A stretch of 64,000 nucleotides of DNA from Solitalea lacus. Its GTDB lineage: Bacteria > Bacteroidota > Bacteroidia > Sphingobacteriales > Sphingobacteriaceae. A model generated the notes under the pieces. It searched no databases. It was not told the origin of the DNA and was given only the letters and a program-made list of their open reading frames with translations. Numbering within the stretch: position 1 is the first letter of the stretch; the number at the start of each line of letters is the position of its first letter. Below are positions 1 to 64,000 of this stretch, piece after piece. The translations under genes and the position numbers were made by a program. The stretch covers positions 558,001 through 622,000 of the forward strand of contig NZ_CP091740.1 in NCBI RefSeq assembly GCF_022014595.1, read 5' to 3'.

Positions 1-860
1 ATATATTGTTCAACACCGGCAGTTATGGCGTTCTTCCGGGCAAGCTCCACAGCTTTCGGATTTAAGTCGGTTGCAATAATTTTTCCCGGAATGAGCTTTC
101 TTGACAATTCACGAGCCTTTCGACGTGCAGCTATATAAACACTTTCATCAAAGCCCTTAATATGCATAAAACCAAAATTATCATGGAACAGTCCTACCGG
201 ACGTTTCAATGCAATAAGTGCAGCCTCAATCGCCATAGTGCCACTGCCGCACATTGGGTTAATTAAATGACCTTCGCCATTCCATCCAGTTGCCATAATT
301 ACAGCTGCTGCCAGATTTTCCTGCATAGGAGCCAAGCCCGGATGTTTACGGTAGCCGTGTTTTGAAAGCGTTTCGCCTGAAGTGTCAATATAAACAGAAG
401 CCCGATCCTCTTGCCAGTGCAGGTGGATGACAGCCTTGTCTCGCTTCGGTCCTGAATCTGGGCGACGACCACGTTTTTGCGTCAAGCGGTCAACAATGGC
501 ATCTTTTACTCTGACGTTGGCAAACATGGTATTGTCAATGAACGGATTGTTCACATTGCAGGTAACCGATACATAACCATTTTCATCCAGCCAGGCTTCC
601 CAAGGCATTTTTATTAACTCATCGTATAATTTGTCGGCATCCATCGCTCTGAAACTATTTAGTTCATACAATACGTTGTTGCCCGTTCGGATATTCAGAT
701 TTAGGTTTATGCAGTCGGTTAATGTGCCAATAGTTTCTATAAAGGTTGCCCCTTCGTCTCTAATCTCAAAGCCAAGGTATAAAACCTCCCTACGAAGGTA
801 TGTTGCCAGGTGTTTAGGACAAGTAATGATTATTTTTTCAGGTTTGTTGAAAACAGACAT
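1..860 (-). CDS. THUMP-domain class I SAM-dependent RNA methyltransferase (3' end cut)
   Basis: The gene reads leftward from an ATG at 858-860 and runs off the left edge, so about 286 N-terminal residues are visible (MSVFNKPEKIIITCPKHLAT...). The first ~160 residues fit a ferredoxin-like/THUMP RNA-binding module. They are followed by the methyltransferase signature LINPMCGSGTMAIEAA at about residues 213-228 and an IATDLNPKAVELARKNA stretch that binds the SAM adenosine. The NPMCGSGT form of motif I is typical of the RlmL/YpsC group, which makes N2-methylguanosine in 23S rRNA. The family assignment is firm, but the exact target base is inferred and the C-terminus is not seen. It is divergent from the DUF3127 gene, with about 50 bp between the starts. 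Confidence 0.88.
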   Translation of the reverse strand, partial: MSVFNKPEKIIITCPKHLATYLRREVLYLGFEIRDEGATFIETIGTLTDCINLNLNIRTGNNVLYELNSFRAMDADKLYDELIKMPWEAWLDENGYVSVTCNVNNPFIDNTMFANVRVKDAIVDRLTQKRGRRPDSGPKRDKAVIHLHWQEDRASVYIDTSGETLSKHGYRKHPGLAPMQENLAAAVIMATGWNGEGHLINPMCGSGTMAIEAALIALKRPVGLFHDNFGFMHIKGFDESVYIAARRKARELSRKLIPGKIIATDLNPKAVELARKNAITAGVEQY

Positions 861-881
861 CTGTTAAAAGGAATTGATTGT

Positions 882-889
882 TAAATTTG
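882..889 (+). promoter_or_regulatory. Bacteroidota -7 box for the DUF3127 gene
   Basis: TAAATTTG matches the Bacteroidota -7 consensus TAnnTTTG. It lies 21 bp before the ATG at 911. This would place the transcript start downstream of the alternative TTG at 878 and so supports the ATG start. No clear -33 TTG is visible. Confidence 0.45.
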
Positions 890-910
890 CAGGCTAAATT
901 CGTCAATATT

Positions 911-1288
911 ATGGACATTAAAGGTAAAATACACGAAATTTCAGAGGTGATGGAGGTTACAGCCTCATTTCGTAAGCGTGAATTAGTTATTGAGTACGCG
1001 GAAAATCCTTCATATCCTGAGTTTATTAAGTTCGAAGCCATTCAAGACAGAGTTTCGTTAATGGATAAATGTAAAGTGGGTGATATGGTGGAAGTGTCGT
1101 TCAACTTAAAAGGTCGCGCCTGGAACAATCCAAAAACTGGTAAGACCGATTATTTTAATACACTTCAAATTTGGAGAGTAAACATTTTAACTGGTGCAGC
1201 TGCCGGGGCTCCGGTTGATGAGATGCCATCATTTGTTCCTCCTGATTTGTCAAGTGACGCGGGTGAAGCTGACGATCTTCCATTCTAA
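911..1288 (+). CDS. DUF3127 domain protein with SSB-like acidic C-terminal tip
   Basis: A 125-residue protein. Residues 1-92 form a small all-beta domain (MDIKGKIHEISEV..., VGDMVEVSFNLKGRAWNN, TDYFNTLQIWRVN) that matches my recollection of DUF3127, a Bacteroidota and phage family likely to have an OB fold. Residues 93-118 are a flexible Gly/Ala/Pro linker, and the protein ends AGEADDLPF. That end resembles the acidic tip of bacterial SSB (DDDIPF in E. coli), which recruits repair and replication proteins. The function is therefore inferred to be nucleic-acid binding, possibly an accessory single-strand binding protein. The start is taken at ATG 911 rather than TTG 878 because the -7 box overlaps the longer form. 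It is followed by a terminator shared with the convergent gene. Confidence 0.8.
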   Translation: MDIKGKIHEISEVMEVTASFRKRELVIEYAENPSYPEFIKFEAIQDRVSLMDKCKVGDMVEVSFNLKGRAWNNPKTGKTDYFNTLQIWRVNILTGAAAGAPVDEMPSFVPPDLSSDAGEADDLPF

Positions 1289-1315
1289 CTAACAAAAACA
1301 TTAACCAAGAAATAA

Positions 1316-1346
1316 AAAGCCATTCCGACTACTCAGGAATGGCTTT
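1316..1346. terminator. Bidirectional terminator hairpin
   Basis: AAAGCCATTCC at 1316-1326 pairs perfectly with GGAATGGCTTT at 1336-1346 around a 9-nt loop. A-rich sequence lies on the left and T-rich sequence on the right. It sits between the convergent DUF3127 and secreted-protein genes and can end both transcripts. Confidence 0.75.
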
Positions 1347-1369
1347 CATTATTATTATACGAAGAGAAG

Positions 1370-2104
1370 TTACTTTTCGAATGCGTAGCTAAGTAGCTGT
1401 TTGCCTTTCTGACTTACACTCAAAGTGTATTTGCCGGGCTTTAACTCAATAGTTTTATTGTAATTGCCATTGAAATTAGGTACAGTTTCCTTATGAATCT
1501 CTTTTCCATCTTCATCTTTAACCAGAACTTGTATTGAACCCTTTGCCGGTAATAAGAAATTTAGGTTATAATCAGGAGAAAGACGTTTACGGAACATCAT
1601 TCTATGCTCACCTGGAGGTGGTGGCAAGGGAGGGTGCCTTGTAATGATTACCTCTTCATCAATCTCCCTGTCTCCATCTATGTGCATCACAATTACTTTT
1701 TTACGTCCAGCACTATCAGTAGTTGAGAGTTTTCTTTCAAAGGTTTTTCCTTTGGGCGCCCAAGAAACAACTCCATGATCACCATCATTTAAAATGATGA
1801 CTTCTGTGTCACTTTTTTCAATGTATTTGCCTTCTTTTTTAAGTTGCGCAATTTTAGCACTATCCAGTTTTTTTACAACTTTAATTCTTTGGTGGTTAGG
1901 GCCAAATTCGAATTCTTTAAGCTTATCCAGTTCTTTACGTTCTGCTTCGGTTAATTGATCATATTTCTTAGTTACGTCAACAATCGTGTCGTTTCCTTTA
2001 ATTTCAATTTTTCGATAAACTACATTTTTCTTGGGTTCCTTTTCCTGAGCGTAAGCAGCAATGCTGATGGCGGCCAAGCTTGCAATTAATAATGTCTTTC
2101 TCAT
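1370..2104 (-). CDS. Secreted protein of unknown function, divergent from a two-component system
   Basis: A 244-residue protein with a signal peptide (residues 1-19, cut after AYA before QEKEP). Residues 30-120 are charged and contain a TEAERKELDKLKEFEFG stretch. Residues 134-176 (RKKVIVMHIDG, EEVIITRHPPLPPPPG, then MMFRKRLS) resemble residues 161-208 of the kinase encoded on the other strand. Residues 179-244 form a beta-rich C-terminal domain (SIQVLVKDEDGKEIHKE, LKPGKYTLSVSQKGKQLL) reminiscent of type A sorting domains of the type IX secretion system. I do not recognise a named family. Divergent placement, the shared control region and the shared motif suggest it works with the kinase, as ligand, accessory sensor or regulated output. 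This is inference. Confidence 0.72.
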   Translation of the reverse strand: MRKTLLIASLAAISIAAYAQEKEPKKNVVYRKIEIKGNDTIVDVTKKYDQLTEAERKELDKLKEFEFGPNHQRIKVVKKLDSAKIAQLKKEGKYIEKSDTEVIILNDGDHGVVSWAPKGKTFERKLSTTDSAGRKKVIVMHIDGDREIDEEVIITRHPPLPPPPGEHRMMFRKRLSPDYNLNFLLPAKGSIQVLVKDEDGKEIHKETVPNFNGNYNKTIELKPGKYTLSVSQKGKQLLSYAFEK

Positions 2105-2126
2105 CGCTTTGTAAGTGTCTATTTGT

Positions 2127-2134
2127 CAAATGTA
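2127..2134 (-). promoter_or_regulatory. -7 box for the secreted-protein gene
   Basis: On the minus strand this reads TACATTTG, a full match to TAnnTTTG, 22 bp upstream of the start codon at 2104. The TGTTAAA repeat array lies just upstream of it. Confidence 0.45.
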
Positions 2135-2155
2135 AGGTGGTGAATGGTGAAAATT

Positions 2156-2183
2156 TGTTAAAGCGATGTTAAAAAGTGTTAAA
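2156..2183. promoter_or_regulatory. Three phased TGTTAAA direct repeats, probable response-regulator operator
   Basis: TGTTAAA occurs at 2156-2162, 2167-2173 and 2177-2183, that is, at steps of 11 and 10 bp, about one helical turn. A related TGTCAAA lies at 2124-2130, roughly three turns upstream. Direct heptamers at 11-bp steps are the usual binding pattern of OmpR/PhoB-type regulators, and the gene for one is in the adjacent operon. The array lies between two divergent -7 boxes (2127-2134 minus, 2210-2217 plus), so it could control both directions. Confidence 0.6.
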
Positions 2184-2188
2184 TGTTA

Positions 2189-2217
2189 TTGTAGCTGTAA
2201 TTTGCTGATTAGTTTTG
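2189..2217 (+). promoter_or_regulatory. Promoter of the histidine kinase / response regulator operon
   Basis: TTG at 2189-2191, an 18-bp spacer and TAGTTTTG at 2210-2217 fit the Bacteroidota -33/-7 pattern. The ATG at 2238 follows 21 bp later. This rules against the longer in-frame reading that begins upstream of the promoter at 2166. Confidence 0.55.
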
Positions 2218-2237
2218 TGTTATCAATAAAGTCTCTT

Positions 2238-4037
2238 ATGAAAAAGAAAGGGTTTGTATTTACAGTAATTGCCATTGGCTTGGGGTTAGTAGGGCTTTTG
2301 TGCATGCAAGGTTATTTCTTGTATGATTCCTACCGGCTTAAATCCCAGTTGTTTGATCAGTCAGTAAATACGGTTTTACAAACGGTAGCAGCAAAACTTG
2401 AAAAAGGTGAAGTTCTTCAAATTATAAAAACCAGGATAAATCCAATTATAAAGATTGAGAAAGACTCTGCATTAAAGTTGCCTCCTCCTCCTCCCAAAGA
2501 AAAGAAGCATAAAAGAATAAAACATCATAAGAGTGTTGAAGAGGTAAAGATAGTTAGATCATTTGCACCGGAACCTGCTGAGTGGGTGAGAAAGGACTCT
2601 TTATTCAATAGCCCAAGGGTAATGGTTTTTACACCACAAGGTGATGAAATGATTTATACTCACCCGAAAAGATGGAGAAACGCTGCCTCAAAGTTTAAGG
2701 TCTTAACGGATAAACAGCGTCGTGTAATTGTTAGGGTTGGTCCAGAGGGAAAGATTGATACCAGTATTATCCTTTTTCATAGTCAAAATATTCCGCCACA
2801 CCCTCCAATGCCTCCTAATTTTCGAAATCAACATGAACTAAGAATTGAACAACGAATTTCCACAGTTGATGAACCAGAAGATGTTGAAAAAGATAAATTA
2901 GTAAGAGCCTGGATTGATTCAGTTTCAAGGTTTAAAAAAAGGATTGAGGTTTTTGAGAGAATTGCTGCAGAGGCTGATGTGCAAAAGCGCTCCTTGTTGG
3001 ACAGAGTTAAGCCTCATGAGATTGATTCATTGTTAAAAAATGGGTTTAAACAAGCAGGAGTTGATCTTGATTTTCAGTTTTCATTAACGAATGATAGTAG
3101 TAAGGTTGTCTATAAAACAGTTTCAACTAAACAGAATACATTGCAAGGCAAAGACAATTGTTTTCAAACTACATTATTCCCACAGGATGTGTTGCATAAT
3201 GCTGGGATATTAACTGTAGTGTTCCCTGATAAGGCTGATTTTATTATGGAAAAAATGGGAGTAATAATCATCGCTTCTTCATTAATTGTTTTAGTAATTA
3301 TGGCCTGCTTTGGAGTAACAATAGCTGCGTTGTTGAGGCAAAAGAAGCTTTCTGAAATGAAAAGCGATTTTATTAACAATATGACCCATGAGTTTAAAAC
3401 TCCGGTTGCTACTATTATGTTGGCAAGTGAAGCTTTGCGGGATGAACAAATGGCTGCCGATAAAACTATGGTAAGCAGATACGCAGGTATTATTTATGAT
3501 GAGAACCTTCGATTGAGTAGTTATGTTGAGCGGGTGTTGAGTCTTGCCCGTTTGGAAAAAAGTGATCTAAGGCTAGATAGGAAACCTGTTGTGATGCATG
3601 ATCTCATTTCAGCGGTGGCGGATAGCATGGATCTTCAATTTAGAAGACGAAATGCACAAATAAATTTCGATTTTCAAGCAACTGAATCTGTTATTTTGGG
3701 AGATGAATTACACCTTAATAATGTGATTTTTAATTTGCTGGACAATGCCCTTAAATATTCAGCAGTGGATCCTAAAATTATTATTGCTACTCAAAATTTA
3801 GGTGACTTATTGCTCATTAGAGTTACAGACAATGGAATAGGCATGACACGTGAGCAACAAAGTCGCGTGTTCGATCAATTTTACCGGGCTCATACAGGAA
3901 ATTTGCACAATGTGAAGGGTTTCGGTTTGGGCTTAAATTATGTGTATTCAATAATTAAATTGTTAAAAGGAAATATATCGGTTAAAAGTGAACCTCAAAA
4001 GGGCAGTACTTTTGAACTAAGTTTTACATTGAATTAA
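2238..4037 (+). CDS. Membrane sensor histidine kinase with large proline-rich sensor region
   Basis: A 599-residue kinase from the ATG at 2238. One membrane helix is at about residues 6-29 and a second at about 341-366, leaving a periplasmic sensor region of ~310 residues. That region holds two proline runs (LPPPPPK at 81-87; NIPPHPPMPPNF at 184-195), a Lys/His-rich patch at 87-98 and no recognisable PAS or CACHE domain. The cytoplasmic part has a HisKA domain with phospho-acceptor His384 in NMTHEFKTPVAT. It is followed by an ATPase domain with the N box NNVIFNLLDNALKYS, the G1 box DNGIGM and the G2 box GFGLGLNYV. No HAMP domain is evident between TM2 and HisKA. It is co-transcribed with the regulator 17 bp downstream. 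The ligand is unknown. Confidence 0.88.
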   Translation: MKKKGFVFTVIAIGLGLVGLLCMQGYFLYDSYRLKSQLFDQSVNTVLQTVAAKLEKGEVLQIIKTRINPIIKIEKDSALKLPPPPPKEKKHKRIKHHKSVEEVKIVRSFAPEPAEWVRKDSLFNSPRVMVFTPQGDEMIYTHPKRWRNAASKFKVLTDKQRRVIVRVGPEGKIDTSIILFHSQNIPPHPPMPPNFRNQHELRIEQRISTVDEPEDVEKDKLVRAWIDSVSRFKKRIEVFERIAAEADVQKRSLLDRVKPHEIDSLLKNGFKQAGVDLDFQFSLTNDSSKVVYKTVSTKQNTLQGKDNCFQTTLFPQDVLHNAGILTVVFPDKADFIMEKMGVIIIASSLIVLVIMACFGVTIAALLRQKKLSEMKSDFINNMTHEFKTPVATIMLASEALRDEQMAADKTMVSRYAGIIYDENLRLSSYVERVLSLARLEKSDLRLDRKPVVMHDLISAVADSMDLQFRRRNAQINFDFQATESVILGDELHLNNVIFNLLDNALKYSAVDPKIIIATQNLGDLLLIRVTDNGIGMTREQQSRVFDQFYRAHTGNLHNVKGFGLGLNYVYSIIKLLKGNISVKSEPQKGSTFELSFTLN

Positions 4038-4054
4038 GCTTTGATTTTAAAAAT

Positions 4055-4747
4055 ATGGGCAAAAGAGTATTGTTAGTTGAGGATGATCCAAATTTGGGTA
4101 TGATTTTGCAAGAGTACCTTCAATTAAAAGGAGGTTATAATGTAACCCTGTGTGTTGATGGGGAACAAGCATTGGAAACATTTCAAAAATTTAACCATTA
4201 TGACGTCTGTATTTTGGATGTAATGATGCCTAAAAAGGACGGCTTCACTTTAGGTAAAGAGATAAGGGAATTAAATGATCGTGTGCCTATTATTTTTGCT
4301 ACTGCCAAATCAATGTTAGAGGATAAAATTCAGGGGTTTAACATTGGTGGTGACGATTATATAACCAAGCCATTTCGCATTGAAGAATTACTTCTCCGCA
4401 TTAATGCCCTTCTCAAGCGCAGTAATCTTCAATCCGAAGAAGAAAAACTTCCTGAGCAATATAAAGTTGGCTCAATGTTATTTGACCCTGTTACTCAGGA
4501 AATCCATAATGGATACCAGGCGCTGAAACTATCAGCAAAGGAGTCAGAGTTGCTGCATTTACTATGTAAGCATAAAAACGATGTGCTCAGCCGTGAACAA
4601 GCCCTGGTTTCAATTTGGGGAAGTGATAATTATTTCAATGCACGTAGTATGGACGTTTATATTAGCAAACTCAGAAAGTTGCTGAAGTCTGATGATTCTA
4701 TTGAGATTATCAACGTACATGGAAGAGGTTATAAGTTGATTTATTAA
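4055..4747 (+). CDS. OmpR/PhoB-family response regulator
   Basis: A 230-residue regulator. The receiver domain (about 1-120) has the acidic pair E9/D10-D11, phospho-acceptor Asp55 in VCILDVMMPKKDG, the switch Thr/Ser region IIFATAK and the conserved lysine in DYITKPF. The winged-helix DNA-binding domain (about 133-230) ends with YISKLRKLLKSDDSIEIINV and GRGYKLIY, as is usual for this family. The gene follows the kinase by 17 bp in the same operon and is almost certainly its partner. The three TGTTAAA repeats upstream of the operon are the likely binding site, which would make the system autoregulated and would also place the divergent secreted protein under its control (inference). Confidence 0.93.
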   Translation: MGKRVLLVEDDPNLGMILQEYLQLKGGYNVTLCVDGEQALETFQKFNHYDVCILDVMMPKKDGFTLGKEIRELNDRVPIIFATAKSMLEDKIQGFNIGGDDYITKPFRIEELLLRINALLKRSNLQSEEEKLPEQYKVGSMLFDPVTQEIHNGYQALKLSAKESELLHLLCKHKNDVLSREQALVSIWGSDNYFNARSMDVYISKLRKLLKSDDSIEIINVHGRGYKLIY

Positions 4748-4793
4748 TCTCTTTTTCTTTCACATTAAAACGTAAAGATTATCTTGATGAAAA

Positions 4794-4821
4794 AAGAGGT
4801 TGTAAGGAACGACAACCTCTT
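4794..4821. terminator. Hairpin after the response regulator gene
   Basis: AAGAGGTTGT (4794-4803) and ACAACCTCTT (4812-4821) form a perfect 10-bp stem with an 8-nt loop, 47 bp after the regulator stop. The U-tract is on the minus-strand side (six A before the stem on the plus strand), so plus-strand termination would be weak. Confidence 0.5.
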
Positions 4822-5076
4822 GAGATACTGTTTAATTGTCTATGTTGTTATAAGCAGATGGGGGGAAGATTGTAACTTAATTATTCAAAAATCAATCTAG
4901 ATCAAATCTATGGAGTTATAATGGTGATTGGGAAAATATTTTTACAAACTGACAAAAAAGTCGGTATTTATTTTTAAGATATTGATAATTAGCTTGTTGG
5001 TTATTTGAAGTTTAAACATAATTTGTATTATAACTGCGATAAGCATAATTTGGATGCTAAATCCCAACTATCTCTT

Positions 5077-5322
5077 ATGCTCAACACTAATTTTGATTAT
5101 TTGGAAAATACCGATGCCAAATTCAGGCTTCGGATTGCGCTGGAAATAAAAAGAGCAAGAGAGATGAAACAACTTAGTCAGAAAGATTTTTATGACCTCA
5201 CAGGTATTAATATTGCCCGCGTTGAAACCGGCAAACAGCATCTTTCAGTAAAAACACTTCGATTAATTTGTTATACGCTTGATATCTCTATGGCGGGCTT
5301 GTTCAATTGTATTAAAATTTAA
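5077..5322 (+). CDS. Small XRE-type helix-turn-helix protein
   Basis: From the ATG at 5077 the protein is 81 residues; a TTG at 5005 in the same frame would add 24 residues. The HTH_3/XRE fold is clear: FRLRIALEIKRAREMKQLSQ, then DFYDLTGINIARVETGK (recognition helix region), then LSVKTLRLICYTLDISMAGLF. It has no other domain and resembles the stand-alone XRE regulators common in Bacteroidota. No toxin partner, phage gene or other obvious target lies next to it. The stretch 4748-5076 before it holds a hairpin and AT-rich sequence but no other feature I can support. The fold is confident; the target is unknown. Confidence 0.75.
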   Translation: MLNTNFDYLENTDAKFRLRIALEIKRAREMKQLSQKDFYDLTGINIARVETGKQHLSVKTLRLICYTLDISMAGLFNCIKI

Positions 5323-5354
5323 AAGATAAAGGGGAAATCATTCCCCTCCATCTT
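5323..5354. terminator. Bidirectional terminator between HTH gene and YceI gene
   Basis: AAGAT (5323-5327) with ATCTT (5350-5354), and GGGGAA (5331-5336) with TTCCCC (5341-5346), give a stem with one small internal loop and an ATCA tetraloop. T-rich sequence follows on the minus strand. It lies between convergent genes. Confidence 0.5.
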
Positions 5355-5375
5355 TAACAATAGCTTTTGCAAGTA

Positions 5376-5972
5376 TTATTTAAAAAACAGTTCAAAATCA
5401 ATTATTATTTCATTCCCCGTTTTTAAGAATTCGAGTAGAATCGTTGGTGGTTGTACGCCATAATCAAGCATTTTAATCTGCTTTTTACCACTAACTTTTA
5501 TAGATGATCCAATTGTCTCAACCACTATTTTTACAGGTACTTCTTTCTTTACCCCGTGAATAGTTACTAAAGCAATAACATCAACTTCTGCTTTATCAGC
5601 GACAGGTTTTATTGCTTTTATTTGTTTAAGACTGATGGTAATATCGCTGAATTTATCTATTTCAAGTGCTTTCCAAATCCTTCCGTCCATTACATCATCA
5701 TAATAGGCCCCTTTTTCGTCGATGCTACGAATAGATTTAGCTTTTATACTCAAGCTAAATGTTTGCAAAGACTTAAGACGGTTTTTTTCTATTGTCAAAG
5801 AAACCGAACCCAAACGTTGATCACACAGGGCTGTCCAATCGTGAACACTTGAAGTACCATGGATAAAAATTTTGCTTTCCTTTTCAGCCAGCTTATAGGT
5901 TGATTGTTGTGCAATTGCTTTTGTAGAGCCTATTGAAAATACTACAAAGAATAAAAGTAAAAACTTACGCAT
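5376..5972 (-). CDS. YceI-family periplasmic protein
   Basis: A 198-residue protein with a signal peptide (residues 1-21, MRKFLLLFFVVFSIGSTKAI...). The mature part follows the YceI lipocalin-like pattern: STYKLAEKESKIFIHGTSSV at the start, TIEKNRLKSLQTFSLSIKAK in the middle and NEIIIDFELFF at the end. Family members bind isoprenoid-type lipids in a beta-barrel and are secreted or periplasmic; several are induced by stress or high pH. The ligand here is unknown. It stands alone between two terminators, so it is likely a single-gene transcript. Confidence 0.85.
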   Translation of the reverse strand: MRKFLLLFFVVFSIGSTKAIAQQSTYKLAEKESKIFIHGTSSVHDWTALCDQRLGSVSLTIEKNRLKSLQTFSLSIKAKSIRSIDEKGAYYDDVMDGRIWKALEIDKFSDITISLKQIKAIKPVADKAEVDVIALVTIHGVKKEVPVKIVVETIGSSIKVSGKKQIKMLDYGVQPPTILLEFLKTGNEIIIDFELFFK

Positions 5973-6106
5973 ATAACTTTCAATTATTTATTATTACGCA
6001 AATAGGCTAAGTTTTTACTAATATTTTCATGACCTAAATCATGGTTAATGTGCAGTTGAGGCCAACTGGGTTAATTGCTTGTGCAGATAAAAATGAACAT
6101 AAAAAA

Positions 6107-6132
6107 ACCGGCCTACTTCCCAGCCGGCCGGT
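6107..6132 (-). terminator. Minus-strand intrinsic terminator with no obvious gene
   Basis: ACCGGCC (6107-6113) and GGCCGGT (6126-6132) pair around 12 nt. On the minus strand the stem is followed by seven T. The stem is unusually GC-rich for this region. Confidence 0.5.
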
Positions 6133-6420
6133 CATCCAATCCAATGTATATGAAGAAAAGTTTTTTCCTTTTTTGAACATTACAAATATCCAACCTCTTC
6201 ATTATTTAAATGTTAAGTTGATGTAATAATGCTGTGATTTTTGAAAATGCATAACATTAGAAAATTTTATTCATTGTAGAAAATTCAAAAAAATAAACGG
6301 CAAAGGAGCTCGAGTATTGCGTATATCTTCGGTTGTGCTGTTTGGTAGCTAAAATGTGACAAATGAGGCAATGGAAAGATCTCTTGTTTCTGTCAGTTTG
6401 AGATAAAGAGATATAAAAAA

Positions 6421-6469
6421 AATGCACAAAAAACAGACTGGCTTTTAGACGGCCTGTTTTTTGTGCATT
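6421..6469 (-). terminator. Terminator of the amidase gene
   Basis: AATGCACAAAAAACAG (6421-6436) pairs perfectly over 16 bp with 6454-6469. On the minus strand it is followed by a run of T. It lies 22 bp beyond the stop of the amidase gene at 6492. Confidence 0.7.
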
Positions 6470-6491
6470 TGTAATAGTTAAAGCTTTTGTA

Positions 6492-7310
6492 CTATTGGTA
6501 CTGCTTATACAAATTATTCAAGATCATTTTGGTCGAATCGGTAAGTGCAGGACTTAAATCGGTTTGTATAAAGTGTCGCTTAAACGCAATAATAGCCGCA
6601 TTTAAATCGCGGGTATCATAACCAATGATTCTTAAAGCCTCTTGAGCATTAAAGTTACAAGGAACGGTATCAAGCGGAGTGCTGTACCATAGGCCATAAC
6701 CTTTATCTGCTAATTTTTTCCAAGGAAATAGTTCGCTTGGATCTGGTTTACGAGTAGGGGCGATATCTGCATGTCCAATAAAGTTGGTAGCCGGAATGTT
6801 ATAATCTTTTTTCAGCTTGCCCAATAAAAACAGTAAACTATTAATTTGGGCATCGGTAAATGCCTCTTTACCATTATTATCCAGTTCAATGCCAATAGAG
6901 TTAGAATTGATGTCCGTACAGGTTCCCCATTTTGAATTGCCAGCATGCCATGCACGAAGGTAGTCATTAAGCATGTGTACCACTTTCCCATTCCTGCCAA
7001 CTACATAGTGTGCACTAACCTGCGTTTTGGTTAGTGTAAAGGTTTTTAAAGTCTGTTTTAATGAATCTTGTGCTGTATGGTGTAAAATAACAAAGTTAGG
7101 CTTGCGCATATTGAAGTTTACCGTGGCCACCCAGTCTGATGAAGCAACAGAGTCCAATGCTGTTGGTTCCATTTGTTTTAAGGTTTTAATATATGTTTTC
7201 AGTTTTTGTTTATACGTTTTTTCACTAGCTGCAAACGGATTTGGAGAACAGGAGGTAACTGCAAAGAGTATTGAAATCGTAAGAAATAAAGAGTTAAGTT
7301 TTATGTTCAT
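6492..7310 (-). CDS. N-acetylmuramoyl-L-alanine amidase lipoprotein (Amidase_2, AmiD-like)
   Basis: A 272-residue protein with a lipoprotein signal (lipobox AVTSC, Cys21). The Amidase_2/PGRP domain spans about residues 70-200. The zinc ligands can be placed by alignment to E. coli AmiD: His77 in FVILHHTAQ, His180 in FIGHADIAPTRKPDP and Asp190, with catalytic Glu142 in NSIGIELDNNG. The spacing of His180 and Asp190 equals that in AmiD. It should cleave the amide between MurNAc and L-Ala in peptidoglycan or recycled muropeptides, anchored at the inner face of the outer membrane. About 70 residues after the domain (LRIIGYDTRDLNAAIIAFKR) resemble a small peptidoglycan-binding helical domain. Confidence 0.88.
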   Translation of the reverse strand: MNIKLNSLFLTISILFAVTSCSPNPFAASEKTYKQKLKTYIKTLKQMEPTALDSVASSDWVATVNFNMRKPNFVILHHTAQDSLKQTLKTFTLTKTQVSAHYVVGRNGKVVHMLNDYLRAWHAGNSKWGTCTDINSNSIGIELDNNGKEAFTDAQINSLLFLLGKLKKDYNIPATNFIGHADIAPTRKPDPSELFPWKKLADKGYGLWYSTPLDTVPCNFNAQEALRIIGYDTRDLNAAIIAFKRHFIQTDLSPALTDSTKMILNNLYKQYQ

Positions 7311-7393
7311 GGAATCAAAGTTAGTGTAAGAAAGGAATTAAGCTGGTCAATTACAAGTTCTCGAAATGAAATTAAGCCAAGTGAAAAAAGAAA

Positions 7394-7419
7394 TCCCCGA
7401 AAGTATAAACTTTCAGGGA
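7394..7419 (-). terminator. Terminator of gltX
   Basis: An 11-bp stem with one mismatch (7394-7404 with 7409-7419), a 4-nt loop and a T-rich run on the minus strand, 27 bp past the gltX stop. Confidence 0.7.
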
Positions 7420-7445
7420 CCTCTTTTTCGTATAGATTGAGTACG

Positions 7446-8963
7446 TTAGTTATTAATTTGTGCAAGCGCCAAATTAATACGCTCAATGGTTTCTTCCTTT
7501 CCAATCAATTCGGCAATATCAAAAACTGCCGGGCCAAACTTTCCTCCAACAAGCATAATGCGCAATGGAAGCATAATCTCACCAATTTTCAGACCTTTTT
7601 CAGTTCCTAAGGCTTTAAAATCGTTTTCTAAATCGGTTGCGTTCCATGATGGAGCCTGCGCAAAAACTGTAATTAACGAGTTGAAGAACCCTGTTTTTTC
7701 ATCAGTCCATTTAGGTTTAATGCCGTCCAATTCTAAAGTATGCGGGCGACGGAAGAAGAAAGAGGCCTGCTGCCAAAAATCGGGCAATAACACGCAACGG
7801 TCTTTTACAAGTGCAGTTACTTTATCCAGGTAATCAACATTGGTAACAGGGACTCCATTGGAATTTAATATTTGTTGAAAATAAGGTCTTAATTCCGTTG
7901 TATCGGCTTTCTTAATCCACTCAGCATTGAACCATTTGGCTTTTTCAAAGTCGAATTTAGCGCCGGCTTTTGCAACGCGTTCAATGGAGAATTTCTCAAT
8001 CATTTCATTTAATGAGAAAAGCTCTTGGTCTGTGCCATCATTCCAACCAAGCATTACCAAAAGGTTGATAAATGCTTCAGGAAGGAAACCCAACTCTCTA
8101 AAACCTTTAGTCAAATCGCCCGATTTAGGGTCGGTCCAGTTCATGGCGTAAACGGGGAATCCTAAACGGTCACCATCACGTTTACTCAGTTTACCATTCC
8201 CATCAGGTTTTAAAATCAACGGTAAATGTGCCCATAAAGGCATTTCTGATTCCCATCCTAAATATTTCCAAAGTAAAATATGCACTGGAGCAGATGGCAA
8301 CCACTCCTCTCCTCTAAATGCATGTGATATCTTCATTAAATAATCATCAACCACAACAGCAAGGTGGTACGTCGGCATTCCATCTGCTTTTAATAATACT
8401 TTATCGTCAACCAAATTTGTATCGAAACTCACTTCTCCCCTGATCATATCATTGAAAGTTACAGTCTCATTTGCTGGCATTTTAATTCGTATCACATGTG
8501 GTACGCCTTGCTCAATGAGAGAAGCAACTTCACTTGGAGAAAGTGAAAGTGAGTTGCGCATTTGATTCCGGAATTCATGGCCATACTGGAAATTTGGAAT
8601 AGTTTCCCTTTTAGCTGTAAGCTCATCCGTAGTATCAAAGGCATAGTATGCAAAGCCTGCATTTATTAATTGCTCGGCATATTGGCGATAGATAGGTTTG
8701 CGTTCGCTTTGGCGGTATGGTGCAAATGGGCCTCCAACTTGAGGACTTTCATCGGGATTCAAACCACACCATTTTAAGCATTCAACAATATATTCTTCTG
8801 CTCCCTCTACATAACGGGTTTGGTCAGTGTCTTCAATGCGTAATATGAAATCGCCACCATGATGTTTGGCGAATAAATAATTAAACAAAACCGTGCGCAC
8901 TCCGCCTAGGTGCAAGCCTCCTGTTGGACTTGGCGCAAAACGAACTCTTACTTTATTTGCCAT
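7446..8963 (-). CDS. gltX: Glutamyl-tRNA synthetase
   Basis: A 505-residue class I synthetase that charges tRNA-Glu with glutamate. The N-terminal Rossmann fold opens with RVRFAPSPTGGLHLGGVRT, where HLGG (18-21) is the HIGH motif. RIEDTDQTR (42-50) is the glutamate-specific stretch. KLSKR at 258-262 is the KMSKS-type loop. The C-terminal ~200 residues form the anticodon-binding helical cage. The length is normal for the family. It appears to be a single-gene transcript with a -7 box at 9025-9032 and a terminator right after the stop. Confidence 0.97.
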   Translation of the reverse strand: MANKVRVRFAPSPTGGLHLGGVRTVLFNYLFAKHHGGDFILRIEDTDQTRYVEGAEEYIVECLKWCGLNPDESPQVGGPFAPYRQSERKPIYRQYAEQLINAGFAYYAFDTTDELTAKRETIPNFQYGHEFRNQMRNSLSLSPSEVASLIEQGVPHVIRIKMPANETVTFNDMIRGEVSFDTNLVDDKVLLKADGMPTYHLAVVVDDYLMKISHAFRGEEWLPSAPVHILLWKYLGWESEMPLWAHLPLILKPDGNGKLSKRDGDRLGFPVYAMNWTDPKSGDLTKGFRELGFLPEAFINLLVMLGWNDGTDQELFSLNEMIEKFSIERVAKAGAKFDFEKAKWFNAEWIKKADTTELRPYFQQILNSNGVPVTNVDYLDKVTALVKDRCVLLPDFWQQASFFFRRPHTLELDGIKPKWTDEKTGFFNSLITVFAQAPSWNATDLENDFKALGTEKGLKIGEIMLPLRIMLVGGKFGPAVFDIAELIGKEETIERINLALAQINN

Positions 8964-9024
8964 AAATTTTTATGAGGTGAAAGACATATGCAGATAGGCC
9001 TGCCTTTCGGTTTCAAACTGGTGG

Positions 9025-9032
9025 CAAATATA
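9025..9032 (-). promoter_or_regulatory. -7 box of gltX
   Basis: On the minus strand TATATTTG matches TAnnTTTG and lies 62 bp before the gltX start. A TTTG (minus; plus-strand 9059-9062) lies 26 bp further upstream, a longer spacer than usual. Confidence 0.4.
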
Positions 9033-9170
9033 CCGTAAATTATCATGTTGGCGTTTTACAAAGAGGTGCAAATTGTAATTATAGCATTTGAATAAAGAAA
9101 TAGTTGATACGTCAATTAAAAATTGCTGTTTTTAAGTTGTACTTCACGCAGGTTTTGTAATTTGGCATGA

Positions 9171-10367
9171 ATGAGAATGGATCTTTATAGTCAGAAAAGA
9201 CGCTGGAAGTTATTGCTATTGATTTTCGCACTTTCCATAGGTGCTATTTCACTTGTTTATACAAATTATTTGGTGAGTATGATGGCTGAAAGCGAGCGAA
9301 GGAATGCAGAGTTATGGGCATTTAGTACGAAGCTTAAAAGCGAGGTTGATGATGAGCACTTTCTTGATTTTTTAACTGATGTTCAAAACAAATACGCTCA
9401 AATTCCTGCAATTCTTGCTGATTCGGAGGACAAGATTCTTGCGTATAAAGAACTGGATAGTACTAAAACAAATAACCCAAATGATAAGTCGCGCACATAT
9501 GATCCTTTATATTTTCGTGAACAATTGGAAGTCATGAAGGATCAACACCCCCCTATAAACATAAAGATTGCCACTGGAGAGCAACTCTTTGTATATTATA
9601 AAGATTCGCAGTTGTTGACTTCATTGAAATATTATCCATATCGGCAGTTATCCGGTATAACAGTGTTCTTAATCCTGGCTTACCTTGCTTTTAGTTCTTC
9701 TCGGCGTTCTGAACAAAACCAGGTTTGGGTTGGAATGGCTAAAGAAACGGCACATCAGCTGGGTACTCCTATTTCTTCAATAATGGCATGGATTGAAATT
9801 TTGAAAGAAAAATATGGTCATAAGGATGCAGAATTACTGGATGAAATGGAGAATGATGTCATGCGTCTTGAAATTATTGCCGAACGTTTCTCTAAAATAG
9901 GTTCAGCGCCAGTTTTAGAAAAACATAACGTAAAAGAAGTGGTGCGCAATTTTATTAACTACCTTGAGAAGCGGATTACTAAGAAAATCAAGTTTGAAGT
10001 AAACGGAGATTCGATAGAGGCCGAATTAAGTGTGCCTCTTTTTGAATGGGTAATTGAGAATTTGTGTAAGAATGCTGTTAATGCCATCGGAACAAATGAA
10101 GGGAAGATATCACTCAACGTTTCTCAAAACAAAACTCACGTTTACATAGATGTGACAGATACCGGAACGGGTATTCCAAAGTCTAAATTTGAAACCGTAT
10201 TCCAGCCTGGATACACTACTCGCAAACGTGGATGGGGACTTGGATTATCGCTAACCCGACGCATTGTTGAAAATTATCATAAAGGCCAGGTGTTTGTTAA
10301 GGATTCAGAGCTTGGCAAAGGCACCACTTTCAGGGTGATATTAAATGCAGGGAAGAAGGTAGCTTAA
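9171..10367 (+). CDS. Orphan membrane histidine kinase, possible PorY
   Basis: A 398-residue kinase with two membrane helices (about 12-34 and 160-177) around a ~125-residue periplasmic region without a recognisable sensor fold. HisKA-type acceptor His195 lies in KETAHQLGTPISSIMAWIEI. The ATPase domain has ENLCKNAVNAIG (N box), DTGTGIPKSKF (G1) and WGLGLSLTRRIVENY (G2). There is no HAMP domain and no response regulator next to it. PorX, 5 kb away, is a response regulator without a linked kinase, and its known partner PorY is a kinase of about this size. Equating the two is inference. The ATG at 9177 would be an equally good start. It is followed by tsaE with a 54-bp gap. Confidence 0.85.
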   Translation: MRMDLYSQKRRWKLLLLIFALSIGAISLVYTNYLVSMMAESERRNAELWAFSTKLKSEVDDEHFLDFLTDVQNKYAQIPAILADSEDKILAYKELDSTKTNNPNDKSRTYDPLYFREQLEVMKDQHPPINIKIATGEQLFVYYKDSQLLTSLKYYPYRQLSGITVFLILAYLAFSSSRRSEQNQVWVGMAKETAHQLGTPISSIMAWIEILKEKYGHKDAELLDEMENDVMRLEIIAERFSKIGSAPVLEKHNVKEVVRNFINYLEKRITKKIKFEVNGDSIEAELSVPLFEWVIENLCKNAVNAIGTNEGKISLNVSQNKTHVYIDVTDTGTGIPKSKFETVFQPGYTTRKRGWGLGLSLTRRIVENYHKGQVFVKDSELGKGTTFRVILNAGKKVA

Positions 10368-10421
10368 CTTTAACCTAAGGTTTTTTATTTTTGATGCAAG
10401 AAATTTAGCCGTTCAACACTA

Positions 10422-10856
10422 ATGCTGCAATCACAATCAATTAAAATCGATAATATAAACGCCTTGCCTGATGCTGCCCAACAACTGATAGTTTTTGCAG
10501 GTGCTGACAGGGTAATTATTTTTAATGGAGACTTAGGAGCCGGAAAAACTACATTTATCAAAGAAGTTTGTAAAGAATTAGGAGTTGAAGAAATAGTTTC
10601 GAGTCCTACGTTTTCATTGGTTAATCAGTATGACGCAGATCATTCTGTAGTTTATCATTTCGACTTTTACCGGCTAAAAAATGAAATGGAAGCGCTTGAT
10701 ATGGGATATGAAGAATATTTTTATAGCGGTAATTACTGTTTTGTTGAGTGGCCCTCAAAAATTCCTAACCTGTTGCCGGAAAACTACACGGAGGTGGTTA
10801 TCACCGAGATGGAAAATGGAGCAAGGGAATTAAGTTTTATTAAACACACTATTTAA
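10422..10856 (+). CDS. tsaE: tRNA threonylcarbamoyladenosine biosynthesis ATPase TsaE
   Basis: A 144-residue P-loop protein with Walker A GDLGAGKT at 36-43, the family motif VSSPTFSLVNQY, the Walker B-like VYHFDFYRLK and the C-terminal FVEWPSKI. TsaE hydrolyses ATP to support the TsaB-TsaD complex that makes t6A37 on ANN-decoding tRNAs. The length is normal. It probably shares a transcript with the kinase upstream. Confidence 0.95.
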   Translation: MLQSQSIKIDNINALPDAAQQLIVFAGADRVIIFNGDLGAGKTTFIKEVCKELGVEEIVSSPTFSLVNQYDADHSVVYHFDFYRLKNEMEALDMGYEEYFYSGNYCFVEWPSKIPNLLPENYTEVVITEMENGARELSFIKHTI

Positions 10857-10994
10857 TATAGCCGAAATTGGTTTGACTTCATCACTGAGCGAACTAACTA
10901 TGGGCTTAAATCTAAATTCTTAATTTACGAAACTCATCGCATCTTATAATTTGTTATTTTTGAAAATTAAGGCATTTTAATCAAAAGATAGTTA

Positions 10995-12221
10995 ATGAGT
11001 TCTACAGCCATGCAAGGATTTAGTGAAGTTGCAAAACAGGCATTAATGCAACCTCAGGAATCGTTACAAAAACCGAAACATAAAAAACAGGAACTTGTTA
11101 TTGCCATTCCTCGTGAAACCTCTTTTCAGGAAAAGCGCATTGCTATTACTCCCTCTTCAGTTGAGGTTCTGGTAAGTAATGGGCATGAGGTACATGTAGA
11201 AGCAGGCGCTGGAGAAGGTGCTCGTTTTTCTGATAAGAAATACAGCGATGCCGGAGCCAAAATCATCTATGATCGAACGGCATTGTTTCAGTCGGACATT
11301 CTAATGAAAGTGGCGCCGCCTTCAATGGCTGAAATTGAGCTAATGAAGCCAGGGCAAACTCTGATTTCAGCTCTAAACCTAGCAAGTCTGAAAGATGAAA
11401 CTATCAAAGCGTTGATGAATAAAAAACTTACAGCGCTGGGATATGAATATTTGAAAGACGAAGACGGAAGCTTTATGGTAGTTCGTTCCATGAGTGAAAT
11501 TGTGGGGAACACAGCTATTTTAATTGCTGCTGAGTATTTGAGCAATAGCAAACATGGTAAGGGTATGATGTTTGGCGGTGTTACCGGAATTCCATCAACT
11601 GAGGTTGTAATTTTGGGCGCAGGAACTGTTGGAGAATTTGCAGCTCGTGCGGCATTGGCTTTGGGTTGCGAAGTAAAAGTATTTGATGACTCATTGTATC
11701 GCTTGCGCCGTTTACTAAGTAGTTTGAACCAAAGGGTGTTTACTTCTGTTATTCAACCTAAGGTACTGCTTAAGGCATTAAAAACTTGCGATGTGGCTAT
11801 TGGAGCAATCAGAGCTAAAAACGGTTCAGTGCCTTGTGTGGTAAGCGAGGAGATGGTGGCTCAAATGCCGGCTGATTCAATAGTTATTGATGTAAGTATT
11901 GACCAGGGTGGATGTTTTGAAACCTCGCATGTTACCAATCATGACAATCCGGTTTTCCTCAAGAATAACGTGATTCACTATGGTGTTCCTAATATTGCAT
12001 CAAGGGTTGCACGCACGGCGTCCTATGCACTTACCAATATCTTTACTCCTATTTTAACAGATATTGGCGATCATGGAGGTATAAAGAATATGCTGTGGAA
12101 TAAAGCAGGTGTACGTCATGGCGTATATATTTATCAAGGACATTTGACCAACAAATATTTAGGAGAGCAGTTTAACCTGCCATTTAAAGATCTGGACCTG
12201 CTTGTTGCTGCACAAGTGTAA
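10995..12221 (+). CDS. ald: Alanine dehydrogenase
   Basis: A 408-residue protein of the alanine dehydrogenase / transhydrogenase alpha family, which interconverts L-alanine and pyruvate with NAD. After a ~30-residue extension the N-terminal domain begins with VIAIPRETSFQEKRIAITPS and contains the substrate-site lysine region VHVEAGAGEGARFSDKKY. The Rossmann motif is VVILGAGTVGEFAARAALAL, followed by the acid EVKVFDDS. IDVSIDQGGCFETSHVTNHD is the conserved loop near the active site. It is longer than Bacillus Ald (about 370) because of the N-terminal extension. It is followed after 17 bp by a D-Ala-D-Ala dipeptidase, suggesting a joint role in alanine use. Confidence 0.9.
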   Translation: MSSTAMQGFSEVAKQALMQPQESLQKPKHKKQELVIAIPRETSFQEKRIAITPSSVEVLVSNGHEVHVEAGAGEGARFSDKKYSDAGAKIIYDRTALFQSDILMKVAPPSMAEIELMKPGQTLISALNLASLKDETIKALMNKKLTALGYEYLKDEDGSFMVVRSMSEIVGNTAILIAAEYLSNSKHGKGMMFGGVTGIPSTEVVILGAGTVGEFAARAALALGCEVKVFDDSLYRLRRLLSSLNQRVFTSVIQPKVLLKALKTCDVAIGAIRAKNGSVPCVVSEEMVAQMPADSIVIDVSIDQGGCFETSHVTNHDNPVFLKNNVIHYGVPNIASRVARTASYALTNIFTPILTDIGDHGGIKNMLWNKAGVRHGVYIYQGHLTNKYLGEQFNLPFKDLDLLVAAQV

Positions 12222-12238
12222 CTGTTTACGTTAGGCCT

Positions 12239-12937
12239 ATGAAATTTAAGCTTTTACTTACATTATTCTCCATAGGGTTAGGAAGTGTGTACAGTCAATC
12301 TGTTCAGCCTAATAAATATGGGTTGAAAGTTGTTGCAGATACTGTTTTGTATAAACAGGAGTTGAAAATTGATTCGAACAAAGCCTTAATAGACTTGAAA
12401 AAAGTTATTCCCAATATTGCACTCGATATACGTTATGCATCTGCCAATAACTTTATGGGAGAGAAGATGTATAGCACTGCTGCAGCATTTGCTCGTTTAC
12501 CGGTAGCAAAAGCCTTGCAAAATGTTCAGAGGGAGCTGGGTAGCAAAGGTTTGGGGTTGAAAGTTTTTGATGCATATCGCCCTTATACTGTAACGGTTGC
12601 TTTTTACGAAAAACAAAAAGATTCAGTCTTTGTGGCTGCCCCTTGGAAAGGCTCAAGGCATAATCGAGGGTGCGCCGTCGACCTGACAGTTATCAACTTA
12701 AAGACTGGCAAAGAGCTAAAAATGCCAACACCATTTGACGATTTTACTGAAAAGGCCCATTCGGAATATAAAAACCTCTCGAAGAAAGTGCTTAAAAACC
12801 GGGAAATGCTTAAAGAAATTATGTCAAAAAACGGTTTTACAGTTTATAAGGAAGAATGGTGGCATTATGATTTTAATGGCTGGAAGGACTTTGAGTTGAC
12901 AGATATAAGTTTTGAAGACCTACAAAGGTTTCAGTAA
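12239..12937 (+). CDS. VanX-like D-alanyl-D-alanine dipeptidase (M15D)
   Basis: A 232-residue protein with a signal peptide (cut near residue 19, VYS/QS), so it acts in the periplasm. The catalytic pattern of M15D zinc peptidases is complete: His141 and Asp148 in SRHNRGCAVDLTV, the base Glu206 and His209 in EEWWHYDFNG, and the transition-state Arg in FDAYRPYT. Spacing between ligands equals that in VanX. It should split D-Ala-D-Ala or related dipeptides released from peptidoglycan, giving alanine that the adjacent alanine dehydrogenase can use. Secreted forms are common in Bacteroidota and do not imply vancomycin resistance; there is no vanH or vanA here. Its end overlaps the convergent gene by 18 bp. 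Confidence 0.9.
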   Translation: MKFKLLLTLFSIGLGSVYSQSVQPNKYGLKVVADTVLYKQELKIDSNKALIDLKKVIPNIALDIRYASANNFMGEKMYSTAAAFARLPVAKALQNVQRELGSKGLGLKVFDAYRPYTVTVAFYEKQKDSVFVAAPWKGSRHNRGCAVDLTVINLKTGKELKMPTPFDDFTEKAHSEYKNLSKKVLKNREMLKEIMSKNGFTVYKEEWWHYDFNGWKDFELTDISFEDLQRFQ

Positions 12938-13984
12938 AATATTTAAGTGACTGGCTAAAAATTTAACATCTTCCTCAGTGTGGCAGCTGTTAAGTACTAC
13001 CCGGGTTATCAATTTACTTTGAAGAGTTGGATATGGAAATGAAGAGATGATAATTTTGTCTGTCAGCAGTTGTGGTGCAACAGAAGTGTTTTCAATATAA
13101 AAGACCGGCAAATCCTCGGAGATAAATTTATCTCTGATAGGTTCAGTTAAAATTCTGAATAATTCTGTCAGGTGGGTTAATGTCTTGCGTTGACTAGTGT
13201 AAATTTTTTCACTCTTTATAAAGGCATGTAAGTAAGCCGGAATAGGAGGTGAGCTTGCCCCGAAAATCCCTTCAGCTCTAATTTTATTTATGCGATCAGT
13301 TGTGCCTGCAATTAGTCCAGCTGGGACACCAAGAGCTTTCCCCATTGAAGTAACCATTATAAGCTCAATGTTAGCTTTCTGAGGTAATTTAGGCCAATGA
13401 CCTTCCCCTTTTTCTCCAAGTAAGCCAAATCCATGCGAGTCATCGATGACTACTATTAGTTTTAGGTCTGTTGGAAGTTGGCTTAACCAGCTAAGATCAT
13501 ATCGCTTTGCATGAAGAATATTTATTGTATCTAAAAAGATTACGGCTTCAGGGAATTTGTGCCTATGGAGCTCTTCTAAAACATGTGTTGTCCATTGTTC
13601 ATAAGAATGAGACCGAGAGTGATAGTTCTGAGGTTTCAGAGCAGGATGTATTCCGGGGGCAATAAATAAATGAGCATGCTCTTCAAATTGTTTAAGCAGT
13701 AACTGACCGGCGAGCATGCCTGAAGATAGGGTGACAGCTGATTCACTGCCGATTAAACGAGCCAGGTAGCTCTCTGTTTGCTCAAAAATTGGAAGAATTA
13801 TGTTTCCTCTTCTGGAGCTACCATAATTGGTGCCGTATCGTTCAAAGCCTTCAAGTAAATAACTTCTAAAATCAGCATTCTGTGCAATTCCTAAATATGA
13901 AGTTCCTGCAAAAACAAGAAACTCTTCGTTGTTTAGTAATACAGTTCGGCCATTGTGAGCAGTTATGTTAAGCGGGCTATGCAT
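12920..13984 (-). CDS. PLP-dependent aminotransferase-fold enzyme, KBL/BioF-like
   Basis: From the ATG at 13984 the protein has 354 residues; an upstream GTG at 14053 would add 23. It has the fold type I pattern of the alpha-oxoamine synthase family: SAVTLSSGMLAGQL (PLP phosphate region), VVIDDSHGFGLLGEKGEGHW with Asp181 and His184, and the PLP lysine Lys216 in VTSMGKALGVPAG. Family members (BioF, KBL, serine palmitoyltransferase, HemA) join an amino acid to an acyl-CoA. The ~30-residue shorter N-terminus and the lack of neighbouring bio genes leave the substrate open. It is not convincingly the sphingolipid enzyme. Only its stop region overlaps the dipeptidase gene. Confidence 0.78.
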   Translation of the reverse strand: MHSPLNITAHNGRTVLLNNEEFLVFAGTSYLGIAQNADFRSYLLEGFERYGTNYGSSRRGNIILPIFEQTESYLARLIGSESAVTLSSGMLAGQLLLKQFEEHAHLFIAPGIHPALKPQNYHSRSHSYEQWTTHVLEELHRHKFPEAVIFLDTINILHAKRYDLSWLSQLPTDLKLIVVIDDSHGFGLLGEKGEGHWPKLPQKANIELIMVTSMGKALGVPAGLIAGTTDRINKIRAEGIFGASSPPIPAYLHAFIKSEKIYTSQRKTLTHLTELFRILTEPIRDKFISEDLPVFYIENTSVAPQLLTDKIIISSFPYPTLQSKLITRVVLNSCHTEEDVKFLASHLNILLKPL

Positions 13985-14174
13985 GTTTCCGAAGATAATA
14001 ACATGAGGCCTTTGAAACAACCAAAATTCATTCAGTTGAAAAAATATAAGCACCTATAATCGGATTTTGAAAGTCTCTTGGTTGGGCAAAAGATTGATTG
14101 TCCAAGTAACAAAAATAATAACTGCTAATACTACAGACTTTCTTAACTTAGAACCACTAATCAAAGCTATCATC

Positions 14175-15029
14175 ATGAGAAAAACGCTATTTACTATGTT
14201 GGCAGCCATTGCTATTGCAATGACTGGCGCAACTACTATGGCTCAAGGTGTTAAAATGCCTGCGCCAAGCCCTACTCAAACTATTAAACAGGATTTTGCT
14301 TTATCGTCAATCGAGCTCACCTATTCTCGCCCTGGCATCAAGGGTCGTAAAGTCTTCGGTGATTTAGTTCCTTATGGTAAACTGTGGAGAACAGGAGCCA
14401 ATGCGGCAACAAAAATTAAATTTGGTGAAGATGTGAAAATTAATGGCATGGCTATTTCAGCAGGTGAATATGTTCTTTACACCATTCCGTCTGAAGGCGA
14501 CTGGGAAATAATCATCAATAAAGGTTTAAAAAACTGGGGTGTTGATGGTTATAAGCAAGAAGAGGATGTGGTTCGATTCAAAGCCAAAACCCGTAAACTG
14601 CCATTTAGTGTCGAAACCTTCACCATGACGGTTGATAATATGACCGCTAATACTGCTGACATTGATCTTATGTGGGATAATGTTGAGGTATATTTTACTG
14701 TAACTGCCGAGATAGATAGTAAGATCATGGCTTCAATTGATGAGGCAATGAAAGGTGATAAAAAACCTTATTTCCAGGCGGCATCTTACTATTTTGACAC
14801 CAATCGTGACTTGAAACAAGCTTTAACCTGGGCCGATGAGGCAGTAAAACAACAGCCTGATGCCTTTTGGGTTATGCATCTGAAAGCCAAAATTCAGTAT
14901 AAGATGAAGGATTATAAAGGAGCAATTGCTACTGCAGAACAATCAAAATCTGTTGCTGCAAAGGCCAACAATAATGATTATGTAGCACTTAATGATAAGT
15001 TAATTGCACAAGCGAAAAGTGGAAAATAA
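14175..15029 (+). CDS. DUF2911 secreted protein with C-terminal TPR-like repeat
   Basis: A 284-residue protein from the ATG at 14175, giving a signal peptide of about 24 residues ending TTMAQ. A longer in-frame reading upstream has no such signal. Residues 25-180 are the DUF2911 domain, recognised by IELTYSRPGIKGRKVFG, LVPYGKLWRTGANAATKI, AGEYVLYTIP and EIIINKGLKNWG. The remainder is helical, with one or two TPR-like units (LKQALTWADEAVKQQPDAFW, DYKGAIATAEQSKSV). DUF2911 proteins are abundant in Bacteroidota, have a beta-sandwich look and no known activity. It ends at a strong terminator shared with porX. Confidence 0.85.
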   Translation: MRKTLFTMLAAIAIAMTGATTMAQGVKMPAPSPTQTIKQDFALSSIELTYSRPGIKGRKVFGDLVPYGKLWRTGANAATKIKFGEDVKINGMAISAGEYVLYTIPSEGDWEIIINKGLKNWGVDGYKQEEDVVRFKAKTRKLPFSVETFTMTVDNMTANTADIDLMWDNVEVYFTVTAEIDSKIMASIDEAMKGDKKPYFQAASYYFDTNRDLKQALTWADEAVKQQPDAFWVMHLKAKIQYKMKDYKGAIATAEQSKSVAAKANNNDYVALNDKLIAQAKSGK

Positions 15030-15040
15030 TTAAACTATTA

Positions 15041-15078
15041 AAAAAAGGAGTCTCGATAATGTTCTGGACTCCTTTTTT
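15041..15078. terminator. Bidirectional terminator between DUF2911 gene and porX
   Basis: AAAAAAGGAGTC (15041-15052) pairs perfectly with GACTCCTTTTTT (15067-15078), with a 14-nt loop. T-tracts occur on both strands between convergent genes. Confidence 0.8.
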
Positions 15079-15095
15079 GTGTGATGATAATCTAA

Positions 15096-16646
15096 TTATC
15101 CCTTTGGACTCAGCACCACAAACGGAATAATCATCTCTTCCAGAGAAATACCCCCATGTTGAAATGTATTGTTATAATAATTCACAAACTGATTATAATT
15201 ATTAGGGTAGATAAAATATTCATCTTCCTTGGCGAAAATAAAACTTTGGCTAACATTTACTTTTGGTAAGTGGGCATCTGCAGGGTTTTTAACGTGAAAA
15301 ACCTCTTTGGGCTCAAACGCTAGGTTTTTACCTTGTTTATAACGAAGATTGGTATTGGTATTACGATCGCCAATTACTTTACTTGGTGTTTTTACCCGTA
15401 TTGTTCCGTGGTCGGTAGTGATAATTAAGCGAATGTTCTTTTGTGCCAGCTTTTTCAATGCCTCAAAAAGCGGTGAGTTTTCAAACCACGATAAGGTTAA
15501 TGAACGATAAGCTTTTTCATCTGATGCCAGTTCGCGAATAATCTCCATTTCTGTGCGCGCATGCGAAAGCATATCCACAAAATTGTACACGATTACGTTA
15601 AATGGATTATTAATTAAAGTATGAATATTGTCAACAAGATCTTTTCCTTGTTCAAAGTTTAAAACCTTAGTGTAGGTAAACTTTACATCACGACGTAAAC
15701 GTTTGAACTGCTCACTCAAAAACTCTTCTTCATAAAGATTTTTGCCGCCTTCATCTTCGTCATTTTGCCACAAATTAGGATGCCTTTTTTCCATTTCCAT
15801 TGGCAATAATCCCGAGAAAATAGCATTTCGAGCATATTGGGTAGCTGTTGGCAAAATACTGAAGTACGTTTCTTCGCTCTCAATCCTAAAGTATTCACTC
15901 ACTATCGGACTAATAATTTTCCATTGGTCATAACGCAAATTATCGATCAATACAAAAAATGTGGGTGTATTGTCTATAAAAGGAAATACCTTAGTTCGTA
16001 AGAGCTGGTGCGATTGGGTAGGGGCATTTTCCGGATCGTTGAGCCATTTAATATAGTTCTTCTCTACAAATTTACAGAACTGCATGTTGGCCTCACGCTT
16101 CTGTTGGGTTAAAATTTCATGCATGCCCTGGTCTTCCAGGTTTTGCAGTTCAAGCTCCCAGTAAATAAGTTTTTTATACACATCAACCCACTCCTCATAA
16201 TTTAAATTGTCATTTAAGGTCATGAGAAGGTTACGAAAATCCTGTTGATAGGCGGATGCCGTTTTTTCTCCGATTAAGCGTTTGTTGTCGAGTATTTTTT
16301 TAATGGTAAGCAGTATTTGCTTAGGGTTAACGGGCTTGATAAGATAGTCATCTATTTTTGAACCAATAGCATCTTCCATCAAGTACTCCTCTTCACTTTT
16401 GGTAATTAAAACTACCGGAACATCAGTGTTGATATTTTTTATTTCGGTTAGGGTTTCCAAACCGGTTAGGCCTGGCATATTCTCGTCTAAAAAAATCAGA
16501 TCGAAGTGTTCCGCTTTAAAAGCATCCAAAGCATCGCTGCCATTGGTTACGGTTTTAATGGAATAACCTTTATCTTTCAAAAAAAGGATATGCGGTTTTA
16601 ATAAATCAATTTCGTCATCAGCCCAAAGAATTGTAGGTTCCTGCAT
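15096..16646 (-). CDS. porX: PorX: response regulator fused to a PglZ (alkaline phosphatase-type) domain
   Basis: A 516-residue protein. Residues 1-120 are a CheY-like receiver with D10/D11, phospho-acceptor Asp54 in LIFLDENMPGLTG and the lysine in DDYLIKPVN. Residues ~120-215 are a helical linker. Residues ~215-516 are a PglZ domain with the metal-site motifs FFVLIDNLRYDQW, PTATQYARNAIFSG (nucleophile Thr region), YNFVDMLSHAR and IITTDHGTIRV. PorX regulates the type IX secretion system in Porphyromonas and Flavobacterium, and its PglZ domain has been reported to hydrolyse oligonucleotides. There is no DNA-binding domain. The gene is divergent from the HD-domain gene. The length matches known PorX (about 518). 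Confidence 0.92.
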   Translation of the reverse strand: MQEPTILWADDEIDLLKPHILFLKDKGYSIKTVTNGSDALDAFKAEHFDLIFLDENMPGLTGLETLTEIKNINTDVPVVLITKSEEEYLMEDAIGSKIDDYLIKPVNPKQILLTIKKILDNKRLIGEKTASAYQQDFRNLLMTLNDNLNYEEWVDVYKKLIYWELELQNLEDQGMHEILTQQKREANMQFCKFVEKNYIKWLNDPENAPTQSHQLLRTKVFPFIDNTPTFFVLIDNLRYDQWKIISPIVSEYFRIESEETYFSILPTATQYARNAIFSGLLPMEMEKRHPNLWQNDEDEGGKNLYEEEFLSEQFKRLRRDVKFTYTKVLNFEQGKDLVDNIHTLINNPFNVIVYNFVDMLSHARTEMEIIRELASDEKAYRSLTLSWFENSPLFEALKKLAQKNIRLIITTDHGTIRVKTPSKVIGDRNTNTNLRYKQGKNLAFEPKEVFHVKNPADAHLPKVNVSQSFIFAKEDEYFIYPNNYNQFVNYYNNTFQHGGISLEEMIIPFVVLSPKG

Positions 16647-16763
16647 ATTTCGTAGTATTTAATTGTTAAAATTGATTAAGTAAGACAATAAATCAAACAA
16701 ACAGTGAAACACTTGCTGCGTTTTCAACTGTAAATTTACCAAATTTGTAGCCTTTATGTAGAT

Positions 16764-17984
16764 ATGCTCAATAAGAAGAAAATTGTAAATGACCCAGTTT
16801 ACGGATTCATTAATATACAATACGAAATTATTTTCGATTTATTATCGCACCCTTGGTTTCAGCGATTAAGAAATATCAAACAATGCGCCATGACGCATTT
16901 AGTTTACCCCGGAGCTATGCACACACGCTTTCAGCATGCTTTGGGGGCCACTCATTTGATGAGTTTGGCCATTGAAACCCTACGGTCAAAAGGTAATGAA
17001 ATTACAGAAACTGAAGCAGAAGCCGTAACAGTGGCTATTTTACTGCACGATATTGGTCATGGTCCGTTCTCTCATGCGCTTGAAAACTACATTATTGAAG
17101 ATGTGCATCATGAAACGATATCAGCTTTAATTATGGATAAGCTTAATCAGGAGTTTAATGGCAAGCTTACCATGGCAATTGATATTTTTAATGACCGGTA
17201 TCCAAAGCGCTTTTTACATCAATTGGTATCTAGTCAGTTGGATTTGGATCGGATGGATTATTTGAACCGCGACAGTTTTTTTACGGGAGTGTCAGAAGGT
17301 GTAATTAGCTACGACCGAATCTTAAAAATGCTGAATGTTGCCAATGATCGGATTGTGGTAGAGGAAAAAGGGATTTATTCAGTAGAGAAGTTCATTATTG
17401 CCCGTAGACTCATGTATTGGCAAGTTTATTTGCATAAATCTGTGATTGCTGGTGAAACAATGCTCTTCAAAGTTTTAAAAAGGGCAAAGGAGCTTGCTTT
17501 ACGCGGTGTTGAATTATTTGCTACACCTTCGTTTAAATTGTTTCTATACAACCGGATAGCACATGCTCGTTTCCTATCTGATGAAATCTATCTGGATCAT
17601 TTTGTTAAGTTAGATGATCATGATATTAATACATGCATAAAAATTTGGGCCGACCATGATGATAAGATACTTTCTTATCTGTGTAAATCGTTAATAAGCC
17701 GTAAACTGTATCGGGTCGAGATACAAAAAGAACCTATAGGTATTACTCGAATTGAAGAAATTAAGCGACAGGTAAAGCAATATTTTGATATTTCGGATGA
17801 AGAGGTGCATTATTTTGTTTTTACTGACATGATTTCTAACAGTGCCTATAAAAAAGTTGACAGCATAGAGATTTTGAGGAAAGACGGCTCTGTGATTGAT
17901 TTAACTGATGCTTCAGATAATTTTAATATTGAAGCACTCGCTAAAACAGTTGAGAAATATTACCTATGTTCGGTTAAAATTTAA
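16764..17984 (+). CDS. HD-domain phosphohydrolase (YwfO/SAMHD1-like)
   Basis: A 406-residue protein with the HD superfamily metal site: His58 in HTRFQHALGATHLM, the His95-Asp96 pair in AILLHDIGHGPFSHAL and the distal Asp in SQLDLDRMDYLNRD. The start DPVYGFINI and the HPWFQRLRNIKQ stretch are typical of the YwfO group of dNTP triphosphohydrolases related to SAMHD1. It likely hydrolyses deoxynucleoside triphosphates, but the substrate has not been shown for this branch. It lies just upstream of the lipid A genes; a 183-bp gap with its own promoter box separates it from lpxD. Confidence 0.88.
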   Translation: MLNKKKIVNDPVYGFINIQYEIIFDLLSHPWFQRLRNIKQCAMTHLVYPGAMHTRFQHALGATHLMSLAIETLRSKGNEITETEAEAVTVAILLHDIGHGPFSHALENYIIEDVHHETISALIMDKLNQEFNGKLTMAIDIFNDRYPKRFLHQLVSSQLDLDRMDYLNRDSFFTGVSEGVISYDRILKMLNVANDRIVVEEKGIYSVEKFIIARRLMYWQVYLHKSVIAGETMLFKVLKRAKELALRGVELFATPSFKLFLYNRIAHARFLSDEIYLDHFVKLDDHDINTCIKIWADHDDKILSYLCKSLISRKLYRVEIQKEPIGITRIEEIKRQVKQYFDISDEEVHYFVFTDMISNSAYKKVDSIEILRKDGSVIDLTDASDNFNIEALAKTVEKYYLCSVKI

Positions 17985-18027
17985 AAAAAATGAGTGGCAT
18001 GAATAATTGAATTAAAAGGTTAGCATA

Positions 18028-18118
18028 TTAACATTAACAATTATTCAAACAATCAGCCGTTTAAATAGGATTCTACTTGTTAACATTACTTTTGCACTTA
18101 ATATTCATTTGTTAATGT
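18028..18118. promoter_or_regulatory. Repeated TTAACATTA elements in the lpxD leader
   Basis: TTAACATTA occurs at 18028-18036 and again at 18080-18088 (52 bp apart, five helical turns). ACATTAAC at 18031-18038 recurs inverted as GTTAATGT at 18111-18118. The second copy overlaps the -7 box at 18087. It could be an operator, but AT-rich DNA makes chance repeats likely. Confidence 0.25.
18087..18094 (+). promoter_or_regulatory. -7 box before lpxD
   Basis: TACTTTTG matches TAnnTTTG, 73 bp before the lpxD start. No clear -33 element is visible. Confidence 0.35.
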
Positions 18119-18167
18119 GCAGGATTTTTCATCACCTTTGTAAAATTTTTAAAAAAAGCACATATAC

Positions 18168-19211
18168 ATGATCCTGTTTACCGCAGCGGAATTAGGTCAA
18201 TTATTGAATGGGGTTGTAGAAGGCAATCCGGATGTTACAGTTTCAACTTTAGCGAAAATTGAAGAAGGTACTACAGGTGCTCTTTCATTTTTAGCTAATC
18301 CAAAGTATCTACCACATCTATACACCACCAACTCTTCAGTAGTTATTGTTAATAAAGATTTAGTGCTAACTGGTGAAGTACTGTGTACTTTAATCAGGGT
18401 TGATGATGCGTATTCGGCCTTTTCAATTCTGCTTGAGAAGTATAATACTATTAAACAAAATAAATCAGGGATCGAACAGCCATCCTATATTAGCCAATCG
18501 GCAACTGTGGGGGATAATCTGTACTTAGGGGCGTTTGCTTATATCGGCAACAATGCTAAAATTGGTCAGAACGTTAAAATTTATCCACAGGCCTATATTG
18601 GAGATAATGTTAAAATTGGAGATAATACTACCATTTTCGCCGGTGTTAAAATCTATTCAGATTGTGTGATTGGCAATAATGTAATTATCCACTCAGGAAC
18701 CGTTATTGGTAGCGACGGCTTTGGCTTCGCTCCACAAGCTGACGGTACTTATACCAAAGTAGCGCAAATTGGAAATGTTGTGATTGAAGACAATGTTGAA
18801 ATTGGTTCAAATACTTCAATTGACCGAGCTACAATGGGATCAACGATTATCGGCAAAGGTGTGAAGATTGACAACCTTATCCAAATTGCTCATAATGTAG
18901 AGATTGGAGCTAATACGGTGCTGGCCGCGCAATCAGGCGTTTCGGGTAGCACTAAAGTTGGTGAAAATTGTGTTATTGGAGGTCAGGTTGGTATTGTTGG
19001 ACACATTACCATTGCCAAAGGTTCTCAATTTGGGGCACAATCAGGTGTGCACCGAACCATTGAGGAAGAAGGCAAGAAATGGAATGGTTCTCCAATTGTA
19101 CCTTATTTCCACTCTTTAAAAACTGTAAATAGTCTGCCTCGTTTGCCAGAGCTTGAACGTAAAGTTTCTGAGCTTGAAAAACAATTAAAAGAACTTTTGG
19201 GACGTAAATAG
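18168..19211 (+). CDS. lpxD: UDP-3-O-acylglucosamine N-acyltransferase LpxD
   Basis: A 347-residue protein. Residues 1-100 are the LpxD N-terminal uridine-binding domain ([37 protein letters not shown]). Residues ~105-310 are a left-handed beta-helix of hexapeptide repeats ([33 protein letters not shown]). The catalytic-site region is [19 protein letters not shown]. The C-terminus is a short coiled coil ([19 protein letters not shown]). It adds the N-linked 3-hydroxyacyl chain from acyl-ACP in the third step of lipid A synthesis. It starts the run lpxD, lpxC/fabZ, lpxA. Confidence 0.96.
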
Positions 19212-19296
19212 CCTAGTTTTTGTACCAATGTCTAAATTGGTTTATAGACTAAAGGTTAAAAAATGCATTTTTCGTTATTCCATATCTAGTTTTTAG

Positions 19297-19304
19297 TAAT
19301 TTTG
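19297..19304 (+). promoter_or_regulatory. -7 box before lpxC/fabZ
   Basis: TAATTTTG matches TAnnTTTG, 86 bp before the lpxC/fabZ start and after lpxD has ended. This suggests the downstream genes have their own promoter. Confidence 0.4.
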
Positions 19305-19389
19305 CAGGCTGAATAATATACGCTGTGTTAAATAGAGAGAGTAAATAGGAGGCTACTCCTATTATCCACAGCTGATAAAATTACTTTTA

Positions 19390-20790
19390 ATGAACGTTAA
19401 ACAAAGAACCCTCAAGGCTCCTGTATCAGTATCAGGTGTGGGCTTGCATACTGGCGCCAGTGTAACTTTAACCTTTAAACCAGCACCTGAAAATCATGGT
19501 TATAAATTTCAACGCATTGATTTGCCGGGTAACCCCATTATTGATGCCGATGTTGATAACGTTACCGATACTTCACGGGGAACAACCCTGGAGCAAAATG
19601 GCGGCCGTATAAGTACTATCGAACACGTTTTAGCTTCTTTGGTAGGTTTAGAAGTAGATAATGTACTTATTGAAGTTGATGGTCCGGAAGCTCCAATTAT
19701 GGACGGAAGCTCTATTCAGTTCATAGAAGCTTTGGAAAAGGTTGGTTTTGAAGATCAAAAAGCAGACAGAGAATACTACCATATTAATCAGAATATTCAC
19801 TATGCTGAGGCTGATCGTAAAGTTGAAATGATCGCCATGCCTGCTGATGACTATCGTTTAACCGTAATGGTTGATTATAACTCACCGGTTTTAGGTACAC
19901 AGCATGCTAATATTTCTCACATTTCTGAATTTAGAAGTGAAATAGCTTCATGCCGCACGTTTGTGTTCCTGCATGAGTTAGAAGTATTGCTAAAACACGG
20001 GTTGATAAAAGGAGGAGACTTAAATAATGCCATTGTAATTGTTGATCGTGAAGTAAATGACGGTGAATTGGCACATTTGGCAACCTTATTTAACCGTGAA
20101 AAGATCGCTGTAGCCAAAGAAGGTATTTTAAATAATATTTCTTTGCGTCATCAAAATGAACCTGCACGTCATAAACTGTTAGATGTTATTGGTGACTTAG
20201 CTTTGGCGGGTATGCCGTTAAAAGCTCATATCATGGCTGCACGCCCTGGTCATGCCGCTAATGTGGCTTTCGCCAAAAAGATCAAAGCATTGATTAAAAA
20301 AGAGCGTCGTGGTAAGAGCATTCCTCTATACAACACTAACGCAAAGCCCGTTTATGATGTAAACGATATTATGGCTCGTTTGCCTCACCGTCCTCCTTTC
20401 TTGTTGATAGATAAAATTCTTGAAATCTCTTCAAGCCACGTAGTAGGAGTGAAAAATGTAACCATGAACGAACCGTTCTTTGTTGGTCACTTCCCTGGAG
20501 CTCCGGTAATGCCTGGGGTATTACAAGTTGAAGCACTAGCCCAAAATGGGGGTATTCTTGTATTGAATACTGTTCCTGATCCTGAAAACTACCTTACTTA
20601 TTTTATGAAGATTGAAAATGTTCGCTTCAAAGAAAAGGTTCTTCCAGGAGACACTCTAGTGTTGCGTTGTGATTTGACTGCTCCAATTCGCAGAGGTATC
20701 TGCCAGATGAAAGGTATTGTAATGGTAGGGGATAAAATTGTAACAGAAGCCGAAATGATGGCTCAAATAGCTAGAAAACCAAACGTATGA
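19390..20790 (+). CDS. lpxC/fabZ: Bifunctional LpxC deacetylase / FabZ dehydratase
   Basis: A 466-residue fusion. Residues 1-~305 are LpxC, the zinc deacetylase of the committed lipid A step (KQRTLKAPVSVSGVGLHTG; zinc His in STIEHVLASLVGLE; HKLLDVIGDLAL with the other His and Asp). Residues ~318-466 are FabZ, the 3-hydroxyacyl-ACP dehydratase of fatty acid synthesis (ARLPHRPPFLLIDKI; FFVGHFPGAPVMPGVLQVEA with catalytic His and Glu). Both compete for the same 3-hydroxyacyl-ACP pool, so fusing them ties lipid A to membrane lipid synthesis. The fusion is a Bacteroidota hallmark. It overlaps lpxA by 4 bp (ATGA), indicating translational coupling. Confidence 0.97.
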   Translation: MNVKQRTLKAPVSVSGVGLHTGASVTLTFKPAPENHGYKFQRIDLPGNPIIDADVDNVTDTSRGTTLEQNGGRISTIEHVLASLVGLEVDNVLIEVDGPEAPIMDGSSIQFIEALEKVGFEDQKADREYYHINQNIHYAEADRKVEMIAMPADDYRLTVMVDYNSPVLGTQHANISHISEFRSEIASCRTFVFLHELEVLLKHGLIKGGDLNNAIVIVDREVNDGELAHLATLFNREKIAVAKEGILNNISLRHQNEPARHKLLDVIGDLALAGMPLKAHIMAARPGHAANVAFAKKIKALIKKERRGKSIPLYNTNAKPVYDVNDIMARLPHRPPFLLIDKILEISSSHVVGVKNVTMNEPFFVGHFPGAPVMPGVLQVEALAQNGGILVLNTVPDPENYLTYFMKIENVRFKEKVLPGDTLVLRCDLTAPIRRGICQMKGIVMVGDKIVTEAEMMAQIARKPNV

Positions 20791-21569
20791 TTCAACCGTT
20801 AGCATATATACATCCACAGGCTAAAATTGCAGATAATGTTGTGATTGAACCTTTTGTAACAATTCATAAAGACGTAGAGATAGGAGAAGGAACGTGGATA
20901 GGGCCTAATGTGACAATTATGGATGGCGCTCGTATCGGTAAAAATTGTCGTATTTTCCCAGGAGCTGTAATTTCAGCTGTTCCGCAAGACTTAAAATTTG
21001 GGGGAGAATATACTATTGCTGTTATTGGTGATAACACTACGATTCGTGAGTGTGTTACTGTAAATCGGGGTACCAGCGATCGTAAAGAAACTCGCATTGG
21101 CAGCAACTGCTTACTGATGGCTTATGTGCATATTGCACATGATTGCATTATCGGAGATAATTGCATTTTAGCTAATGCAGTGCAAGTTGCCGGCCACGTT
21201 ACTGTTAATGATTGGGCAATCATTGGAGGTACTTCAGCTATCCATCAATTTGTTTCAATTGGCGCACATGTAATGGTTTCAGGAGGATCTTTGGTTAAAA
21301 AGGATATTCCTCCTTATACCAAGGCAGGAAGAGAGCCATTGTCCTTTGTTGGAATTAACTCTGTTGGTTTGCGTAGAAGAGGCTTTGGTTCTGAAAAGAT
21401 TAATCAAATTCAGGAAGTTTATCGTATCCTGTATATGAAAAACTTTAATACCACAAAGGCTTTAGATATTATTGAAGCAGATATTACCCCTACTGAAGAG
21501 CGTGACGAAATTGTCAACTTTGTGCGCAATTCAAACCGCGGTATTATGAAAGGCTTTTCAAGTAATTAA
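20787..21569 (+). CDS. lpxA: UDP-N-acetylglucosamine acyltransferase LpxA
   Basis: A 260-residue trimeric left-handed beta-helix protein (IHPQAKIADNVVIEPFVTIH, WIGPNVTIMDGARIGKNCRI). The catalytic His lies in AYVHIAHDCIIGDN, and the HQFVSIGAHVMVSGGS stretch and the C-terminal helical part (IQEVYRILYMKN) are as in E. coli LpxA (262 residues). It transfers the 3-hydroxyacyl chain to UDP-GlcNAc, the first lipid A step. It is coupled to both the LpxC/FabZ gene (4-bp overlap) and the ABC ATPase gene (1-bp overlap). Confidence 0.96.
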   Translation: MIQPLAYIHPQAKIADNVVIEPFVTIHKDVEIGEGTWIGPNVTIMDGARIGKNCRIFPGAVISAVPQDLKFGGEYTIAVIGDNTTIRECVTVNRGTSDRKETRIGSNCLLMAYVHIAHDCIIGDNCILANAVQVAGHVTVNDWAIIGGTSAIHQFVSIGAHVMVSGGSLVKKDIPPYTKAGREPLSFVGINSVGLRRRGFGSEKINQIQEVYRILYMKNFNTTKALDIIEADITPTEERDEIVNFVRNSNRGIMKGFSSN

Positions 21570-22189
21570 TGGAGATAAGCCTGCAAAATATCGGTCGACG
21601 TTTTAACCGGGATTGGATATTCCGGGGGGTCGACTACCAATTTGAGCAAGGTCAATCTTATGCGGTGCTAGGCCCCAATGGGTCGGGTAAATCTACCCTA
21701 GTACAAATAATCGGAGCCAGTTTAAGCCCTTCTGAAGGAAAAATTACTCACCAATATTTAGGAAAGGAAATTGAAGCTGAAGAGGTTTTTAGCCTCCTCA
21801 GCTTTGCTTCCCCTTATCTCGAACTAGTTGAGGACTTTACCCTCAACGAAATCATCGATTTTCATTTCGGATTTAAATCATTCATGCCAGGATTTGATAA
21901 GCATGCTGTAATTGAACTGCTAGGCTTTGAAAAATACAGGGATCGATTTATAAAAAACTACTCATCGGGTATGAAGCAGCGCGTAAAGCTAGCGTTGGCC
22001 TTTTGCACAGATGCTCCCTTGCTCTTACTAGATGAACCCACATCAAACCTAGACCACCAAGGCGTCGAATGGTACTTAAGTTTAATTGGACGCTTTGCCA
22101 ATAATCGTCTTACTATTGTTTGTTCTAATCAGGAGCATGAATATGCTTTTTGTCAGCACAAAATAAATGTGATGAATTATAAGATGTAA
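21569..22189 (+). CDS. ABC transporter ATP-binding protein, lone subunit
   Basis: A 206-residue ABC ATPase with Walker A VLGPNGSGKSTLVQI, signature SSGMKQRVKLALAF and Walker B LLLLDEPTSNLDHQG. No membrane subunit is encoded nearby. Its start shares a base with the lpxA stop (TAATG), so it is translated with the lipid A genes. Together with the context this suggests an envelope lipid role, but the partner and cargo are unknown. It is short, close to the CcmA-type size. Confidence 0.85.
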   Translation: MEISLQNIGRRFNRDWIFRGVDYQFEQGQSYAVLGPNGSGKSTLVQIIGASLSPSEGKITHQYLGKEIEAEEVFSLLSFASPYLELVEDFTLNEIIDFHFGFKSFMPGFDKHAVIELLGFEKYRDRFIKNYSSGMKQRVKLALAFCTDAPLLLLDEPTSNLDHQGVEWYLSLIGRFANNRLTIVCSNQEHEYAFCQHKINVMNYKM

Positions 22190-22280
22190 TGCATTGAGAT
22201 AAGATCATTTCGTTCAATAAACTGTTTAAGATAATCTTAAATAGCCCTTTGTTAGGTATTCAAGACTCTGAACTTTTTAT

Positions 22281-22288
22281 TATCTTTG
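22281..22288 (+). promoter_or_regulatory. -7 box of efp
   Basis: TATCTTTG matches TAnnTTTG, 29 bp before the efp ATG and followed by GCGGC, a common context in this phylum. Confidence 0.5.
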
Positions 22289-22317
22289 CGGCTCAATTTC
22301 AAACACTTTAATATTTT

Positions 22318-22881
22318 ATGGCTAAGGCTTCAGAAGTAAAAACTGGTAATATTCTTCGTTTTAATGGCGAATTGGTATTGGTAGAAGAGTTCATTCACCG
22401 TACTCCAGGCAATCTTCGTGCTTTTTATCAGGCATCAATGCGTAACGTAAAAACTAATAAATTGGTTGAGTACCGTTTCCGTACTGATGAAGAGGTTACT
22501 ATTGCTCGAGTTGAAACTCAAAACTATCAATATTTATACGAGGATGGCGAAAATTTGGTTGTAATGGATAATAATACTTACGATCAGATTTATGTTCCTA
22601 AAGCAATGTTTGGCGACGCTGTTAAATTTTTAGCTGAAGGAATGCAGGTGATGGTAGCACTTGAAAATGATGAGCCTATTATGGCCACAATGCCAAGCCA
22701 TGTAACGCTTGAAATTACATATTCAGAGCCGGCTGTTAAAGGTGATACTGCAACCAACGTAACTAAAGCGGCAACTGTTTCAACAGGAGCAGAAATTCGT
22801 GTTCCGTTATTCATTAATGAAGGTGATAAAGTTCGGATTGATACCCGTACCGGTGATTATATTGAACGTGTGAAAGAATAA
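22318..22881 (+). CDS. efp: Elongation factor P
   Basis: A 187-residue three-domain factor that relieves ribosome stalling at polyproline. It begins MAKASEVKTGNILRFNGEL and ends IDTRTGDYIERVKE, with domains KOW-like (1-65), OB (66-128) and OB (129-187). The tip loop reads HRTPGNLRAFYQ, so Asn32 stands where E. coli EF-P has the modified Lys34 (PGKGQAF). No lysyl- or rhamnosyl-type modification would be possible at that position, though Arg34 is close by. Single-gene transcript with its own promoter box and terminator. Confidence 0.95.
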   Translation: MAKASEVKTGNILRFNGELVLVEEFIHRTPGNLRAFYQASMRNVKTNKLVEYRFRTDEEVTIARVETQNYQYLYEDGENLVVMDNNTYDQIYVPKAMFGDAVKFLAEGMQVMVALENDEPIMATMPSHVTLEITYSEPAVKGDTATNVTKAATVSTGAEIRVPLFINEGDKVRIDTRTGDYIERVKE

Positions 22882-22905
22882 TACTTTCTATAGTTTAGTT
22901 TAAAT

Positions 22906-22943
22906 AAAAACGCCTTTGAATAGCAATTTTCAAAGGCGTTTTT
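22906..22943 (+). terminator. Terminator of efp
   Basis: AAAAACGCCTTTGAA (22906-22920) pairs perfectly over 15 bp with 22929-22943, with an 8-nt loop and a T-tract after it. Confidence 0.85.
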
Positions 22944-23083
22944 ATTTAGTTCAGCGCTATTTGTTCAGATTTTAACATTTCACCTTTTTTATACTACATC
23001 AAGCGAATTAGAAGTATATCTTCATTATAAAACTTTCACTCGCCATCGATTTTAGCTGCAAAAAAATAGTTAAATGCAATTAA

Positions 23084-24373
23084 TTATTTATTCAAATATC
23101 TCAGTAAAATGTGTTTGTGATTTTTAGTGGGTTGCGATAGATAAATACTGGAGTTGCCGGAAAATAAGAAAGAAACGATGCTGGCAATTGCAATAAAAAC
23201 GCCGGTCTGGATGCCAAAAAGTTCTATCCCCATAACAATACAAGTCAATGGAGTATTGGCAGCTCCGGCAAATACTGCAACAAATCCCATCCCTGCTAAA
23301 AGTCCCACAGGTAATGGGAGAAATAGTGATAAAGCGCTCCCCAGCGTTGCCCCAATAAAAAACAAGGGCGTGACCTCTCCCCCTTTGAATCCACATCCAA
23401 TAGTAAAGGCTGTTAATAATAGTTTAGCAGCAAAATCAATAAAGGTTTGTTGCTGCTGAAATGATTCAGCAATAACAGGAAGACCCAAACCTGTGTACCG
23501 CGTTCCATAGGTTGGGGCTAGCCAATTTATCAGAAGGAAAACGCCCAGAACTGCAAAGCCTCCAATGACTGGTCTAATGGGTGCATATGATACCTTTTCC
23601 TTAAAAGCATCAGTAATTTTATGCATTGTTTTAGAAAAGATCATGGCTGTAATGCCAAATAAAATGCCTGCAATAATGGCATAAGATATGCCTGGAGCAT
23701 CTAATAAAGGAGTCTTATCAATATGGTAATGGTTGTGATCAACATTCCAGGTGCGGCAGGTTTGATCTGCAATAACTGCTGAAAGTAAAGCTGGTAAAAT
23801 AGCTGTGTAACTGATTTGCCCTACAACCAAAACCTCTAATCCAAAAATGGCACCAGCCAATGGAGTGCCAAATACTGAGGCAAAACCACCTGCAATACCT
23901 GCTATAAGAATCACCTTGCGATCTCGCGGTTTCAGTTGGAACAAATTAGTAAACTGATCAGCCAACGAGCCACCCATTTGTACGGCTGTTCCTTCTCTTC
24001 CGGCAGACCCGCCAACAAGGTGCGTCAGAACGGTTGTAAGCCAAATAAGCGGTGCCATTTTAAAAGGCACAATATTTTTCGGATTGTGAAACTCTTCTAA
24101 AAGTTGATTATTGCCTTTTGAAACGTCCTGCCCGTAATAATGGTAAAGCAGTCCAATGAATAATCCGGCTAAGGGCAAAAAAAAGATTACCCAAAAGTGA
24201 TTCTCCCTCCAGTAGGTTGCCCAATCCAACGAAAGCAAGAAGCCTGCCGAAGCTGAACCGGTAATTATTCCAACCAGCAGGCATATTAAAAGCCATTTAA
24301 TTAAATACCCTAAAAGTATGAGCTGGTCTGAGAGAAATATGGATTTTTTTCGAATGATTGGTACTTTCATCAA
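23084..24373 (-). CDS. CLC-family anion channel/antiporter, probably fluoride-type
   Basis: A 429-residue polytopic CLC protein. The chloride-binding GSGIP motif is replaced by KGNNQLLEE (Gly87-Asn88-Asn89). The gating glutamate Glu127 lies in GGSAGREGTAVQMGG, with Thr replacing the usual Pro. GGEVTPLFFIGATLG replaces GIFAP. From what I recall, GNN and GREGT mark the CLC-F clade of fluoride/proton antiporters rather than Cl- transporters. I found no crcB-type fluoride riboswitch in the ~120 bp upstream. There is no CBS domain. It is divergent from tryptophan dioxygenase. The family is firm; fluoride specificity is inferred. Confidence 0.85.
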   Translation of the reverse strand: MMKVPIIRKKSIFLSDQLILLGYLIKWLLICLLVGIITGSASAGFLLSLDWATYWRENHFWVIFFLPLAGLFIGLLYHYYGQDVSKGNNQLLEEFHNPKNIVPFKMAPLIWLTTVLTHLVGGSAGREGTAVQMGGSLADQFTNLFQLKPRDRKVILIAGIAGGFASVFGTPLAGAIFGLEVLVVGQISYTAILPALLSAVIADQTCRTWNVDHNHYHIDKTPLLDAPGISYAIIAGILFGITAMIFSKTMHKITDAFKEKVSYAPIRPVIGGFAVLGVFLLINWLAPTYGTRYTGLGLPVIAESFQQQQTFIDFAAKLLLTAFTIGCGFKGGEVTPLFFIGATLGSALSLFLPLPVGLLAGMGFVAVFAGAANTPLTCIVMGIELFGIQTGVFIAIASIVSFLFSGNSSIYLSQPTKNHKHILLRYLNK

Positions 24374-24459
24374 CAGTGGCCATATATGTGTTGCAATGCG
24401 AAGATAACAAGCTGCAATTAATTACCGAATGAATATGTGGCTTTTTGAAAGCATTGAAC

Positions 24460-24467
24460 TACCTTTG
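24460..24467 (+). promoter_or_regulatory. -7 box of the tryptophan 2,3-dioxygenase gene
   Basis: TACCTTTG matches TAnnTTTG, 28 bp before the ATG at 24496 and in the divergent gap with the CLC gene. Confidence 0.45.
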
Positions 24468-24495
24468 CAGAGCCTAAACAAATCAATAAATTATT

Positions 24496-25452
24496 ATGCA
24501 ACTTACTGATGAACTTTTGAAACGGCTTGAGCAATTGCAGCAAAAGTATGATGCAATGGGGCAGGATATGAATTCATATCTTGATGGTTTGCTCTATGCC
24601 GATTTTTTAACCTATTGGGATTATATACATCTCGATACCCTTTTAACTCTTCAGCATCCTAAAACACAGTTTCCGGATGAGAAAATATTTATTATGTACC
24701 ATCAGATTACGGAATTGTATCTGAATTTGATTTTACATGAATGCGAACAAATTGCACAAAAGAGTGAGTTAAGCGTTAATTTCTTCGCTGCACGTTTAAA
24801 ACGTGTAAATCGTTATTTCGAAGCGTTGATTGACTCTTTTGATGTGATGGTTGATGGAATGGAAAAAGAACAGTTCTTGGCATTTCGTATGTCGCTGTTA
24901 CCGGCCAGTGGTTTCCAATCGGGACAATACCGGATGATTGAAATTTATGCATCTGATTTCTTAACACTTGTTCCCGCAGAAAAAAGAGAGAGTTTAAAAA
25001 ATGCATCTATAACTGATCTTTACGAAAACTTGTATTGGAAAACCGGTGCGACAGAATTATCAACAGGTAAAAAAACGCTTACGTTAAAACAATTTGAGCA
25101 AAAATATAGTCAGAGGTTTATTGATTTGGCAACGAATCTTCAAACCAACAACTTTTGGCGATGTTATTTGTCTTTACAAAGTAAAGGTGAGGATGTATCC
25201 CAATTGAAAGAGTTGTTGCGCAGCTTCGATACCTATGTAAACGTAAATTGGAAGCTGATGCATTATCGTTCGGCTGTGCGTTATATGCAACGCGATCCAG
25301 AAGATATTAAAGCAACAGGTGGTACCAACTGGCAGAAATATTTGCCGCCACGTTTCCAAAAACTAGTTTTCTATCCTGAGCTATGGACTTCCGATGAGAT
25401 TGAAAATTGGGGTAAAAGTTGGGTTGATGAATTTGTGCCAGTAAAGAAATAG
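24496..25452 (+). CDS. Tryptophan 2,3-dioxygenase
   Basis: A 318-residue helical haem enzyme that opens the indole ring of L-tryptophan to N-formylkynurenine. Substrate-site residues are in FLTYWDYIHLDTLLTLQHP and the distal His69 in FIMYHQITELYLNLILHECE. SGFQSGQYRMIEIYASDF is the signature stretch. The proximal haem histidine is most likely the one in NWKLMHYRSAVRYM, and GGTNWQKYLPP is the conserved loop. No other kynurenine pathway gene is nearby. The length is normal for bacterial TDO. Confidence 0.9.
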   Translation: MQLTDELLKRLEQLQQKYDAMGQDMNSYLDGLLYADFLTYWDYIHLDTLLTLQHPKTQFPDEKIFIMYHQITELYLNLILHECEQIAQKSELSVNFFAARLKRVNRYFEALIDSFDVMVDGMEKEQFLAFRMSLLPASGFQSGQYRMIEIYASDFLTLVPAEKRESLKNASITDLYENLYWKTGATELSTGKKTLTLKQFEQKYSQRFIDLATNLQTNNFWRCYLSLQSKGEDVSQLKELLRSFDTYVNVNWKLMHYRSAVRYMQRDPEDIKATGGTNWQKYLPPRFQKLVFYPELWTSDEIENWGKSWVDEFVPVKK

Positions 25453-25552
25453 AAATAAAAAGAGCCTTTTCTTGCTGCATATGAGGCAGATAAATTAGAA
25501 AAGCTGTCAAAAAATGACTAATCTTGCATACAGTTAACTAAATAAGTTTATA

Positions 25553-26617
25553 ATGTTGGAGACTTTGAATATTGACGTTCAAAAAATTGAACAATCAAAA
25601 ATCAGCAGTGTTGATTTTAATGACTTACCGTTCGGAAAGGTTTTCGCAGACCACATGTTTGTGGCAGAGTATAGCGATGGCGAATGGAAGAATTTAGCCA
25701 TTAAACCATACGCACCTATTGAGTTTACACCTGCAATGGCTGCTCTTCACTACGGGCAAGCTATATTTGAAGGTCTGAAAGCTTTTAAAAATGAGCAAGG
25801 ACAAGCGGTGATTTTTCGCCCTGAGGCGAATTTCCAACGTTTCAACTTATCAGCAGAACGTATGTGTATGCCAACTGTTCCTGAAGAAATCTTCATGAAA
25901 GGCATGGCGCAGTTAATTGATATTGATCAAAATTGGATTCCAAATAAACCTGATAGCGCATTATATATCCGTCCGTTTATGTTTTCAACGGATGAGTTTA
26001 TTGGCGTGCGTCCTTCTTCTAAATACTTATTCATTATTTTTACTTGTCCTGTAGGAGCTTACTACAGCAAACCTGTAAAAGTTAAGTTTGAAACTACTTA
26101 CTCTCGTTCATGCCCTGGAGGAATTGGTTATTCTAAAGCAGCAGCTAACTACGGAGGGGCAATGTATCCGACTATGCTGGCTCAGAAAGAAGGCTTTGAC
26201 CAGGTAATTTGGACTGATTCGAGTAATCATGAATTTATTGAAGAGTCGGGAGTAATGAATGTAATGTTTGTAATTGATGGCAAACTGATTACGCCTCCTG
26301 CCAAGGATACTATTTTGAAGGGCATTACCCGTGATAGCGTATTAACTGTTGCACGCGATTGGGGAATGACAGTTGAAGAGCGTCCGGTTGCAGTTTCAGA
26401 AGTAGTAAATGCTATTGAAGAAGGTCGATTGACAGAAGCATTTGGTGTTGGGACAGCTGCCACAATCAGTCAAATTGCGCAGATTACCAATGGTAGCAAA
26501 GATTACGTTTTACCTGATCCTGCCGGCCGAGAATTCTCGAACAAGGTTCACAAACATCTTGATGCTATTAAAGCAGGCACTGTTACTGATACCCATGGGT
26601 GGATTTACAAAGTTTAA
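25553..26617 (+). CDS. ilvE: Branched-chain amino acid aminotransferase
   Basis: A 354-residue fold type IV PLP enzyme of the eukaryote-like BCAT group. Signatures are ALHYGQAIFEGLKAF, the arginine-containing FRPEANFQRFNLSAERM, the PLP lysine in GGIGYSKAAANYGG and SNHEFIEESGVMNVMFV. It catalyses the last step of Leu, Ile and Val synthesis and the first step of their breakdown. It is separated from the leu genes at the right end by 35 kb. A strong terminator follows. Confidence 0.94.
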   Translation: MLETLNIDVQKIEQSKISSVDFNDLPFGKVFADHMFVAEYSDGEWKNLAIKPYAPIEFTPAMAALHYGQAIFEGLKAFKNEQGQAVIFRPEANFQRFNLSAERMCMPTVPEEIFMKGMAQLIDIDQNWIPNKPDSALYIRPFMFSTDEFIGVRPSSKYLFIIFTCPVGAYYSKPVKVKFETTYSRSCPGGIGYSKAAANYGGAMYPTMLAQKEGFDQVIWTDSSNHEFIEESGVMNVMFVIDGKLITPPAKDTILKGITRDSVLTVARDWGMTVEERPVAVSEVVNAIEEGRLTEAFGVGTAATISQIAQITNGSKDYVLPDPAGREFSNKVHKHLDAIKAGTVTDTHGWIYKV

Positions 26618-26634
26618 TTCAATGTCCTTTTAAT

Positions 26635-26675
26635 AAAAAAAACACCCCGGCTTTAAAAAGTCGGGGTGTTTTTTA
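26635..26675. terminator. Bidirectional terminator between ilvE and the AsmA-like gene
   Basis: An A-run and CACCCCGGCTTT (to about 26653) pair with AGTCGGGGTG and a T-run from about 26658, with one G-T pair. The hairpin has T-tracts on both strands and lies between convergent genes. Confidence 0.8.
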
Positions 26676-26702
26676 TTAAAAAGCCCAGTATTCATCATTG
26701 TG

Positions 26703-28484
26703 TTACTTTCGATTGGATTGCTTTTCAAGCTCCTGCTGTAACTTTCGTGCTTCACGCTTTCGTTTTGACTTATTTTTATACGCTTCGAACTTTGTTTTCA
26801 GGTCTGCAATTTTGATTTCTTTTTTAGCGGTTACTCCAACAGCCGGTTTTATAGCCATGAATAAACTTTTCCATAAAAAATTAAACACAGACCTTGTTTT
26901 ATCTCTATGATAGGAAACATTAATAATACGAGGAGGAAGGCCCGCAATAGGGTTGCTCTCATCAATAATTAAAGCGTTAACAAGTGTTGATGCAAGCCCT
27001 TGGCGCTCAGTAGTTCCTGTTTGCTTATTTAATAGCTGCAATTCCAAATTACTATACAGAAACTTTAAATGAGTTTTTGATACGTCAGGAGTGGCTGTGA
27101 TGTCAAAATTCAGTTGATTAACCCTTCCCGTTCTTACTCGTATATAAGCCAGCTTTTCTAAAGCCGTGTTCATTCTGTCAATGTCCATTGCTTTCAATGA
27201 ACCGTTAACTTTAAAAGTTTTTTCCGAAGGGTTCACGGGAAGGATGAATTTAACATGTAAATCACCTGAACCCATTAGAAATGCTTGAGCATTTATATTG
27301 ATGTTTTTGGGTATTGACGTACTTATTATATTGTTAATGTTTGTGAAATCAGCATAAAGATTGGTGAAATAAATTGCTCCAGCTTGTTTGCCTTTCTCAG
27401 GTACCTCTTCATAGTTGATGTAGCCGTTTTTAATTTTAAGATTGGCTATTAAAACCTCATGGGGTAGTTGCTGAAGCATCTGATGGAATAATAGTTTCTC
27501 TTTAAAGTTCTTTCGCTTCACATTCTTGTCTCTGTAGGATTCAAATTGAGGCTTAATTATTTCTATATTTTTTACTCGAATGCGTTCATCAAAAAGTAAA
27601 GTTCTAAGTTGAACACCTTTTAAGTAAACTGAATCAGTAGTTAGCGTGAAACAGTCGGTTTGTTCGCCTGCTTTTTGTGCAAAGACTTCCTTTTTAAACC
27701 TCGGGGTTAGGTTTACATTGACGAGGGTTATACTGGAATCACTTGTTGAGAGGTTAAACTGACCAATGCTAAATGAATAGCGATTATTGGGCGTTAAGTA
27801 ATTATAATCTGCAACCTGAACTTGAATGTTTTTACAATAAAAGAATCGAGTGGTATCCATTTCGGACACAGAGTCAACTAGGAAATCGTCAGCCTCAATG
27901 GTGAATTTGTTTATGTGAATTGAAGTGGTTTTGTTTTGGGTTTTGCGATTATAAGTAAAATCGCCGTCAATGATTTTGATTGCTCTAAGTTGAGTTGCCT
28001 TAAACAAAGAAGCTATCATTTGATAAAGATTTTCAATCGGTTTTGTTGTTTTGGTCAACTGGATATTTAAATCTTTAACCAAAACCAGTTTAGGTTGTTC
28101 GATTAGTAAAAGCCGTATAGATAGCTTTTTGTATTTGAAATAATCCCATAAATTAACGTTACTTAACTGAATTGTTTTACAAGAAGCAGTATATAGCGAA
28201 GGAGGCGCCAAGGACAATTCCTTTAATTGATTATAACGGTTGGTGTCAGGCAGTAATCGCGGTTGGTTTATTTTAATTTTACCGATAAAAGGTCTTATTA
28301 TTACCCGGTCCATCTCCAGTCGGTATAAGCCTTTTGATTTTTCAAAAACCTCTTTCTGAAGCTTCGTTTTTAAAATGTGTTCATAATGATAAGCATAAAA
28401 AATCACAATGCTGCCCATAGTGAGCAATATAAAAACAATTATTCCTGCCAACCAATAAAGAGTTTTTCGTTTTTTTTCAGGCAT
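26703..28484 (-). CDS. Large AsmA-like membrane-anchored protein, function unknown
   Basis: A 593-residue protein from the ATG at 28484; an upstream TTG reading adds 18 unlikely residues. One N-terminal membrane helix (about 10-32, WLAGIIVFILLTMGSIVIFY) is followed by ~530 residues of repeated beta segments (VIIRPFIGKIKINQPRLL, IQLSNVNLWDYFKYKKLSIR, LRAIKIIDGDFTYNRK, LHVKFILPVNPSEKTFKVNG). That arrangement resembles the AsmA/DUF748 family of periplasmic lipid-bridge proteins. It ends in a Lys/Arg/Glu-rich tail (KRKREARKLQQELEKQSNRK). Weak similarity only; a role in outer-membrane lipid homeostasis is inference. Confidence 0.6.
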   Translation of the reverse strand: MPEKKRKTLYWLAGIIVFILLTMGSIVIFYAYHYEHILKTKLQKEVFEKSKGLYRLEMDRVIIRPFIGKIKINQPRLLPDTNRYNQLKELSLAPPSLYTASCKTIQLSNVNLWDYFKYKKLSIRLLLIEQPKLVLVKDLNIQLTKTTKPIENLYQMIASLFKATQLRAIKIIDGDFTYNRKTQNKTTSIHINKFTIEADDFLVDSVSEMDTTRFFYCKNIQVQVADYNYLTPNNRYSFSIGQFNLSTSDSSITLVNVNLTPRFKKEVFAQKAGEQTDCFTLTTDSVYLKGVQLRTLLFDERIRVKNIEIIKPQFESYRDKNVKRKNFKEKLLFHQMLQQLPHEVLIANLKIKNGYINYEEVPEKGKQAGAIYFTNLYADFTNINNIISTSIPKNININAQAFLMGSGDLHVKFILPVNPSEKTFKVNGSLKAMDIDRMNTALEKLAYIRVRTGRVNQLNFDITATPDVSKTHLKFLYSNLELQLLNKQTGTTERQGLASTLVNALIIDESNPIAGLPPRIINVSYHRDKTRSVFNFLWKSLFMAIKPAVGVTAKKEIKIADLKTKFEAYKNKSKRKREARKLQQELEKQSNRK

Positions 28485-28563
28485 TTGTCTATACTCAGTG
28501 CGTAATTTAATAATTAGTAAAGACAATCTTACTGCCAAAGTGTCATTTGTCGGGGTAAATGCT

Positions 28564-28571
28564 TATTTTTG
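28564..28571 (+). promoter_or_regulatory. -7 box upstream of miaB
   Basis: TATTTTTG matches TAnnTTTG and is followed by CCG, 97 bp before the miaB ATG. A TTTG lies 14 bp upstream, shorter than the usual spacer. Confidence 0.4.
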
Positions 28572-28668
28572 CCGTCTTATTTTTTTGAAACACAGTTGGT
28601 AATCAGTTAATAAAGAATAGACTAACTGGAAGTAAGAGGACGTTTAGATTAATAAAAAGAGAAGAGAT

Positions 28669-30090
28669 ATGTTTAACTCGGGCATTACGGTTAAGGAGCA
28701 TGATGAAGCGCGTCAGGGCGAGGCGTTGTTGTTAGAAAATCAATCTGGTAAAAATAACGGACGTAAACTTTATATTGAAAGCTACGGTTGCCAGATGAAC
28801 TTCTCTGATTCGGAGATTGTAGCTTCCATTATGCTTGATATGGGTTTTGAAACCACCGGTACCTATCAAGAAGCGGACGTGATTTTTATCAATACCTGTT
28901 CTATTCGTGAAAATGCTGAACAACGTGTTCGTAACCGCTTAAAAGACTTTGCTGTTGCTAAGGTTCGGAAGCCAGATATGGTTGTTGGAGTATTGGGATG
29001 TATGGCTGAGCGACTAAAAGCGAAGTTTTTGGAAGAAGAGAAATTGGTGGATATTGTTGTAGGGCCGGATGCTTACCGAGACTTGCCTAATCTGATCGGA
29101 CGTGTTGATGAAGGAAATAAGGCCGTTAACGTGTTGCTTTCTCGTGAAGAAACTTATGCCGACATTAATCCTGTTCGACTTACCAGTAACGGTATTTCAG
29201 CTTTTGTTTCAATTATGCGAGGATGTGATAACATGTGTTCGTTTTGTGTAGTTCCATTTACGCGTGGGCGTGAGCGTAGCCGTGATGCACATTCAATTGT
29301 AAAGGAAGTAACAGATTTATATAACAGCGGTTACAAAGAAGTAACTTTACTAGGTCAAAACGTAGACTCTTACAAATGGCAAAGTGAAGACGGTTCTGAG
29401 AAAGTGAATTTTGCACAACTGTTAGAACGAGTGGCTCTGGTAAGTCCTGAAATTCGAATTCGTTTTTCAACTTCTCACCCTAAAGATATTACCGATGAGG
29501 TGTTGTTTACCATGGGTAAGTATGAGAATATTTGCAAATACATTCACCTTCCTGTTCAGTCTGGTAACAGCCGCGTTTTAGAGCTGATGAACCGCACCTA
29601 TGATCGTGAATGGTATATGGAGCGTGTTGAAGCCATTCGTAGAATTATTCCTGAGTGTGCAATTTCTACCGACATTATTGCTGGGTTCTGCTCTGAAACT
29701 GAAGAGGAACATAAAGATACGCTTTCAATGATGGACTTTGTACAGTATGATTTTGCCTATATGTTTATGTATTCAGAGCGTCCGGGAACTCCTGCTGCCA
29801 AAAAATTAGCCGACGATATTCCTGCTGAAGTGAAGAACAGAAGGTTGACGGAGATTATCAATAAGCAGCTGGGACTGTCTAAATTAAAACTCGAAGCACA
29901 GATAGGCAAAGTTCAGAAAGTATTGGTGGAAGGATTTTCTAAAAAATCGGATCAGGATTACTGCGGAAGAAATGATCAGAATGCAATGGTAATCTTCCCG
30001 GTAAGAGAAAATATAAAACCAGGCGATTATGTAAACGTATTGGTTGAACGTTGCACCTCTGCCACGCTGATAGGAACGTTAGTAAAGTAA
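28669..30090 (+). CDS. miaB: tRNA-2-methylthio-N6-dimethylallyladenosine synthase MiaB
   Basis: A 473-residue radical-SAM methylthiotransferase. The N-terminal UPF0004 domain carries the three cluster-binding cysteines ([36 protein letters not shown]). The radical SAM domain has the CxxxCxxC triad in [25 protein letters not shown] domain closes the protein (about 408-473). It methylthiolates i6A37 of tRNAs reading UNN codons. A ~30-residue extension precedes the first domain. It is monocistronic by spacing. Confidence 0.95.
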
Positions 30091-30260
30091 TGGAGTGAAT
30101 TGATGATTGTATTATCGGTGACCAAATGAAAGAATTTATTTAGACTCACCTAGTCAGTTCAATCATCATTCTAAAAACTCATTGGTTTCTAATTTGACTC
30201 ATTAATAATATATAAAACTGAAAAATATTTTTCAGTCTTTCTTCATTATTGTAATCTTTA

Positions 30261-31511
30261 ATGAACGTACAAGAAATTAAACAACGATTTGGGATTATTG
30301 GTAATTCGCCATTGCTGAACAGGGCAATTGATATTGCCGGACAAGTGGCTCCTACCGATATTTCTGTTCTTATAACCGGTGAAAGCGGATCTGGAAAAGA
30401 GGCGTTTTCTCACATTATACATAATCTGAGTCATCGTAAACATGGACCGTTTATCGCTGTGAACTGTGGTGCCATTCCCGAAGGAACAGTTGATTCTGAA
30501 TTATTCGGCCATGTGAAAGGTTCGTTTACCAATGCTGTTGATGACCGTAAAGGTTATTTCGAAGTAGTAAACGGAGGGACAATTTTTCTGGATGAGGTTG
30601 CTGAATTACCACAGGGAACACAAGCGCGCTTATTGCGTGTTTTAGAAACTGGTGAATACTTACGAGTGGGGTCTTCAAAAGTGCAAAAAACTAATGTTCG
30701 TATTGTTGCAGCTACCAACGTTGACGTTTTTGAAGCTGTGCAAAATGGAAAGTTCAGAGAAGACTTGTATTACCGCTTAAATACTGTCCCATTAAGAATT
30801 CCTTCATTACGTGAACGTAAAGAAGATATTTACTTGCTGTTCAGGAAATTTGTAGCTGATTTTAGTGAGAAGTATCGCAGCCCTTCGGTTCAGTTAACAG
30901 AAGATGCTCGTCAAATCCTTGAAGATTATTCATGGCCGGGAAACGTGCGTCAGTTGCGTAACTTGGCTGAACAGATTGCCGTATTAGAAAAGAATCGGGA
31001 GGTGGACGGTGTTACTTTGAGACATTACCTTCCGGTAGAGCAGTCAACCACGTTGCCTATGTTACGGAAAGAAAGTAACTCAACGAATGACTTCTCTGAG
31101 CGAGACATCTTATATAAGGTGTTGTTCGACATGCGAAAAGATATTACTGATTTAAAGAAACTGGTAGTTGAAATTATTCAACATCCTGAAGGGATTAGTC
31201 ACATTGTGCAGTCAAATCCTCAGATTATTACCAAATTGTATAGCGACGTCCGACCGTTTGAAGATGAGAATATTGATATTGCTACGCCATTAAATATACA
31301 GCCCGTTGTAGCTCCTGTTGTCCCTCAGTCGCAATATCATCCAATAAATATCGCTGAAGAGGTGGAGGAAAGTCTGTCTCTAAACGATCAGGAGGCAGAT
31401 TTAATCAAGAAGGCTCTGAAAAAACATAAAGGTAAAAGGAAATATGCCGCTTCAGAATTAGGTATTTCTGAAAGAACCCTATATCGTAAAATTAAAGAGC
31501 TAAATTTATAG
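30261..31511 (+). CDS. Receiver-less sigma-54-type AAA+ activator with altered GAFTGA motif
   Basis: A 416-residue protein that starts almost directly with the AAA+ domain: Walker A GESGSGKE at 40-47, Walker B GGTIFLDEVAEL at 105-116, and the R-finger region FREDLYYRLNTVPLRIPSLR. The GAFTGA loop that touches sigma-54 reads GSFTNA (87-92). Residues ~285-345 (DILYKVLFDMRKDITDLKKL) are an unusual linker. A Fis-type HTH ends the protein (KYAASELGISERTLYRKIKE). It has no receiver, PAS or GAF domain, so activity must be set by expression or a partner. It is directly upstream of lptE, an essential envelope gene. The architecture is clear; the target is unknown. Confidence 0.87.
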   Translation: MNVQEIKQRFGIIGNSPLLNRAIDIAGQVAPTDISVLITGESGSGKEAFSHIIHNLSHRKHGPFIAVNCGAIPEGTVDSELFGHVKGSFTNAVDDRKGYFEVVNGGTIFLDEVAELPQGTQARLLRVLETGEYLRVGSSKVQKTNVRIVAATNVDVFEAVQNGKFREDLYYRLNTVPLRIPSLRERKEDIYLLFRKFVADFSEKYRSPSVQLTEDARQILEDYSWPGNVRQLRNLAEQIAVLEKNREVDGVTLRHYLPVEQSTTLPMLRKESNSTNDFSERDILYKVLFDMRKDITDLKKLVVEIIQHPEGISHIVQSNPQIITKLYSDVRPFEDENIDIATPLNIQPVVAPVVPQSQYHPINIAEEVEESLSLNDQEADLIKKALKKHKGKRKYAASELGISERTLYRKIKELNL

Positions 31512-31542
31512 TGTAAATTGCACGTTTGTGTTAAATATTGGA

Positions 31543-32052
31543 ATGAGAAAAATAATATTTCTTACTCTTGGAGTTTTATTATCATATGCACTTTCAGGGT
31601 GTTATTCATTTACGGGAGCATCAATTCCTCCAACAGTTAAAACCTATTCAGTGCAGTTTTTTGAAAACAGAGCTCCATTAGTAGATCCCACCCTAAGTCA
31701 AAAGTTTACTGAGGGACTTAAAGACAGAATCTCTCGCCAGTCGCCACTTGGATTGACACGTTCCATAGGTGATGTGAACTTTGAAGGAACTATTATCGGA
31801 TACAGAGTAGAACCTGTGTCTTTTACTTCGGAAGGAACAACTGGAGCTGCTGAACAAAACCGTTTAACCATAACGGTACAAGTAAAATGTACCAACACCA
31901 AAGATGAAAAGCAGAGTTTTGAACAGTCGTTTTCTCAATTTGAAAACTTTCCAAAAGGGCAAAACTTGGCATCGGTACAGCAACAGCTTAACCAAACAAT
32001 TATTGATAAGTTAACAACTGATATTTATAATCGAGCATTCTCAAACTGGTAA
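31543..32052 (+). CDS. lptE: LptE-like LPS-assembly lipoprotein
   Basis: A 169-residue lipoprotein from the ATG at 31543 (lipobox ALSGC, Cys20). An upstream GTG would disturb the signal. The body matches the Bacteroidota LptE family (YSVQFFENRAPLVDPTLSQK, FEGTIIGYRVEPVSF, AEQNRLTITVQVKCTN), with the beta-alpha fold that plugs the LptD barrel during LPS export. It sits between a sigma-54-type activator and an unknown protein, followed by secG, an order I recall as common in the phylum. Confidence 0.85.
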   Translation: MRKIIFLTLGVLLSYALSGCYSFTGASIPPTVKTYSVQFFENRAPLVDPTLSQKFTEGLKDRISRQSPLGLTRSIGDVNFEGTIIGYRVEPVSFTSEGTTGAAEQNRLTITVQVKCTNTKDEKQSFEQSFSQFENFPKGQNLASVQQQLNQTIIDKLTTDIYNRAFSNW

Positions 32053-32055
32053 AAT

Positions 32056-33342
32056 TTGAACGCAGGAATATTTAATAATTCATTGAGCAACTCAGCTGAG
32101 TTGGGGAACAATATGGAAGAAAGTCTAAGTAAAGGATTGCTGAACTATCCATATTGTGCTACCCTGCATTTTATGCGTGCCAAGTTGGCCAAGAAATTGG
32201 CCCCAAACGAATATGAATCGTTAAGAGGAACAGCTGCGGCTTATGCAGTAAGCAGAGAAGCCCTGTTTTGTTTTCTAAACCCTCCCATTACGTTAAATCA
32301 AGTTGCTGATTTAGCTGTTTTGGAGGAAGAAAAACCATACATATTTACTGAAACGTCAGTTGATGAGAATCAACTTGTGACTGAGTCAAATGTTGCTGAG
32401 GATAACCTGATAAAAGATGACGAGGCAATTGATTTTTTAAATGCCGAGTCAGAAGTTGAAGATTTGCTTGAACCACTAACCATTCAGCCGGAAACAGTTA
32501 GTCCTCAAGATTATTTTGAAGTAAGTGATCAGTTACCAACAGAATTCCAAAATGTAAAACCTGCCGGAACTTATCGGGATGCGGAAGCATTAGTTCATGA
32601 TGAAGAAATTAAGGTGTCTAATGAAGCGTCAGAAGATGAGCAAGATGATTATAGCACTCCGCCAGAATTTCATCGTTGGAAAAACAGTTTAGAAACTCCG
32701 GTTAATCTAATATTACAGAAAGATACTTCTATAACCGAAACCGTTAAGAGCGAAGAGCTAGAATCTGAAAATACAGTTATTCCTCACAAAAAGGAAACAC
32801 TTCAAGTGTTTGAGCCTCTGCCTACCATATTAGAAGGCGAAAATAAGATAGCCTTAAGCATTGATGATAAACTTCCTCATACTTTTACCTTCTGGCTTCG
32901 TCGCATCAGAGGAGTGCAGGATACTGTTAATTATGCGACTGATCATGTGGATACAACAGTGCCAATTAAGCGTGTAGTTACTACAGATATTGGTAAAGAG
33001 TTTTTGGAAAATGCACTCCATGTATCAAATCTAAATGAACTTGAGCAAACAGTAGTGATTGAGTTTGATTTGCGGAAGAAAGAAGATCAGATAATTGAAC
33101 GCTTCATAAGGGAAGAGCCAATGATAAGAGCGGTTCAGTTGAATGAGATATCATTTGAAGATAAGTCGGAAAAAAGCACAAATGATGAAATGGCAATTGT
33201 CAGCGAAACAATGGCTAAAATATATGCAGATCAGCATTTGTATGAAAAAGCAATTGTGGTATACGAAAAATTGTGTTTGAAATATCCGGAAAAAAATACT
33301 TACTTTGCGGCTCAAATTGAGAAACTTAAGCATAATAGCTAA
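32056..33342 (+). CDS. Acidic protein with TPR-like C-terminus, function unknown
   Basis: A 428-residue protein if started at TTG 32056, 3 bp after the lptE stop; the first ATG (32113) would remove 19 residues. An N-terminal helical domain (LLNYPYCATLHFMRAKLAKK, RGTAAAYAVSREALFCFLN) is followed by a long, acidic, low-complexity middle (about 85-345). The end is TPR-like (IVSETMAKIYADQHLYEKAI, VVYEKLCLKYPEKNTYFAAQ). No signal peptide, so it is probably cytoplasmic. Tight spacing to lptE and secG points to a shared transcript and perhaps envelope biogenesis. I do not recognise a named family. Confidence 0.7.
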   Translation: MNAGIFNNSLSNSAELGNNMEESLSKGLLNYPYCATLHFMRAKLAKKLAPNEYESLRGTAAAYAVSREALFCFLNPPITLNQVADLAVLEEEKPYIFTETSVDENQLVTESNVAEDNLIKDDEAIDFLNAESEVEDLLEPLTIQPETVSPQDYFEVSDQLPTEFQNVKPAGTYRDAEALVHDEEIKVSNEASEDEQDDYSTPPEFHRWKNSLETPVNLILQKDTSITETVKSEELESENTVIPHKKETLQVFEPLPTILEGENKIALSIDDKLPHTFTFWLRRIRGVQDTVNYATDHVDTTVPIKRVVTTDIGKEFLENALHVSNLNELEQTVVIEFDLRKKEDQIIERFIREEPMIRAVQLNEISFEDKSEKSTNDEMAIVSETMAKIYADQHLYEKAIVVYEKLCLKYPEKNTYFAAQIEKLKHNS

Positions 33343-33392
33343 GTTGTCAACTAATTAATTAAGAAAACGAACTTTAATTTATAAATAGAAAG

Positions 33393-33749
33393 ATGTATTT
33401 GGCATTAGTGATCTTAGCAATTTTAATAGCGATTTTATTGGTATTAATTGTATTGGTACAAAACCCTAAGGGTGGAGGTTTAAGCTCAGCATTTGGTGGT
33501 AGCAACCAAATGATGGGAGTTCAAAAAACTTCTGATTTTCTTGAGAAAGCAACTTGGTCACTGGTTATTGCCCTTTTGGTTGTAAGTCTTTCTACAAATT
33601 TCTTTATCAACCGTGGAGGTGAGCAAGGTGAGTCGGCAATACAAAAACAAATTGATAATACTAACATGCCGTCGCAAGCTCCTGCAAAACTTCCTGCAGG
33701 TAATAATGCAGCTCCTGTTGCTGCTCCAGTTGATAGCGCAAAAAAATAA
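33393..33749 (+). CDS. secG: Preprotein translocase subunit SecG
   Basis: A 118-residue protein with two membrane helices (about 2-22 and 53-71), the family loop LVQNPKGGGLSSAFGGSNQM and a C-terminal Ala/Pro-rich tail (APAKLPAGNNAAPVAAPVDS). SecG is the small accessory part of the SecYEG export channel. The position is the end of the lptE operon, with a terminator just after. Confidence 0.93.
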   Translation: MYLALVILAILIAILLVLIVLVQNPKGGGLSSAFGGSNQMMGVQKTSDFLEKATWSLVIALLVVSLSTNFFINRGGEQGESAIQKQIDNTNMPSQAPAKLPAGNNAAPVAAPVDSAKK

Positions 33750-33769
33750 TATCAATTTTAAGATATAGT

Positions 33770-33803
33770 AAAAGCAGTCGGAAAAGCAACGACTGCTTTT
33801 TTT
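33770..33803 (+). terminator. Terminator after secG
   Basis: AAAAGCAGTCG (33770-33780) pairs with CGACTGCTTTT (33790-33800), followed by more T; 9-nt loop. Confidence 0.8.
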
Positions 33804-33998
33804 ATGCCCTGTTCAAAAATAACGAGTAGAAATAAACTTGTTTTTTTATAAAAGTTCAGCTATTTTTTAAATTTAATAGTGTATTAATTTTCTGTTTCCG
33901 GAATTTCTTTGATTATACTTCGGTTATTATTTGAGATAAAGGTCGGTAAATGGAGAATCTAGAGGGATAAAAGGATATAGGATTGCCAAAACCAAAAT

Positions 33999-36900
33999 AT
34001 GTTAAAAAGCAACGCCAAGTTTATTTTTTATACATTAACGCTAATTGGTGCGCTGTTTATTGTAAACTATACTGTTAGCTACTTTTCAAAGCCCGATACG
34101 GAGCTAAGAATGGTAGCTAACAGAGTTGGACGTTTGCTGACTGAAAAGCTGGAGTTTATCGACGGTTTCTATCTATACTCGATAGATGGTAAAAACTTAA
34201 ACTCCCCTGCCGTTAACTCTGTTGAGATTATTCAAAAATTAAAAGATCAGAATCTTAATTTATTGCAGTTTAAGGGTGACCATCTAATTTTTTGGACTAG
34301 CAACAATGTAATTATTGACAATCCAAGTCAGATAAAAAGTGGCAGTTCATTTGTGAAACTCTCCAATGGTTGGTATTTCATAAATAAGAAGGTCAATAAA
34401 AATATTTCCAGCTTGTTTTTAATGCTGGTGAAAAAAGAATACTCGTTTCAAAATAGTTTCTTAAAAAACACATTTTCAGAAGAACTTAACATACCGGATT
34501 ACTTTAAGCTTTCCAGCTTAGATGAGAAGCGGATTGTTTACGTGGTTATTGAGCCCGATATAGTTCTTTTCGGACTAAAAATAGACAGTTTTAGTCGAGA
34601 TCAAACTATATCGATCCCGAAAATCGTAATCGAGAGCTTAATGATTCTTATTTTATTTATTCTGTTTGTTTTTATTGGGAATCAGCTTTATGAGCGACAG
34701 AAAAAATGGCAAGCCTTTTTACTAATCGTGGTGGTTCCGATTGGATTTCGATTGTTATTGTTAGAGTTTGCTATTCCAGGCGAATTCTACAGAAGTGAAA
34801 TGTTCGCTCCTACAATCTACGCCTCATCTTATCCCAATAATTCATTAGGAGATCTTTTACTAAATGTTTTGCTGGTTTTCGGCATTGTTTGGTATTACAG
34901 TAGAAAAATCAAGCCTATTGATTTATCCTTCGGTCACAAAACAGCAGCCTATGCGGTTTCGGGTATTTTTCTGTTTTTCATATTTCAGCTTTGTAAACTG
35001 CTGTACGATATCTTTGAAGGATTGATTTTGAACTCCAAAATTGAGTTTGATCTATCTGAGATACTCGATATAAGTGGATATAGCATTATTGGTCTAACTA
35101 TAATAGGCATAACAGTATATACATTTTTCCTTATTTCAATATTGATAGTGAGGTTTTTTGCGGAATTGAACTTTCATGAGAATGAAAAGCTTGCTGTATT
35201 TACAACGTCAATCTTTGCTGTAACGATCTATTTTGTTCTAAAAGGCAACTACAATGTTTATTACTTATTGATTGCACTTTTTCTTTTGGTTGTTGAACGT
35301 AGTACAAAACAAGGAAGGGCGGTGCTCACCTTTCCAGAACGAACTTTAGTTTTGCTTATATTCTCAACAATAATAGCATCAAACTTAAATATTTTCTTAG
35401 CTGAAAAGGAAAAGGAAAACCGTAAGTTATTAGCGTTAAAACTAGAGGATGCCCATGACCCAATTGCCGAAATTGTTTTTACGGATATAAAAAGGAAAAT
35501 AAAGACAGACCCAATTGTAATTAATTACTTTCTTTCTGCCGAAAAGAATAGGCTGGCTTTAAATGATAGATTGCAAAAGGTTTATTTTACAGGGTATTTT
35601 TCTCGCTACGAAGTAAACACATATCCGCTTGAGAATCCTGCAGATACCTTAGACAATCAGGAGGTCTCGAGCATACGTTTGTTGTTTAAAAATAGTGGGC
35701 TCGATTTTAATCAGGCGCTTGCTGGGACCGACACCCTCTTTCAACCTAAAGGAATTCCGGGTATTCAGCAATACATAGGAGCAATAAGCATTAAAGAAGG
35801 AATAACAGAGGCAAAGCTGTTCTTTGATATTCGTTCCAAACTAGCAGAAAGAGGAAGCAAATATCCTCAGGTATTATTGGAAAGTAATGTAAACGTAAAT
35901 CGGGAACTTGAAAACTATTCATATGCCTTGTATAATAAGGGCAAATTGATGATAAATAGAGGGGATTATCAATATAAAGCAAATAGTTCAGATTTTACAT
36001 CCGACTTTAAAAGTACAGACAGCTACTTTTTCAACTTAAACAACTTTAACCACCTTGTCTATCGGGTTGGACAAGACACACAGATAATTGTTAGCCGCAG
36101 AAATCATGACTTTTTAACTGATCTGGCTATCTTTTCATATATATTAGGTTTCTCAATTCTTTTTGCAGCTGCAATTTTCTTCTTAAGAAACATTGGTACT
36201 TACCTGGAGGAGAATTATGAAAACATTAGCCAGTTTAATTTTACACAGCTATTAAATTCCTTCAACCTCTTATTTAAAACCCGGATTCAATTATCAATGA
36301 TTATTGCTGTAATGGCTTCAGTTTTGGTAATCGGTTGGGTTACATTATTGAATGTCCGGAAACAATACCGAGATCAACAAAATGGGTTAATCATTGAAAG
36401 GATCAATTTGGCTAGTGTGAATTTTAATGCACAACTGGTTAAAGATGATTCATTGGTACTGGATAATGAGTTTCCTATTAAGTTTGCCTCTTTTGCTGAT
36501 ATCAGTTCATCGGATGTAAATCTTTATGGACCTGATGGTCGGCTAATTCGTACTACACAACCAAAACTATTTGATAGGGGATTGATCTCTGAAAACATTA
36601 ATCCAAGGCCGTTTCATGATATTTCCAAAAATGGGTTCACAGAGTACATAACAGAAAGAGAATCCCTAGGGACATTAAATTACCTTTCTGCATATGCCCC
36701 AATTATAAATTCAAAAAATAAGATTCTAGGGTACATCAATATCCCTTATTTTGAAAATGAAGAAGACTACAGAGGGAAAATATCAATCTTTTTGAGCTCT
36801 ATTATTAACGTTTATTCTTTTGTGTTTTTAGCAATCGGTATTATCGCATTTGTGTTTTCCAACTCGATAACAGCTCCGCTTGAAATGCTGCTGCAAAATT

Positions 36901-37724
36901 TTAAGACCACACGGATTGGACGTAATAAACCAATTGAATGGCAAAATAACGATGAAATTGGAGCGATGGTGCATGAGTACAACAATATGATTGCCGAGCT
37001 CGAAGTTAGCGCGCATAAACTGGCCATGTCGGAGCGCGAAAACGCATGGAAAGAAATGGCAAAGCAAATTGCACATGAGATCAAAAATCCGTTAACTCCT
37101 CTCCGCTTAGGAATTCAACACCTGGAGCGTTCATGGCGTGACAAAGACCCGAACTTTGATCAGAAATTTGAAAAATTCAGTAGGAGTTTTGTTCAGCAGA
37201 TTGACAGTTTATCTTTTATTGCTTCAGAGTTCTCTAGTTTTGCCAAAATGCCTGAAACCAAAAATGAAGTGTTTGATGTGAAAGAAATTTTGGAACAAAC
37301 AGTTAACATTTTTAAAGAAACTGAAAGTGCCGAAGTGATTTTCCGTTCATGGAATTACAGTAATACTAAAATATTTGCTGATAAGGATCAGTTACTTAGA
37401 TCGTTCAACAACTTGGTGAAAAATGCATTGCAGGCAATGCCGACCGATGAGCGCGGAATGGTTATGATAGATCTAACTGGTTCAGAAAATGAAGTGTCTA
37501 TTACCATTTCTGATACGGGTAGCGGGATTCCTGATGAGGTTCGAGAGAAAGTTTTTGCCCCCAACTTTACCACAAAAAGTTCGGGTATGGGTATTGGACT
37601 TGCTTTTGTGAAGAACTCTATTGAAAATGCAGGTGGAATGATTCGTTTCAACTCAGTTGCCGGTATTGGTACTACATTTTATATCAATTTACCTGTGGTA
37701 AAAAAACGGAAAAATAAGGCTTAA
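33999..37724 (+). CDS. Very large polytopic NtrY-like histidine kinase
   Basis: A 1241-residue kinase. One membrane helix near residues 10-30 is followed by a ~170-residue extracytoplasmic region. A block of about seven further helices lies between ~205 and 460. A long soluble region (~460-705) precedes two helices (~707-735, 762-783). A second sensor-like region (~785-925) and a last helix (~930-955) lead into HAMP (SITAPLEMLLQNFKTTRIG). HisKA has His1026 in AKQIAHEIKNPLTPLRLGIQ, and the ATPase has NNLVKNALQAM, DTGSGIPDEVRE and SGMGIGLAFVKNSIE. The HEIKNPLTP form is characteristic of NtrY. No response regulator is adjacent. The multi-helix block has no recognised function. Confidence 0.85.
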   Translation: MLKSNAKFIFYTLTLIGALFIVNYTVSYFSKPDTELRMVANRVGRLLTEKLEFIDGFYLYSIDGKNLNSPAVNSVEIIQKLKDQNLNLLQFKGDHLIFWTSNNVIIDNPSQIKSGSSFVKLSNGWYFINKKVNKNISSLFLMLVKKEYSFQNSFLKNTFSEELNIPDYFKLSSLDEKRIVYVVIEPDIVLFGLKIDSFSRDQTISIPKIVIESLMILILFILFVFIGNQLYERQKKWQAFLLIVVVPIGFRLLLLEFAIPGEFYRSEMFAPTIYASSYPNNSLGDLLLNVLLVFGIVWYYSRKIKPIDLSFGHKTAAYAVSGIFLFFIFQLCKLLYDIFEGLILNSKIEFDLSEILDISGYSIIGLTIIGITVYTFFLISILIVRFFAELNFHENEKLAVFTTSIFAVTIYFVLKGNYNVYYLLIALFLLVVERSTKQGRAVLTFPERTLVLLIFSTIIASNLNIFLAEKEKENRKLLALKLEDAHDPIAEIVFTDIKRKIKTDPIVINYFLSAEKNRLALNDRLQKVYFTGYFSRYEVNTYPLENPADTLDNQEVSSIRLLFKNSGLDFNQALAGTDTLFQPKGIPGIQQYIGAISIKEGITEAKLFFDIRSKLAERGSKYPQVLLESNVNVNRELENYSYALYNKGKLMINRGDYQYKANSSDFTSDFKSTDSYFFNLNNFNHLVYRVGQDTQIIVSRRNHDFLTDLAIFSYILGFSILFAAAIFFLRNIGTYLEENYENISQFNFTQLLNSFNLLFKTRIQLSMIIAVMASVLVIGWVTLLNVRKQYRDQQNGLIIERINLASVNFNAQLVKDDSLVLDNEFPIKFASFADISSSDVNLYGPDGRLIRTTQPKLFDRGLISENINPRPFHDISKNGFTEYITERESLGTLNYLSAYAPIINSKNKILGYINIPYFENEEDYRGKISIFLSSIINVYSFVFLAIGIIAFVFSNSITAPLEMLLQNFKTTRIGRNKPIEWQNNDEIGAMVHEYNNMIAELEVSAHKLAMSERENAWKEMAKQIAHEIKNPLTPLRLGIQHLERSWRDKDPNFDQKFEKFSRSFVQQIDSLSFIASEFSSFAKMPETKNEVFDVKEILEQTVNIFKETESAEVIFRSWNYSNTKIFADKDQLLRSFNNLVKNALQAMPTDERGMVMIDLTGSENEVSITISDTGSGIPDEVREKVFAPNFTTKSSGMGIGLAFVKNSIENAGGMIRFNSVAGIGTTFYINLPVVKKRKNKA

Positions 37725-37761
37725 TTGCTGCCATTTCAAATGTATCTACTTTTATGAAAAT

Positions 37762-37782
37762 GGAATAAGTGTTATTCCTTTT
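37762..37782 (+). terminator. Probable terminator after the NtrY-like kinase
   Basis: GGAATAA (37762-37768) pairs with TTATTCC (37772-37778) across a 3-nt loop, followed by TTTT. It could also be an operator for the GH92 gene that starts 55 bp later. Confidence 0.45.
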
Positions 37783-37836
37783 GTCATTTTATAATAGAAT
37801 CTCGATTTTAGAAGAATCAAACCAAATAAACTCATA

Positions 37837-40800
37837 ATGAATCGAGCATTTATCAAAACCTCACTTTGTGTTTTGTTAAGTACTATTACCCTCTCTACTT
37901 ACAGTCAGAAACTGATAAGTTATGTAAATCCGTTCATTGGTACGGCCGCACATGGGCATACTTTTCCAGGTGCAACGGTGCCTTTCGGTATGGTGCAATT
38001 GAGTCCGGACACGGGGACTGAAGGCTGGGATTGGTGTTCGGGGTATCATAGCTCTGATAGTTCTATCATTGGATTTTCACATACTCATTTGAGTGGAACC
38101 GGTGGCGGAGATTATGGTGATATTTTATTAATGCCCACAATAGGAGCCTGGAAAGTTCAACCAGGAGCAAAAGATAAATCAAATGATGGCTACCGTTCTC
38201 GTTTCAGTCATGAAACAGAAAAGGCTTCACCCGGCTATTACAGTGTTTTTCTGGATGATTATAAAATAACAGCTGAATTGACAACGACCACCCGCGTGGG
38301 CATACATAAATACATTTTCCCCAAATCATCAGTGAGTAATGTCGTGGTCGACTTGGAGCATGGTATTTCTGATGATGTGCGGGAGAGTTTTATTCAAATA
38401 AGTGGTAACGATGAAGTTGTTGGTTTACGACGATCAAAAGGTTGGGCAAACGACCAATATGTTTATTTTATTATAAAGTTTTCTAAGCCCTTTAAAAAAT
38501 TTGCAGTGGCCAACGACGAAGATATGACTGTTGATGGTCGCAAAATGGAAGGTACAGCTGTGAAAGGCATTTTCAGGTTTACAACCAAAGAAAATGAGGC
38601 TATTTTGGTTAAAGTGGCCATTTCATCGGTGAGTGTTGAAGGGGCGCGTAAAAATTTGGAAGCCGAGGCTCCCGAATGGGATTTTGAAAAAATCAGAGCC
38701 CAAACAGAAAATAGTTGGGAACAGCAGTTGAGCAAAATAAAGGTTAATGCGCCAGTTGACTCGCTGGATTCCTCTCAAGTAAAGCAAAAAACAATATTTT
38801 ATACTTCGCTTTACCATTGCTTTATTCACCCTAATATTTATAGTGATGTTGATGGGCAGTACCGTGGAATGGATATGCAAATCCATAAAACTACTACGAA
38901 TCACTATACTGTTTTCTCACTCTGGGATACTTTTAGAGCGTTACACCCCTTGTTTACTTTAATTGCACCTGAAAGGAACACTGAAATGGTACAGTCATTA
39001 TTAGATGATTATAAACAATCCGGTCGACTGCCCATTTGGGAGCTTGCCTCAAATGAAACCGGAACAATGATTGGCTATCATGCTGTCCCTGTAATTGCCG
39101 ATATGATTTTAAAAGGAATTGGCTCGCTTGATGTAAGCCTGGCCTATGAGGCAATGAAAAAAAGTGCACTGGATGATGACAGAGGATTAAAGTACTACAA
39201 GCTGAATGGTTTTATTCCCCGGGAGCTTGAAGCTAATTCAGTTTCTAAACAACTGGAATATACCTTTGATGATTGGTGCATTTCACAGGTAGCGCTCAAA
39301 TTGGGTAAGCAAAATGATTACGAATATTTTTTAGGTCGTGCATTAAATTATCGTAATGTTTTTGATCCTTCAGTTGGTTTTATGCGTGGTCGCAATAGTT
39401 ATGGGCAATGGAATCCTGACTTTAATCCTATGCAGGTTTCAATATTCGGAAGCGGTGACTTTACAGAAGGAAATGCTTGGCAATATAGTTTTTTTGCACC
39501 ACAGGATGTAAATGGGATGATGGAATTATATGGAGGAGCAAAAAAATTTGCAGCAAAGCTAGATAGTTTGTTTGCTCAAAAGTCTCTGGTAGATAATGAA
39601 CATGCTTTAGATGTAAGTGGTCTTATTGGGCAGTATGCACATGGAAATGAACCAAGTCACCATGTTGCTTATTTATATAACTATGCCGCCGAGCCTTGGA
39701 AGACCCAGCAAAAAGTACATGAAATTAGGGATGGGTTATACAGCATTGAAAGGGCTGGATTATGTGGAAATGAAGACTGCGGACAAATGTCAGCATGGTA
39801 TGTGTTTTCGGCTTTAGGTTTTTATCCAGTAAATCCAGCTTCCGGACAATATATTTTAGGGAGTCCACTGTTTGAGTCGGTTACCCTCAACCCTGATTCT
39901 GAGACATCATTTACAATTTCAGCAAATGATGTTTTCGAAGATAATATTTACGTAGAGGGGACATTGCTAAATAATCAACCCTACTCAAAAACGTATGTTA
40001 CGCATAAGGATTTGGTTAAAGGGGGGGCATTTGTTTTTTCAATGGTGAATCAACCGAATCACTCTCGGGGTACAAAGCCTGAAGACTGTCCTGTACAAGC
40101 CATTAATGTTAGCCAAAAGCAAGGCGAAAAGCTAATGTTTAAGCCATATGAAGCTTCAGGTAAAACGATTTTTTTCGGGAAAAAACTTATTACATTGAAG
40201 TCAGAGACCCAAGGGGCTAAAATTTATTATACGGTGGATGGTACGGTTCCAACTTCCTCATCAAAAATATATACCAAGCCGTTTGAGGTAAATAAAAGTG
40301 TTATTGTCAATGCAGTTGCTATCGATAAAGACGGTAATCAAAGTGAGCCTTCAACTATCAATTTTACCAGGGCTATCGTTAAAACATCAAAAGGATCATT
40401 CCCAAAAATAAAGTCAAACGTAACACCAGGAAATACCTACAAGAATACGGCTGATATATTGTTAGATGGCACTTTAGGCTCTTACGATTTCAGAGATGGA
40501 AAGTGGTTTGCAACCGACAATGGACAGTTAAGCTTAACGATTGAACTTGAAAAACCAATCGCTATAAAGAAGCTCAATATTCGTTTTATGGAGAATACAG
40601 GGTCTTGGATTTTTATTCCTAAGAGTATACGTTTCAAGGTTTCAGCAGACGGTAGTAATTATGTGGATTTAGGAACAATAAAAAATGAAATGCCTTTAAC
40701 TCATCCAGAAATTGTTATTAAGGAATTTTCAAAGGAAAATAATGCGAAGGAGAAGGTTAAGTTTATAAAAATAGAAGTTGAGAATGCCGGGAAATTGCCG

Positions 40801-40866
40801 GGGTGGCACCCTGGGGCTGGTAATATAGCCTGGATGTTTATGGATGAATTGACGATTGAGTATTAA
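37837..40866 (+). CDS. GH92 family alpha-mannosidase with C-terminal carbohydrate-binding-type domains
   Basis: A 1009-residue secreted glycosidase (signal peptide to about residue 23). The GH92 fold spans ~25-755 with its diagnostic start YVNPFIGTAAHGHTFPGATV, FGMVQLSPDTG, GFSHTHLSGTGGGDYGD, YTVFSLWDTFRALHPL, AGLCGNEDCGQMSAWYVF and YILGSPLFESVTL. GH92 enzymes are Ca2+-dependent exo-alpha-mannosidases that act on N-glycans or mannans. Residues ~775-850 look like a chitobiase C-terminal beta domain (KIYYTVDGTVPTSSSKIYTK). Residues ~865-1009 look like an F5/8-type (CBM32-like) module (IKKLNIRFMENTGSWIFIPK). It is followed by cutC and a beta-mannosidase in the same direction. Confidence 0.94.
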   Translation: MNRAFIKTSLCVLLSTITLSTYSQKLISYVNPFIGTAAHGHTFPGATVPFGMVQLSPDTGTEGWDWCSGYHSSDSSIIGFSHTHLSGTGGGDYGDILLMPTIGAWKVQPGAKDKSNDGYRSRFSHETEKASPGYYSVFLDDYKITAELTTTTRVGIHKYIFPKSSVSNVVVDLEHGISDDVRESFIQISGNDEVVGLRRSKGWANDQYVYFIIKFSKPFKKFAVANDEDMTVDGRKMEGTAVKGIFRFTTKENEAILVKVAISSVSVEGARKNLEAEAPEWDFEKIRAQTENSWEQQLSKIKVNAPVDSLDSSQVKQKTIFYTSLYHCFIHPNIYSDVDGQYRGMDMQIHKTTTNHYTVFSLWDTFRALHPLFTLIAPERNTEMVQSLLDDYKQSGRLPIWELASNETGTMIGYHAVPVIADMILKGIGSLDVSLAYEAMKKSALDDDRGLKYYKLNGFIPRELEANSVSKQLEYTFDDWCISQVALKLGKQNDYEYFLGRALNYRNVFDPSVGFMRGRNSYGQWNPDFNPMQVSIFGSGDFTEGNAWQYSFFAPQDVNGMMELYGGAKKFAAKLDSLFAQKSLVDNEHALDVSGLIGQYAHGNEPSHHVAYLYNYAAEPWKTQQKVHEIRDGLYSIERAGLCGNEDCGQMSAWYVFSALGFYPVNPASGQYILGSPLFESVTLNPDSETSFTISANDVFEDNIYVEGTLLNNQPYSKTYVTHKDLVKGGAFVFSMVNQPNHSRGTKPEDCPVQAINVSQKQGEKLMFKPYEASGKTIFFGKKLITLKSETQGAKIYYTVDGTVPTSSSKIYTKPFEVNKSVIVNAVAIDKDGNQSEPSTINFTRAIVKTSKGSFPKIKSNVTPGNTYKNTADILLDGTLGSYDFRDGKWFATDNGQLSLTIELEKPIAIKKLNIRFMENTGSWIFIPKSIRFKVSADGSNYVDLGTIKNEMPLTHPEIVIKEFSKENNAKEKVKFIKIEVENAGKLPGWHPGAGNIAWMFMDELTIEY

Positions 40867-40904
40867 AGCAATTTATTGATTAAAGTAAGAACATAAGAAA
40901 TAAA

Positions 40905-41660
40905 ATGACTGAATCTTCTTTAGAAATATGCTGTTATTCGGCGGAATCGGTGGTGGAAGCGGTAAAAGGCGGAGCTGATAGAGTTGAACTTTGCGATAGC
41001 ATGCAGGATGGCGGTACGACTCCAAGTAGTGGAACTATAGCCTTAGCCCGTAAGGCAGACAATATCAAACTATATGTAATTATTCGTCCGCGTGGAGGTG
41101 ACTTTTGTTATAATGATATTGAGTTCGAAGTAATGAAACGTGATGTCCTGGAAGCGAAACGCCTAGGAGCTGACGGTGTCGTGATTGGACTTTTATTGCC
41201 AGACGGATCAGTGGATGTTGAACGGACTAAACAGCTGGTAGAATTGGCGTCTCCAATGGATATAACATTCCATCGGGCGTTTGATATGTCAAAAGATCCT
41301 TTTGATGCTTTGGAAAAGATATATGGTTGTGGTATTAAAAGAATATTGACATCCGGCACATATAATACTGCTGTCGAGGGTGTTGAGGTTCTTAGACAGA
41401 TTATTCAGCAAGCAGATAATAGAGTAAATATTATGGCAGGTAGCGGAGTAAATGCTGACAATATGAAACTGCTGTATGAGGCTGGAATTAGGCACTTTCA
41501 TTCTTCGGCAATGAAATTTGTTAAAACCGAAATGCAATTTCAGCATCCAAATATAAAAATGGGCAAGGAAGGTCAATTATCGGAGTTTGAAAAAGCAATA
41601 GTTGATGTTGAAAAAGTAAAAGCAATGCATCAAAAGCTAAATCAGTTAAGTGGCAACTAA
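40905..41660 (+). CDS. cutC: CutC family protein
   Basis: A 251-residue TIM-barrel protein with the family start LEICCYSAESVVEAVKGGAD, RVELCDSMQDGGTTPSSG, VIIRPRGGDFCYND, DITFHRAFDMSKDPFDAL and VNIMAGSGVNADNM. CutC was named for copper homeostasis in E. coli, but that role is disputed and the catalytic function is unsettled. Here it lies 38 bp after an alpha-mannosidase gene and 49 bp before a beta-mannosidase gene with no copper genes nearby. The neighbourhood therefore suggests a role linked to sugar breakdown (inference). Confidence 0.93.
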   Translation: MTESSLEICCYSAESVVEAVKGGADRVELCDSMQDGGTTPSSGTIALARKADNIKLYVIIRPRGGDFCYNDIEFEVMKRDVLEAKRLGADGVVIGLLLPDGSVDVERTKQLVELASPMDITFHRAFDMSKDPFDALEKIYGCGIKRILTSGTYNTAVEGVEVLRQIIQQADNRVNIMAGSGVNADNMKLLYEAGIRHFHSSAMKFVKTEMQFQHPNIKMGKEGQLSEFEKAIVDVEKVKAMHQKLNQLSGN

Positions 41661-41709
41661 AAAGCTTGTTGAGAGCAAGTTGTGCAGTGATAAAAACGTT
41701 ATACCAAAC

Positions 41710-44355
41710 ATGAGGAAATTTTTCAGGAAACTGCTTCTCACAACCATTGTGGCATGTTCCATAACGATGGTTAAGGGACAAGCAGTAAAAACAATTGAAC
41801 TGAACAAAAATTGGAAGTTCAAACAAGCTGATGCATCTCAGTGGCGTTCTGCTGAAGTGCCGGGAACGGTTCATACGGATTTACTTGCCAATAAAGTAAT
41901 TGGAGACCCTTTTTATCGTACAAACGAAAAGGAAGTTCAATGGATTGAGCAAAAGGACTGGATCTATGAAACCGATATCAATATTGATGAGGAGTTAAAT
42001 GCTTACGAAAATATCGATTTGGATTTTGAAGGCCTTGATACTTATGCCGATGTTTTTGTGAATGATTCTTTGGTGTTAAGTTCCAATAACATGTTTATTG
42101 GCCATCAGGTGCAAGTAAGGCATTTTCTTAGAGCTGGAGAAAATAAATTGAGGGTTTATTTTCACTCTCCGGTAAATAAAGCGATGCCTATTTATCAAGC
42201 TTCAAAAATTAAATATCCTGCAGATAATGAGCAATCACCCATAAAAACTAGCATTTTCACCCGAAAAGCACCTTATCAATACGGATGGGACTGGGGACCA
42301 CGTTTTGTAACCTCCGGTATTTGGAAATCTGTACGATTGCATGCATGGAACAAGGTTCGGATCGTTGATACACATGTACAACAACTATATTTAAACAACA
42401 ATCAGGCTTCACTGGAAGCTATTATCGATTTAGAATCTGATCTAGACAAAACGGTTCAGTTAAAGGTTTCGAGTCCTGATAATGAATTTGAAACTGTTTA
42501 CATGAACCAATACCTCACTCCTGGTCGTCAGAATGTAAAAGTTTCCTTTCAGATACCTAATCCAAAACGGTGGTGGCCCAATGGTTTAGGTGAACAAAAA
42601 CTGTATAAAGTGATGATGGAGGTGTTTACAGATGAAGCAGGCGACCGTACAGTTCAAAATGTGGGGTTGCGTACCGTTCAAGTTGTAAATGCTTCTGACT
42701 CTATTGGAGAAAGCTTTTATGTTAAGGTAAATGGGGTGCCGGTATTTATGAAAGGGGCAAATTATATCCCGTCGGATAGTTTCCTGCCTCGTGTTACTGT
42801 CGACAGGCTTCAAAAAACTTTCGCAGATGTAAAGCAGTCAAACATGAACATGTTACGTGTCTGGGGTGGTGGCGTTTATGAAAGTGATGAGTTCTATAAC
42901 CTTGCGGATGAAAATGGTATTTTGATTTGGCAGGATTTTATGTTTGCCTGTACTATGTATCCTTCTGATTCGGCGTTTTTGGCTAATGTAAAAGCTGAGG
43001 CTGAATATAATATTAAACGCTTACGCAAGCATCCGAGTTTGGTCTTATGGTGTGGTAATAATGAGATTGCAGTCGCCTGGAAAAATTGGGGATGGCAAAA
43101 ATCATATAACTATTCCGAACTAGACAGTAATGAACTTATAAATGGGTATAAAAAGGTTTTTGACGAGATATTGCCGCAAGCTGTTGAACGATTTGATAGT
43201 AACCGATTTTACTTTGGTTCATCACCTATAAGTAACTGGGGGAAAGTTGAAGATTTTAAAAGAGGAGACAACCATTTCTGGGGTGTTTGGCATGCCGAAA
43301 TGCCTTTTGAAGCCTATAATACTCATGTCCCACGCTTTATGAGTGAGTATGGGTTTCAATCGTTCCCTGATGTTGTAACGATCAATCGGTTTGCAAAATC
43401 CGAAGATTTCGATATTAATTCGGCCGTGATGAAAGCTCATCAAAAGAGTTATAAAGGCAATGGGTTAATCAAAACTTATATGGACCGATATTATAAATCG
43501 CCTAAAGATTTTGAGTCGTTTTTATATGTGGGACAACTTTTGCAGGCCGAGGGAATAAAGCTTGCCATTGAGGCTCATCGTCGAAACATGCCTTATTGCA
43601 TGGGCTCATTATATTGGCAATTGAACGATTGCTGGCCAGTGGCATCATGGAGTAGTATCGATTATTATGGCCGATGGAAGGCTTTGCAATACTTTGTAAA
43701 AGATGCGTTCACTCCTGTATTGGTTGATCCTCAGATGGAGAATAACAAATTGTCTGTTTACGCCATTTCTGATTTAAAAGAAAGCAAACCTGCCGAGTTA
43801 AAACTCAAACTGATGGATTTTAAAGGAAATCAGGTCTGGTCAAAATCTGAAATTGTTCAATTGGAAGCTAATAAAAGTAAAGTAGTTTATAGTGAGCCAA
43901 CTGCTATTCACCTCCAAAAGGTTGATAAAACTTCACATTTATTAGTTGCGGAATTGTTGGTGGAGGGTAAATCAGTTTCGAAGAACATTTTGTACCTAGA
44001 TACCCTTAAGGCTCTTAACTTGCCACAACCGGTTATTAAATCTGAAATCCAACAGACAGGATCGCAATTTTCAATAAAACTAAGCTCTGATGTATTAGCC
44101 AAAAACCTATATCTGTTACTGGCCAACGATCAGCATTCAGCGTTTGATGTTAACTATTTCGATTTATTACCTGGTGAAGTTCGAATCATTACCTTCAAAT
44201 CGGGATTAACATTAGAACAGGTAAAAAGTAACCTAAAACTGATAACACTGGTAGATAGTTATTCAGTTTCAGGTGCAAAGACTGATATGGTTAAAGACGA
44301 GGAGCAGAATGGTTCTTTCTTTGATCGAATGAGAAAAAAGTTAAAGAAGAATTAA
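41710..44355 (+). CDS. GH2 beta-mannosidase
   Basis: An 881-residue secreted enzyme from the ATG at 41710, which gives a proper signal peptide (to about residue 23, MVKG/QA). A GTG at 41650 inside cutC would hide it. The domain order is the sugar-binding jelly roll (NWKFKQADASQWRSAEVPGT), the Ig-like domain, the TIM barrel and C-terminal beta domains. The acid/base Glu452 is in LWCGNNEIAVAW and the nucleophile Glu546 in RFMSEYGFQSFPD. AYQYGWDWGPRF-type sequence (PYQYGWDWGPRFVTSGIWK) is diagnostic of mannosidase-type GH2. It removes beta-linked mannose, as in the N-glycan core, complementing the GH92 enzyme. Confidence 0.94.
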   Translation: MRKFFRKLLLTTIVACSITMVKGQAVKTIELNKNWKFKQADASQWRSAEVPGTVHTDLLANKVIGDPFYRTNEKEVQWIEQKDWIYETDINIDEELNAYENIDLDFEGLDTYADVFVNDSLVLSSNNMFIGHQVQVRHFLRAGENKLRVYFHSPVNKAMPIYQASKIKYPADNEQSPIKTSIFTRKAPYQYGWDWGPRFVTSGIWKSVRLHAWNKVRIVDTHVQQLYLNNNQASLEAIIDLESDLDKTVQLKVSSPDNEFETVYMNQYLTPGRQNVKVSFQIPNPKRWWPNGLGEQKLYKVMMEVFTDEAGDRTVQNVGLRTVQVVNASDSIGESFYVKVNGVPVFMKGANYIPSDSFLPRVTVDRLQKTFADVKQSNMNMLRVWGGGVYESDEFYNLADENGILIWQDFMFACTMYPSDSAFLANVKAEAEYNIKRLRKHPSLVLWCGNNEIAVAWKNWGWQKSYNYSELDSNELINGYKKVFDEILPQAVERFDSNRFYFGSSPISNWGKVEDFKRGDNHFWGVWHAEMPFEAYNTHVPRFMSEYGFQSFPDVVTINRFAKSEDFDINSAVMKAHQKSYKGNGLIKTYMDRYYKSPKDFESFLYVGQLLQAEGIKLAIEAHRRNMPYCMGSLYWQLNDCWPVASWSSIDYYGRWKALQYFVKDAFTPVLVDPQMENNKLSVYAISDLKESKPAELKLKLMDFKGNQVWSKSEIVQLEANKSKVVYSEPTAIHLQKVDKTSHLLVAELLVEGKSVSKNILYLDTLKALNLPQPVIKSEIQQTGSQFSIKLSSDVLAKNLYLLLANDQHSAFDVNYFDLLPGEVRIITFKSGLTLEQVKSNLKLITLVDSYSVSGAKTDMVKDEEQNGSFFDRMRKKLKKN

Positions 44356-44384
44356 GCCTATTCTGTTGGAATTATAATAAAACA

Positions 44385-44422
44385 AGAAGCAGCAAGTGTT
44401 AATCGCTTGCTGCTTCTGTTTT
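44385..44422. terminator. Bidirectional terminator between beta-mannosidase and glycosyltransferase genes
   Basis: AGAAGCAGCAAG (44385-44396) pairs perfectly with CTTGCTGCTTCT (44406-44417), followed by GTTTTT on the plus strand; 9-nt loop. It lies between convergent genes. Confidence 0.8.
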
Positions 44423-44430
44423 TATAAGCC

Positions 44431-45228
44431 TTAGTTAGTGAATTTCGTTCCACGGATTTTCTGTGTAATTATTCGTAGTGCAATGATTATATGCGACCCA
44501 ATTGTGCTTAATAATCCATAGTGATTATGCATAATCTCAAAACGTTCAGCTAATGCTTTTTTTAGGTTTTGCCATGATGCTCCTCCTGCCAAATACCTCG
44601 AAATAAATAAATGAGTGTTTTTGATTTGCTGAGCATTTTTCATACAACTGATACACCAGTCGATATCAGCGGCAATTTTATAGTTAAGGTTATACAACGG
44701 CGCAATTGACCGTTTAACAATAAAAGATTGATGACAAACCAGCATTCCCATTCTGAAGCTTTTCCATGTTAATACTTCAGGCGGTCTCAGTCGGCGGGGT
44801 CCAAGACTTTTATTCTCATTATCAACAACTAAGGCATCTCCATAATAAATATCAGCAAGTGAGTTTTCATAAAAAATGGATTCAACAGTTGACGGATGGT
44901 AAAAACAATCCCCTGCATTCATAAAAAGTACAAAGTCGCCAGTGGCCAACTGCAATCCCTTATTCATCGCGTCGTAAATTCCCTTGTCCTTCTCAGATTG
45001 CCAAAGTGCAATATTGTTTTGATAATTTTTTATTATGTCAAGTGTATTGTCCCTTGATGCCCCGTCAATTACAATGTATTCAATGTTAGCGTAGGTTTGT
45101 TCTGTAACACTTTTTAATGTCCGCTCAATAAATGGAGCACCGTTATAAACAATTGTAATTATACTTAAAACTGGTTTTTGAAGGTCCTTTTTTGATGCTA
45201 TTTGTTGTAGTCGGTATCCGCCCTGCAT
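44431..45228 (-). CDS. Family 2 glycosyltransferase
   Basis: A 265-residue GT-A enzyme: LSIITIVYNGAPFIERTLKS at the start, YIVIDGASRDNTLDII (nucleotide site), SEKDKGIYDAMNKGLQLATG and the DxD-like metal motif FVLFMNAGDCFY. It has no membrane helix except possibly the terminal hydrophobic stretch near residues 240-255. The WcaA-like sequence with KGIYDAMNKG is typical of enzymes that add sugars to O-antigen or exopolysaccharide units. It lies 31 bp after a family 4 glycosyltransferase in the same direction, so the two are likely co-transcribed. Confidence 0.9.
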   Translation of the reverse strand: MQGGYRLQQIASKKDLQKPVLSIITIVYNGAPFIERTLKSVTEQTYANIEYIVIDGASRDNTLDIIKNYQNNIALWQSEKDKGIYDAMNKGLQLATGDFVLFMNAGDCFYHPSTVESIFYENSLADIYYGDALVVDNENKSLGPRRLRPPEVLTWKSFRMGMLVCHQSFIVKRSIAPLYNLNYKIAADIDWCISCMKNAQQIKNTHLFISRYLAGGASWQNLKKALAERFEIMHNHYGLLSTIGSHIIIALRIITQKIRGTKFTN

Positions 45229-45259
45229 TGTTATTTTAAGTCGAGATTAGTGTGATGAT

Positions 45260-46513
45260 TTAGTGCAAAAGTGATTTATATAAGTCGGCATGTTTCTTAC
45301 CGACAGCTTCCATACTGAAGCTTTCGAGCACCAGCTGTCGGGCTTGGTCATTTAGCTCTTTCCTATTGGGATGATTAATTGCCCAAAGTATACCCGTGCA
45401 AAAATCTTCTGATGATTTGTACTTTGCAAGATAACCTGTTTCTTCGTGCTTTACCATGTCTGGTACCCCTCCAGTTGAAAATGAAATTACCGGGGTGCCA
45501 CATGCCAAGCTTTCCATAACTGTATTGGGTAAATTATCATCCAAGGTAGTTGTTAGGAAAATATCAGCGGCGGCATATACTGTTGCTAACAGTTCATCAT
45601 TGTTAATGGTGCCCAAATATGAAGTGCTAACACTCATTTGTGGTGTTTCCGTACCTGGTTTATTGCCAAAAATAACAAGTTCAACATTTTTGCAATCATG
45701 CCGATCAGCCAATAAGTCCAAGGCTTCAATTAAATAGGAAACACCTTTATGTTTATCAACTTTTGAAGGCATAAAACCGCTTAGCATTATAAATTTATCA
45801 GCTGATAGCCCAAGTTTTAGACGTGCTTCTACCTTGTCTAATGGTTTAAACAAATTGGCGTCGATAGCATTTGGGATAGTTAAAATTGGAAAGTTGTTCA
45901 ATAATGAGCTGTTCCTAACGGCGCTACCCATCCAATTGCTTGGGGTTACTATCTGAAATCGGTACTTTGAGTATAAGTTGTGTTTTTTCTTCCAAAATTG
46001 ATGCGAAACATCATTGGAGGTACTATTTTTTACAACAGGGCAATTACCACATTGGAGTTTATAGTTTTCGCAATCATATCGCACATGGCAACCGCCGGTA
46101 AATGCGTAACTATCATGAAAGGTCCATACAACGGGTTTTCCAAGTGCCAAAAGTTTTTCTAATGATTTAATTGTTAAAAAACCTTGGTTGGTCCAGTGCA
46201 AGTGTAGAATATCAGCCTCTTTAACAGCTGTATGTTTTTGTATTGATTTTCCAATAAATGGGATAGAAAATGGAATTTTTTCTTTCTTCAGCCGAAGTTT
46301 AGTTAATACCTGTTCAAGCCCAATAAGGGAAAAGGTATAAAGTTTAGTGATAGGGTTGGCAGAAAAGGTTTTGATTTCGGGATGACTGCCGTATTTATAA
46401 TTTACAATAAGATTGCTTTCTATATTATGCAGTTTTAGAGCCTCGTTTAGTCGTGCGGCTGCCCGGGCAGCGCCTCCATTACCATCATAACTGTTTATTT
46501 GCAGTATTTTCAT
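45260..46513 (-). CDS. Family 4 glycosyltransferase
   Basis: A 417-residue GT-B enzyme. The N-terminal domain begins KILQINSYDGNGGAARAAAR and includes ILHLHWTNQGFLTIKSLEKL and WTFHDSYAFTGGCHVRYDCE, the last with cysteines that also recur in GNCPVV. The C-terminal domain has the sugar-nucleotide region MLSGFMPSKVDKHKGVSYLI and the conserved acidic motif DDNLPNTVMESLACGTPVIS. The GGAARAAARL start and the cysteine patch are typical of WcaC-like enzymes of colanic-acid or O-antigen assembly. It is divergent from the methyltransferase gene. Confidence 0.9.
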   Translation of the reverse strand: MKILQINSYDGNGGAARAAARLNEALKLHNIESNLIVNYKYGSHPEIKTFSANPITKLYTFSLIGLEQVLTKLRLKKEKIPFSIPFIGKSIQKHTAVKEADILHLHWTNQGFLTIKSLEKLLALGKPVVWTFHDSYAFTGGCHVRYDCENYKLQCGNCPVVKNSTSNDVSHQFWKKKHNLYSKYRFQIVTPSNWMGSAVRNSSLLNNFPILTIPNAIDANLFKPLDKVEARLKLGLSADKFIMLSGFMPSKVDKHKGVSYLIEALDLLADRHDCKNVELVIFGNKPGTETPQMSVSTSYLGTINNDELLATVYAAADIFLTTTLDDNLPNTVMESLACGTPVISFSTGGVPDMVKHEETGYLAKYKSSEDFCTGILWAINHPNRKELNDQARQLVLESFSMEAVGKKHADLYKSLLH

Positions 46514-46623
46514 TAAAAAATTAATCCGCTATTCTTAAATTATCAGTATTCTTACACCTTTGTAAAACAATTTACTAATCTGTCAAAAGTACATATTCAA
46601 ATACGTAATTTCGTGTGTTAAAA

Positions 46624-47388
46624 ATGGAAACGCAAGCTATTGAAAACAATTTAACCGATCAGCAATTTTGGGCAAACTATTGGGACTCTAAGACAGATAT
46701 TTTGCACGAAATTGGGCCACATTATGTTTTTTTTGATGTTTTCAGAAAAATTATTGCTAAACATTCAATTAAAAATTCCATTGAATTGGGAGGGTTTCCT
46801 GGCTATTTTTCCCTTTTTTTAACAAAGTACTTGAATAAACAAGCTACTCTATTAGATTTTTTTATTCATCCAAAAATTATAAACGAGCTCGAAGTATTTA
46901 ATAATGTTCCTAAAGATAGTATTCGTTTTATTCAGGGTGATTTATTTGACGAAAGCGAAAGAGAAAAATATGACCTTGTTTTTTCATGTGGCCTGATAGA
47001 GCATTTTCAAAATACGAAAGATGTGGTTCGTCGCCATGTTGATTTTTTAAGCAATGATGGCATTTTGCTGCTAACATTGCCAAATTTTACGGGGGTTAAC
47101 GGATGGTTTCAGCGTAAATTTGATAGAGAAAATTACGACAAACACAATATTTCTTCGATGGACCCAATGCTTCTGACGCGAATTTTTGAGGACTTAGGTT
47201 TTGAAGTTGAACATTGTGGTTATTATGGTAAGTTTTCCATTTGGCTTGAAAACCGTCAGCAACAAAATATGGCAGTAAAGATGTTGTTCAGAACCGTTTG
47301 GTTAGCCGGAAAAATGATTACAAAGTTGCTAAATTTTGAAAGCCGTATTTTCTCACCATATATTGTGATATGGGGAAAGAAGAAATAA
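46624..47388 (+). CDS. Class I SAM-dependent methyltransferase
   Basis: A 254-residue enzyme from the ATG at 46624. Motif I is SIELGGFPGYFSLFLTKYL. The aspartate-containing IQGDLFDESEREKYDLVFSC and GLIEHFQNTKDVVRRH are post-I motifs, and FLSNDGILLLTLPNFTG is the usual fourth-strand stretch. About 70 C-terminal residues form a hydrophobic helical tail (MAVKMLFRTVWLAGKMITKL). It lies in the surface-glycan segment and probably methylates a sugar or lipid-linked intermediate; the substrate is unknown. It is followed after 7 bp by the GNGPSLK protein. Confidence 0.83.
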   Translation: METQAIENNLTDQQFWANYWDSKTDILHEIGPHYVFFDVFRKIIAKHSIKNSIELGGFPGYFSLFLTKYLNKQATLLDFFIHPKIINELEVFNNVPKDSIRFIQGDLFDESEREKYDLVFSCGLIEHFQNTKDVVRRHVDFLSNDGILLLTLPNFTGVNGWFQRKFDRENYDKHNISSMDPMLLTRIFEDLGFEVEHCGYYGKFSIWLENRQQQNMAVKMLFRTVWLAGKMITKLLNFESRIFSPYIVIWGKKK

Positions 47389-47395
47389 TGCTGTA

Positions 47396-48274
47396 ATGAT
47401 TGAAAATAGTGTAACCTTCATAAGTGATAAAGTAAGTGCAGCCTTACAAACCATAGTTTCGGTGCTAAAGGTCTTAGTTCGTTCAAAATTCGGATTAAAA
47501 TTACCTGAGGCAACAACCCCAAAGTGTTATATTTTGGGTAATGGCCCATCATTAAAACAATCTATTGAAAAACGACATGCAGAGTTAGTAGACTCCTCAG
47601 TTTCTCTATTTGTTGTAAATAGTTTTGCTGTTTCTCCGCTTTTTGTTGAGCTTAAACCAAAATATTACGTATTTCTGGATCCATATTTTGCAAGCTATAA
47701 TGGCGTTTCAACCCCTATTGATGCTGTAAAGAAAACGTATGAACACTTGCTTAATGATGTAAGCTGGGAAATGACATTGTTTTTGCCGGCCAGAGCTAGT
47801 AAAAACTTATTTTTACAGCAATTGGTAAAGCAGAATCCTAATATTAAGATAAGCTTTTATAACTATGTGGTTTTTGATGGTCTTAATGAAGTTAAGTTTC
47901 AGTTTTTTAAGCGAAATCTCGCAATGCCACAATGCCAAAATATTTTAGGGGCATGTATTTTCATCGCCACAAATATGCAGTTTAAAGAGGTTTTTTTATT
48001 AGGAGCAGATCATTCATGGCACGAACAAATTGCCCTTGATGAAAACAATAACCTGGTGACGATAGATAAACATTTTTATAATCAACAGGGAAAAAGTATA
48101 GTAATGAACACGCATGCTAATAATACGGCTGAATATGGTGTTCATAGCTTCTTCGCATCATTAGCAAAGGCCTTTTTTAGTTATAAAGTGCTTGCTAAAT
48201 ACGCTAAATACAGAGGAGTTAAGGTCAAAAATTGGAGTGAAAAAAGTTATATTGATGCTTTTGAACGAATATAA
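47396..48274 (+). CDS. GNGPSLK-motif protein, DUF115/GT42-like, probable sugar transferase
   Basis: A 292-residue protein. The clearest signal is CYILGNGPSLKQSIEKR at 44-60, followed by LFVVNSFAVSPLFVELKPKY and YVFLDPYFASY. This nucleotide-binding start is shared by CMP-sialic acid transferases (GT42) and the DUF115 family, which includes flagellin-modifying enzymes. Later LGACIFIATNMQFKEVFLLG followed by ADHSWHE fits the second half of such enzymes. It is tightly linked to a methyltransferase and near a PseH-like acetyltransferase, so a nonulosonic-acid or similar transferase is a reasonable inference. No cytidylyltransferase gene is present in the window. Confidence 0.6.
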   Translation: MIENSVTFISDKVSAALQTIVSVLKVLVRSKFGLKLPEATTPKCYILGNGPSLKQSIEKRHAELVDSSVSLFVVNSFAVSPLFVELKPKYYVFLDPYFASYNGVSTPIDAVKKTYEHLLNDVSWEMTLFLPARASKNLFLQQLVKQNPNIKISFYNYVVFDGLNEVKFQFFKRNLAMPQCQNILGACIFIATNMQFKEVFLLGADHSWHEQIALDENNNLVTIDKHFYNQQGKSIVMNTHANNTAEYGVHSFFASLAKAFFSYKVLAKYAKYRGVKVKNWSEKSYIDAFERI

Positions 48275-48393
48275 TAGCATAAATCCAATAAGCCTTTTTA
48301 TATTAGCGGTTTAATTTCAAGTACAAATTCATTACCGAAAACTGTTGCTTGCATTAAAATAAATTCAATAGTAGCAGTATATTTATTTACTTT

Positions 48394-48858
48394 ATGATTG
48401 TCCACCGCCTCGCGAAGTCTACAGACGTTGATTTATATTTTAAATGGGCCAACGAAGATCAGGCTCGTAAAAACTCATACAGCCAAAAAAAGATTGACTA
48501 CCAAACCCATGTTAACTGGTTTAATGCTGCATTAAAAGACGAAAACTCTATTATGCTTGTGTTTGAGTATGAAACTGGAATGGCTATCGGACAAATCCGT
48601 TTTGAACGTCATAACAGTGATACCATTGTTCGTATCTCTATTGATAAAGATTTTAGAGGACGTCTGCTCGCTAAGCAAATGATCATGGATGCCTGTGATT
48701 ATTTCTTTAATCTTTTTCCGGGTGATTTGGTAAGGGCTTATATTCGCAAAGAAAACATGGCTTCTGTACGGGCTTTTGAACATTCGGGGTTTGAGTTTGA
48801 GAAAGAAACCACGGTAAATGAAATTCCAAGCTTTGTTTATACAAAGCGTAAATCATAA
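48394..48858 (+). CDS. GNAT acetyltransferase, PseH-like
   Basis: A 154-residue GNAT protein: DVDLYFKWANEDQARKNSYS at the start is typical of the PseH/nonulosonic-acid N-acetyltransferase group. VRISIDKDFRGRLLAKQMIM is the acetyl-CoA pyrophosphate loop, and IRKENMASVRAFEHSGFEFE ends the fold. PseH acetylates the 4-amino group of the pseudaminic acid precursor. Other Pse genes are absent here, so the substrate could be another amino sugar. It sits between the GNGPSLK protein and the flippase. Confidence 0.8.
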   Translation: MIVHRLAKSTDVDLYFKWANEDQARKNSYSQKKIDYQTHVNWFNAALKDENSIMLVFEYETGMAIGQIRFERHNSDTIVRISIDKDFRGRLLAKQMIMDACDYFFNLFPGDLVRAYIRKENMASVRAFEHSGFEFEKETTVNEIPSFVYTKRKS

Positions 48859-48886
48859 TAAATAGCTTGCCTTTTAAATTTTCCTG

Positions 48887-50365
48887 ATGGGAATAATTCA
48901 AAAACAATTAATAAAGGGCACTATTTACTCCTATTTAGGTGTGGCCGTAGGATTTGTTACTACAATATTCTTACGGCCATTCTGTTTGTCAGAAGAGGAA
49001 AACGGTCTTTTGGCAGTAATTTTAGCATGTTCTTCCATATTGGTACAAGTGTCGAGTTTAGGCTTTCAGTCGGCTTCGGTACGTTTTTTTCCTTACTTTC
49101 GGAATCCAAAGAAAAACAATCATGGTTTCTTATTTCTGTCGGTTATAGTATCATTAATTGGTTTTATACTTTGTTGGGTAATTGTTAGTATTGGAGGGGA
49201 TTTCTTCTGGTCGAATAGCCCTAAAAACCAATTGATCTTTAAGGAATATGGACCAATACTATGGGCTTTGGCTTTTTTTCTTCAGTTTTTTAGTGTACTT
49301 GACAACTACAATAGAGCGCTTTATGATACCGTTACGGGTACTGCATTACGAGAGTTTTACCAAAAATTCTTTGTAGGCCTTTCAATGGCTCTACTGTTAG
49401 TATTTACCTTAAGTTTCGATCAATTTTTGTATGTGTGGCTATTTGCCAATGCATTCCCAACTTTCATCATAGCGTTTAAGCTGGCAAAAGAGAAAAAGTT
49501 GGATTTTACTCCGGACCTTTCTTTTCCGGACAAAAAACTGGTTGCAGGCATGGCTAGTATTAGTGCATTTGCCATCTTGAGCGGTTTCACTACTATGATT
49601 ATTCAGTATATCGATAAATTCATGATCTTTAATCTATTGGGGACTAAGGAGACCGGGGTATACGATATTACTGTTTATTTTGCAGTGGTAATTGCAATGC
49701 CTGCCCGTTCAATGTACAGAATTGCAGGAACCATTATTGCAGAGCATTGGAAAAACGAAGATTACGCCGGAGTTTTATCCCTTTACCGTAAAAGTTGTAT
49801 TAATCAACTTTTAATAGGTTTGTTGCTGTTTATAGGTATTTGGGCCAATATTGATAACGTGTTTCATATTTTGCCACCGGCCTATAAAACAGGTAAATAC
49901 GTTATTTTGTTTGTGGGGTTAGGGAGTTTGATAGATATGGCAACGGGGGTGAATGGGGTAATTTTAGCCACCTCAAAGTATTTTAAATTTGATACCTATT
50001 TTTTTGTGGCGCTTATTCTGGTTATTATTGGAGCAAACTATGTATTTATTCCGAAATATGGATTAACTGGCGCCGCCATTGCAGCTGCCTTAGGAACCTT
50101 CTTGTTTAATTTATTCCGTTTTGCTTTTGTGTGGGCAAAGTTTGGTCTGCAGCCGTTTAGTGTTAACAATGTAGCAATCTTGTTTATTGGGCTAGTTGTT
50201 TTAGCTTTAAATTATTTGTTACCACCATTACCTAATTTTATCGTGGACATAGCAGTGCGATCAGGATTGATTACAGCAATATACATGGGAGCGGTTTATT
50301 GGTTCAGGTTATCACCTGAAATGAACCAGTTGGTAAACAGTAAAGTCAAGGTTTTAAACCGCTAG
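48887..50365 (+). CDS. Polysaccharide-type flippase (Wzx/MOP superfamily)
   Basis: A 492-residue protein with about 12-14 membrane helices. It begins QKQLIKGTIYSYLGVAVGFV, typical of the RfbX/MurJ-like exporters of the MOP superfamily, and has FMIFNLLGTKETGVYDITVY midway. Such proteins move lipid-linked sugars across the inner membrane. It closes the surface-glycan segment and ends at a terminator shared with hisS. The presence of one flippase with a handful of transferases suggests a dedicated glycan, but there is no polymerase or initiating transferase in this segment. Confidence 0.88.
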   Translation: MGIIQKQLIKGTIYSYLGVAVGFVTTIFLRPFCLSEEENGLLAVILACSSILVQVSSLGFQSASVRFFPYFRNPKKNNHGFLFLSVIVSLIGFILCWVIVSIGGDFFWSNSPKNQLIFKEYGPILWALAFFLQFFSVLDNYNRALYDTVTGTALREFYQKFFVGLSMALLLVFTLSFDQFLYVWLFANAFPTFIIAFKLAKEKKLDFTPDLSFPDKKLVAGMASISAFAILSGFTTMIIQYIDKFMIFNLLGTKETGVYDITVYFAVVIAMPARSMYRIAGTIIAEHWKNEDYAGVLSLYRKSCINQLLIGLLLFIGIWANIDNVFHILPPAYKTGKYVILFVGLGSLIDMATGVNGVILATSKYFKFDTYFFVALILVIIGANYVFIPKYGLTGAAIAAALGTFLFNLFRFAFVWAKFGLQPFSVNNVAILFIGLVVLALNYLLPPLPNFIVDIAVRSGLITAIYMGAVYWFRLSPEMNQLVNSKVKVLNR

Positions 50366-50382
50366 ATGTTATTTTGATCAAG

Positions 50383-50420
50383 AATAAAAGCCTTGATATT
50401 AATTTATCAAGGCTTTTATT
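50383..50420. terminator. Bidirectional terminator between flippase gene and hisS
   Basis: AATAAAAGCCTTGATA (50383-50398) pairs perfectly over 16 bp with 50405-50420, with a 6-nt loop. The right arm reaches the first base of the hisS stop codon. Confidence 0.8.
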
Positions 50421-51781
50421 TATGCTAATTTCTCTATTATCATGTCAATGGTCAGTTTCTCTTGCTCGCCACTGGTCATGTTTTTTAGTGTTAATTTTCC
50501 CGACTGCATTTCTTCTTCTCCAATTAAAATTACAAATGGAATTCGTTTGGAATCGGCATATTTCATCTGTTTTTGAAGTTTAGTTGAGCTTGGATATAAT
50601 TCTGAATTAATTCCATTGGCTCTCAATTTTACTAATACGGGTAGTGCATACTTTTCTGCAGCAGAATCAAAATTAGTAATTAGTACTTTAGTTGATGTTA
50701 TTGCACTTTCAGGGAACAAGTTCAAATCTAGCATTACATCGTAAATACGATCGGCACCAAATGAAATACCAACTCCGGTTACACCCTTAAGTCCAAACAT
50801 GCCGGTAAGGTCATCGTAACGACCTCCTCCACCAATAGAGCCCATCTGCACCTCATTTGATTTTACTTCAAAAATAGCTCCGGTATAATAATTTATACCA
50901 CGGGCCAATGTAATATCTAATTCAATTGTGGCATTCTTTAACTCAAAAGAAGAAAGGTAATTGAAAATGGACTCTAATTCCTCAATTCCCTTTTTCCCAA
51001 TTTCTGAAGTAGCCAAGCTTTGCTTCATCACTTGAAGCTTTTCCTCATTTGAACCTTTTAGTTCAATAAACGGATTTAATACTTCAATATTCTGACTTGT
51101 AAATCCACGTTCCATTAACTCTTTAGTAACACCATCATACCCAATCTTGTCAAGCTTATCAATGGCAACAGTCATGTCCACAATTAATTCCGGTTTTCCA
51201 ATAATTTCAGCAATGCCGCTTAAAATTTTGCGATTGTTGATTTTAATGGTGAAATCTTTCAAGCCTAAGCAAGACAGGGCTTCGTCATAAATGCAGATAA
51301 ACTCGGCTTCATTCAATAAAGATTCAGAGCCAACCACATCGGCATCGCATTGGTAAAATTCACGATAACGACCTTTTTGAGGACGGTCTGCTCGCCAAAC
51401 AGGCTGAACCTGGTAGCGCTTAAATGGCATGGCAATTTCGTTTTGACGCATTACTACGTATCGAGCAAACGGCACAGTTAAATCATAACGTAATGCTTTT
51501 TCCGAGATTTCGAATGTTAAGGCTTTTGAGTTACGGTTTTCCAGTTTATTTGAATCTACTTTTGACAAATAATCACCGGAATTAAGCACCTTGAAAATAA
51601 GTTGATCCCCTTCTTCTCCATATTTGCCAGTTAGGGTACTTAGGTTTTCCATCACCGGTGTTTCAATAGGCTGATAGCCGAACTTTTGGAAAACACGTTT
51701 AATAGTATCGAAAATATATGTTCTTCGGGCCACCTCAACAGGCGAAAAATCACGGGTTCCTTTTGGGATGCTTGGTTTCAT
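50420..51781 (-). CDS. hisS: Histidyl-tRNA synthetase
   Basis: A 453-residue class II synthetase. Motif 1 region: [20 protein letters not shown]. Motif 2: [20 protein letters not shown], then DADVVG. The histidine-A motif is [14 protein letters not shown] and motif 3 is [13 protein letters not shown] with [10 protein letters not shown]. The C-terminal anticodon-binding domain (about 360-453) has [17 protein letters not shown]. It charges tRNA-His. The length is normal. It is probably transcribed after the phosphatase gene (90-bp gap). Confidence 0.97.
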
Positions 51782-51871
51782 TCGTTGTATATTATGGATG
51801 ATAAGTGTTGAATGCTTATTTTAATGGGTAAAATTAGGTTAATTTTAAATTTCAGCAGGAAATGAAATATT

Positions 51872-52336
51872 TTAATTTCTAGCGCCTACTTGTATTTTAA
51901 TAATTTCATTACAGGCATCTTCAATCTGCTTAAATACAGGGATAAAAAGAGATTCATCATACCATGGATCAGCGACCTCGCAATTTTGTCCTGGGATTGA
52001 GATATTTAGTAATAAATCCACCTTTTCTTTATCGTTATTATTGCGAGCCATCCTAAGAACATTTTTGTAATTCGACTGGTCCATTACGAAAATACGGTCA
52101 AATAAATCAAAGTCAGTAATCGAAAATTGACGAGCACGTAAATCGCTAATATCGATTCCAAAACTTTGGGTGGTTCTTTGTGCCCTTCGATCGGGAGCTT
52201 CGCCAACGTGCCAGTCACCAGTTCCGCATGAGTCTACCTGCCAGCTAAGTCTGTTCTTTTCAATTAAATCACGCATAATGCCTTCTGCCATTGGAGAGCG
52301 GCAAATGTTCCCCAAACACACCATTAAAATTTTCAT
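51872..52336 (-). CDS. Low-molecular-weight protein tyrosine phosphatase
   Basis: A 154-residue phosphatase with the active-site loop VCLGNICRSPMAE (nucleophile Cys7, Arg13) and the general-acid aspartate in VADPWYDES near the C-terminus. The SCGTGDWHVGEAPDRRA stretch is family-typical. Relatives either reverse BY-kinase phosphorylation in polysaccharide export or act on arginine phosphate. The surface-glycan genes lie 1.5 kb away but no BY-kinase is seen, so the substrate is unknown. Confidence 0.93.
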   Translation of the reverse strand: MKILMVCLGNICRSPMAEGIMRDLIEKNRLSWQVDSCGTGDWHVGEAPDRRAQRTTQSFGIDISDLRARQFSITDFDLFDRIFVMDQSNYKNVLRMARNNNDKEKVDLLLNISIPGQNCEVADPWYDESLFIPVFKQIEDACNEIIKIQVGARN

Positions 52337-52440
52337 GCAGCAAAGATAAGTGAAATGCTCTATTTTATTGATGAATAAACGTCTTTGAAGCTCTTCAATT
52401 CAACTCCTTTTTCTATTTTTATCTTATACCAATTCAAATT

Positions 52441-53985
52441 ATGAACACTATAAATATCCCTTCAGTTCTGCAAGAACTGAATATCGAACAAGATAATTTA
52501 GCCTGGAGTACAGGCTTAACCTGGGGAGCGGATGCAGATGCTGAATCCAAAACCATTTATTCTCCTGTTGATGGTAAAGCCATTGCTAAAGTTTCATTTG
52601 CCAATGCTGAAAACTACGATTATGTAATTAAAGCAGCTCAAAAAGCATTTCTGAGCTGGCGTTTATTGCCGGCTCCTAAACGTGGAGAAATTGTACGTCA
52701 GTTTGGAGAAGAGTTAAGGTTGAAAAAGCAGTCATTAGGATCTTTGGTTTCTTATGAAATGGGTAAAAGTCTTCAGGAAGGTTTGGGAGAAGTGCAAGAA
52801 ATGATAGATATCTGCGATTTTGCAGTTGGCCTTTCACGCCAGTTATACGGATTAACTATGCATTCTGAGCGGGCTCGTCACCGCATGTATGAGCAATACC
52901 ATCCGTTGGGAGTGGTGGGTATTATTTCTGCATTTAATTTCCCTGTAGCGGTTTGGGCTTGGAATGCGGCATTGGCTTTGGTTTGTGGAGATGTTTGTAT
53001 ATGGAAACCCTCAGAAAAGACACCTTTGACAGCTATAGCCTGTCAAAAGATTATTGCTAAAATTTTAAACGATAATGGCATTGAAGAAGGGGTCTCCTGC
53101 CTCGTTATTGGCGACAGAGAAATTGGATCATTGATGGCCAATGATACTCGTGTGCCATTAGTATCGGCAACAGGGTCAACTCGTATGGGCAAAGCTGTTG
53201 GGGAAGCAGTAGGAAGACGTTTAGGGAGAAGTTTATTAGAACTTGGTGGAAATAACGCCATCATTATTTCAGAGCATGCCGATCTGAATATGGCTCTTCC
53301 CGGTGTGGTATTTGGAGCTGTTGGAACTGCCGGTCAACGTTGTACTTCAACACGCCGACTGATTATTCATGAATCAGTTTATGAGGCATTTAGGGCAAAA
53401 TTGGTTAGTGCTTACCCCCAGTTACGAATTGGTAATCCTTTGAATGAAAACAACCATGTTGGTCCGTTGATTGATAAGCTAGCCGTAGAAAACTACCTTA
53501 AGGCCATTGAAAAAGCAAAAGCCGAAGGAGCAACCTTGTTGATAGAAGGTGGTGTTTTGAGCGGAAACGGTTACGAATCGGGGTGCTATGTAAAGCCTGT
53601 GATTTTTGAGGCGTCAAATCACTTTGAAATAGTGCAACATGAAACTTTTGCTCCAATACTTTATTTGATGAAATATAAAACCATTGATGAAGCCCTTGCG
53701 CTTCAGAATGGGGTGCCTCAGGGACTTTCATCTGCAATAATGACAACTAATTTGCGGGAAGCAGAAAAGTTCCTGTCGCATGCGGGTTCAGATTGCGGCA
53801 TTGCAAACGTGAATATTGGAACTTCGGGTGCAGAAATTGGAGGAGCTTTTGGAGGTGAGAAGGAAACCGGTGGAGGAAGGGAATCAGGCTCTGACGCATG
53901 GAAAGTATATATGCGTCGACAAACTAATACGATTAATTACGGGACAGACCTGCCGCTTGCTCAAGGTATCAAGTTCGATATATAA
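52441..53985 (+). CDS. Aldehyde dehydrogenase, ALDH7 (aminoadipate semialdehyde dehydrogenase) type
   Basis: A 514-residue NAD(P)-dependent enzyme. The active-site Cys lies in GTAGQRCTSTRRLI and the base Glu in LLELGGNNAIII. The cofactor lysine region is CIWKPSEKTPLTA and the glycine loop VSATGSTRMGKAV. The stretches ISAFNFPVAVWAWNAALALV and EVQEMIDICDFAVGLSRQLY place it in the ALDH7/AmaB-Pcd group, which oxidises L-2-aminoadipate 6-semialdehyde in lysine breakdown. No other lysine-degradation gene is nearby, so the substrate is inferred from family only. Confidence 0.9.
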   Translation: MNTINIPSVLQELNIEQDNLAWSTGLTWGADADAESKTIYSPVDGKAIAKVSFANAENYDYVIKAAQKAFLSWRLLPAPKRGEIVRQFGEELRLKKQSLGSLVSYEMGKSLQEGLGEVQEMIDICDFAVGLSRQLYGLTMHSERARHRMYEQYHPLGVVGIISAFNFPVAVWAWNAALALVCGDVCIWKPSEKTPLTAIACQKIIAKILNDNGIEEGVSCLVIGDREIGSLMANDTRVPLVSATGSTRMGKAVGEAVGRRLGRSLLELGGNNAIIISEHADLNMALPGVVFGAVGTAGQRCTSTRRLIIHESVYEAFRAKLVSAYPQLRIGNPLNENNHVGPLIDKLAVENYLKAIEKAKAEGATLLIEGGVLSGNGYESGCYVKPVIFEASNHFEIVQHETFAPILYLMKYKTIDEALALQNGVPQGLSSAIMTTNLREAEKFLSHAGSDCGIANVNIGTSGAEIGGAFGGEKETGGGRESGSDAWKVYMRRQTNTINYGTDLPLAQGIKFDI

Positions 53986-54010
53986 TTAAAAAGTTGATTA
54001 ATTTTCGTCA

Positions 54011-54481
54011 ATGAAAGCAGCCTCGCTTAATGAACTTAAAAAAGAACTAGTCGAATTATCGCCGGTACAGCTTACTGCCATTTGTTTGAGAATTGCCAAA
54101 TACAAAAAGGAAAATAAGGAGCTGTTGACCTATTTGTTGTTTGAAGCGGATAATGAACCAGCATATATTGAATCAGTTAAACAGGAAATTGATGAGTACT
54201 TTGCCGGAATAACCAAATCTAACATTTACCTGTCGCTTAAATCAATTCGAAAAACATTAAGAATAACTAAAAAGTATATTAAATATTCAGGCGATAAGCA
54301 AACTGAGGCGGAGTTGTTAATACATTTTTGTAAGACATTAAAACATTCGGGGATTAAAATAGGATCAAGTACAGCTTTATTCAATTTATATCAGCAACAG
54401 CTTAAAAATATAAACAAAGCTATTGATAAGTTGCATGAGGACTTACAATACGATTTCAGACAAGAATTAGAAAGCTTATAA
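54011..54481 (+). CDS. Small helical protein of unknown function
   Basis: A 156-residue, mostly alpha-helical, Lys/Glu-rich protein with no signal peptide or membrane helix. It begins MKAASLNELKKELVELSPVQ and has IYLSLKSIRKTLRITKKYIK in the middle, and ALFNLYQQQLKNINKAIDKL near the end. It starts 25 bp after the ALDH gene and may share its transcript. I do not recognise a family; it has the look of a conserved Bacteroidota protein. Codon use is like its neighbours. Confidence 0.65.
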   Translation: MKAASLNELKKELVELSPVQLTAICLRIAKYKKENKELLTYLLFEADNEPAYIESVKQEIDEYFAGITKSNIYLSLKSIRKTLRITKKYIKYSGDKQTEAELLIHFCKTLKHSGIKIGSSTALFNLYQQQLKNINKAIDKLHEDLQYDFRQELESL

Positions 54482-54530
54482 TCAAATTGAATAAGCCTTA
54501 AATAATCAGATTGGATTTGGTAAAATAAAG

Positions 54531-54567
54531 AACGGCAGTCTACTTTGTAAACTGCCGTTGCTTTTTT
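54531..54567. terminator. Bidirectional terminator
   Basis: AACGGCAGT (54531-54539) pairs with ACTGCCGTT (54551-54559), followed by GCTTTTTT on the plus strand. It separates the convergent small helical protein gene and TonB-domain gene; the T-tract overlaps the latter's stop. Confidence 0.75.
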
Positions 54568-55042
54568 AGCTCATTTTTAATTTAAAGTCAATTGGAAGTG
54601 TGTATTTAGCATTCACTCTTTTACCATAATGTACAGCAGGTGTCCATCTAGGCATCGCTTTAATTATTCGGACAGCTTCTTCAGATAAACCGTCTTTTAG
54701 TTTTTTTATGACTCTAATATCAGTTAGAGTTCCGTCTTTTCTAACTACAAATGATACAGAAACTCTTCCTTGAGTGTTTTTTTCCAATGCTCGCTGTGGA
54801 TATTGAAGGTTTCTGTTGATGAAGTTCACCAATGCAGTGTTGCCTCCTGGAAATCTTGGCGGGTTTTCTACATAAAGGTATACATCATCGTCGCTCTGTT
54901 GTTGCGATTCAGTATGGTTGACAACAATTAGGGCATTACTATTAATAACATTAGTAGTAAAAGATGAACATAGCAAACAAGTACTGATTGCCAAAACGCC
55001 CAACACTGAACCTTTTTGGGAAAGAGATTTTAAGCTTAGCAT
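54566..55042 (-). CDS. TonB C-terminal domain protein
   Basis: A 158-residue protein. Residues ~12-30 are hydrophobic (VLGVLAISTCLLCSSFTT) and act as a signal or anchor. Residues ~60-158 are a TonB C-terminal domain: PPRFPGGNTALVNFINRNLQ, then YPQRALEKNTQGRVSVSFVV, then RIIKAMPRWTPAVHYGKRVN. The FPGG...YP form is the usual Bacteroidota version. There is no proline-rich spacer or ExbBD nearby, so it probably is not a full energy transducer; such short proteins may instead bind outer-membrane receptors or act as periplasmic adaptors. Confidence 0.85.
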   Translation of the reverse strand: MLSLKSLSQKGSVLGVLAISTCLLCSSFTTNVINSNALIVVNHTESQQQSDDDVYLYVENPPRFPGGNTALVNFINRNLQYPQRALEKNTQGRVSVSFVVRKDGTLTDIRVIKKLKDGLSEEAVRIIKAMPRWTPAVHYGKRVNAKYTLPIDFKLKMS

Positions 55043-55250
55043 TTTAAATAGATGGTTTAATAGTTTATGGTCCTAAAGTAATTGTTTTCGGATTGATTAT
55101 CCTAACTATTATTAAAAAAACAAGAATGATAGTTAATGTTATGTGTGCTTCTGTTATTCTAATTTACTTTGATAATCTGCTTAATATTAATAGATTAGGA
55201 ATGATTCTGGAAGGATTTTAAATCATAAGAAAGTGAATATTGAAAGGAAA

Positions 55251-56897
55251 ATGATAGAGGGTTATAAAACCCATGATGTGTTTAACCAGCCTCCTCCATT
55301 GGAAGATTATAATCTCTATTTAACCAACCCAATTCTGAAGGGTTGTGTTGAGCAGTTTAATGCGTCCTGGGCTCATCTTCAACTAACTAAATTCGGTGCA
55401 CAAATGGGAAGTTCGAAAGTAATACAATGGGGCTTTCTGGCAAACCAATTCACTCCTGCTCTAAAAGCTTTTAATCGATTTGGTTTCCGAATTAATGAGG
55501 TTGATTTTCATCCCTCTTGGCATGAACTTATGCATTTGGCAATGGCTAATCGCTTGCATAACCTGCCTTGGGTTGACCAACAGCCATATTGTCATAGTGT
55601 TAGGGCTGCACTTATGATGATGGCTTCGGAGGTTGAGTTTGGTCATCTATGTCCTATTTCAATGACTTTCTCTATTTATCCTGTGCTGAATAAACAGGCT
55701 CCGAAAGCTTTAAAAGATTGGTTGGGTAAACTATTGAGCAATGAGTATGATGCCCGATATTTGCCATTTGATAAAAAAAATGGTGTTTTGTGTGGGATGG
55801 CCATGACTGAAAAACAAGGTGGTTCGGATGTAAGGGCTAATACTTCATGGGCTAAATCAATAAATGATACGGACTTTCTTTTGACTGGGCATAAGTGGTT
55901 TTGTTCAGCTCCAATGGTGGATGCATTTCTGGTGCTGGCTCAGGCTCCTAAAGGTTTGTCGTGTTTTTTTATGCCTCGATATACTCCTGATGGTCAGCTT
56001 AACAATTACTCTATACAACGCTTGAAAGACAAGCTGGGCAACAGATCCAATGCTTCAGGAGAAATTGAGTTTACTGATGCTTACGCGGTTTTATTAGGCG
56101 AGGAAGGTCGTGGGGTGGCCACTATAATTGAAATGGTAAATCATACTCGCTTAGATTGTGCTATAGGCTCAACGGGGTTACTGCATCAGGCTACAGTTCA
56201 GGCAATACACCATTGTCAAAATCGCTCGGCGTTTGGCAAAAAGTTGATTAATCAGCCTATTATGCTCAATGTATTAGCCGATTTATGTCTCGAAACCGAA
56301 GCAGCCACTCAATTAGCTATGCGATTGGCCTTAGCATTTGATAATGAAAATAAATCAGAGCAGGAAGAGGTCTTTAAACGTATTGTTACACCTATCGCGA
56401 AATTCTGGATTTGTAAACGAACACCAGCAATGGTATATGAAGCCTTGGAATGTTTAGGTGGAGCTGGCTTTATTGAAGAATCTATCTTGCCTCGTCTTTA
56501 CAGAGAGGCTCCTTTGAATGCAGTTTGGGAAGGTTCAGGCAATGTTATTTGCCTCGATGTTATTCGTGCAATGCAAACTCAATCCAATTCATTGAAAAGT
56601 GTTATTTCAGAGTTGGAGTTGGCTTTAGGAATAAATCCTCTGTTAGATAAATTTATTAGGGACTTTGTTAAAAAAAGTTCAGCTTCACTATTGGAAAATA
56701 ATGAAGCTGAAAGTAGAACATTAGTTGAGCACATGGCGAAGCTATTACAAGCATCATTATTGACTCGTTATTCACCTGAGTATGTTGCAGAGGCATTTGT
56801 TGAATCAAGATTGGTCAACAATCACAGCCTTGTTGGAACCCTTTCTTCAAAACACAATTTCAAAGAGATTGTTAACCGGATGTGGTTGGGTGTTTAA
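55251..56897 (+). CDS. AidB-like acyl-CoA dehydrogenase-fold flavoprotein
   Basis: A 548-residue protein from the ATG at 55251 (a GTG at 55233 is also possible). The start THDVFNQPPPLEDYNLY mirrors E. coli AidB. The acyl-CoA dehydrogenase fold has AMTEKQGGSDVRANTSWA, GHKWFCSAPMVDAFLVLAQA, EEGRGVATIIEMVNHTRLDC and ALECLGGAGFIEESILPRLY, then REAPLNAVWEGSGNVICLDV, with the family Arg and Glu-like positions present. AidB binds FAD and DNA and is part of the adaptive response to alkylation, though its true substrate is unknown. No ada or alkB is nearby. Its stop overlaps gldH by 4 bp (convergent). Confidence 0.88.
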   Translation: MIEGYKTHDVFNQPPPLEDYNLYLTNPILKGCVEQFNASWAHLQLTKFGAQMGSSKVIQWGFLANQFTPALKAFNRFGFRINEVDFHPSWHELMHLAMANRLHNLPWVDQQPYCHSVRAALMMMASEVEFGHLCPISMTFSIYPVLNKQAPKALKDWLGKLLSNEYDARYLPFDKKNGVLCGMAMTEKQGGSDVRANTSWAKSINDTDFLLTGHKWFCSAPMVDAFLVLAQAPKGLSCFFMPRYTPDGQLNNYSIQRLKDKLGNRSNASGEIEFTDAYAVLLGEEGRGVATIIEMVNHTRLDCAIGSTGLLHQATVQAIHHCQNRSAFGKKLINQPIMLNVLADLCLETEAATQLAMRLALAFDNENKSEQEEVFKRIVTPIAKFWICKRTPAMVYEALECLGGAGFIEESILPRLYREAPLNAVWEGSGNVICLDVIRAMQTQSNSLKSVISELELALGINPLLDKFIRDFVKKSSASLLENNEAESRTLVEHMAKLLQASLLTRYSPEYVAEAFVESRLVNNHSLVGTLSSKHNFKEIVNRMWLGV

Positions 56898-57370
56898 TTT
56901 TTGAATAATTGAATGCCCACATCAGATATCTCTTTTAACGGATCATCACGCATGAATTGCTCCAATTCAATCCGATATTGACCAGGTTTAGAGAAGTCAA
57001 TCCCGTTGGTTATAAATATTTTTTTCGCTAGTAGTTTCCCTGTACCTGAACCCAGCCATTTACCGTCATTCTCAGCTAATTTAACCTCAACAATACGGGT
57101 GGTTTGCATCTTCCCATCAGGGTTTTTTACATACAGCCTGAAAAAAATATTCGAATATTTATAATCATCTGTATGCCTTAGGTTCAAATAAAGTGAATAC
57201 TTGCCCGTCTGATCAAGTTTAACATCATATACGGCTTTGTCATTTGAAAACCAGCCTTTAGGATCTATGGTTAGAGTGTTATTATAAACAGCACTATCAG
57301 TGCAGGAGTATAACAGTGAACTTAATATAATAGCCAAAAGGCTGCTAAACAATAGTTTTGAACGAAACAT
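56894..57370 (-). CDS. gldH: Gliding motility lipoprotein GldH
   Basis: A 158-residue lipoprotein (lipobox LLYSC, Cys23). The sequence fits GldH: YNNTLTIDPKGWFSNDKAVY, YSLYLNLRHTDDYKYSNIFF, KWLGSGTGKLLAKKIFI and GQYRIELEQFMRDD. GldH is needed for gliding in Flavobacterium and is also kept in many non-gliding Bacteroidota, so the gene alone does not prove motility. It starts directly after the ricT stop (TAAATG) and is third in the holB-ricT-gldH run. Confidence 0.9.
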   Translation of the reverse strand: MFRSKLLFSSLLAIILSSLLYSCTDSAVYNNTLTIDPKGWFSNDKAVYDVKLDQTGKYSLYLNLRHTDDYKYSNIFFRLYVKNPDGKMQTTRIVEVKLAENDGKWLGSGTGKLLAKKIFITNGIDFSKPGQYRIELEQFMRDDPLKEISDVGIQLFKN

Positions 57371-58759
57371 TTATTGCTTGGTTGAATTATTGTTGTTAGT
57401 TGGTTTTTGATTATTCCGTTGTTGGTTAGGACGGCGCTGTTGGTTTTTATTACCCCCTCCTTGTTGTGGACGATTAGGTCCTTCTCCTTGTTTTGAGCTG
57501 CGTTGTTGTGGATTGTTGGACTGCTGCTGACGACTTTGTTGTTGCGGCTTTCCACCTCCTTGCTGTTGACGTTCCTGAACTGGTTGTTGCTCACGAGCCT
57601 CCTGACGAGGAGCGTTTGAATCACCTTTTGATTTTTTCTTTTTCTTCTTTTTCTTATTTTTCTCGTCGAGACGAGTTAATGAATCTTGCCCAACAACATT
57701 TTCAAAGTCAAATGCAACATCTTTTACTCCTGTTGTTGTAGTGGTATATTCAACTGCTTTAAGGTCAACAGACTTTTGGCCTTTGGCGTTTGAGGCTAAA
57801 ATTTCTTTTACCTTACCAACTTCCAATGGAATCCAGTCAGTTACACCCTCATAGCTAAACCACATGATACGTTTAAAAATGTCGGTTTTTTGTAATCGGG
57901 CAAATCCTCTCTCGGTTTGTAAGCCAGTTACATTTTCCGGAATATCTTTAAGGGCGTCAATGTAAGTATCAAGTTCATAGTTTAAGCAACATTTTAGCTT
58001 ACCACATTGACCTGCCAGTTTAAGCGTGTTAAGGGAAAGATTCTGATAGCGGGCTGCAGCTGTTGAAACAGTACGAAAATCTGTAAGCCAGGTTGAGCAG
58101 CATAGTTCACGACCGCAGGAGCCGATTCCTCCTAGGCGACTAGCTTCTTGGCGCATACCTATTTGACGCATTTCAATGCGAATTTTAAAGGCCTCGGCCA
58201 TACGCTTAATTAACTCACGGAAGTCCACACGGTCATCAGCCGTATAGTAAAAAGTGGCTTTGGTTTTATCGCCTTGATAATCAACATCACTTAGCTTCAT
58301 TTTAAGGCCGAGTTCAAGGGCCAAGGTACGAGCCTTGTGCATAGTTTCATACTCAAGACCTTTGGCTAATTTCCACTTATCAATATCAGATTGGTTAGCT
58401 TTACGGATGATTTTTTTGAATTCGGCGCTGTCTTTTACCCCTTTCTTTTTCATCTGCATACGAACCAGTTCTCCAGTAAGGGAAACATGTCCCAGGTCAT
58501 ATCCTCCCTGATTACCTTCAACGGCTACCATTTCTCCCATTTCGAGGTAAAAGTTACTAGGATTCAAGTAAAAATCTTTACGTGAGCCTTTAAATTTTAC
58601 TTCAACAATGTTAAATGGTTTATAGTGTGATGGCAGGTCCATGTCGGCCAGCCAATCGTAAACATCAAGCTTACTACATCCTCCATCGGTTAAGCACGAA
58701 CCATTGCTTTTGCATCCGGCCGGTGTGCATCCTCCGGTTGAACAGGTACTACATCCCAT
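57371..58759 (-). CDS. ricT: RicT/YaaT-like PSP1 protein with extra cysteine-rich start and Q/N-rich tail
   Basis: A 462-residue protein. The PSP1 core (about 45-285) holds the conserved cysteines of RicT in GIGSCGRELCCSTWL (Cys215, 220, 221) and AGQCGKLKCCLNYE (Cys252, 257, 258). In Bacillus, RicT with RicA and RicF carries two [4Fe-4S] clusters and assists RNase Y in RNA maturation. Here the first 28 residues add six more cysteines (3, 6, 11, 16, 22, 28) in a Gly/Ser-rich stretch. The last ~90 residues are Lys-rich and then Gln/Asn/Arg-rich low complexity. Partner proteins RicA/RicF are not seen in the window. It is downstream of holB and abuts gldH. Confidence 0.88.
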   Translation of the reverse strand: MGCSTCSTGGCTPAGCKSNGSCLTDGGCSKLDVYDWLADMDLPSHYKPFNIVEVKFKGSRKDFYLNPSNFYLEMGEMVAVEGNQGGYDLGHVSLTGELVRMQMKKKGVKDSAEFKKIIRKANQSDIDKWKLAKGLEYETMHKARTLALELGLKMKLSDVDYQGDKTKATFYYTADDRVDFRELIKRMAEAFKIRIEMRQIGMRQEASRLGGIGSCGRELCCSTWLTDFRTVSTAAARYQNLSLNTLKLAGQCGKLKCCLNYELDTYIDALKDIPENVTGLQTERGFARLQKTDIFKRIMWFSYEGVTDWIPLEVGKVKEILASNAKGQKSVDLKAVEYTTTTTGVKDVAFDFENVVGQDSLTRLDEKNKKKKKKKKSKGDSNAPRQEAREQQPVQERQQQGGGKPQQQSRQQQSNNPQQRSSKQGEGPNRPQQGGGNKNQQRRPNQQRNNQKPTNNNNSTKQ

Positions 58760-58773
58760 AATTTATATAATGA

Positions 58774-58810
58774 ATAATCTGTTTGGGAAATTTATACCCA
58801 AACAGATTAT
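58774..58810 (-). promoter_or_regulatory. Perfect hairpin in the holB-ricT gap, ricT leader
   Basis: A 14-bp perfect inverted repeat (58774-58787 with 58797-58810) with a 9-nt loop lies between the holB stop (58825) and the ricT start (58759), ending 14 nt before the ricT ATG. It has no T-run after it on the minus strand, so it is not a simple terminator. An attenuator, RNA-processing or stability element is possible. Confidence 0.5.
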
Positions 58811-58824
58811 GAAAATCTAAAAAT

Positions 58825-59940
58825 TTAACTTCGCAAATAACGATTAATTTGCAAAGATACATCTAAAAATAAAATTTTAGGGTTAGCATTTCTTTCAACA
58901 TGATAGATTGCTTCTTCAAAGCATTTTATCAACTTTTCGCCTTTTTGAATGCCTACCAACGCTGAGAACTTGCTAACGAAGTCGAGCTCCTCACCCTCTA
59001 AATAAATCATTTCCTTGGCCCCGTCTCCATATAACAAACAATCACGAATAATGTTCAATCCATAGCGGATGAAGTTTTTTTGACGTTCGCGCCCAATTTT
59101 GGCAAAATCTTCTACCCATTTTACAATTCCGGTTCCGTTGCCAGTATAACATAAGCGCATCCAATCGGCGAAACTGCCGGTTTCCTTGTTTTCTTCCTCA
59201 TTGAAAATCGAGTAGGCTGTAGCCATGTTGCCATTTGATAAATAAGCAATACGATTCGCTTGTGCCGAGTCGCTCTGGTGGTTATCTATAAAGTGCTGTT
59301 GAATGTCCTTATTGCTTAGCTTATTGATTTTAATAAGTTGTGTTCGCGAAAGAATAGTATTCAGCATCTTGTCACGGTTTTCGGCTACTAATAAGAACAG
59401 GGTTTTATGTGCAGGCTCTTCAATAATTTTCAGTAATGAGTTTCCCTCATTACCCAAGAACTCAGGCAACCACATAATTAGTACCTTAAATTCTGACTCA
59501 AAAGGCTTTAAACTTAACTTTTGAATGATAGCATGGCATTCGGCAATAGGAATGTTAGGTTGCTTGTTTTCGACTTCAAGGTATTTTAACCAAGCATTCA
59601 AAGAAAGGTAATTGTCGGCTGATAAAGCCTTGCGCCATTCCTCAATTACATCAATGCTGGTTTCAACCTTGTTCGTTTTACTGGCAATAAACGGGTATGA
59701 GAAATGCAGATCTGGGTGAATGAACTTTTGGTATTTACGGCAAGAGGAACATTGCCCGCAGGAATCATCATCAAGCTTATTTTCGCAGGCAATATATTGC
59801 GCATAAGCAATAGCCAAGGACATAGCGCCTGAGCCTTCAGGACCCAAAAATAATTGTGCATGGCTAATCCGGTTTTCCTTTACCGATCTAATTAATTGTT
59901 CTTTAACCTCTTTATTGCCTTCAATGTCTTTAAACAGCAT
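58825..59940 (-). CDS. holB: DNA polymerase III subunit delta'
   Basis: A 371-residue clamp-loader subunit. The AAA+ N-terminal part has LFLGPEGSGAMSLAIAYAQY, in which the P-loop lysine is missing, as expected for delta' which does not hydrolyse ATP. The zinc site is CENKLDDDSCGQCSSC (Cys52, 61, 64, 67). SLLKIIEEPAHKTLFLLVAE and TILSRTQLIKI are the conserved sensor-region stretches. It begins the holB-ricT-gldH transcript, an order common in Bacteroidota. Confidence 0.92.
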   Translation of the reverse strand: MLFKDIEGNKEVKEQLIRSVKENRISHAQLFLGPEGSGAMSLAIAYAQYIACENKLDDDSCGQCSSCRKYQKFIHPDLHFSYPFIASKTNKVETSIDVIEEWRKALSADNYLSLNAWLKYLEVENKQPNIPIAECHAIIQKLSLKPFESEFKVLIMWLPEFLGNEGNSLLKIIEEPAHKTLFLLVAENRDKMLNTILSRTQLIKINKLSNKDIQQHFIDNHQSDSAQANRIAYLSNGNMATAYSIFNEEENKETGSFADWMRLCYTGNGTGIVKWVEDFAKIGRERQKNFIRYGLNIIRDCLLYGDGAKEMIYLEGEELDFVSKFSALVGIQKGEKLIKCFEEAIYHVERNANPKILFLDVSLQINRYLRS

Positions 59941-60036
59941 GCTGTAAAGTTCTAAAATATTTTAATGCAATACTAATTAATGCAAACACTCTTAATTATG
60001 CGCTACAATTTACACCTTTGCATTAAATTTTGGCTT

Positions 60037-60459
60037 ATGGCACGATTGATGGCTTTTGATTTTGGTACCAAGCGTTTGGGTATTGCGGTAACGGATCCTT
60101 TGCAAATTATTTCTACTGCATTAACAACAATTCACCCAAAAGATGTGGTTGAATTTTTGAAGAATTACTTGCTGACCGAACAAATAGAAACTTTCATTGT
60201 CGGAGAGCCGAAGCAAATGGATAGCTCACCCTCAGAATCAGCTCGACACGTTGAAGCGTTCATTAATCTTTTAAAAAAACAATTTCCGCAGATTCCGATT
60301 GAGCGAATGGATGAACGGTTTACCTCCAAAATGGCCAGTCAAAGTATTGCCCAAAGTGGCTTGAAGAAAAACGTCAGGCAAAAAAAAGAATTAATAGATA
60401 CTGTAAGTGCGGTCATTATCCTGCAATCGTATATGGAAAAGCGATCGTTTGGGTTCTAA
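60037..60459 (+). CDS. ruvX: Holliday-junction-resolvase-fold nuclease RuvX/YqgF
   Basis: A 140-residue RNase H-fold protein from the ATG at 60037. Two earlier in-frame starts would put 19 AT-coded residues before the fold and cross a likely promoter (CACCTTTG at 60013-60020). It begins ARLMAFDFGTKRLGIAVTDP with the first catalytic Asp, has FIVGEPKQMDSSPSESARHV with the Glu-Pro pair, and RMDERFTSKMASQSI. YqgF/RuvX is involved in 16S rRNA 5' maturation. It is divergent from holB. Confidence 0.93.
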   Translation: MARLMAFDFGTKRLGIAVTDPLQIISTALTTIHPKDVVEFLKNYLLTEQIETFIVGEPKQMDSSPSESARHVEAFINLLKKQFPQIPIERMDERFTSKMASQSIAQSGLKKNVRQKKELIDTVSAVIILQSYMEKRSFGF

Positions 60460-60490
60460 AAGCACGGAAAAAAATCACGACGGTTTTTTG

Positions 60491-60498
60491 TACTTTTG
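60491..60498 (+). promoter_or_regulatory. -7 box of def
   Basis: TACTTTTG matches TAnnTTTG and is followed by CGG, 60 bp before the def ATG. Confidence 0.45.
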
Positions 60499-60503
60499 CG
60501 GTT

Positions 60504-60547
60504 TGTTGAATTTCTACACACACAACCAAATTCAACACGACTTATAA
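60504..60547 (+). promoter_or_regulatory. Inverted repeat in the def leader
   Basis: TGTTGAATTT (60504-60513) is repeated inverted as AAATTCAACA (60538-60547) with a 24-nt loop rich in CA. It begins at about the expected transcript start and ends 11 bp before the def ATG. It could be an RNA stem or an operator. Confidence 0.35.
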
Positions 60548-60558
60548 GTACTAAATAG

Positions 60559-61158
60559 ATGATATTACCAATTACCGCCTATGGCGATCCTGTATTATTA
60601 AAAAAAGCACAACCTATTGATAAGGATTACCCTGATTTATCAGGTTTAATTAACAATATGTTTGAAACCATGTATAATGCCAGTGGTGTGGGTATTGCTG
60701 CTCCTCAGATTGGTCTTTCAATCCGTTTATTTGTTATTGATGCAAAACCATTTGGAGATGATGACGATGATGAGGTAAGTGAAGCAGAATCAAAAGAGCT
60801 AAAAGGGTTTAAACGGGTGTTTATTAATGCAGAAATGCTTGAACAGACTGGTGAAAAATGGGCTTTTACAGAGGGATGTTTAAGCATTCCGGATATTAGG
60901 GAAGACGTGATGCGCCCGGCAAATATCAAGATTAAGTATTATGATGAGAATTGGGATGAGCATATTGAAGACTATTCGGGAATTGCAGCACGTGTAATTC
61001 AGCATGAATACGATCACATTGAGGGTAAATTATTTACCGATTATCTGAATCCGTTAAAAAAAGCTATGTTGAGAGGCCGTTTGGATGCTATTTCTAAAGG
61101 AAACATTAAAACGGATTATAAGATGAAGTTTCCAGTCAAGAAAAAAGGAAGAAGATAA
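60559..61158 (+). CDS. def: Peptide deformylase
   Basis: A 199-residue iron/zinc hydrolase that removes the formyl group from new proteins. All three motifs are present: GVGIAAPQIG (43-52), EGCLS (105-109, metal ligand Cys107) and QHEYDH (148-153, ligands His149 and His153, catalytic Glu150). An acidic insertion GDDDDDEVSEAESKEL (66-81) lengthens the loop after the second strand. The KKGRR end is basic. Monocistronic between its own promoter box and a strong terminator. Confidence 0.96.
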   Translation: MILPITAYGDPVLLKKAQPIDKDYPDLSGLINNMFETMYNASGVGIAAPQIGLSIRLFVIDAKPFGDDDDDEVSEAESKELKGFKRVFINAEMLEQTGEKWAFTEGCLSIPDIREDVMRPANIKIKYYDENWDEHIEDYSGIAARVIQHEYDHIEGKLFTDYLNPLKKAMLRGRLDAISKGNIKTDYKMKFPVKKKGRR

Positions 61159-61173
61159 CAAGAAATATTTAAT

Positions 61174-61216
61174 AAAATAAGAAGCGCAAAAGTTCAACTC
61201 TTGCGCTTCTTATTTT
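61174..61216 (+). terminator. Terminator of def
   Basis: AAAATAAGAAGCGCAA (61174-61189) pairs perfectly over 16 bp with 61201-61216, with an 11-nt loop. It can act on both strands. Confidence 0.8.
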
Positions 61217-61247
61217 ATATGAATTATATTCCTTGTAGCATACTTAA

Positions 61248-61448
61248 TTATCCAATTGGTGGATTATGAACAGTTAACAATTCGATTGTTTTTTTTGTTC
61301 TTAATGTAAGAAATATCCGCCCTATTATGAGAATAATCGACAGAATAAGAAAAGTGTATTTCATAACTGTATGTTGATCAAAACAGGTTACACCTAGAAT
61401 TAATAGAAGGAAGCCTGCAGGCGAAATGGCAGATCGTGATGTTTTCAT
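61248..61448 (-). CDS. Small membrane protein, function unknown
   Basis: From the ATG at 61448 the product has 66 residues with two hydrophobic stretches (ISPAGFLLLILGVTCF and YTFLILSIILIIGRIFLTL), so it is likely a two-helix inner-membrane protein. A TTG at 61490 would add 14 residues. It shares no family I know. It could be a real small gene or a chance reading; the membrane-helix pattern and isolated position between two terminators favour a gene. Confidence 0.45.
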   Translation of the reverse strand: MKTSRSAISPAGFLLLILGVTCFDQHTVMKYTFLILSIILIIGRIFLTLRTKKTIELLTVHNPPIG

Positions 61449-61532
61449 TTTATAAACTGATTTAAGTTTGACTACCAGTAAGTATATCAAACTAAAGTTT
61501 CGTTACAGAGAAATGAAAGGTTATCAAAAAAA

Positions 61533-61560
61533 AATCCTGCCACGGTTGAATGGCAGGATT
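61533..61560 (-). terminator. Terminator of leuB
   Basis: AATCCTGCCA (61533-61542) pairs perfectly with TGGCAGGATT (61551-61560). Eight T follow on the minus strand, 22 bp past the leuB stop. Confidence 0.85.
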
Positions 61561-61582
61561 AAACTACTAAAATTGAAAAATT

Positions 61583-62656
61583 TTATGCAGTAACAGTTGC
61601 TTCAGAAATATAAGCAGAAATAATATTTCCAACAGAAGAGGTGCTTTGCGGATTTTCCGGGTTAACATCAACAGTTGACAAACCTTTATCGATTGAGTAC
61701 TGTACCGCCTCCCGAATCAAATTAGCTTCTTCAAAAAGTTTAAAATAATCCAACATCATTGCAGCCGATAAAATGGTTGCAGCCGGATTAGCAATGTTCT
61801 TGCCTGCTGCTTGTGGGTAAGAGCCATGACAAGGTTCAAACATGGCGGTTTGGGCTCCAATTGATGCCGATGCCAATAAGCCAAGTGAACCCGTTATAAC
61901 ACTCGCCTCATCTGAAATAATGTCCCCAAACATGTTCTCAGTTAAAATAACATCAAATTGTGTTGGGTATACAATCATTTGCATTGCTGCATTATCAACA
62001 AATAAAAAATCCACTTCAACATCAGCGTATTGTGGAGCCATTTTCTTTACCACATCTCTCCATAATCTAGAAGTCTCTAAAACATTAGCTTTATCAACTA
62101 ATGTTAGTTTCTTACGACGAGCTTGGGCTGCTTCAAATGCTAATTTGGCAATGCGCTCAATTTCTTCAACTGAGTACTCGCAGTTATCATAAGCAATTGA
62201 CCCATCGCCTTTGCGACCTTTATCTCCAAAGTAAATTCCACCGGTTAATTCACGGTACACAACCAGATCTGCTCCTTTAATACGGTCTTCTTTTAAAGGT
62301 GATTTACTAATTAATGAATCGTAAGTAGTTACCGGGCGAATATTACAGAATAACCCCATTTCTTTACGAATCTTTAATAAACCTTGCTCCGGACGAACTT
62401 TTGCGTTCGGGTCATTGTCGTATTTCGGATCGCCAATGGCTCCAAACAAAATTGCATCAGAATCTAAACAGATTTTTAGTGTTTCATCAGGCATCGGATT
62501 GCCTGTTTTATCTATTGCAATGGCACCTGCAAGCGCTTCAGAATATTCAAATGTGTGATTGAATTTTTTTGCGATGGCATCTAACACCTTAATGGCTTGT
62601 GCTACAACCTCTGGTCCAATCCCGTCGCCGGAAAGTACAGCTATTTTCTTGTTCAT
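61583..62656 (-). CDS. leuB: 3-isopropylmalate dehydrogenase
   Basis: A 357-residue NAD-dependent decarboxylating dehydrogenase, third step of leucine synthesis. IAVLSGDGIGPEVVAQAIKV opens the fold. The substrate-binding arginines lie in KVRPEQGLLKIRKEMGLFCN. Tyr in VYRELTGGIYFGDKG and the aspartates in DNAAMQMI and NMFGDIISDEASV complete the metal site. The length matches LeuB (about 360). It is the last gene of the leuC-leuD-leuB run; a 148-bp gap with a GC-rich palindrome separates it from leuD. Confidence 0.96.
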   Translation of the reverse strand: MNKKIAVLSGDGIGPEVVAQAIKVLDAIAKKFNHTFEYSEALAGAIAIDKTGNPMPDETLKICLDSDAILFGAIGDPKYDNDPNAKVRPEQGLLKIRKEMGLFCNIRPVTTYDSLISKSPLKEDRIKGADLVVYRELTGGIYFGDKGRKGDGSIAYDNCEYSVEEIERIAKLAFEAAQARRKKLTLVDKANVLETSRLWRDVVKKMAPQYADVEVDFLFVDNAAMQMIVYPTQFDVILTENMFGDIISDEASVITGSLGLLASASIGAQTAMFEPCHGSYPQAAGKNIANPAATILSAAMMLDYFKLFEEANLIREAVQYSIDKGLSTVDVNPENPQSTSSVGNIISAYISEATVTA

Positions 62657-62755
62657 AAACTTAAAAATCCCCTGTTGGGGACTATGTAATTGAATTAAAG
62701 TTATATGTATGAAGAGTATTTCTTCTTATATATCTAAAAGGTTACCCCTAAGGGC

Positions 62756-62776
62756 GGCCGGGGCTTCTCCCCGGCC
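62756..62776. repeat. GC-rich palindrome between leuD and leuB
   Basis: GGCCGGGG (62756-62763) and CCCCGGCC (62769-62776) form a perfect 8-bp stem with a 5-nt loop, in otherwise AT-rich intergenic DNA. A second small palindrome, CCCCTGTTGGGG, lies nearby at about 62670-62681. The form recalls REP-type dispersed elements. It lacks a T-run, so it is a poor terminator. Confidence 0.45.
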
Positions 62777-62804
62777 TATCAATTAACCTTATGATGATGC
62801 TTGT

Positions 62805-63401
62805 TTAAAATTTAACAGCTTGGTGCTCGAAGGCTTCAATCCTGTCTTTAAGAGAAAGCAAGTAATCAATATCGTCAAAACCGTTAAGGAGGCACATTTT
62901 TTTGTATCCGTCTATTACGAAATTCTCTGATTTGCCTGTGTTTACCAATTCAATGGATTGGGTTTTCAGATCTATTTTTAGTTCGGTTGCTGGATCGGCA
63001 ATTATAGCAGCTAAAATTTCTTGTAAAAACTCTTCAGTAACCTGAACCGGCAGTAAGAAATTGTTTAACGCATTGCCTTTAAAGATATCTGCAAAGAAAC
63101 TTGATACTACTACTTTAAAGCCGTAGTCATGAATTGACCATGCTGCATGTTCACGGCTAGAACCACAACCAAAATTTCTGCCTGCTACTAAAATTTTACC
63201 ACTATAACGAGCGTCATTCAAAACGAAATCAGCCTTTGGCTGGCCCTCACTGTTGTAACGCCAATCGCGGAATAAATTATCTCCAAACCCTTCGCGACTT
63301 GTCGCTTTTAAGAAACGAGCCGGAATGATCTGATCTGTATCTATGTTTTCAATCGGCATTGGAACTGCCGTTGAGGTTAATTCTTTAAATGCTTTCATCA
63401 T
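62805..63401 (-). CDS. leuD: 3-isopropylmalate dehydratase small subunit
   Basis: A 198-residue swivel-domain subunit. [39 protein letters not shown] and [20 protein letters not shown] are the LeuD signatures, with the active-site Ser in GCGSSREHA. Together with LeuC it isomerises 2-isopropylmalate to 3-isopropylmalate. It starts 36 bp after leuC in the same transcript. Confidence 0.96.
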
Positions 63402-63437
63402 TTCTGATTTGAGGTACGTGATTAAATCACATCCTGA

Positions 63438-64000
63438 TTAATTCAAATACGGTTTTACATCAGCAATCTTGCCTTCCAGAGCAGCAACAGCCGCAACCAA
63501 AGGACTGGCTAAGAAAGTACGGGCTCCAGGACCTTGACGGCCTTCAAAGTTTCTATTTGAAGTAGAAACGCAATATTCGCCAGCTGGAATTTTATCGTCA
63601 TTCATGGCCAAACAAGCTGAGCAGCCTGGTTCGCGTAACTGGAATCCTGCTTCTTCAAAAATCTTGTCCAATCCTTCTGCTATCGCCTGTGCTTCTACTT
63701 GCTTAGAGCCGGGAACGATAAAGGCATGAACATTTTCAGCTTTCTTATGACCTTTTACTACTTGAGCCGCGATTCGTAAGTCTTCAATTCGAGAATTGGT
63801 GCAGCTTCCAATAAAAACATAATTAACTTGTTTGCCAATCATGTTTTCGCCGGCTTCAAGCCCCATATAGCTTAATGCTTTATTAAAACTTTCTTTACCA
63901 GAGAATGTATCTTCTGTTGGAACGGTATCTGTAACCTTAATTCCCATACCCGGATTGGTACCATAGGTAATCATTGGTTCAATGTCTTCAGCAATATATG
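63438..64000 (-). CDS. leuC: 3-isopropylmalate dehydratase large subunit (5' end beyond window)
   Basis: The last ~187 codons of leuC; the reading frame stays open to the right edge, so the Met at 63974 is internal. [12 protein letters not shown], the first cluster cysteine in [16 protein letters not shown], and the other two in [14 protein letters not shown] hold the [4Fe-4S] cluster of the aconitase family. [20 protein letters not shown] is a family signature. It leads the leuC-leuD-leuB run for leucine synthesis. Confidence 0.96.

Follow-up and report, generated by a model that had tools for sequence, protein, structure and literature searches.

Within the window, the 64,000-nucleotide stretch of Solitalea lacus DNA analysed here, a two-component operon and a gene for a secreted protein are transcribed divergently. 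The operon, on the plus strand, encodes a 599-residue sensor histidine kinase with HisKA and HATPase_c domains (2238-4037, its start placed by N-terminal conservation) followed, after a gap of 17 nt, by a 230-residue OmpR-family response regulator with Response_reg and Trans_reg_C domains (4055-4747). The pair is reminiscent of RprX/RprY from Bacteroides fragilis and Porphyromonas gingivalis, and of the models scored, the NCBIfam one for RprY is by far the best match to the regulator (308.6 bits, the next model reaching 184.6 bits). As this score is below the curated cut-off of 370, the protein is called RprY-like, and with the CpxR model it obtains 142.9 bits, below a cut-off of 341. The kinase is called RprX-like because of its partner, no RprX being among the 25 models listed. 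In 27 of 30 loci of the family (Sphingobacteriaceae), a regulator-sized open reading frame follows the kinase within 400 nt; none was found in L021, L022 and L038. On the minus strand, the divergent gene (1370-2104) encodes a 244-residue protein with a signal peptide, recognized by eye, and a C-terminal DUF3244-like beta-sandwich.

Between these genes lie three exact TGTTAAA words on the plus strand, at 2156-2162, 2167-2173 and 2177-2183 (GTTAA cores at 2157-2161, 2168-2172 and 2178-2182). Direct reading gives spacings of 11 and 10 bp, which confirms both the letters and the phasing by one helical turn announced in the original prediction. The core of the first half-site is kept in L016-L018, the second belongs to an exact TGTTAAA-N3-TGTTAAA pair, and the third is the last before the kinase promoter. 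A degenerate half-site, GTGAA (2147-2151, plus strand), is located 10 bp upstream of the first one and has equal phase in all four genus members (L015-L018), the whole unit being composed of four half-sites at 10, 11 and 10 bp, GTGAA-N5-GTTAA-N6-GTTAA-N5-GTTAA. The further copy initially proposed, TGTCAAA, is indeed present at 2124-2130 but is not part of the array: it is missing in three congeners and shares letters with the -7 box of the divergent gene, and was for these reasons rejected as the fourth copy.

Single TGTYAAA words occur in the window at chance frequency (44 observed, 47.3 expected), and the unusual feature of the array is the phasing of its words, not how often they occur. In the 4.40-Mb genome, TGTTAAA-N2-5-TGTTAAA is found at six places, two of which are the present array (reversed-letter control: 2), and three phased GTTAA words are found twice, versus none in the control. 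The genome's only other triple array, at about 4,173,848 (L014:1501-1527; G000:C1:4173847-4173873), is situated between the genes for an S9 peptidase and for a MoeA-like protein, the second of which was identified by eye, with partial conservation in two congeners (L326, L379).

The array is flanked by two divergent promoters, as had been described, both -7 boxes being confirmed and the plus-strand -33 element being weak. The kinase operon promoter, on the plus strand, contains a -7 box, TAGTTTTG (TAnnTTTG), at 2210-2217, read directly and conserved in position, and, also by direct reading, an ATTG at 2188-2191, which fits poorly to TTTG, the sequence we take to be the -33 consensus. The -7 box of the divergent gene lies at 2127-2134 on the minus strand (plus strand CAAATGTA, minus strand TACATTTG) and is kept in the four genus members, each time 21 nt from the array. 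In the available part of one report (PMC9723704), the -7 consensus for sigma-A of Flavobacterium psychrophilum is TAnnTTTG. A general promoter and terminator scan of positions 1900-2400, described as covering sigma-70 only and no other promoter type, returned neither a promoter nor a terminator. In the window, 27 nt separate the core of the third half-site from the kinase -7 box. Among 85 distinct promoters (identical ones collapsed, and only those counted whose pair is accompanied by a box at 20-36 nt), the last GTTAA is separated from TAnnTTTG by 27 nt in 60 cases, by 28 in 19, 26 in 4, 29 in 1 and 21 in 1, and this gap of 27-28 nt, fixed in 79 of 85 promoters, suggests contact with RNA polymerase.

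Conservation in related species, which the original prediction had named as a check, was found well beyond the genus. The exact TGTTAAA-N3-TGTTAAA pair is located just upstream of the kinase in all 30 family loci (L015-L044, own locus included), with a TAnnTTTG box 22-30 nt past the pair in 29 of them and a third exact GTTAA in phase in 14. In other families of the class (17 loci, L078-L094), the phased pair and the box are present in 10 loci, several of which have three or four GTTAA words, and absent in 7, two of which end early at a contig end. Among named orthologues (the best 80 of 589, less L279, whose kinase runs off the contig), 62 of 79 have GTTAA-N5/6-GTTAA in the 250 nt before the gene, 45 of them with a box, versus an expectation of 0.26 after dinucleotide shuffling, 0 in the opposite orientation and 1 with reversed letters. 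Within this best-80 set, loci with the pair include ones titled Sphingobacteriaceae, Pedobacter, Cyclobacteriaceae, Spirosoma, Winogradskyella, Flavobacteriaceae, Bacteroidales, Prolixibacteraceae and one Candidatus Kapaibacterium, and the pair was not found in 17 of the 79 promoters, 8 of which have titles of Chitinophagales type. The other open reading frames of the same loci (best 80 of 589) have the pair in a raw 8 of 371 cases, of which seven are same-type kinases missed by the filter; the remaining one is corA, which adjoins a second array.

Collectively, these data identify the array as a footprint conserved at the promoter of the kinase-regulator operon and, as judged from its distribution, as an old and widely kept putative control site of the RprXY-like operon. 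One could argue that these AT-rich words occur here by chance, or that they form an element intrinsic to the promoter which requires no specific factor, as the chance frequency of the single word in the window would permit; with phasing, orientation and position all conserved far above the controls, this explanation is scarcely credible.

The occurrence of the array also follows that of the kinase. Of the 60 genomes searched, 53, among them that of the window, gave a kinase match below E 1e-60, the genomes without one being G010, G012, G025, G034, G046, G049 and G053. The exact N3 pair is present in 42 of the 53 genomes with a match versus 1 of the 7 without (Fisher p 0.0014). For the triple array, the corresponding numbers are 30 and 0 (Fisher p 0.011). 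As the sampled genomes are related, these counts do not represent independent events. The one genome with an exact pair but no such kinase match is G010 (76% complete). In addition, 31 of 53 triple-array matches, in 22 genomes, correspond to the kinase promoter, the reversed-letter control giving 10 matches. Another DNA-binding protein might bind the array and control the operon, for instance another OmpR-type regulator, as six other full-length matches to the regulator are encoded in the genome and OmpR-family sites resemble one another. The concentration of the triple array at the operon, together with its absence from all seven genomes without a kinase match below 1e-60, makes such a substitution improbable. 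We thus favor, with a probability of about 0.8, that the array serves as operator for the RprY-like regulator encoded in the same operon, which would autoregulate its own synthesis. The link to the regulator at 4055-4747, made in the original prediction, is strongly supported by conservation, by the fixed distance to the -7 box and by co-occurrence, and this regulator, presumed to bind the array, very probably does so.

Operators of the PhoB/OmpR family consist of head-to-tail half-sites one helical turn apart, located upstream of, or overlapping, the -35/-33 element. The window's array is alike in its direct repeats of 10-11 bp, in their fixed orientation and in its position relative to the promoter, but differs in half-site sequence and in its Bacteroidota promoter elements. 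In the mechanism proposed here, two regulator dimers would occupy the four head-to-tail half-sites, all turned to the same side of the helix and immediately preceding the -33 element, and phosphorylated RprY-like dimers would set the level of their own kinase-regulator operon, most likely through positive autoregulation. Activation is considered likely because of the position of the array, whose end lies upstream of -33 with 27-28 nt left to the -7 box, as is typical of OmpR/PhoB activators. This same position argues against the array being a repressor site of the RprY-like regulator, through which autoregulation would be negative, a variant which we regard as unlikely despite two observations in its favor: P. 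gingivalis RprY is described as a repressor in the accessible portions of PMC6032018 and PMC3646045, and the copies at bamA in other genomes of the family are closer to a -7-like element than those of the kinase promoter, which could mean repression there.

Positive autoregulation by the RprY-like protein being retained as the preferred reading, it is worth considering what has been reported on its closest namesake. Gel shifts described in the available part of PMC3646045 show P. gingivalis RprY binding to its own promoter. Unlike the regulator of the window, this protein is without a partner kinase, and different targets have been reported for it, as far as the consulted sections of the literature indicate. 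The words "motif" and "consensus" do not appear in the available text of PMC3646045 and PMC6032018, in each of which the single GTTAA is that of a primer.

The original prediction also held that the array controls the divergent secreted gene together with the kinase operon. The secreted protein has a sole domain match, to the DUF3244 model (23.2 bits, below the cut-off of 25). Its structure model has a mean pLDDT of 51.9 with a confident fold in the C-terminal beta-sandwich only, and this domain weakly resembles DUF3244 structures (best DUF3244 entry at E 0.0057, no match at E 0.001 or below). Type 9 secretion system (T9SS) sorting domains were identified in the four related secreted proteins scanned (L380 twice, L156, L088); unlike these, the window's protein gave no such match. 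Among 29 family loci (L041, which lacks a TAnnTTTG box, was left out), 11 have a divergent protein with a signal sequence and an NGDT-like motif, both assessed by eye, 11 have no divergent open reading frame of at least 60 aa within 350 nt, 4 have only one of 61-67 aa and 3 have another open reading frame.

Two genomes have a secreted gene separated from the kinase. In G023 (L156, C95 about 212220), the kinase operon and the secreted gene are separated by corA. The interval from corA to the secreted gene contains a second triple array, the kinase promoter having its own. In G026, a second T9SS-tailed secreted gene is found behind the first, not adjacent to the kinase, and its own four-half-site array is located directly upstream (L380:1274-1309; G026:C45:6673-6708). 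These separate arrays support control of secreted genes by the same site. In the window's genus, the -33 region of the divergent promoter is where the array lies, which makes joint regulation of the secreted gene probable; the -7 box and spacing shared by the four congeners and the L156 and L380 arrangements also speak for it. Joint control is less firmly supported than the link to the regulator, the array being kept in family loci without a divergent secreted gene. These loci, along with the fixed spacing to the kinase -7 box, also bear on the converse proposal that the array serves the divergent secreted gene and that its closeness to the kinase is incidental. While the constant 21 nt to the secreted gene's -7 box in the four congeners and the separate arrays of the two genomes above would agree with it, a kinase array in 30 of 30 family loci, despite the 15 of 29 where the divergent open reading frame is missing or reaches only 61-67 aa, renders it very improbable compared with an operator of the RprY-like regulator.

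Phased pairs are also found elsewhere in the genomes of the family. In 32 genomes, TGTTAAA-N3-TGTTAAA occurs 231 times versus 4 for the reversed-letter control, and ten other spacings (N4-13) together give 182 occurrences. Outside the window's genus, the N3 pair is found 224 times versus 143 for the ten other spacings, that is, about 14 per spacing, and inside the genus 7 times versus 39. The neighboring genes were sampled in 100 non-kinase regions among the matches listed, covering 101 sites in 17 other genomes of the family; kinase promoters and 8 further rows (4 from G011, 1 from G014 and 3 from G016) were left out. Of these exact pairs, 57 adjoin seven recurring gene groups, each named from one representative, with the other members assigned by BLAST clustering. 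The most frequent is dapF/degP (16 sites, 15 of the 17 genomes), followed by bamA (11 sites, 11 genomes), by kup and a gene for a small T9SS-tailed protein, divergent around the exact pair (11 sites, 11 genomes; e.g., L204 and L199), and by bamD (8 sites, 8 genomes). BamP-like and Spy-like genes, both below the model cut-off, account for 4 sites each and MoxR genes for 3. At bamA in L147, four half-sites can be recognized by eye, two of them degenerate, in the same 10-11-10 phase. A looser pattern with a -7 box leads to three genes for FKBP-type isomerases (L108, L114, L124) and one OmpH/Skp gene (L120). A recurring promoter type, exemplified by L108, L114 and L124 and observed in 19 family genomes, consists of a phased GTTAA pair followed by ATAAATTTG or ATAACTTTG.

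The remaining 44 sites comprise a BamH-like cluster and sites without a recurring neighbor. The BamH-like cluster (12 protein entries from 11 genomes, below the cut-off of the BamH model) was set aside as a set of operator targets, because most of its sites lie, as judged by eye, inside conserved upstream coding sequence, where coding constraint could explain them. In L157, for example, the exact pair is apparently in the 3' coding end of the upstream gene, before the BamH-like gene, as in most of the 11 genomes.

In the window's own genus, the search for further phased pairs that the original prediction had suggested revealed no regulon, either in this genome or in its congeners. GTTAA-N5-GTTAAA is not enriched in the four genomes, with 39 occurrences versus 68 for the reversed-letter control (G000, 11 versus 24; G001, 9 versus 9; G002, 11 versus 19; G003, 8 versus 16). 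Similarly, no phased pair was found upstream of degP, bamA, bamD and kup in 16 stretches of 300 nt from these genomes, the start codon being approximate for kup and, in one genome, for bamA. A regulon in this genus is thus unsupported, and either it is small or it has been rewired; the envelope role discussed below is drawn from the relatives.

In other members of the family, where the site also adjoins genes for outer-membrane assembly and periplasmic folding, the regulator may drive an envelope-folding stress response, and the nature of these genes points to the folding of outer-membrane proteins as the process sensed. A function of this type, similar to those of Cpx and sigma-E, appears fairly likely for the family on the basis of the gene neighborhoods. 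In E. coli, cpxP and cpxRA are arranged as in the window, with a divergent gene for an exported protein beside the operon, and degP is a Cpx target, as it is a candidate target in the family. A difference is that bamA and bamD of this bacterium belong to the sigma-E regulon and not to that of Cpx. A domain scan of the divergent protein gave no match to LTXXQ, the CpxP domain, and neither its structure model nor a structure search revealed a CpxP-like fold, which distinguishes it from CpxP. The CpxR box, given as GTAAA-N5-6-GTAAA in the available part of PMC9600279, has the same spacing as the window's array, with GTAAA instead of GTTAA as half-site. The system would work like Cpx but, by the models tested, does not belong to it.

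The way in which Bacteroidota detect defects in the assembly of their outer-membrane proteins seems to be little described. In F. psychrophilum, protein quality control and envelope stress genes have been linked to sigma-54-type promoters, another route of control (PMC9723704, in the sections available). Among the open-licence papers listed, no title or beginning of an abstract describes such a regulator for Bacteroidota, and the terms "RprY" and "two-component" do not occur in the accessible text of two 2025 papers on the Bacteroidota BAM complex (PMC12578637, PMC12611786). Likewise, the available parts of PMC3646045, PMC6032018, PMC5706477, PMC4072883, PMC12578637, PMC12611786, PMC9723704, PMC13067283 and PMC9600279 contain neither an RprY motif nor a link between RprXY and bam genes. 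That the repeat in relatives adjoins genes for building and repairing the outer membrane suggests a little-known envelope stress system, and with the operator motif precisely defined, the regulator named and candidate targets listed, the question is directly testable.

A broader hypothesis can be formulated, to which we give slightly less than even odds. RprXY-like systems would constitute a general envelope-folding stress response of Bacteroidota, acting through one conserved four-half-site GTTAA operator. This operator would autoregulate the system and, in Sphingobacteriaceae, drive DegP, BamA and BamD as the BAM core, Skp/OmpH, FKBP isomerases and the Spy-like and BamP-like proteins, with the divergent T9SS-tailed exported protein as a possible feedback partner. 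In B. fragilis, rprX and rprY have been reported to be essential, with no established reason given in the portion of the report available (PMC4072883). If the hypothesis is true, the system would resemble sigma-E and Cpx combined and could help to explain why rprXY is essential in this bacterium.
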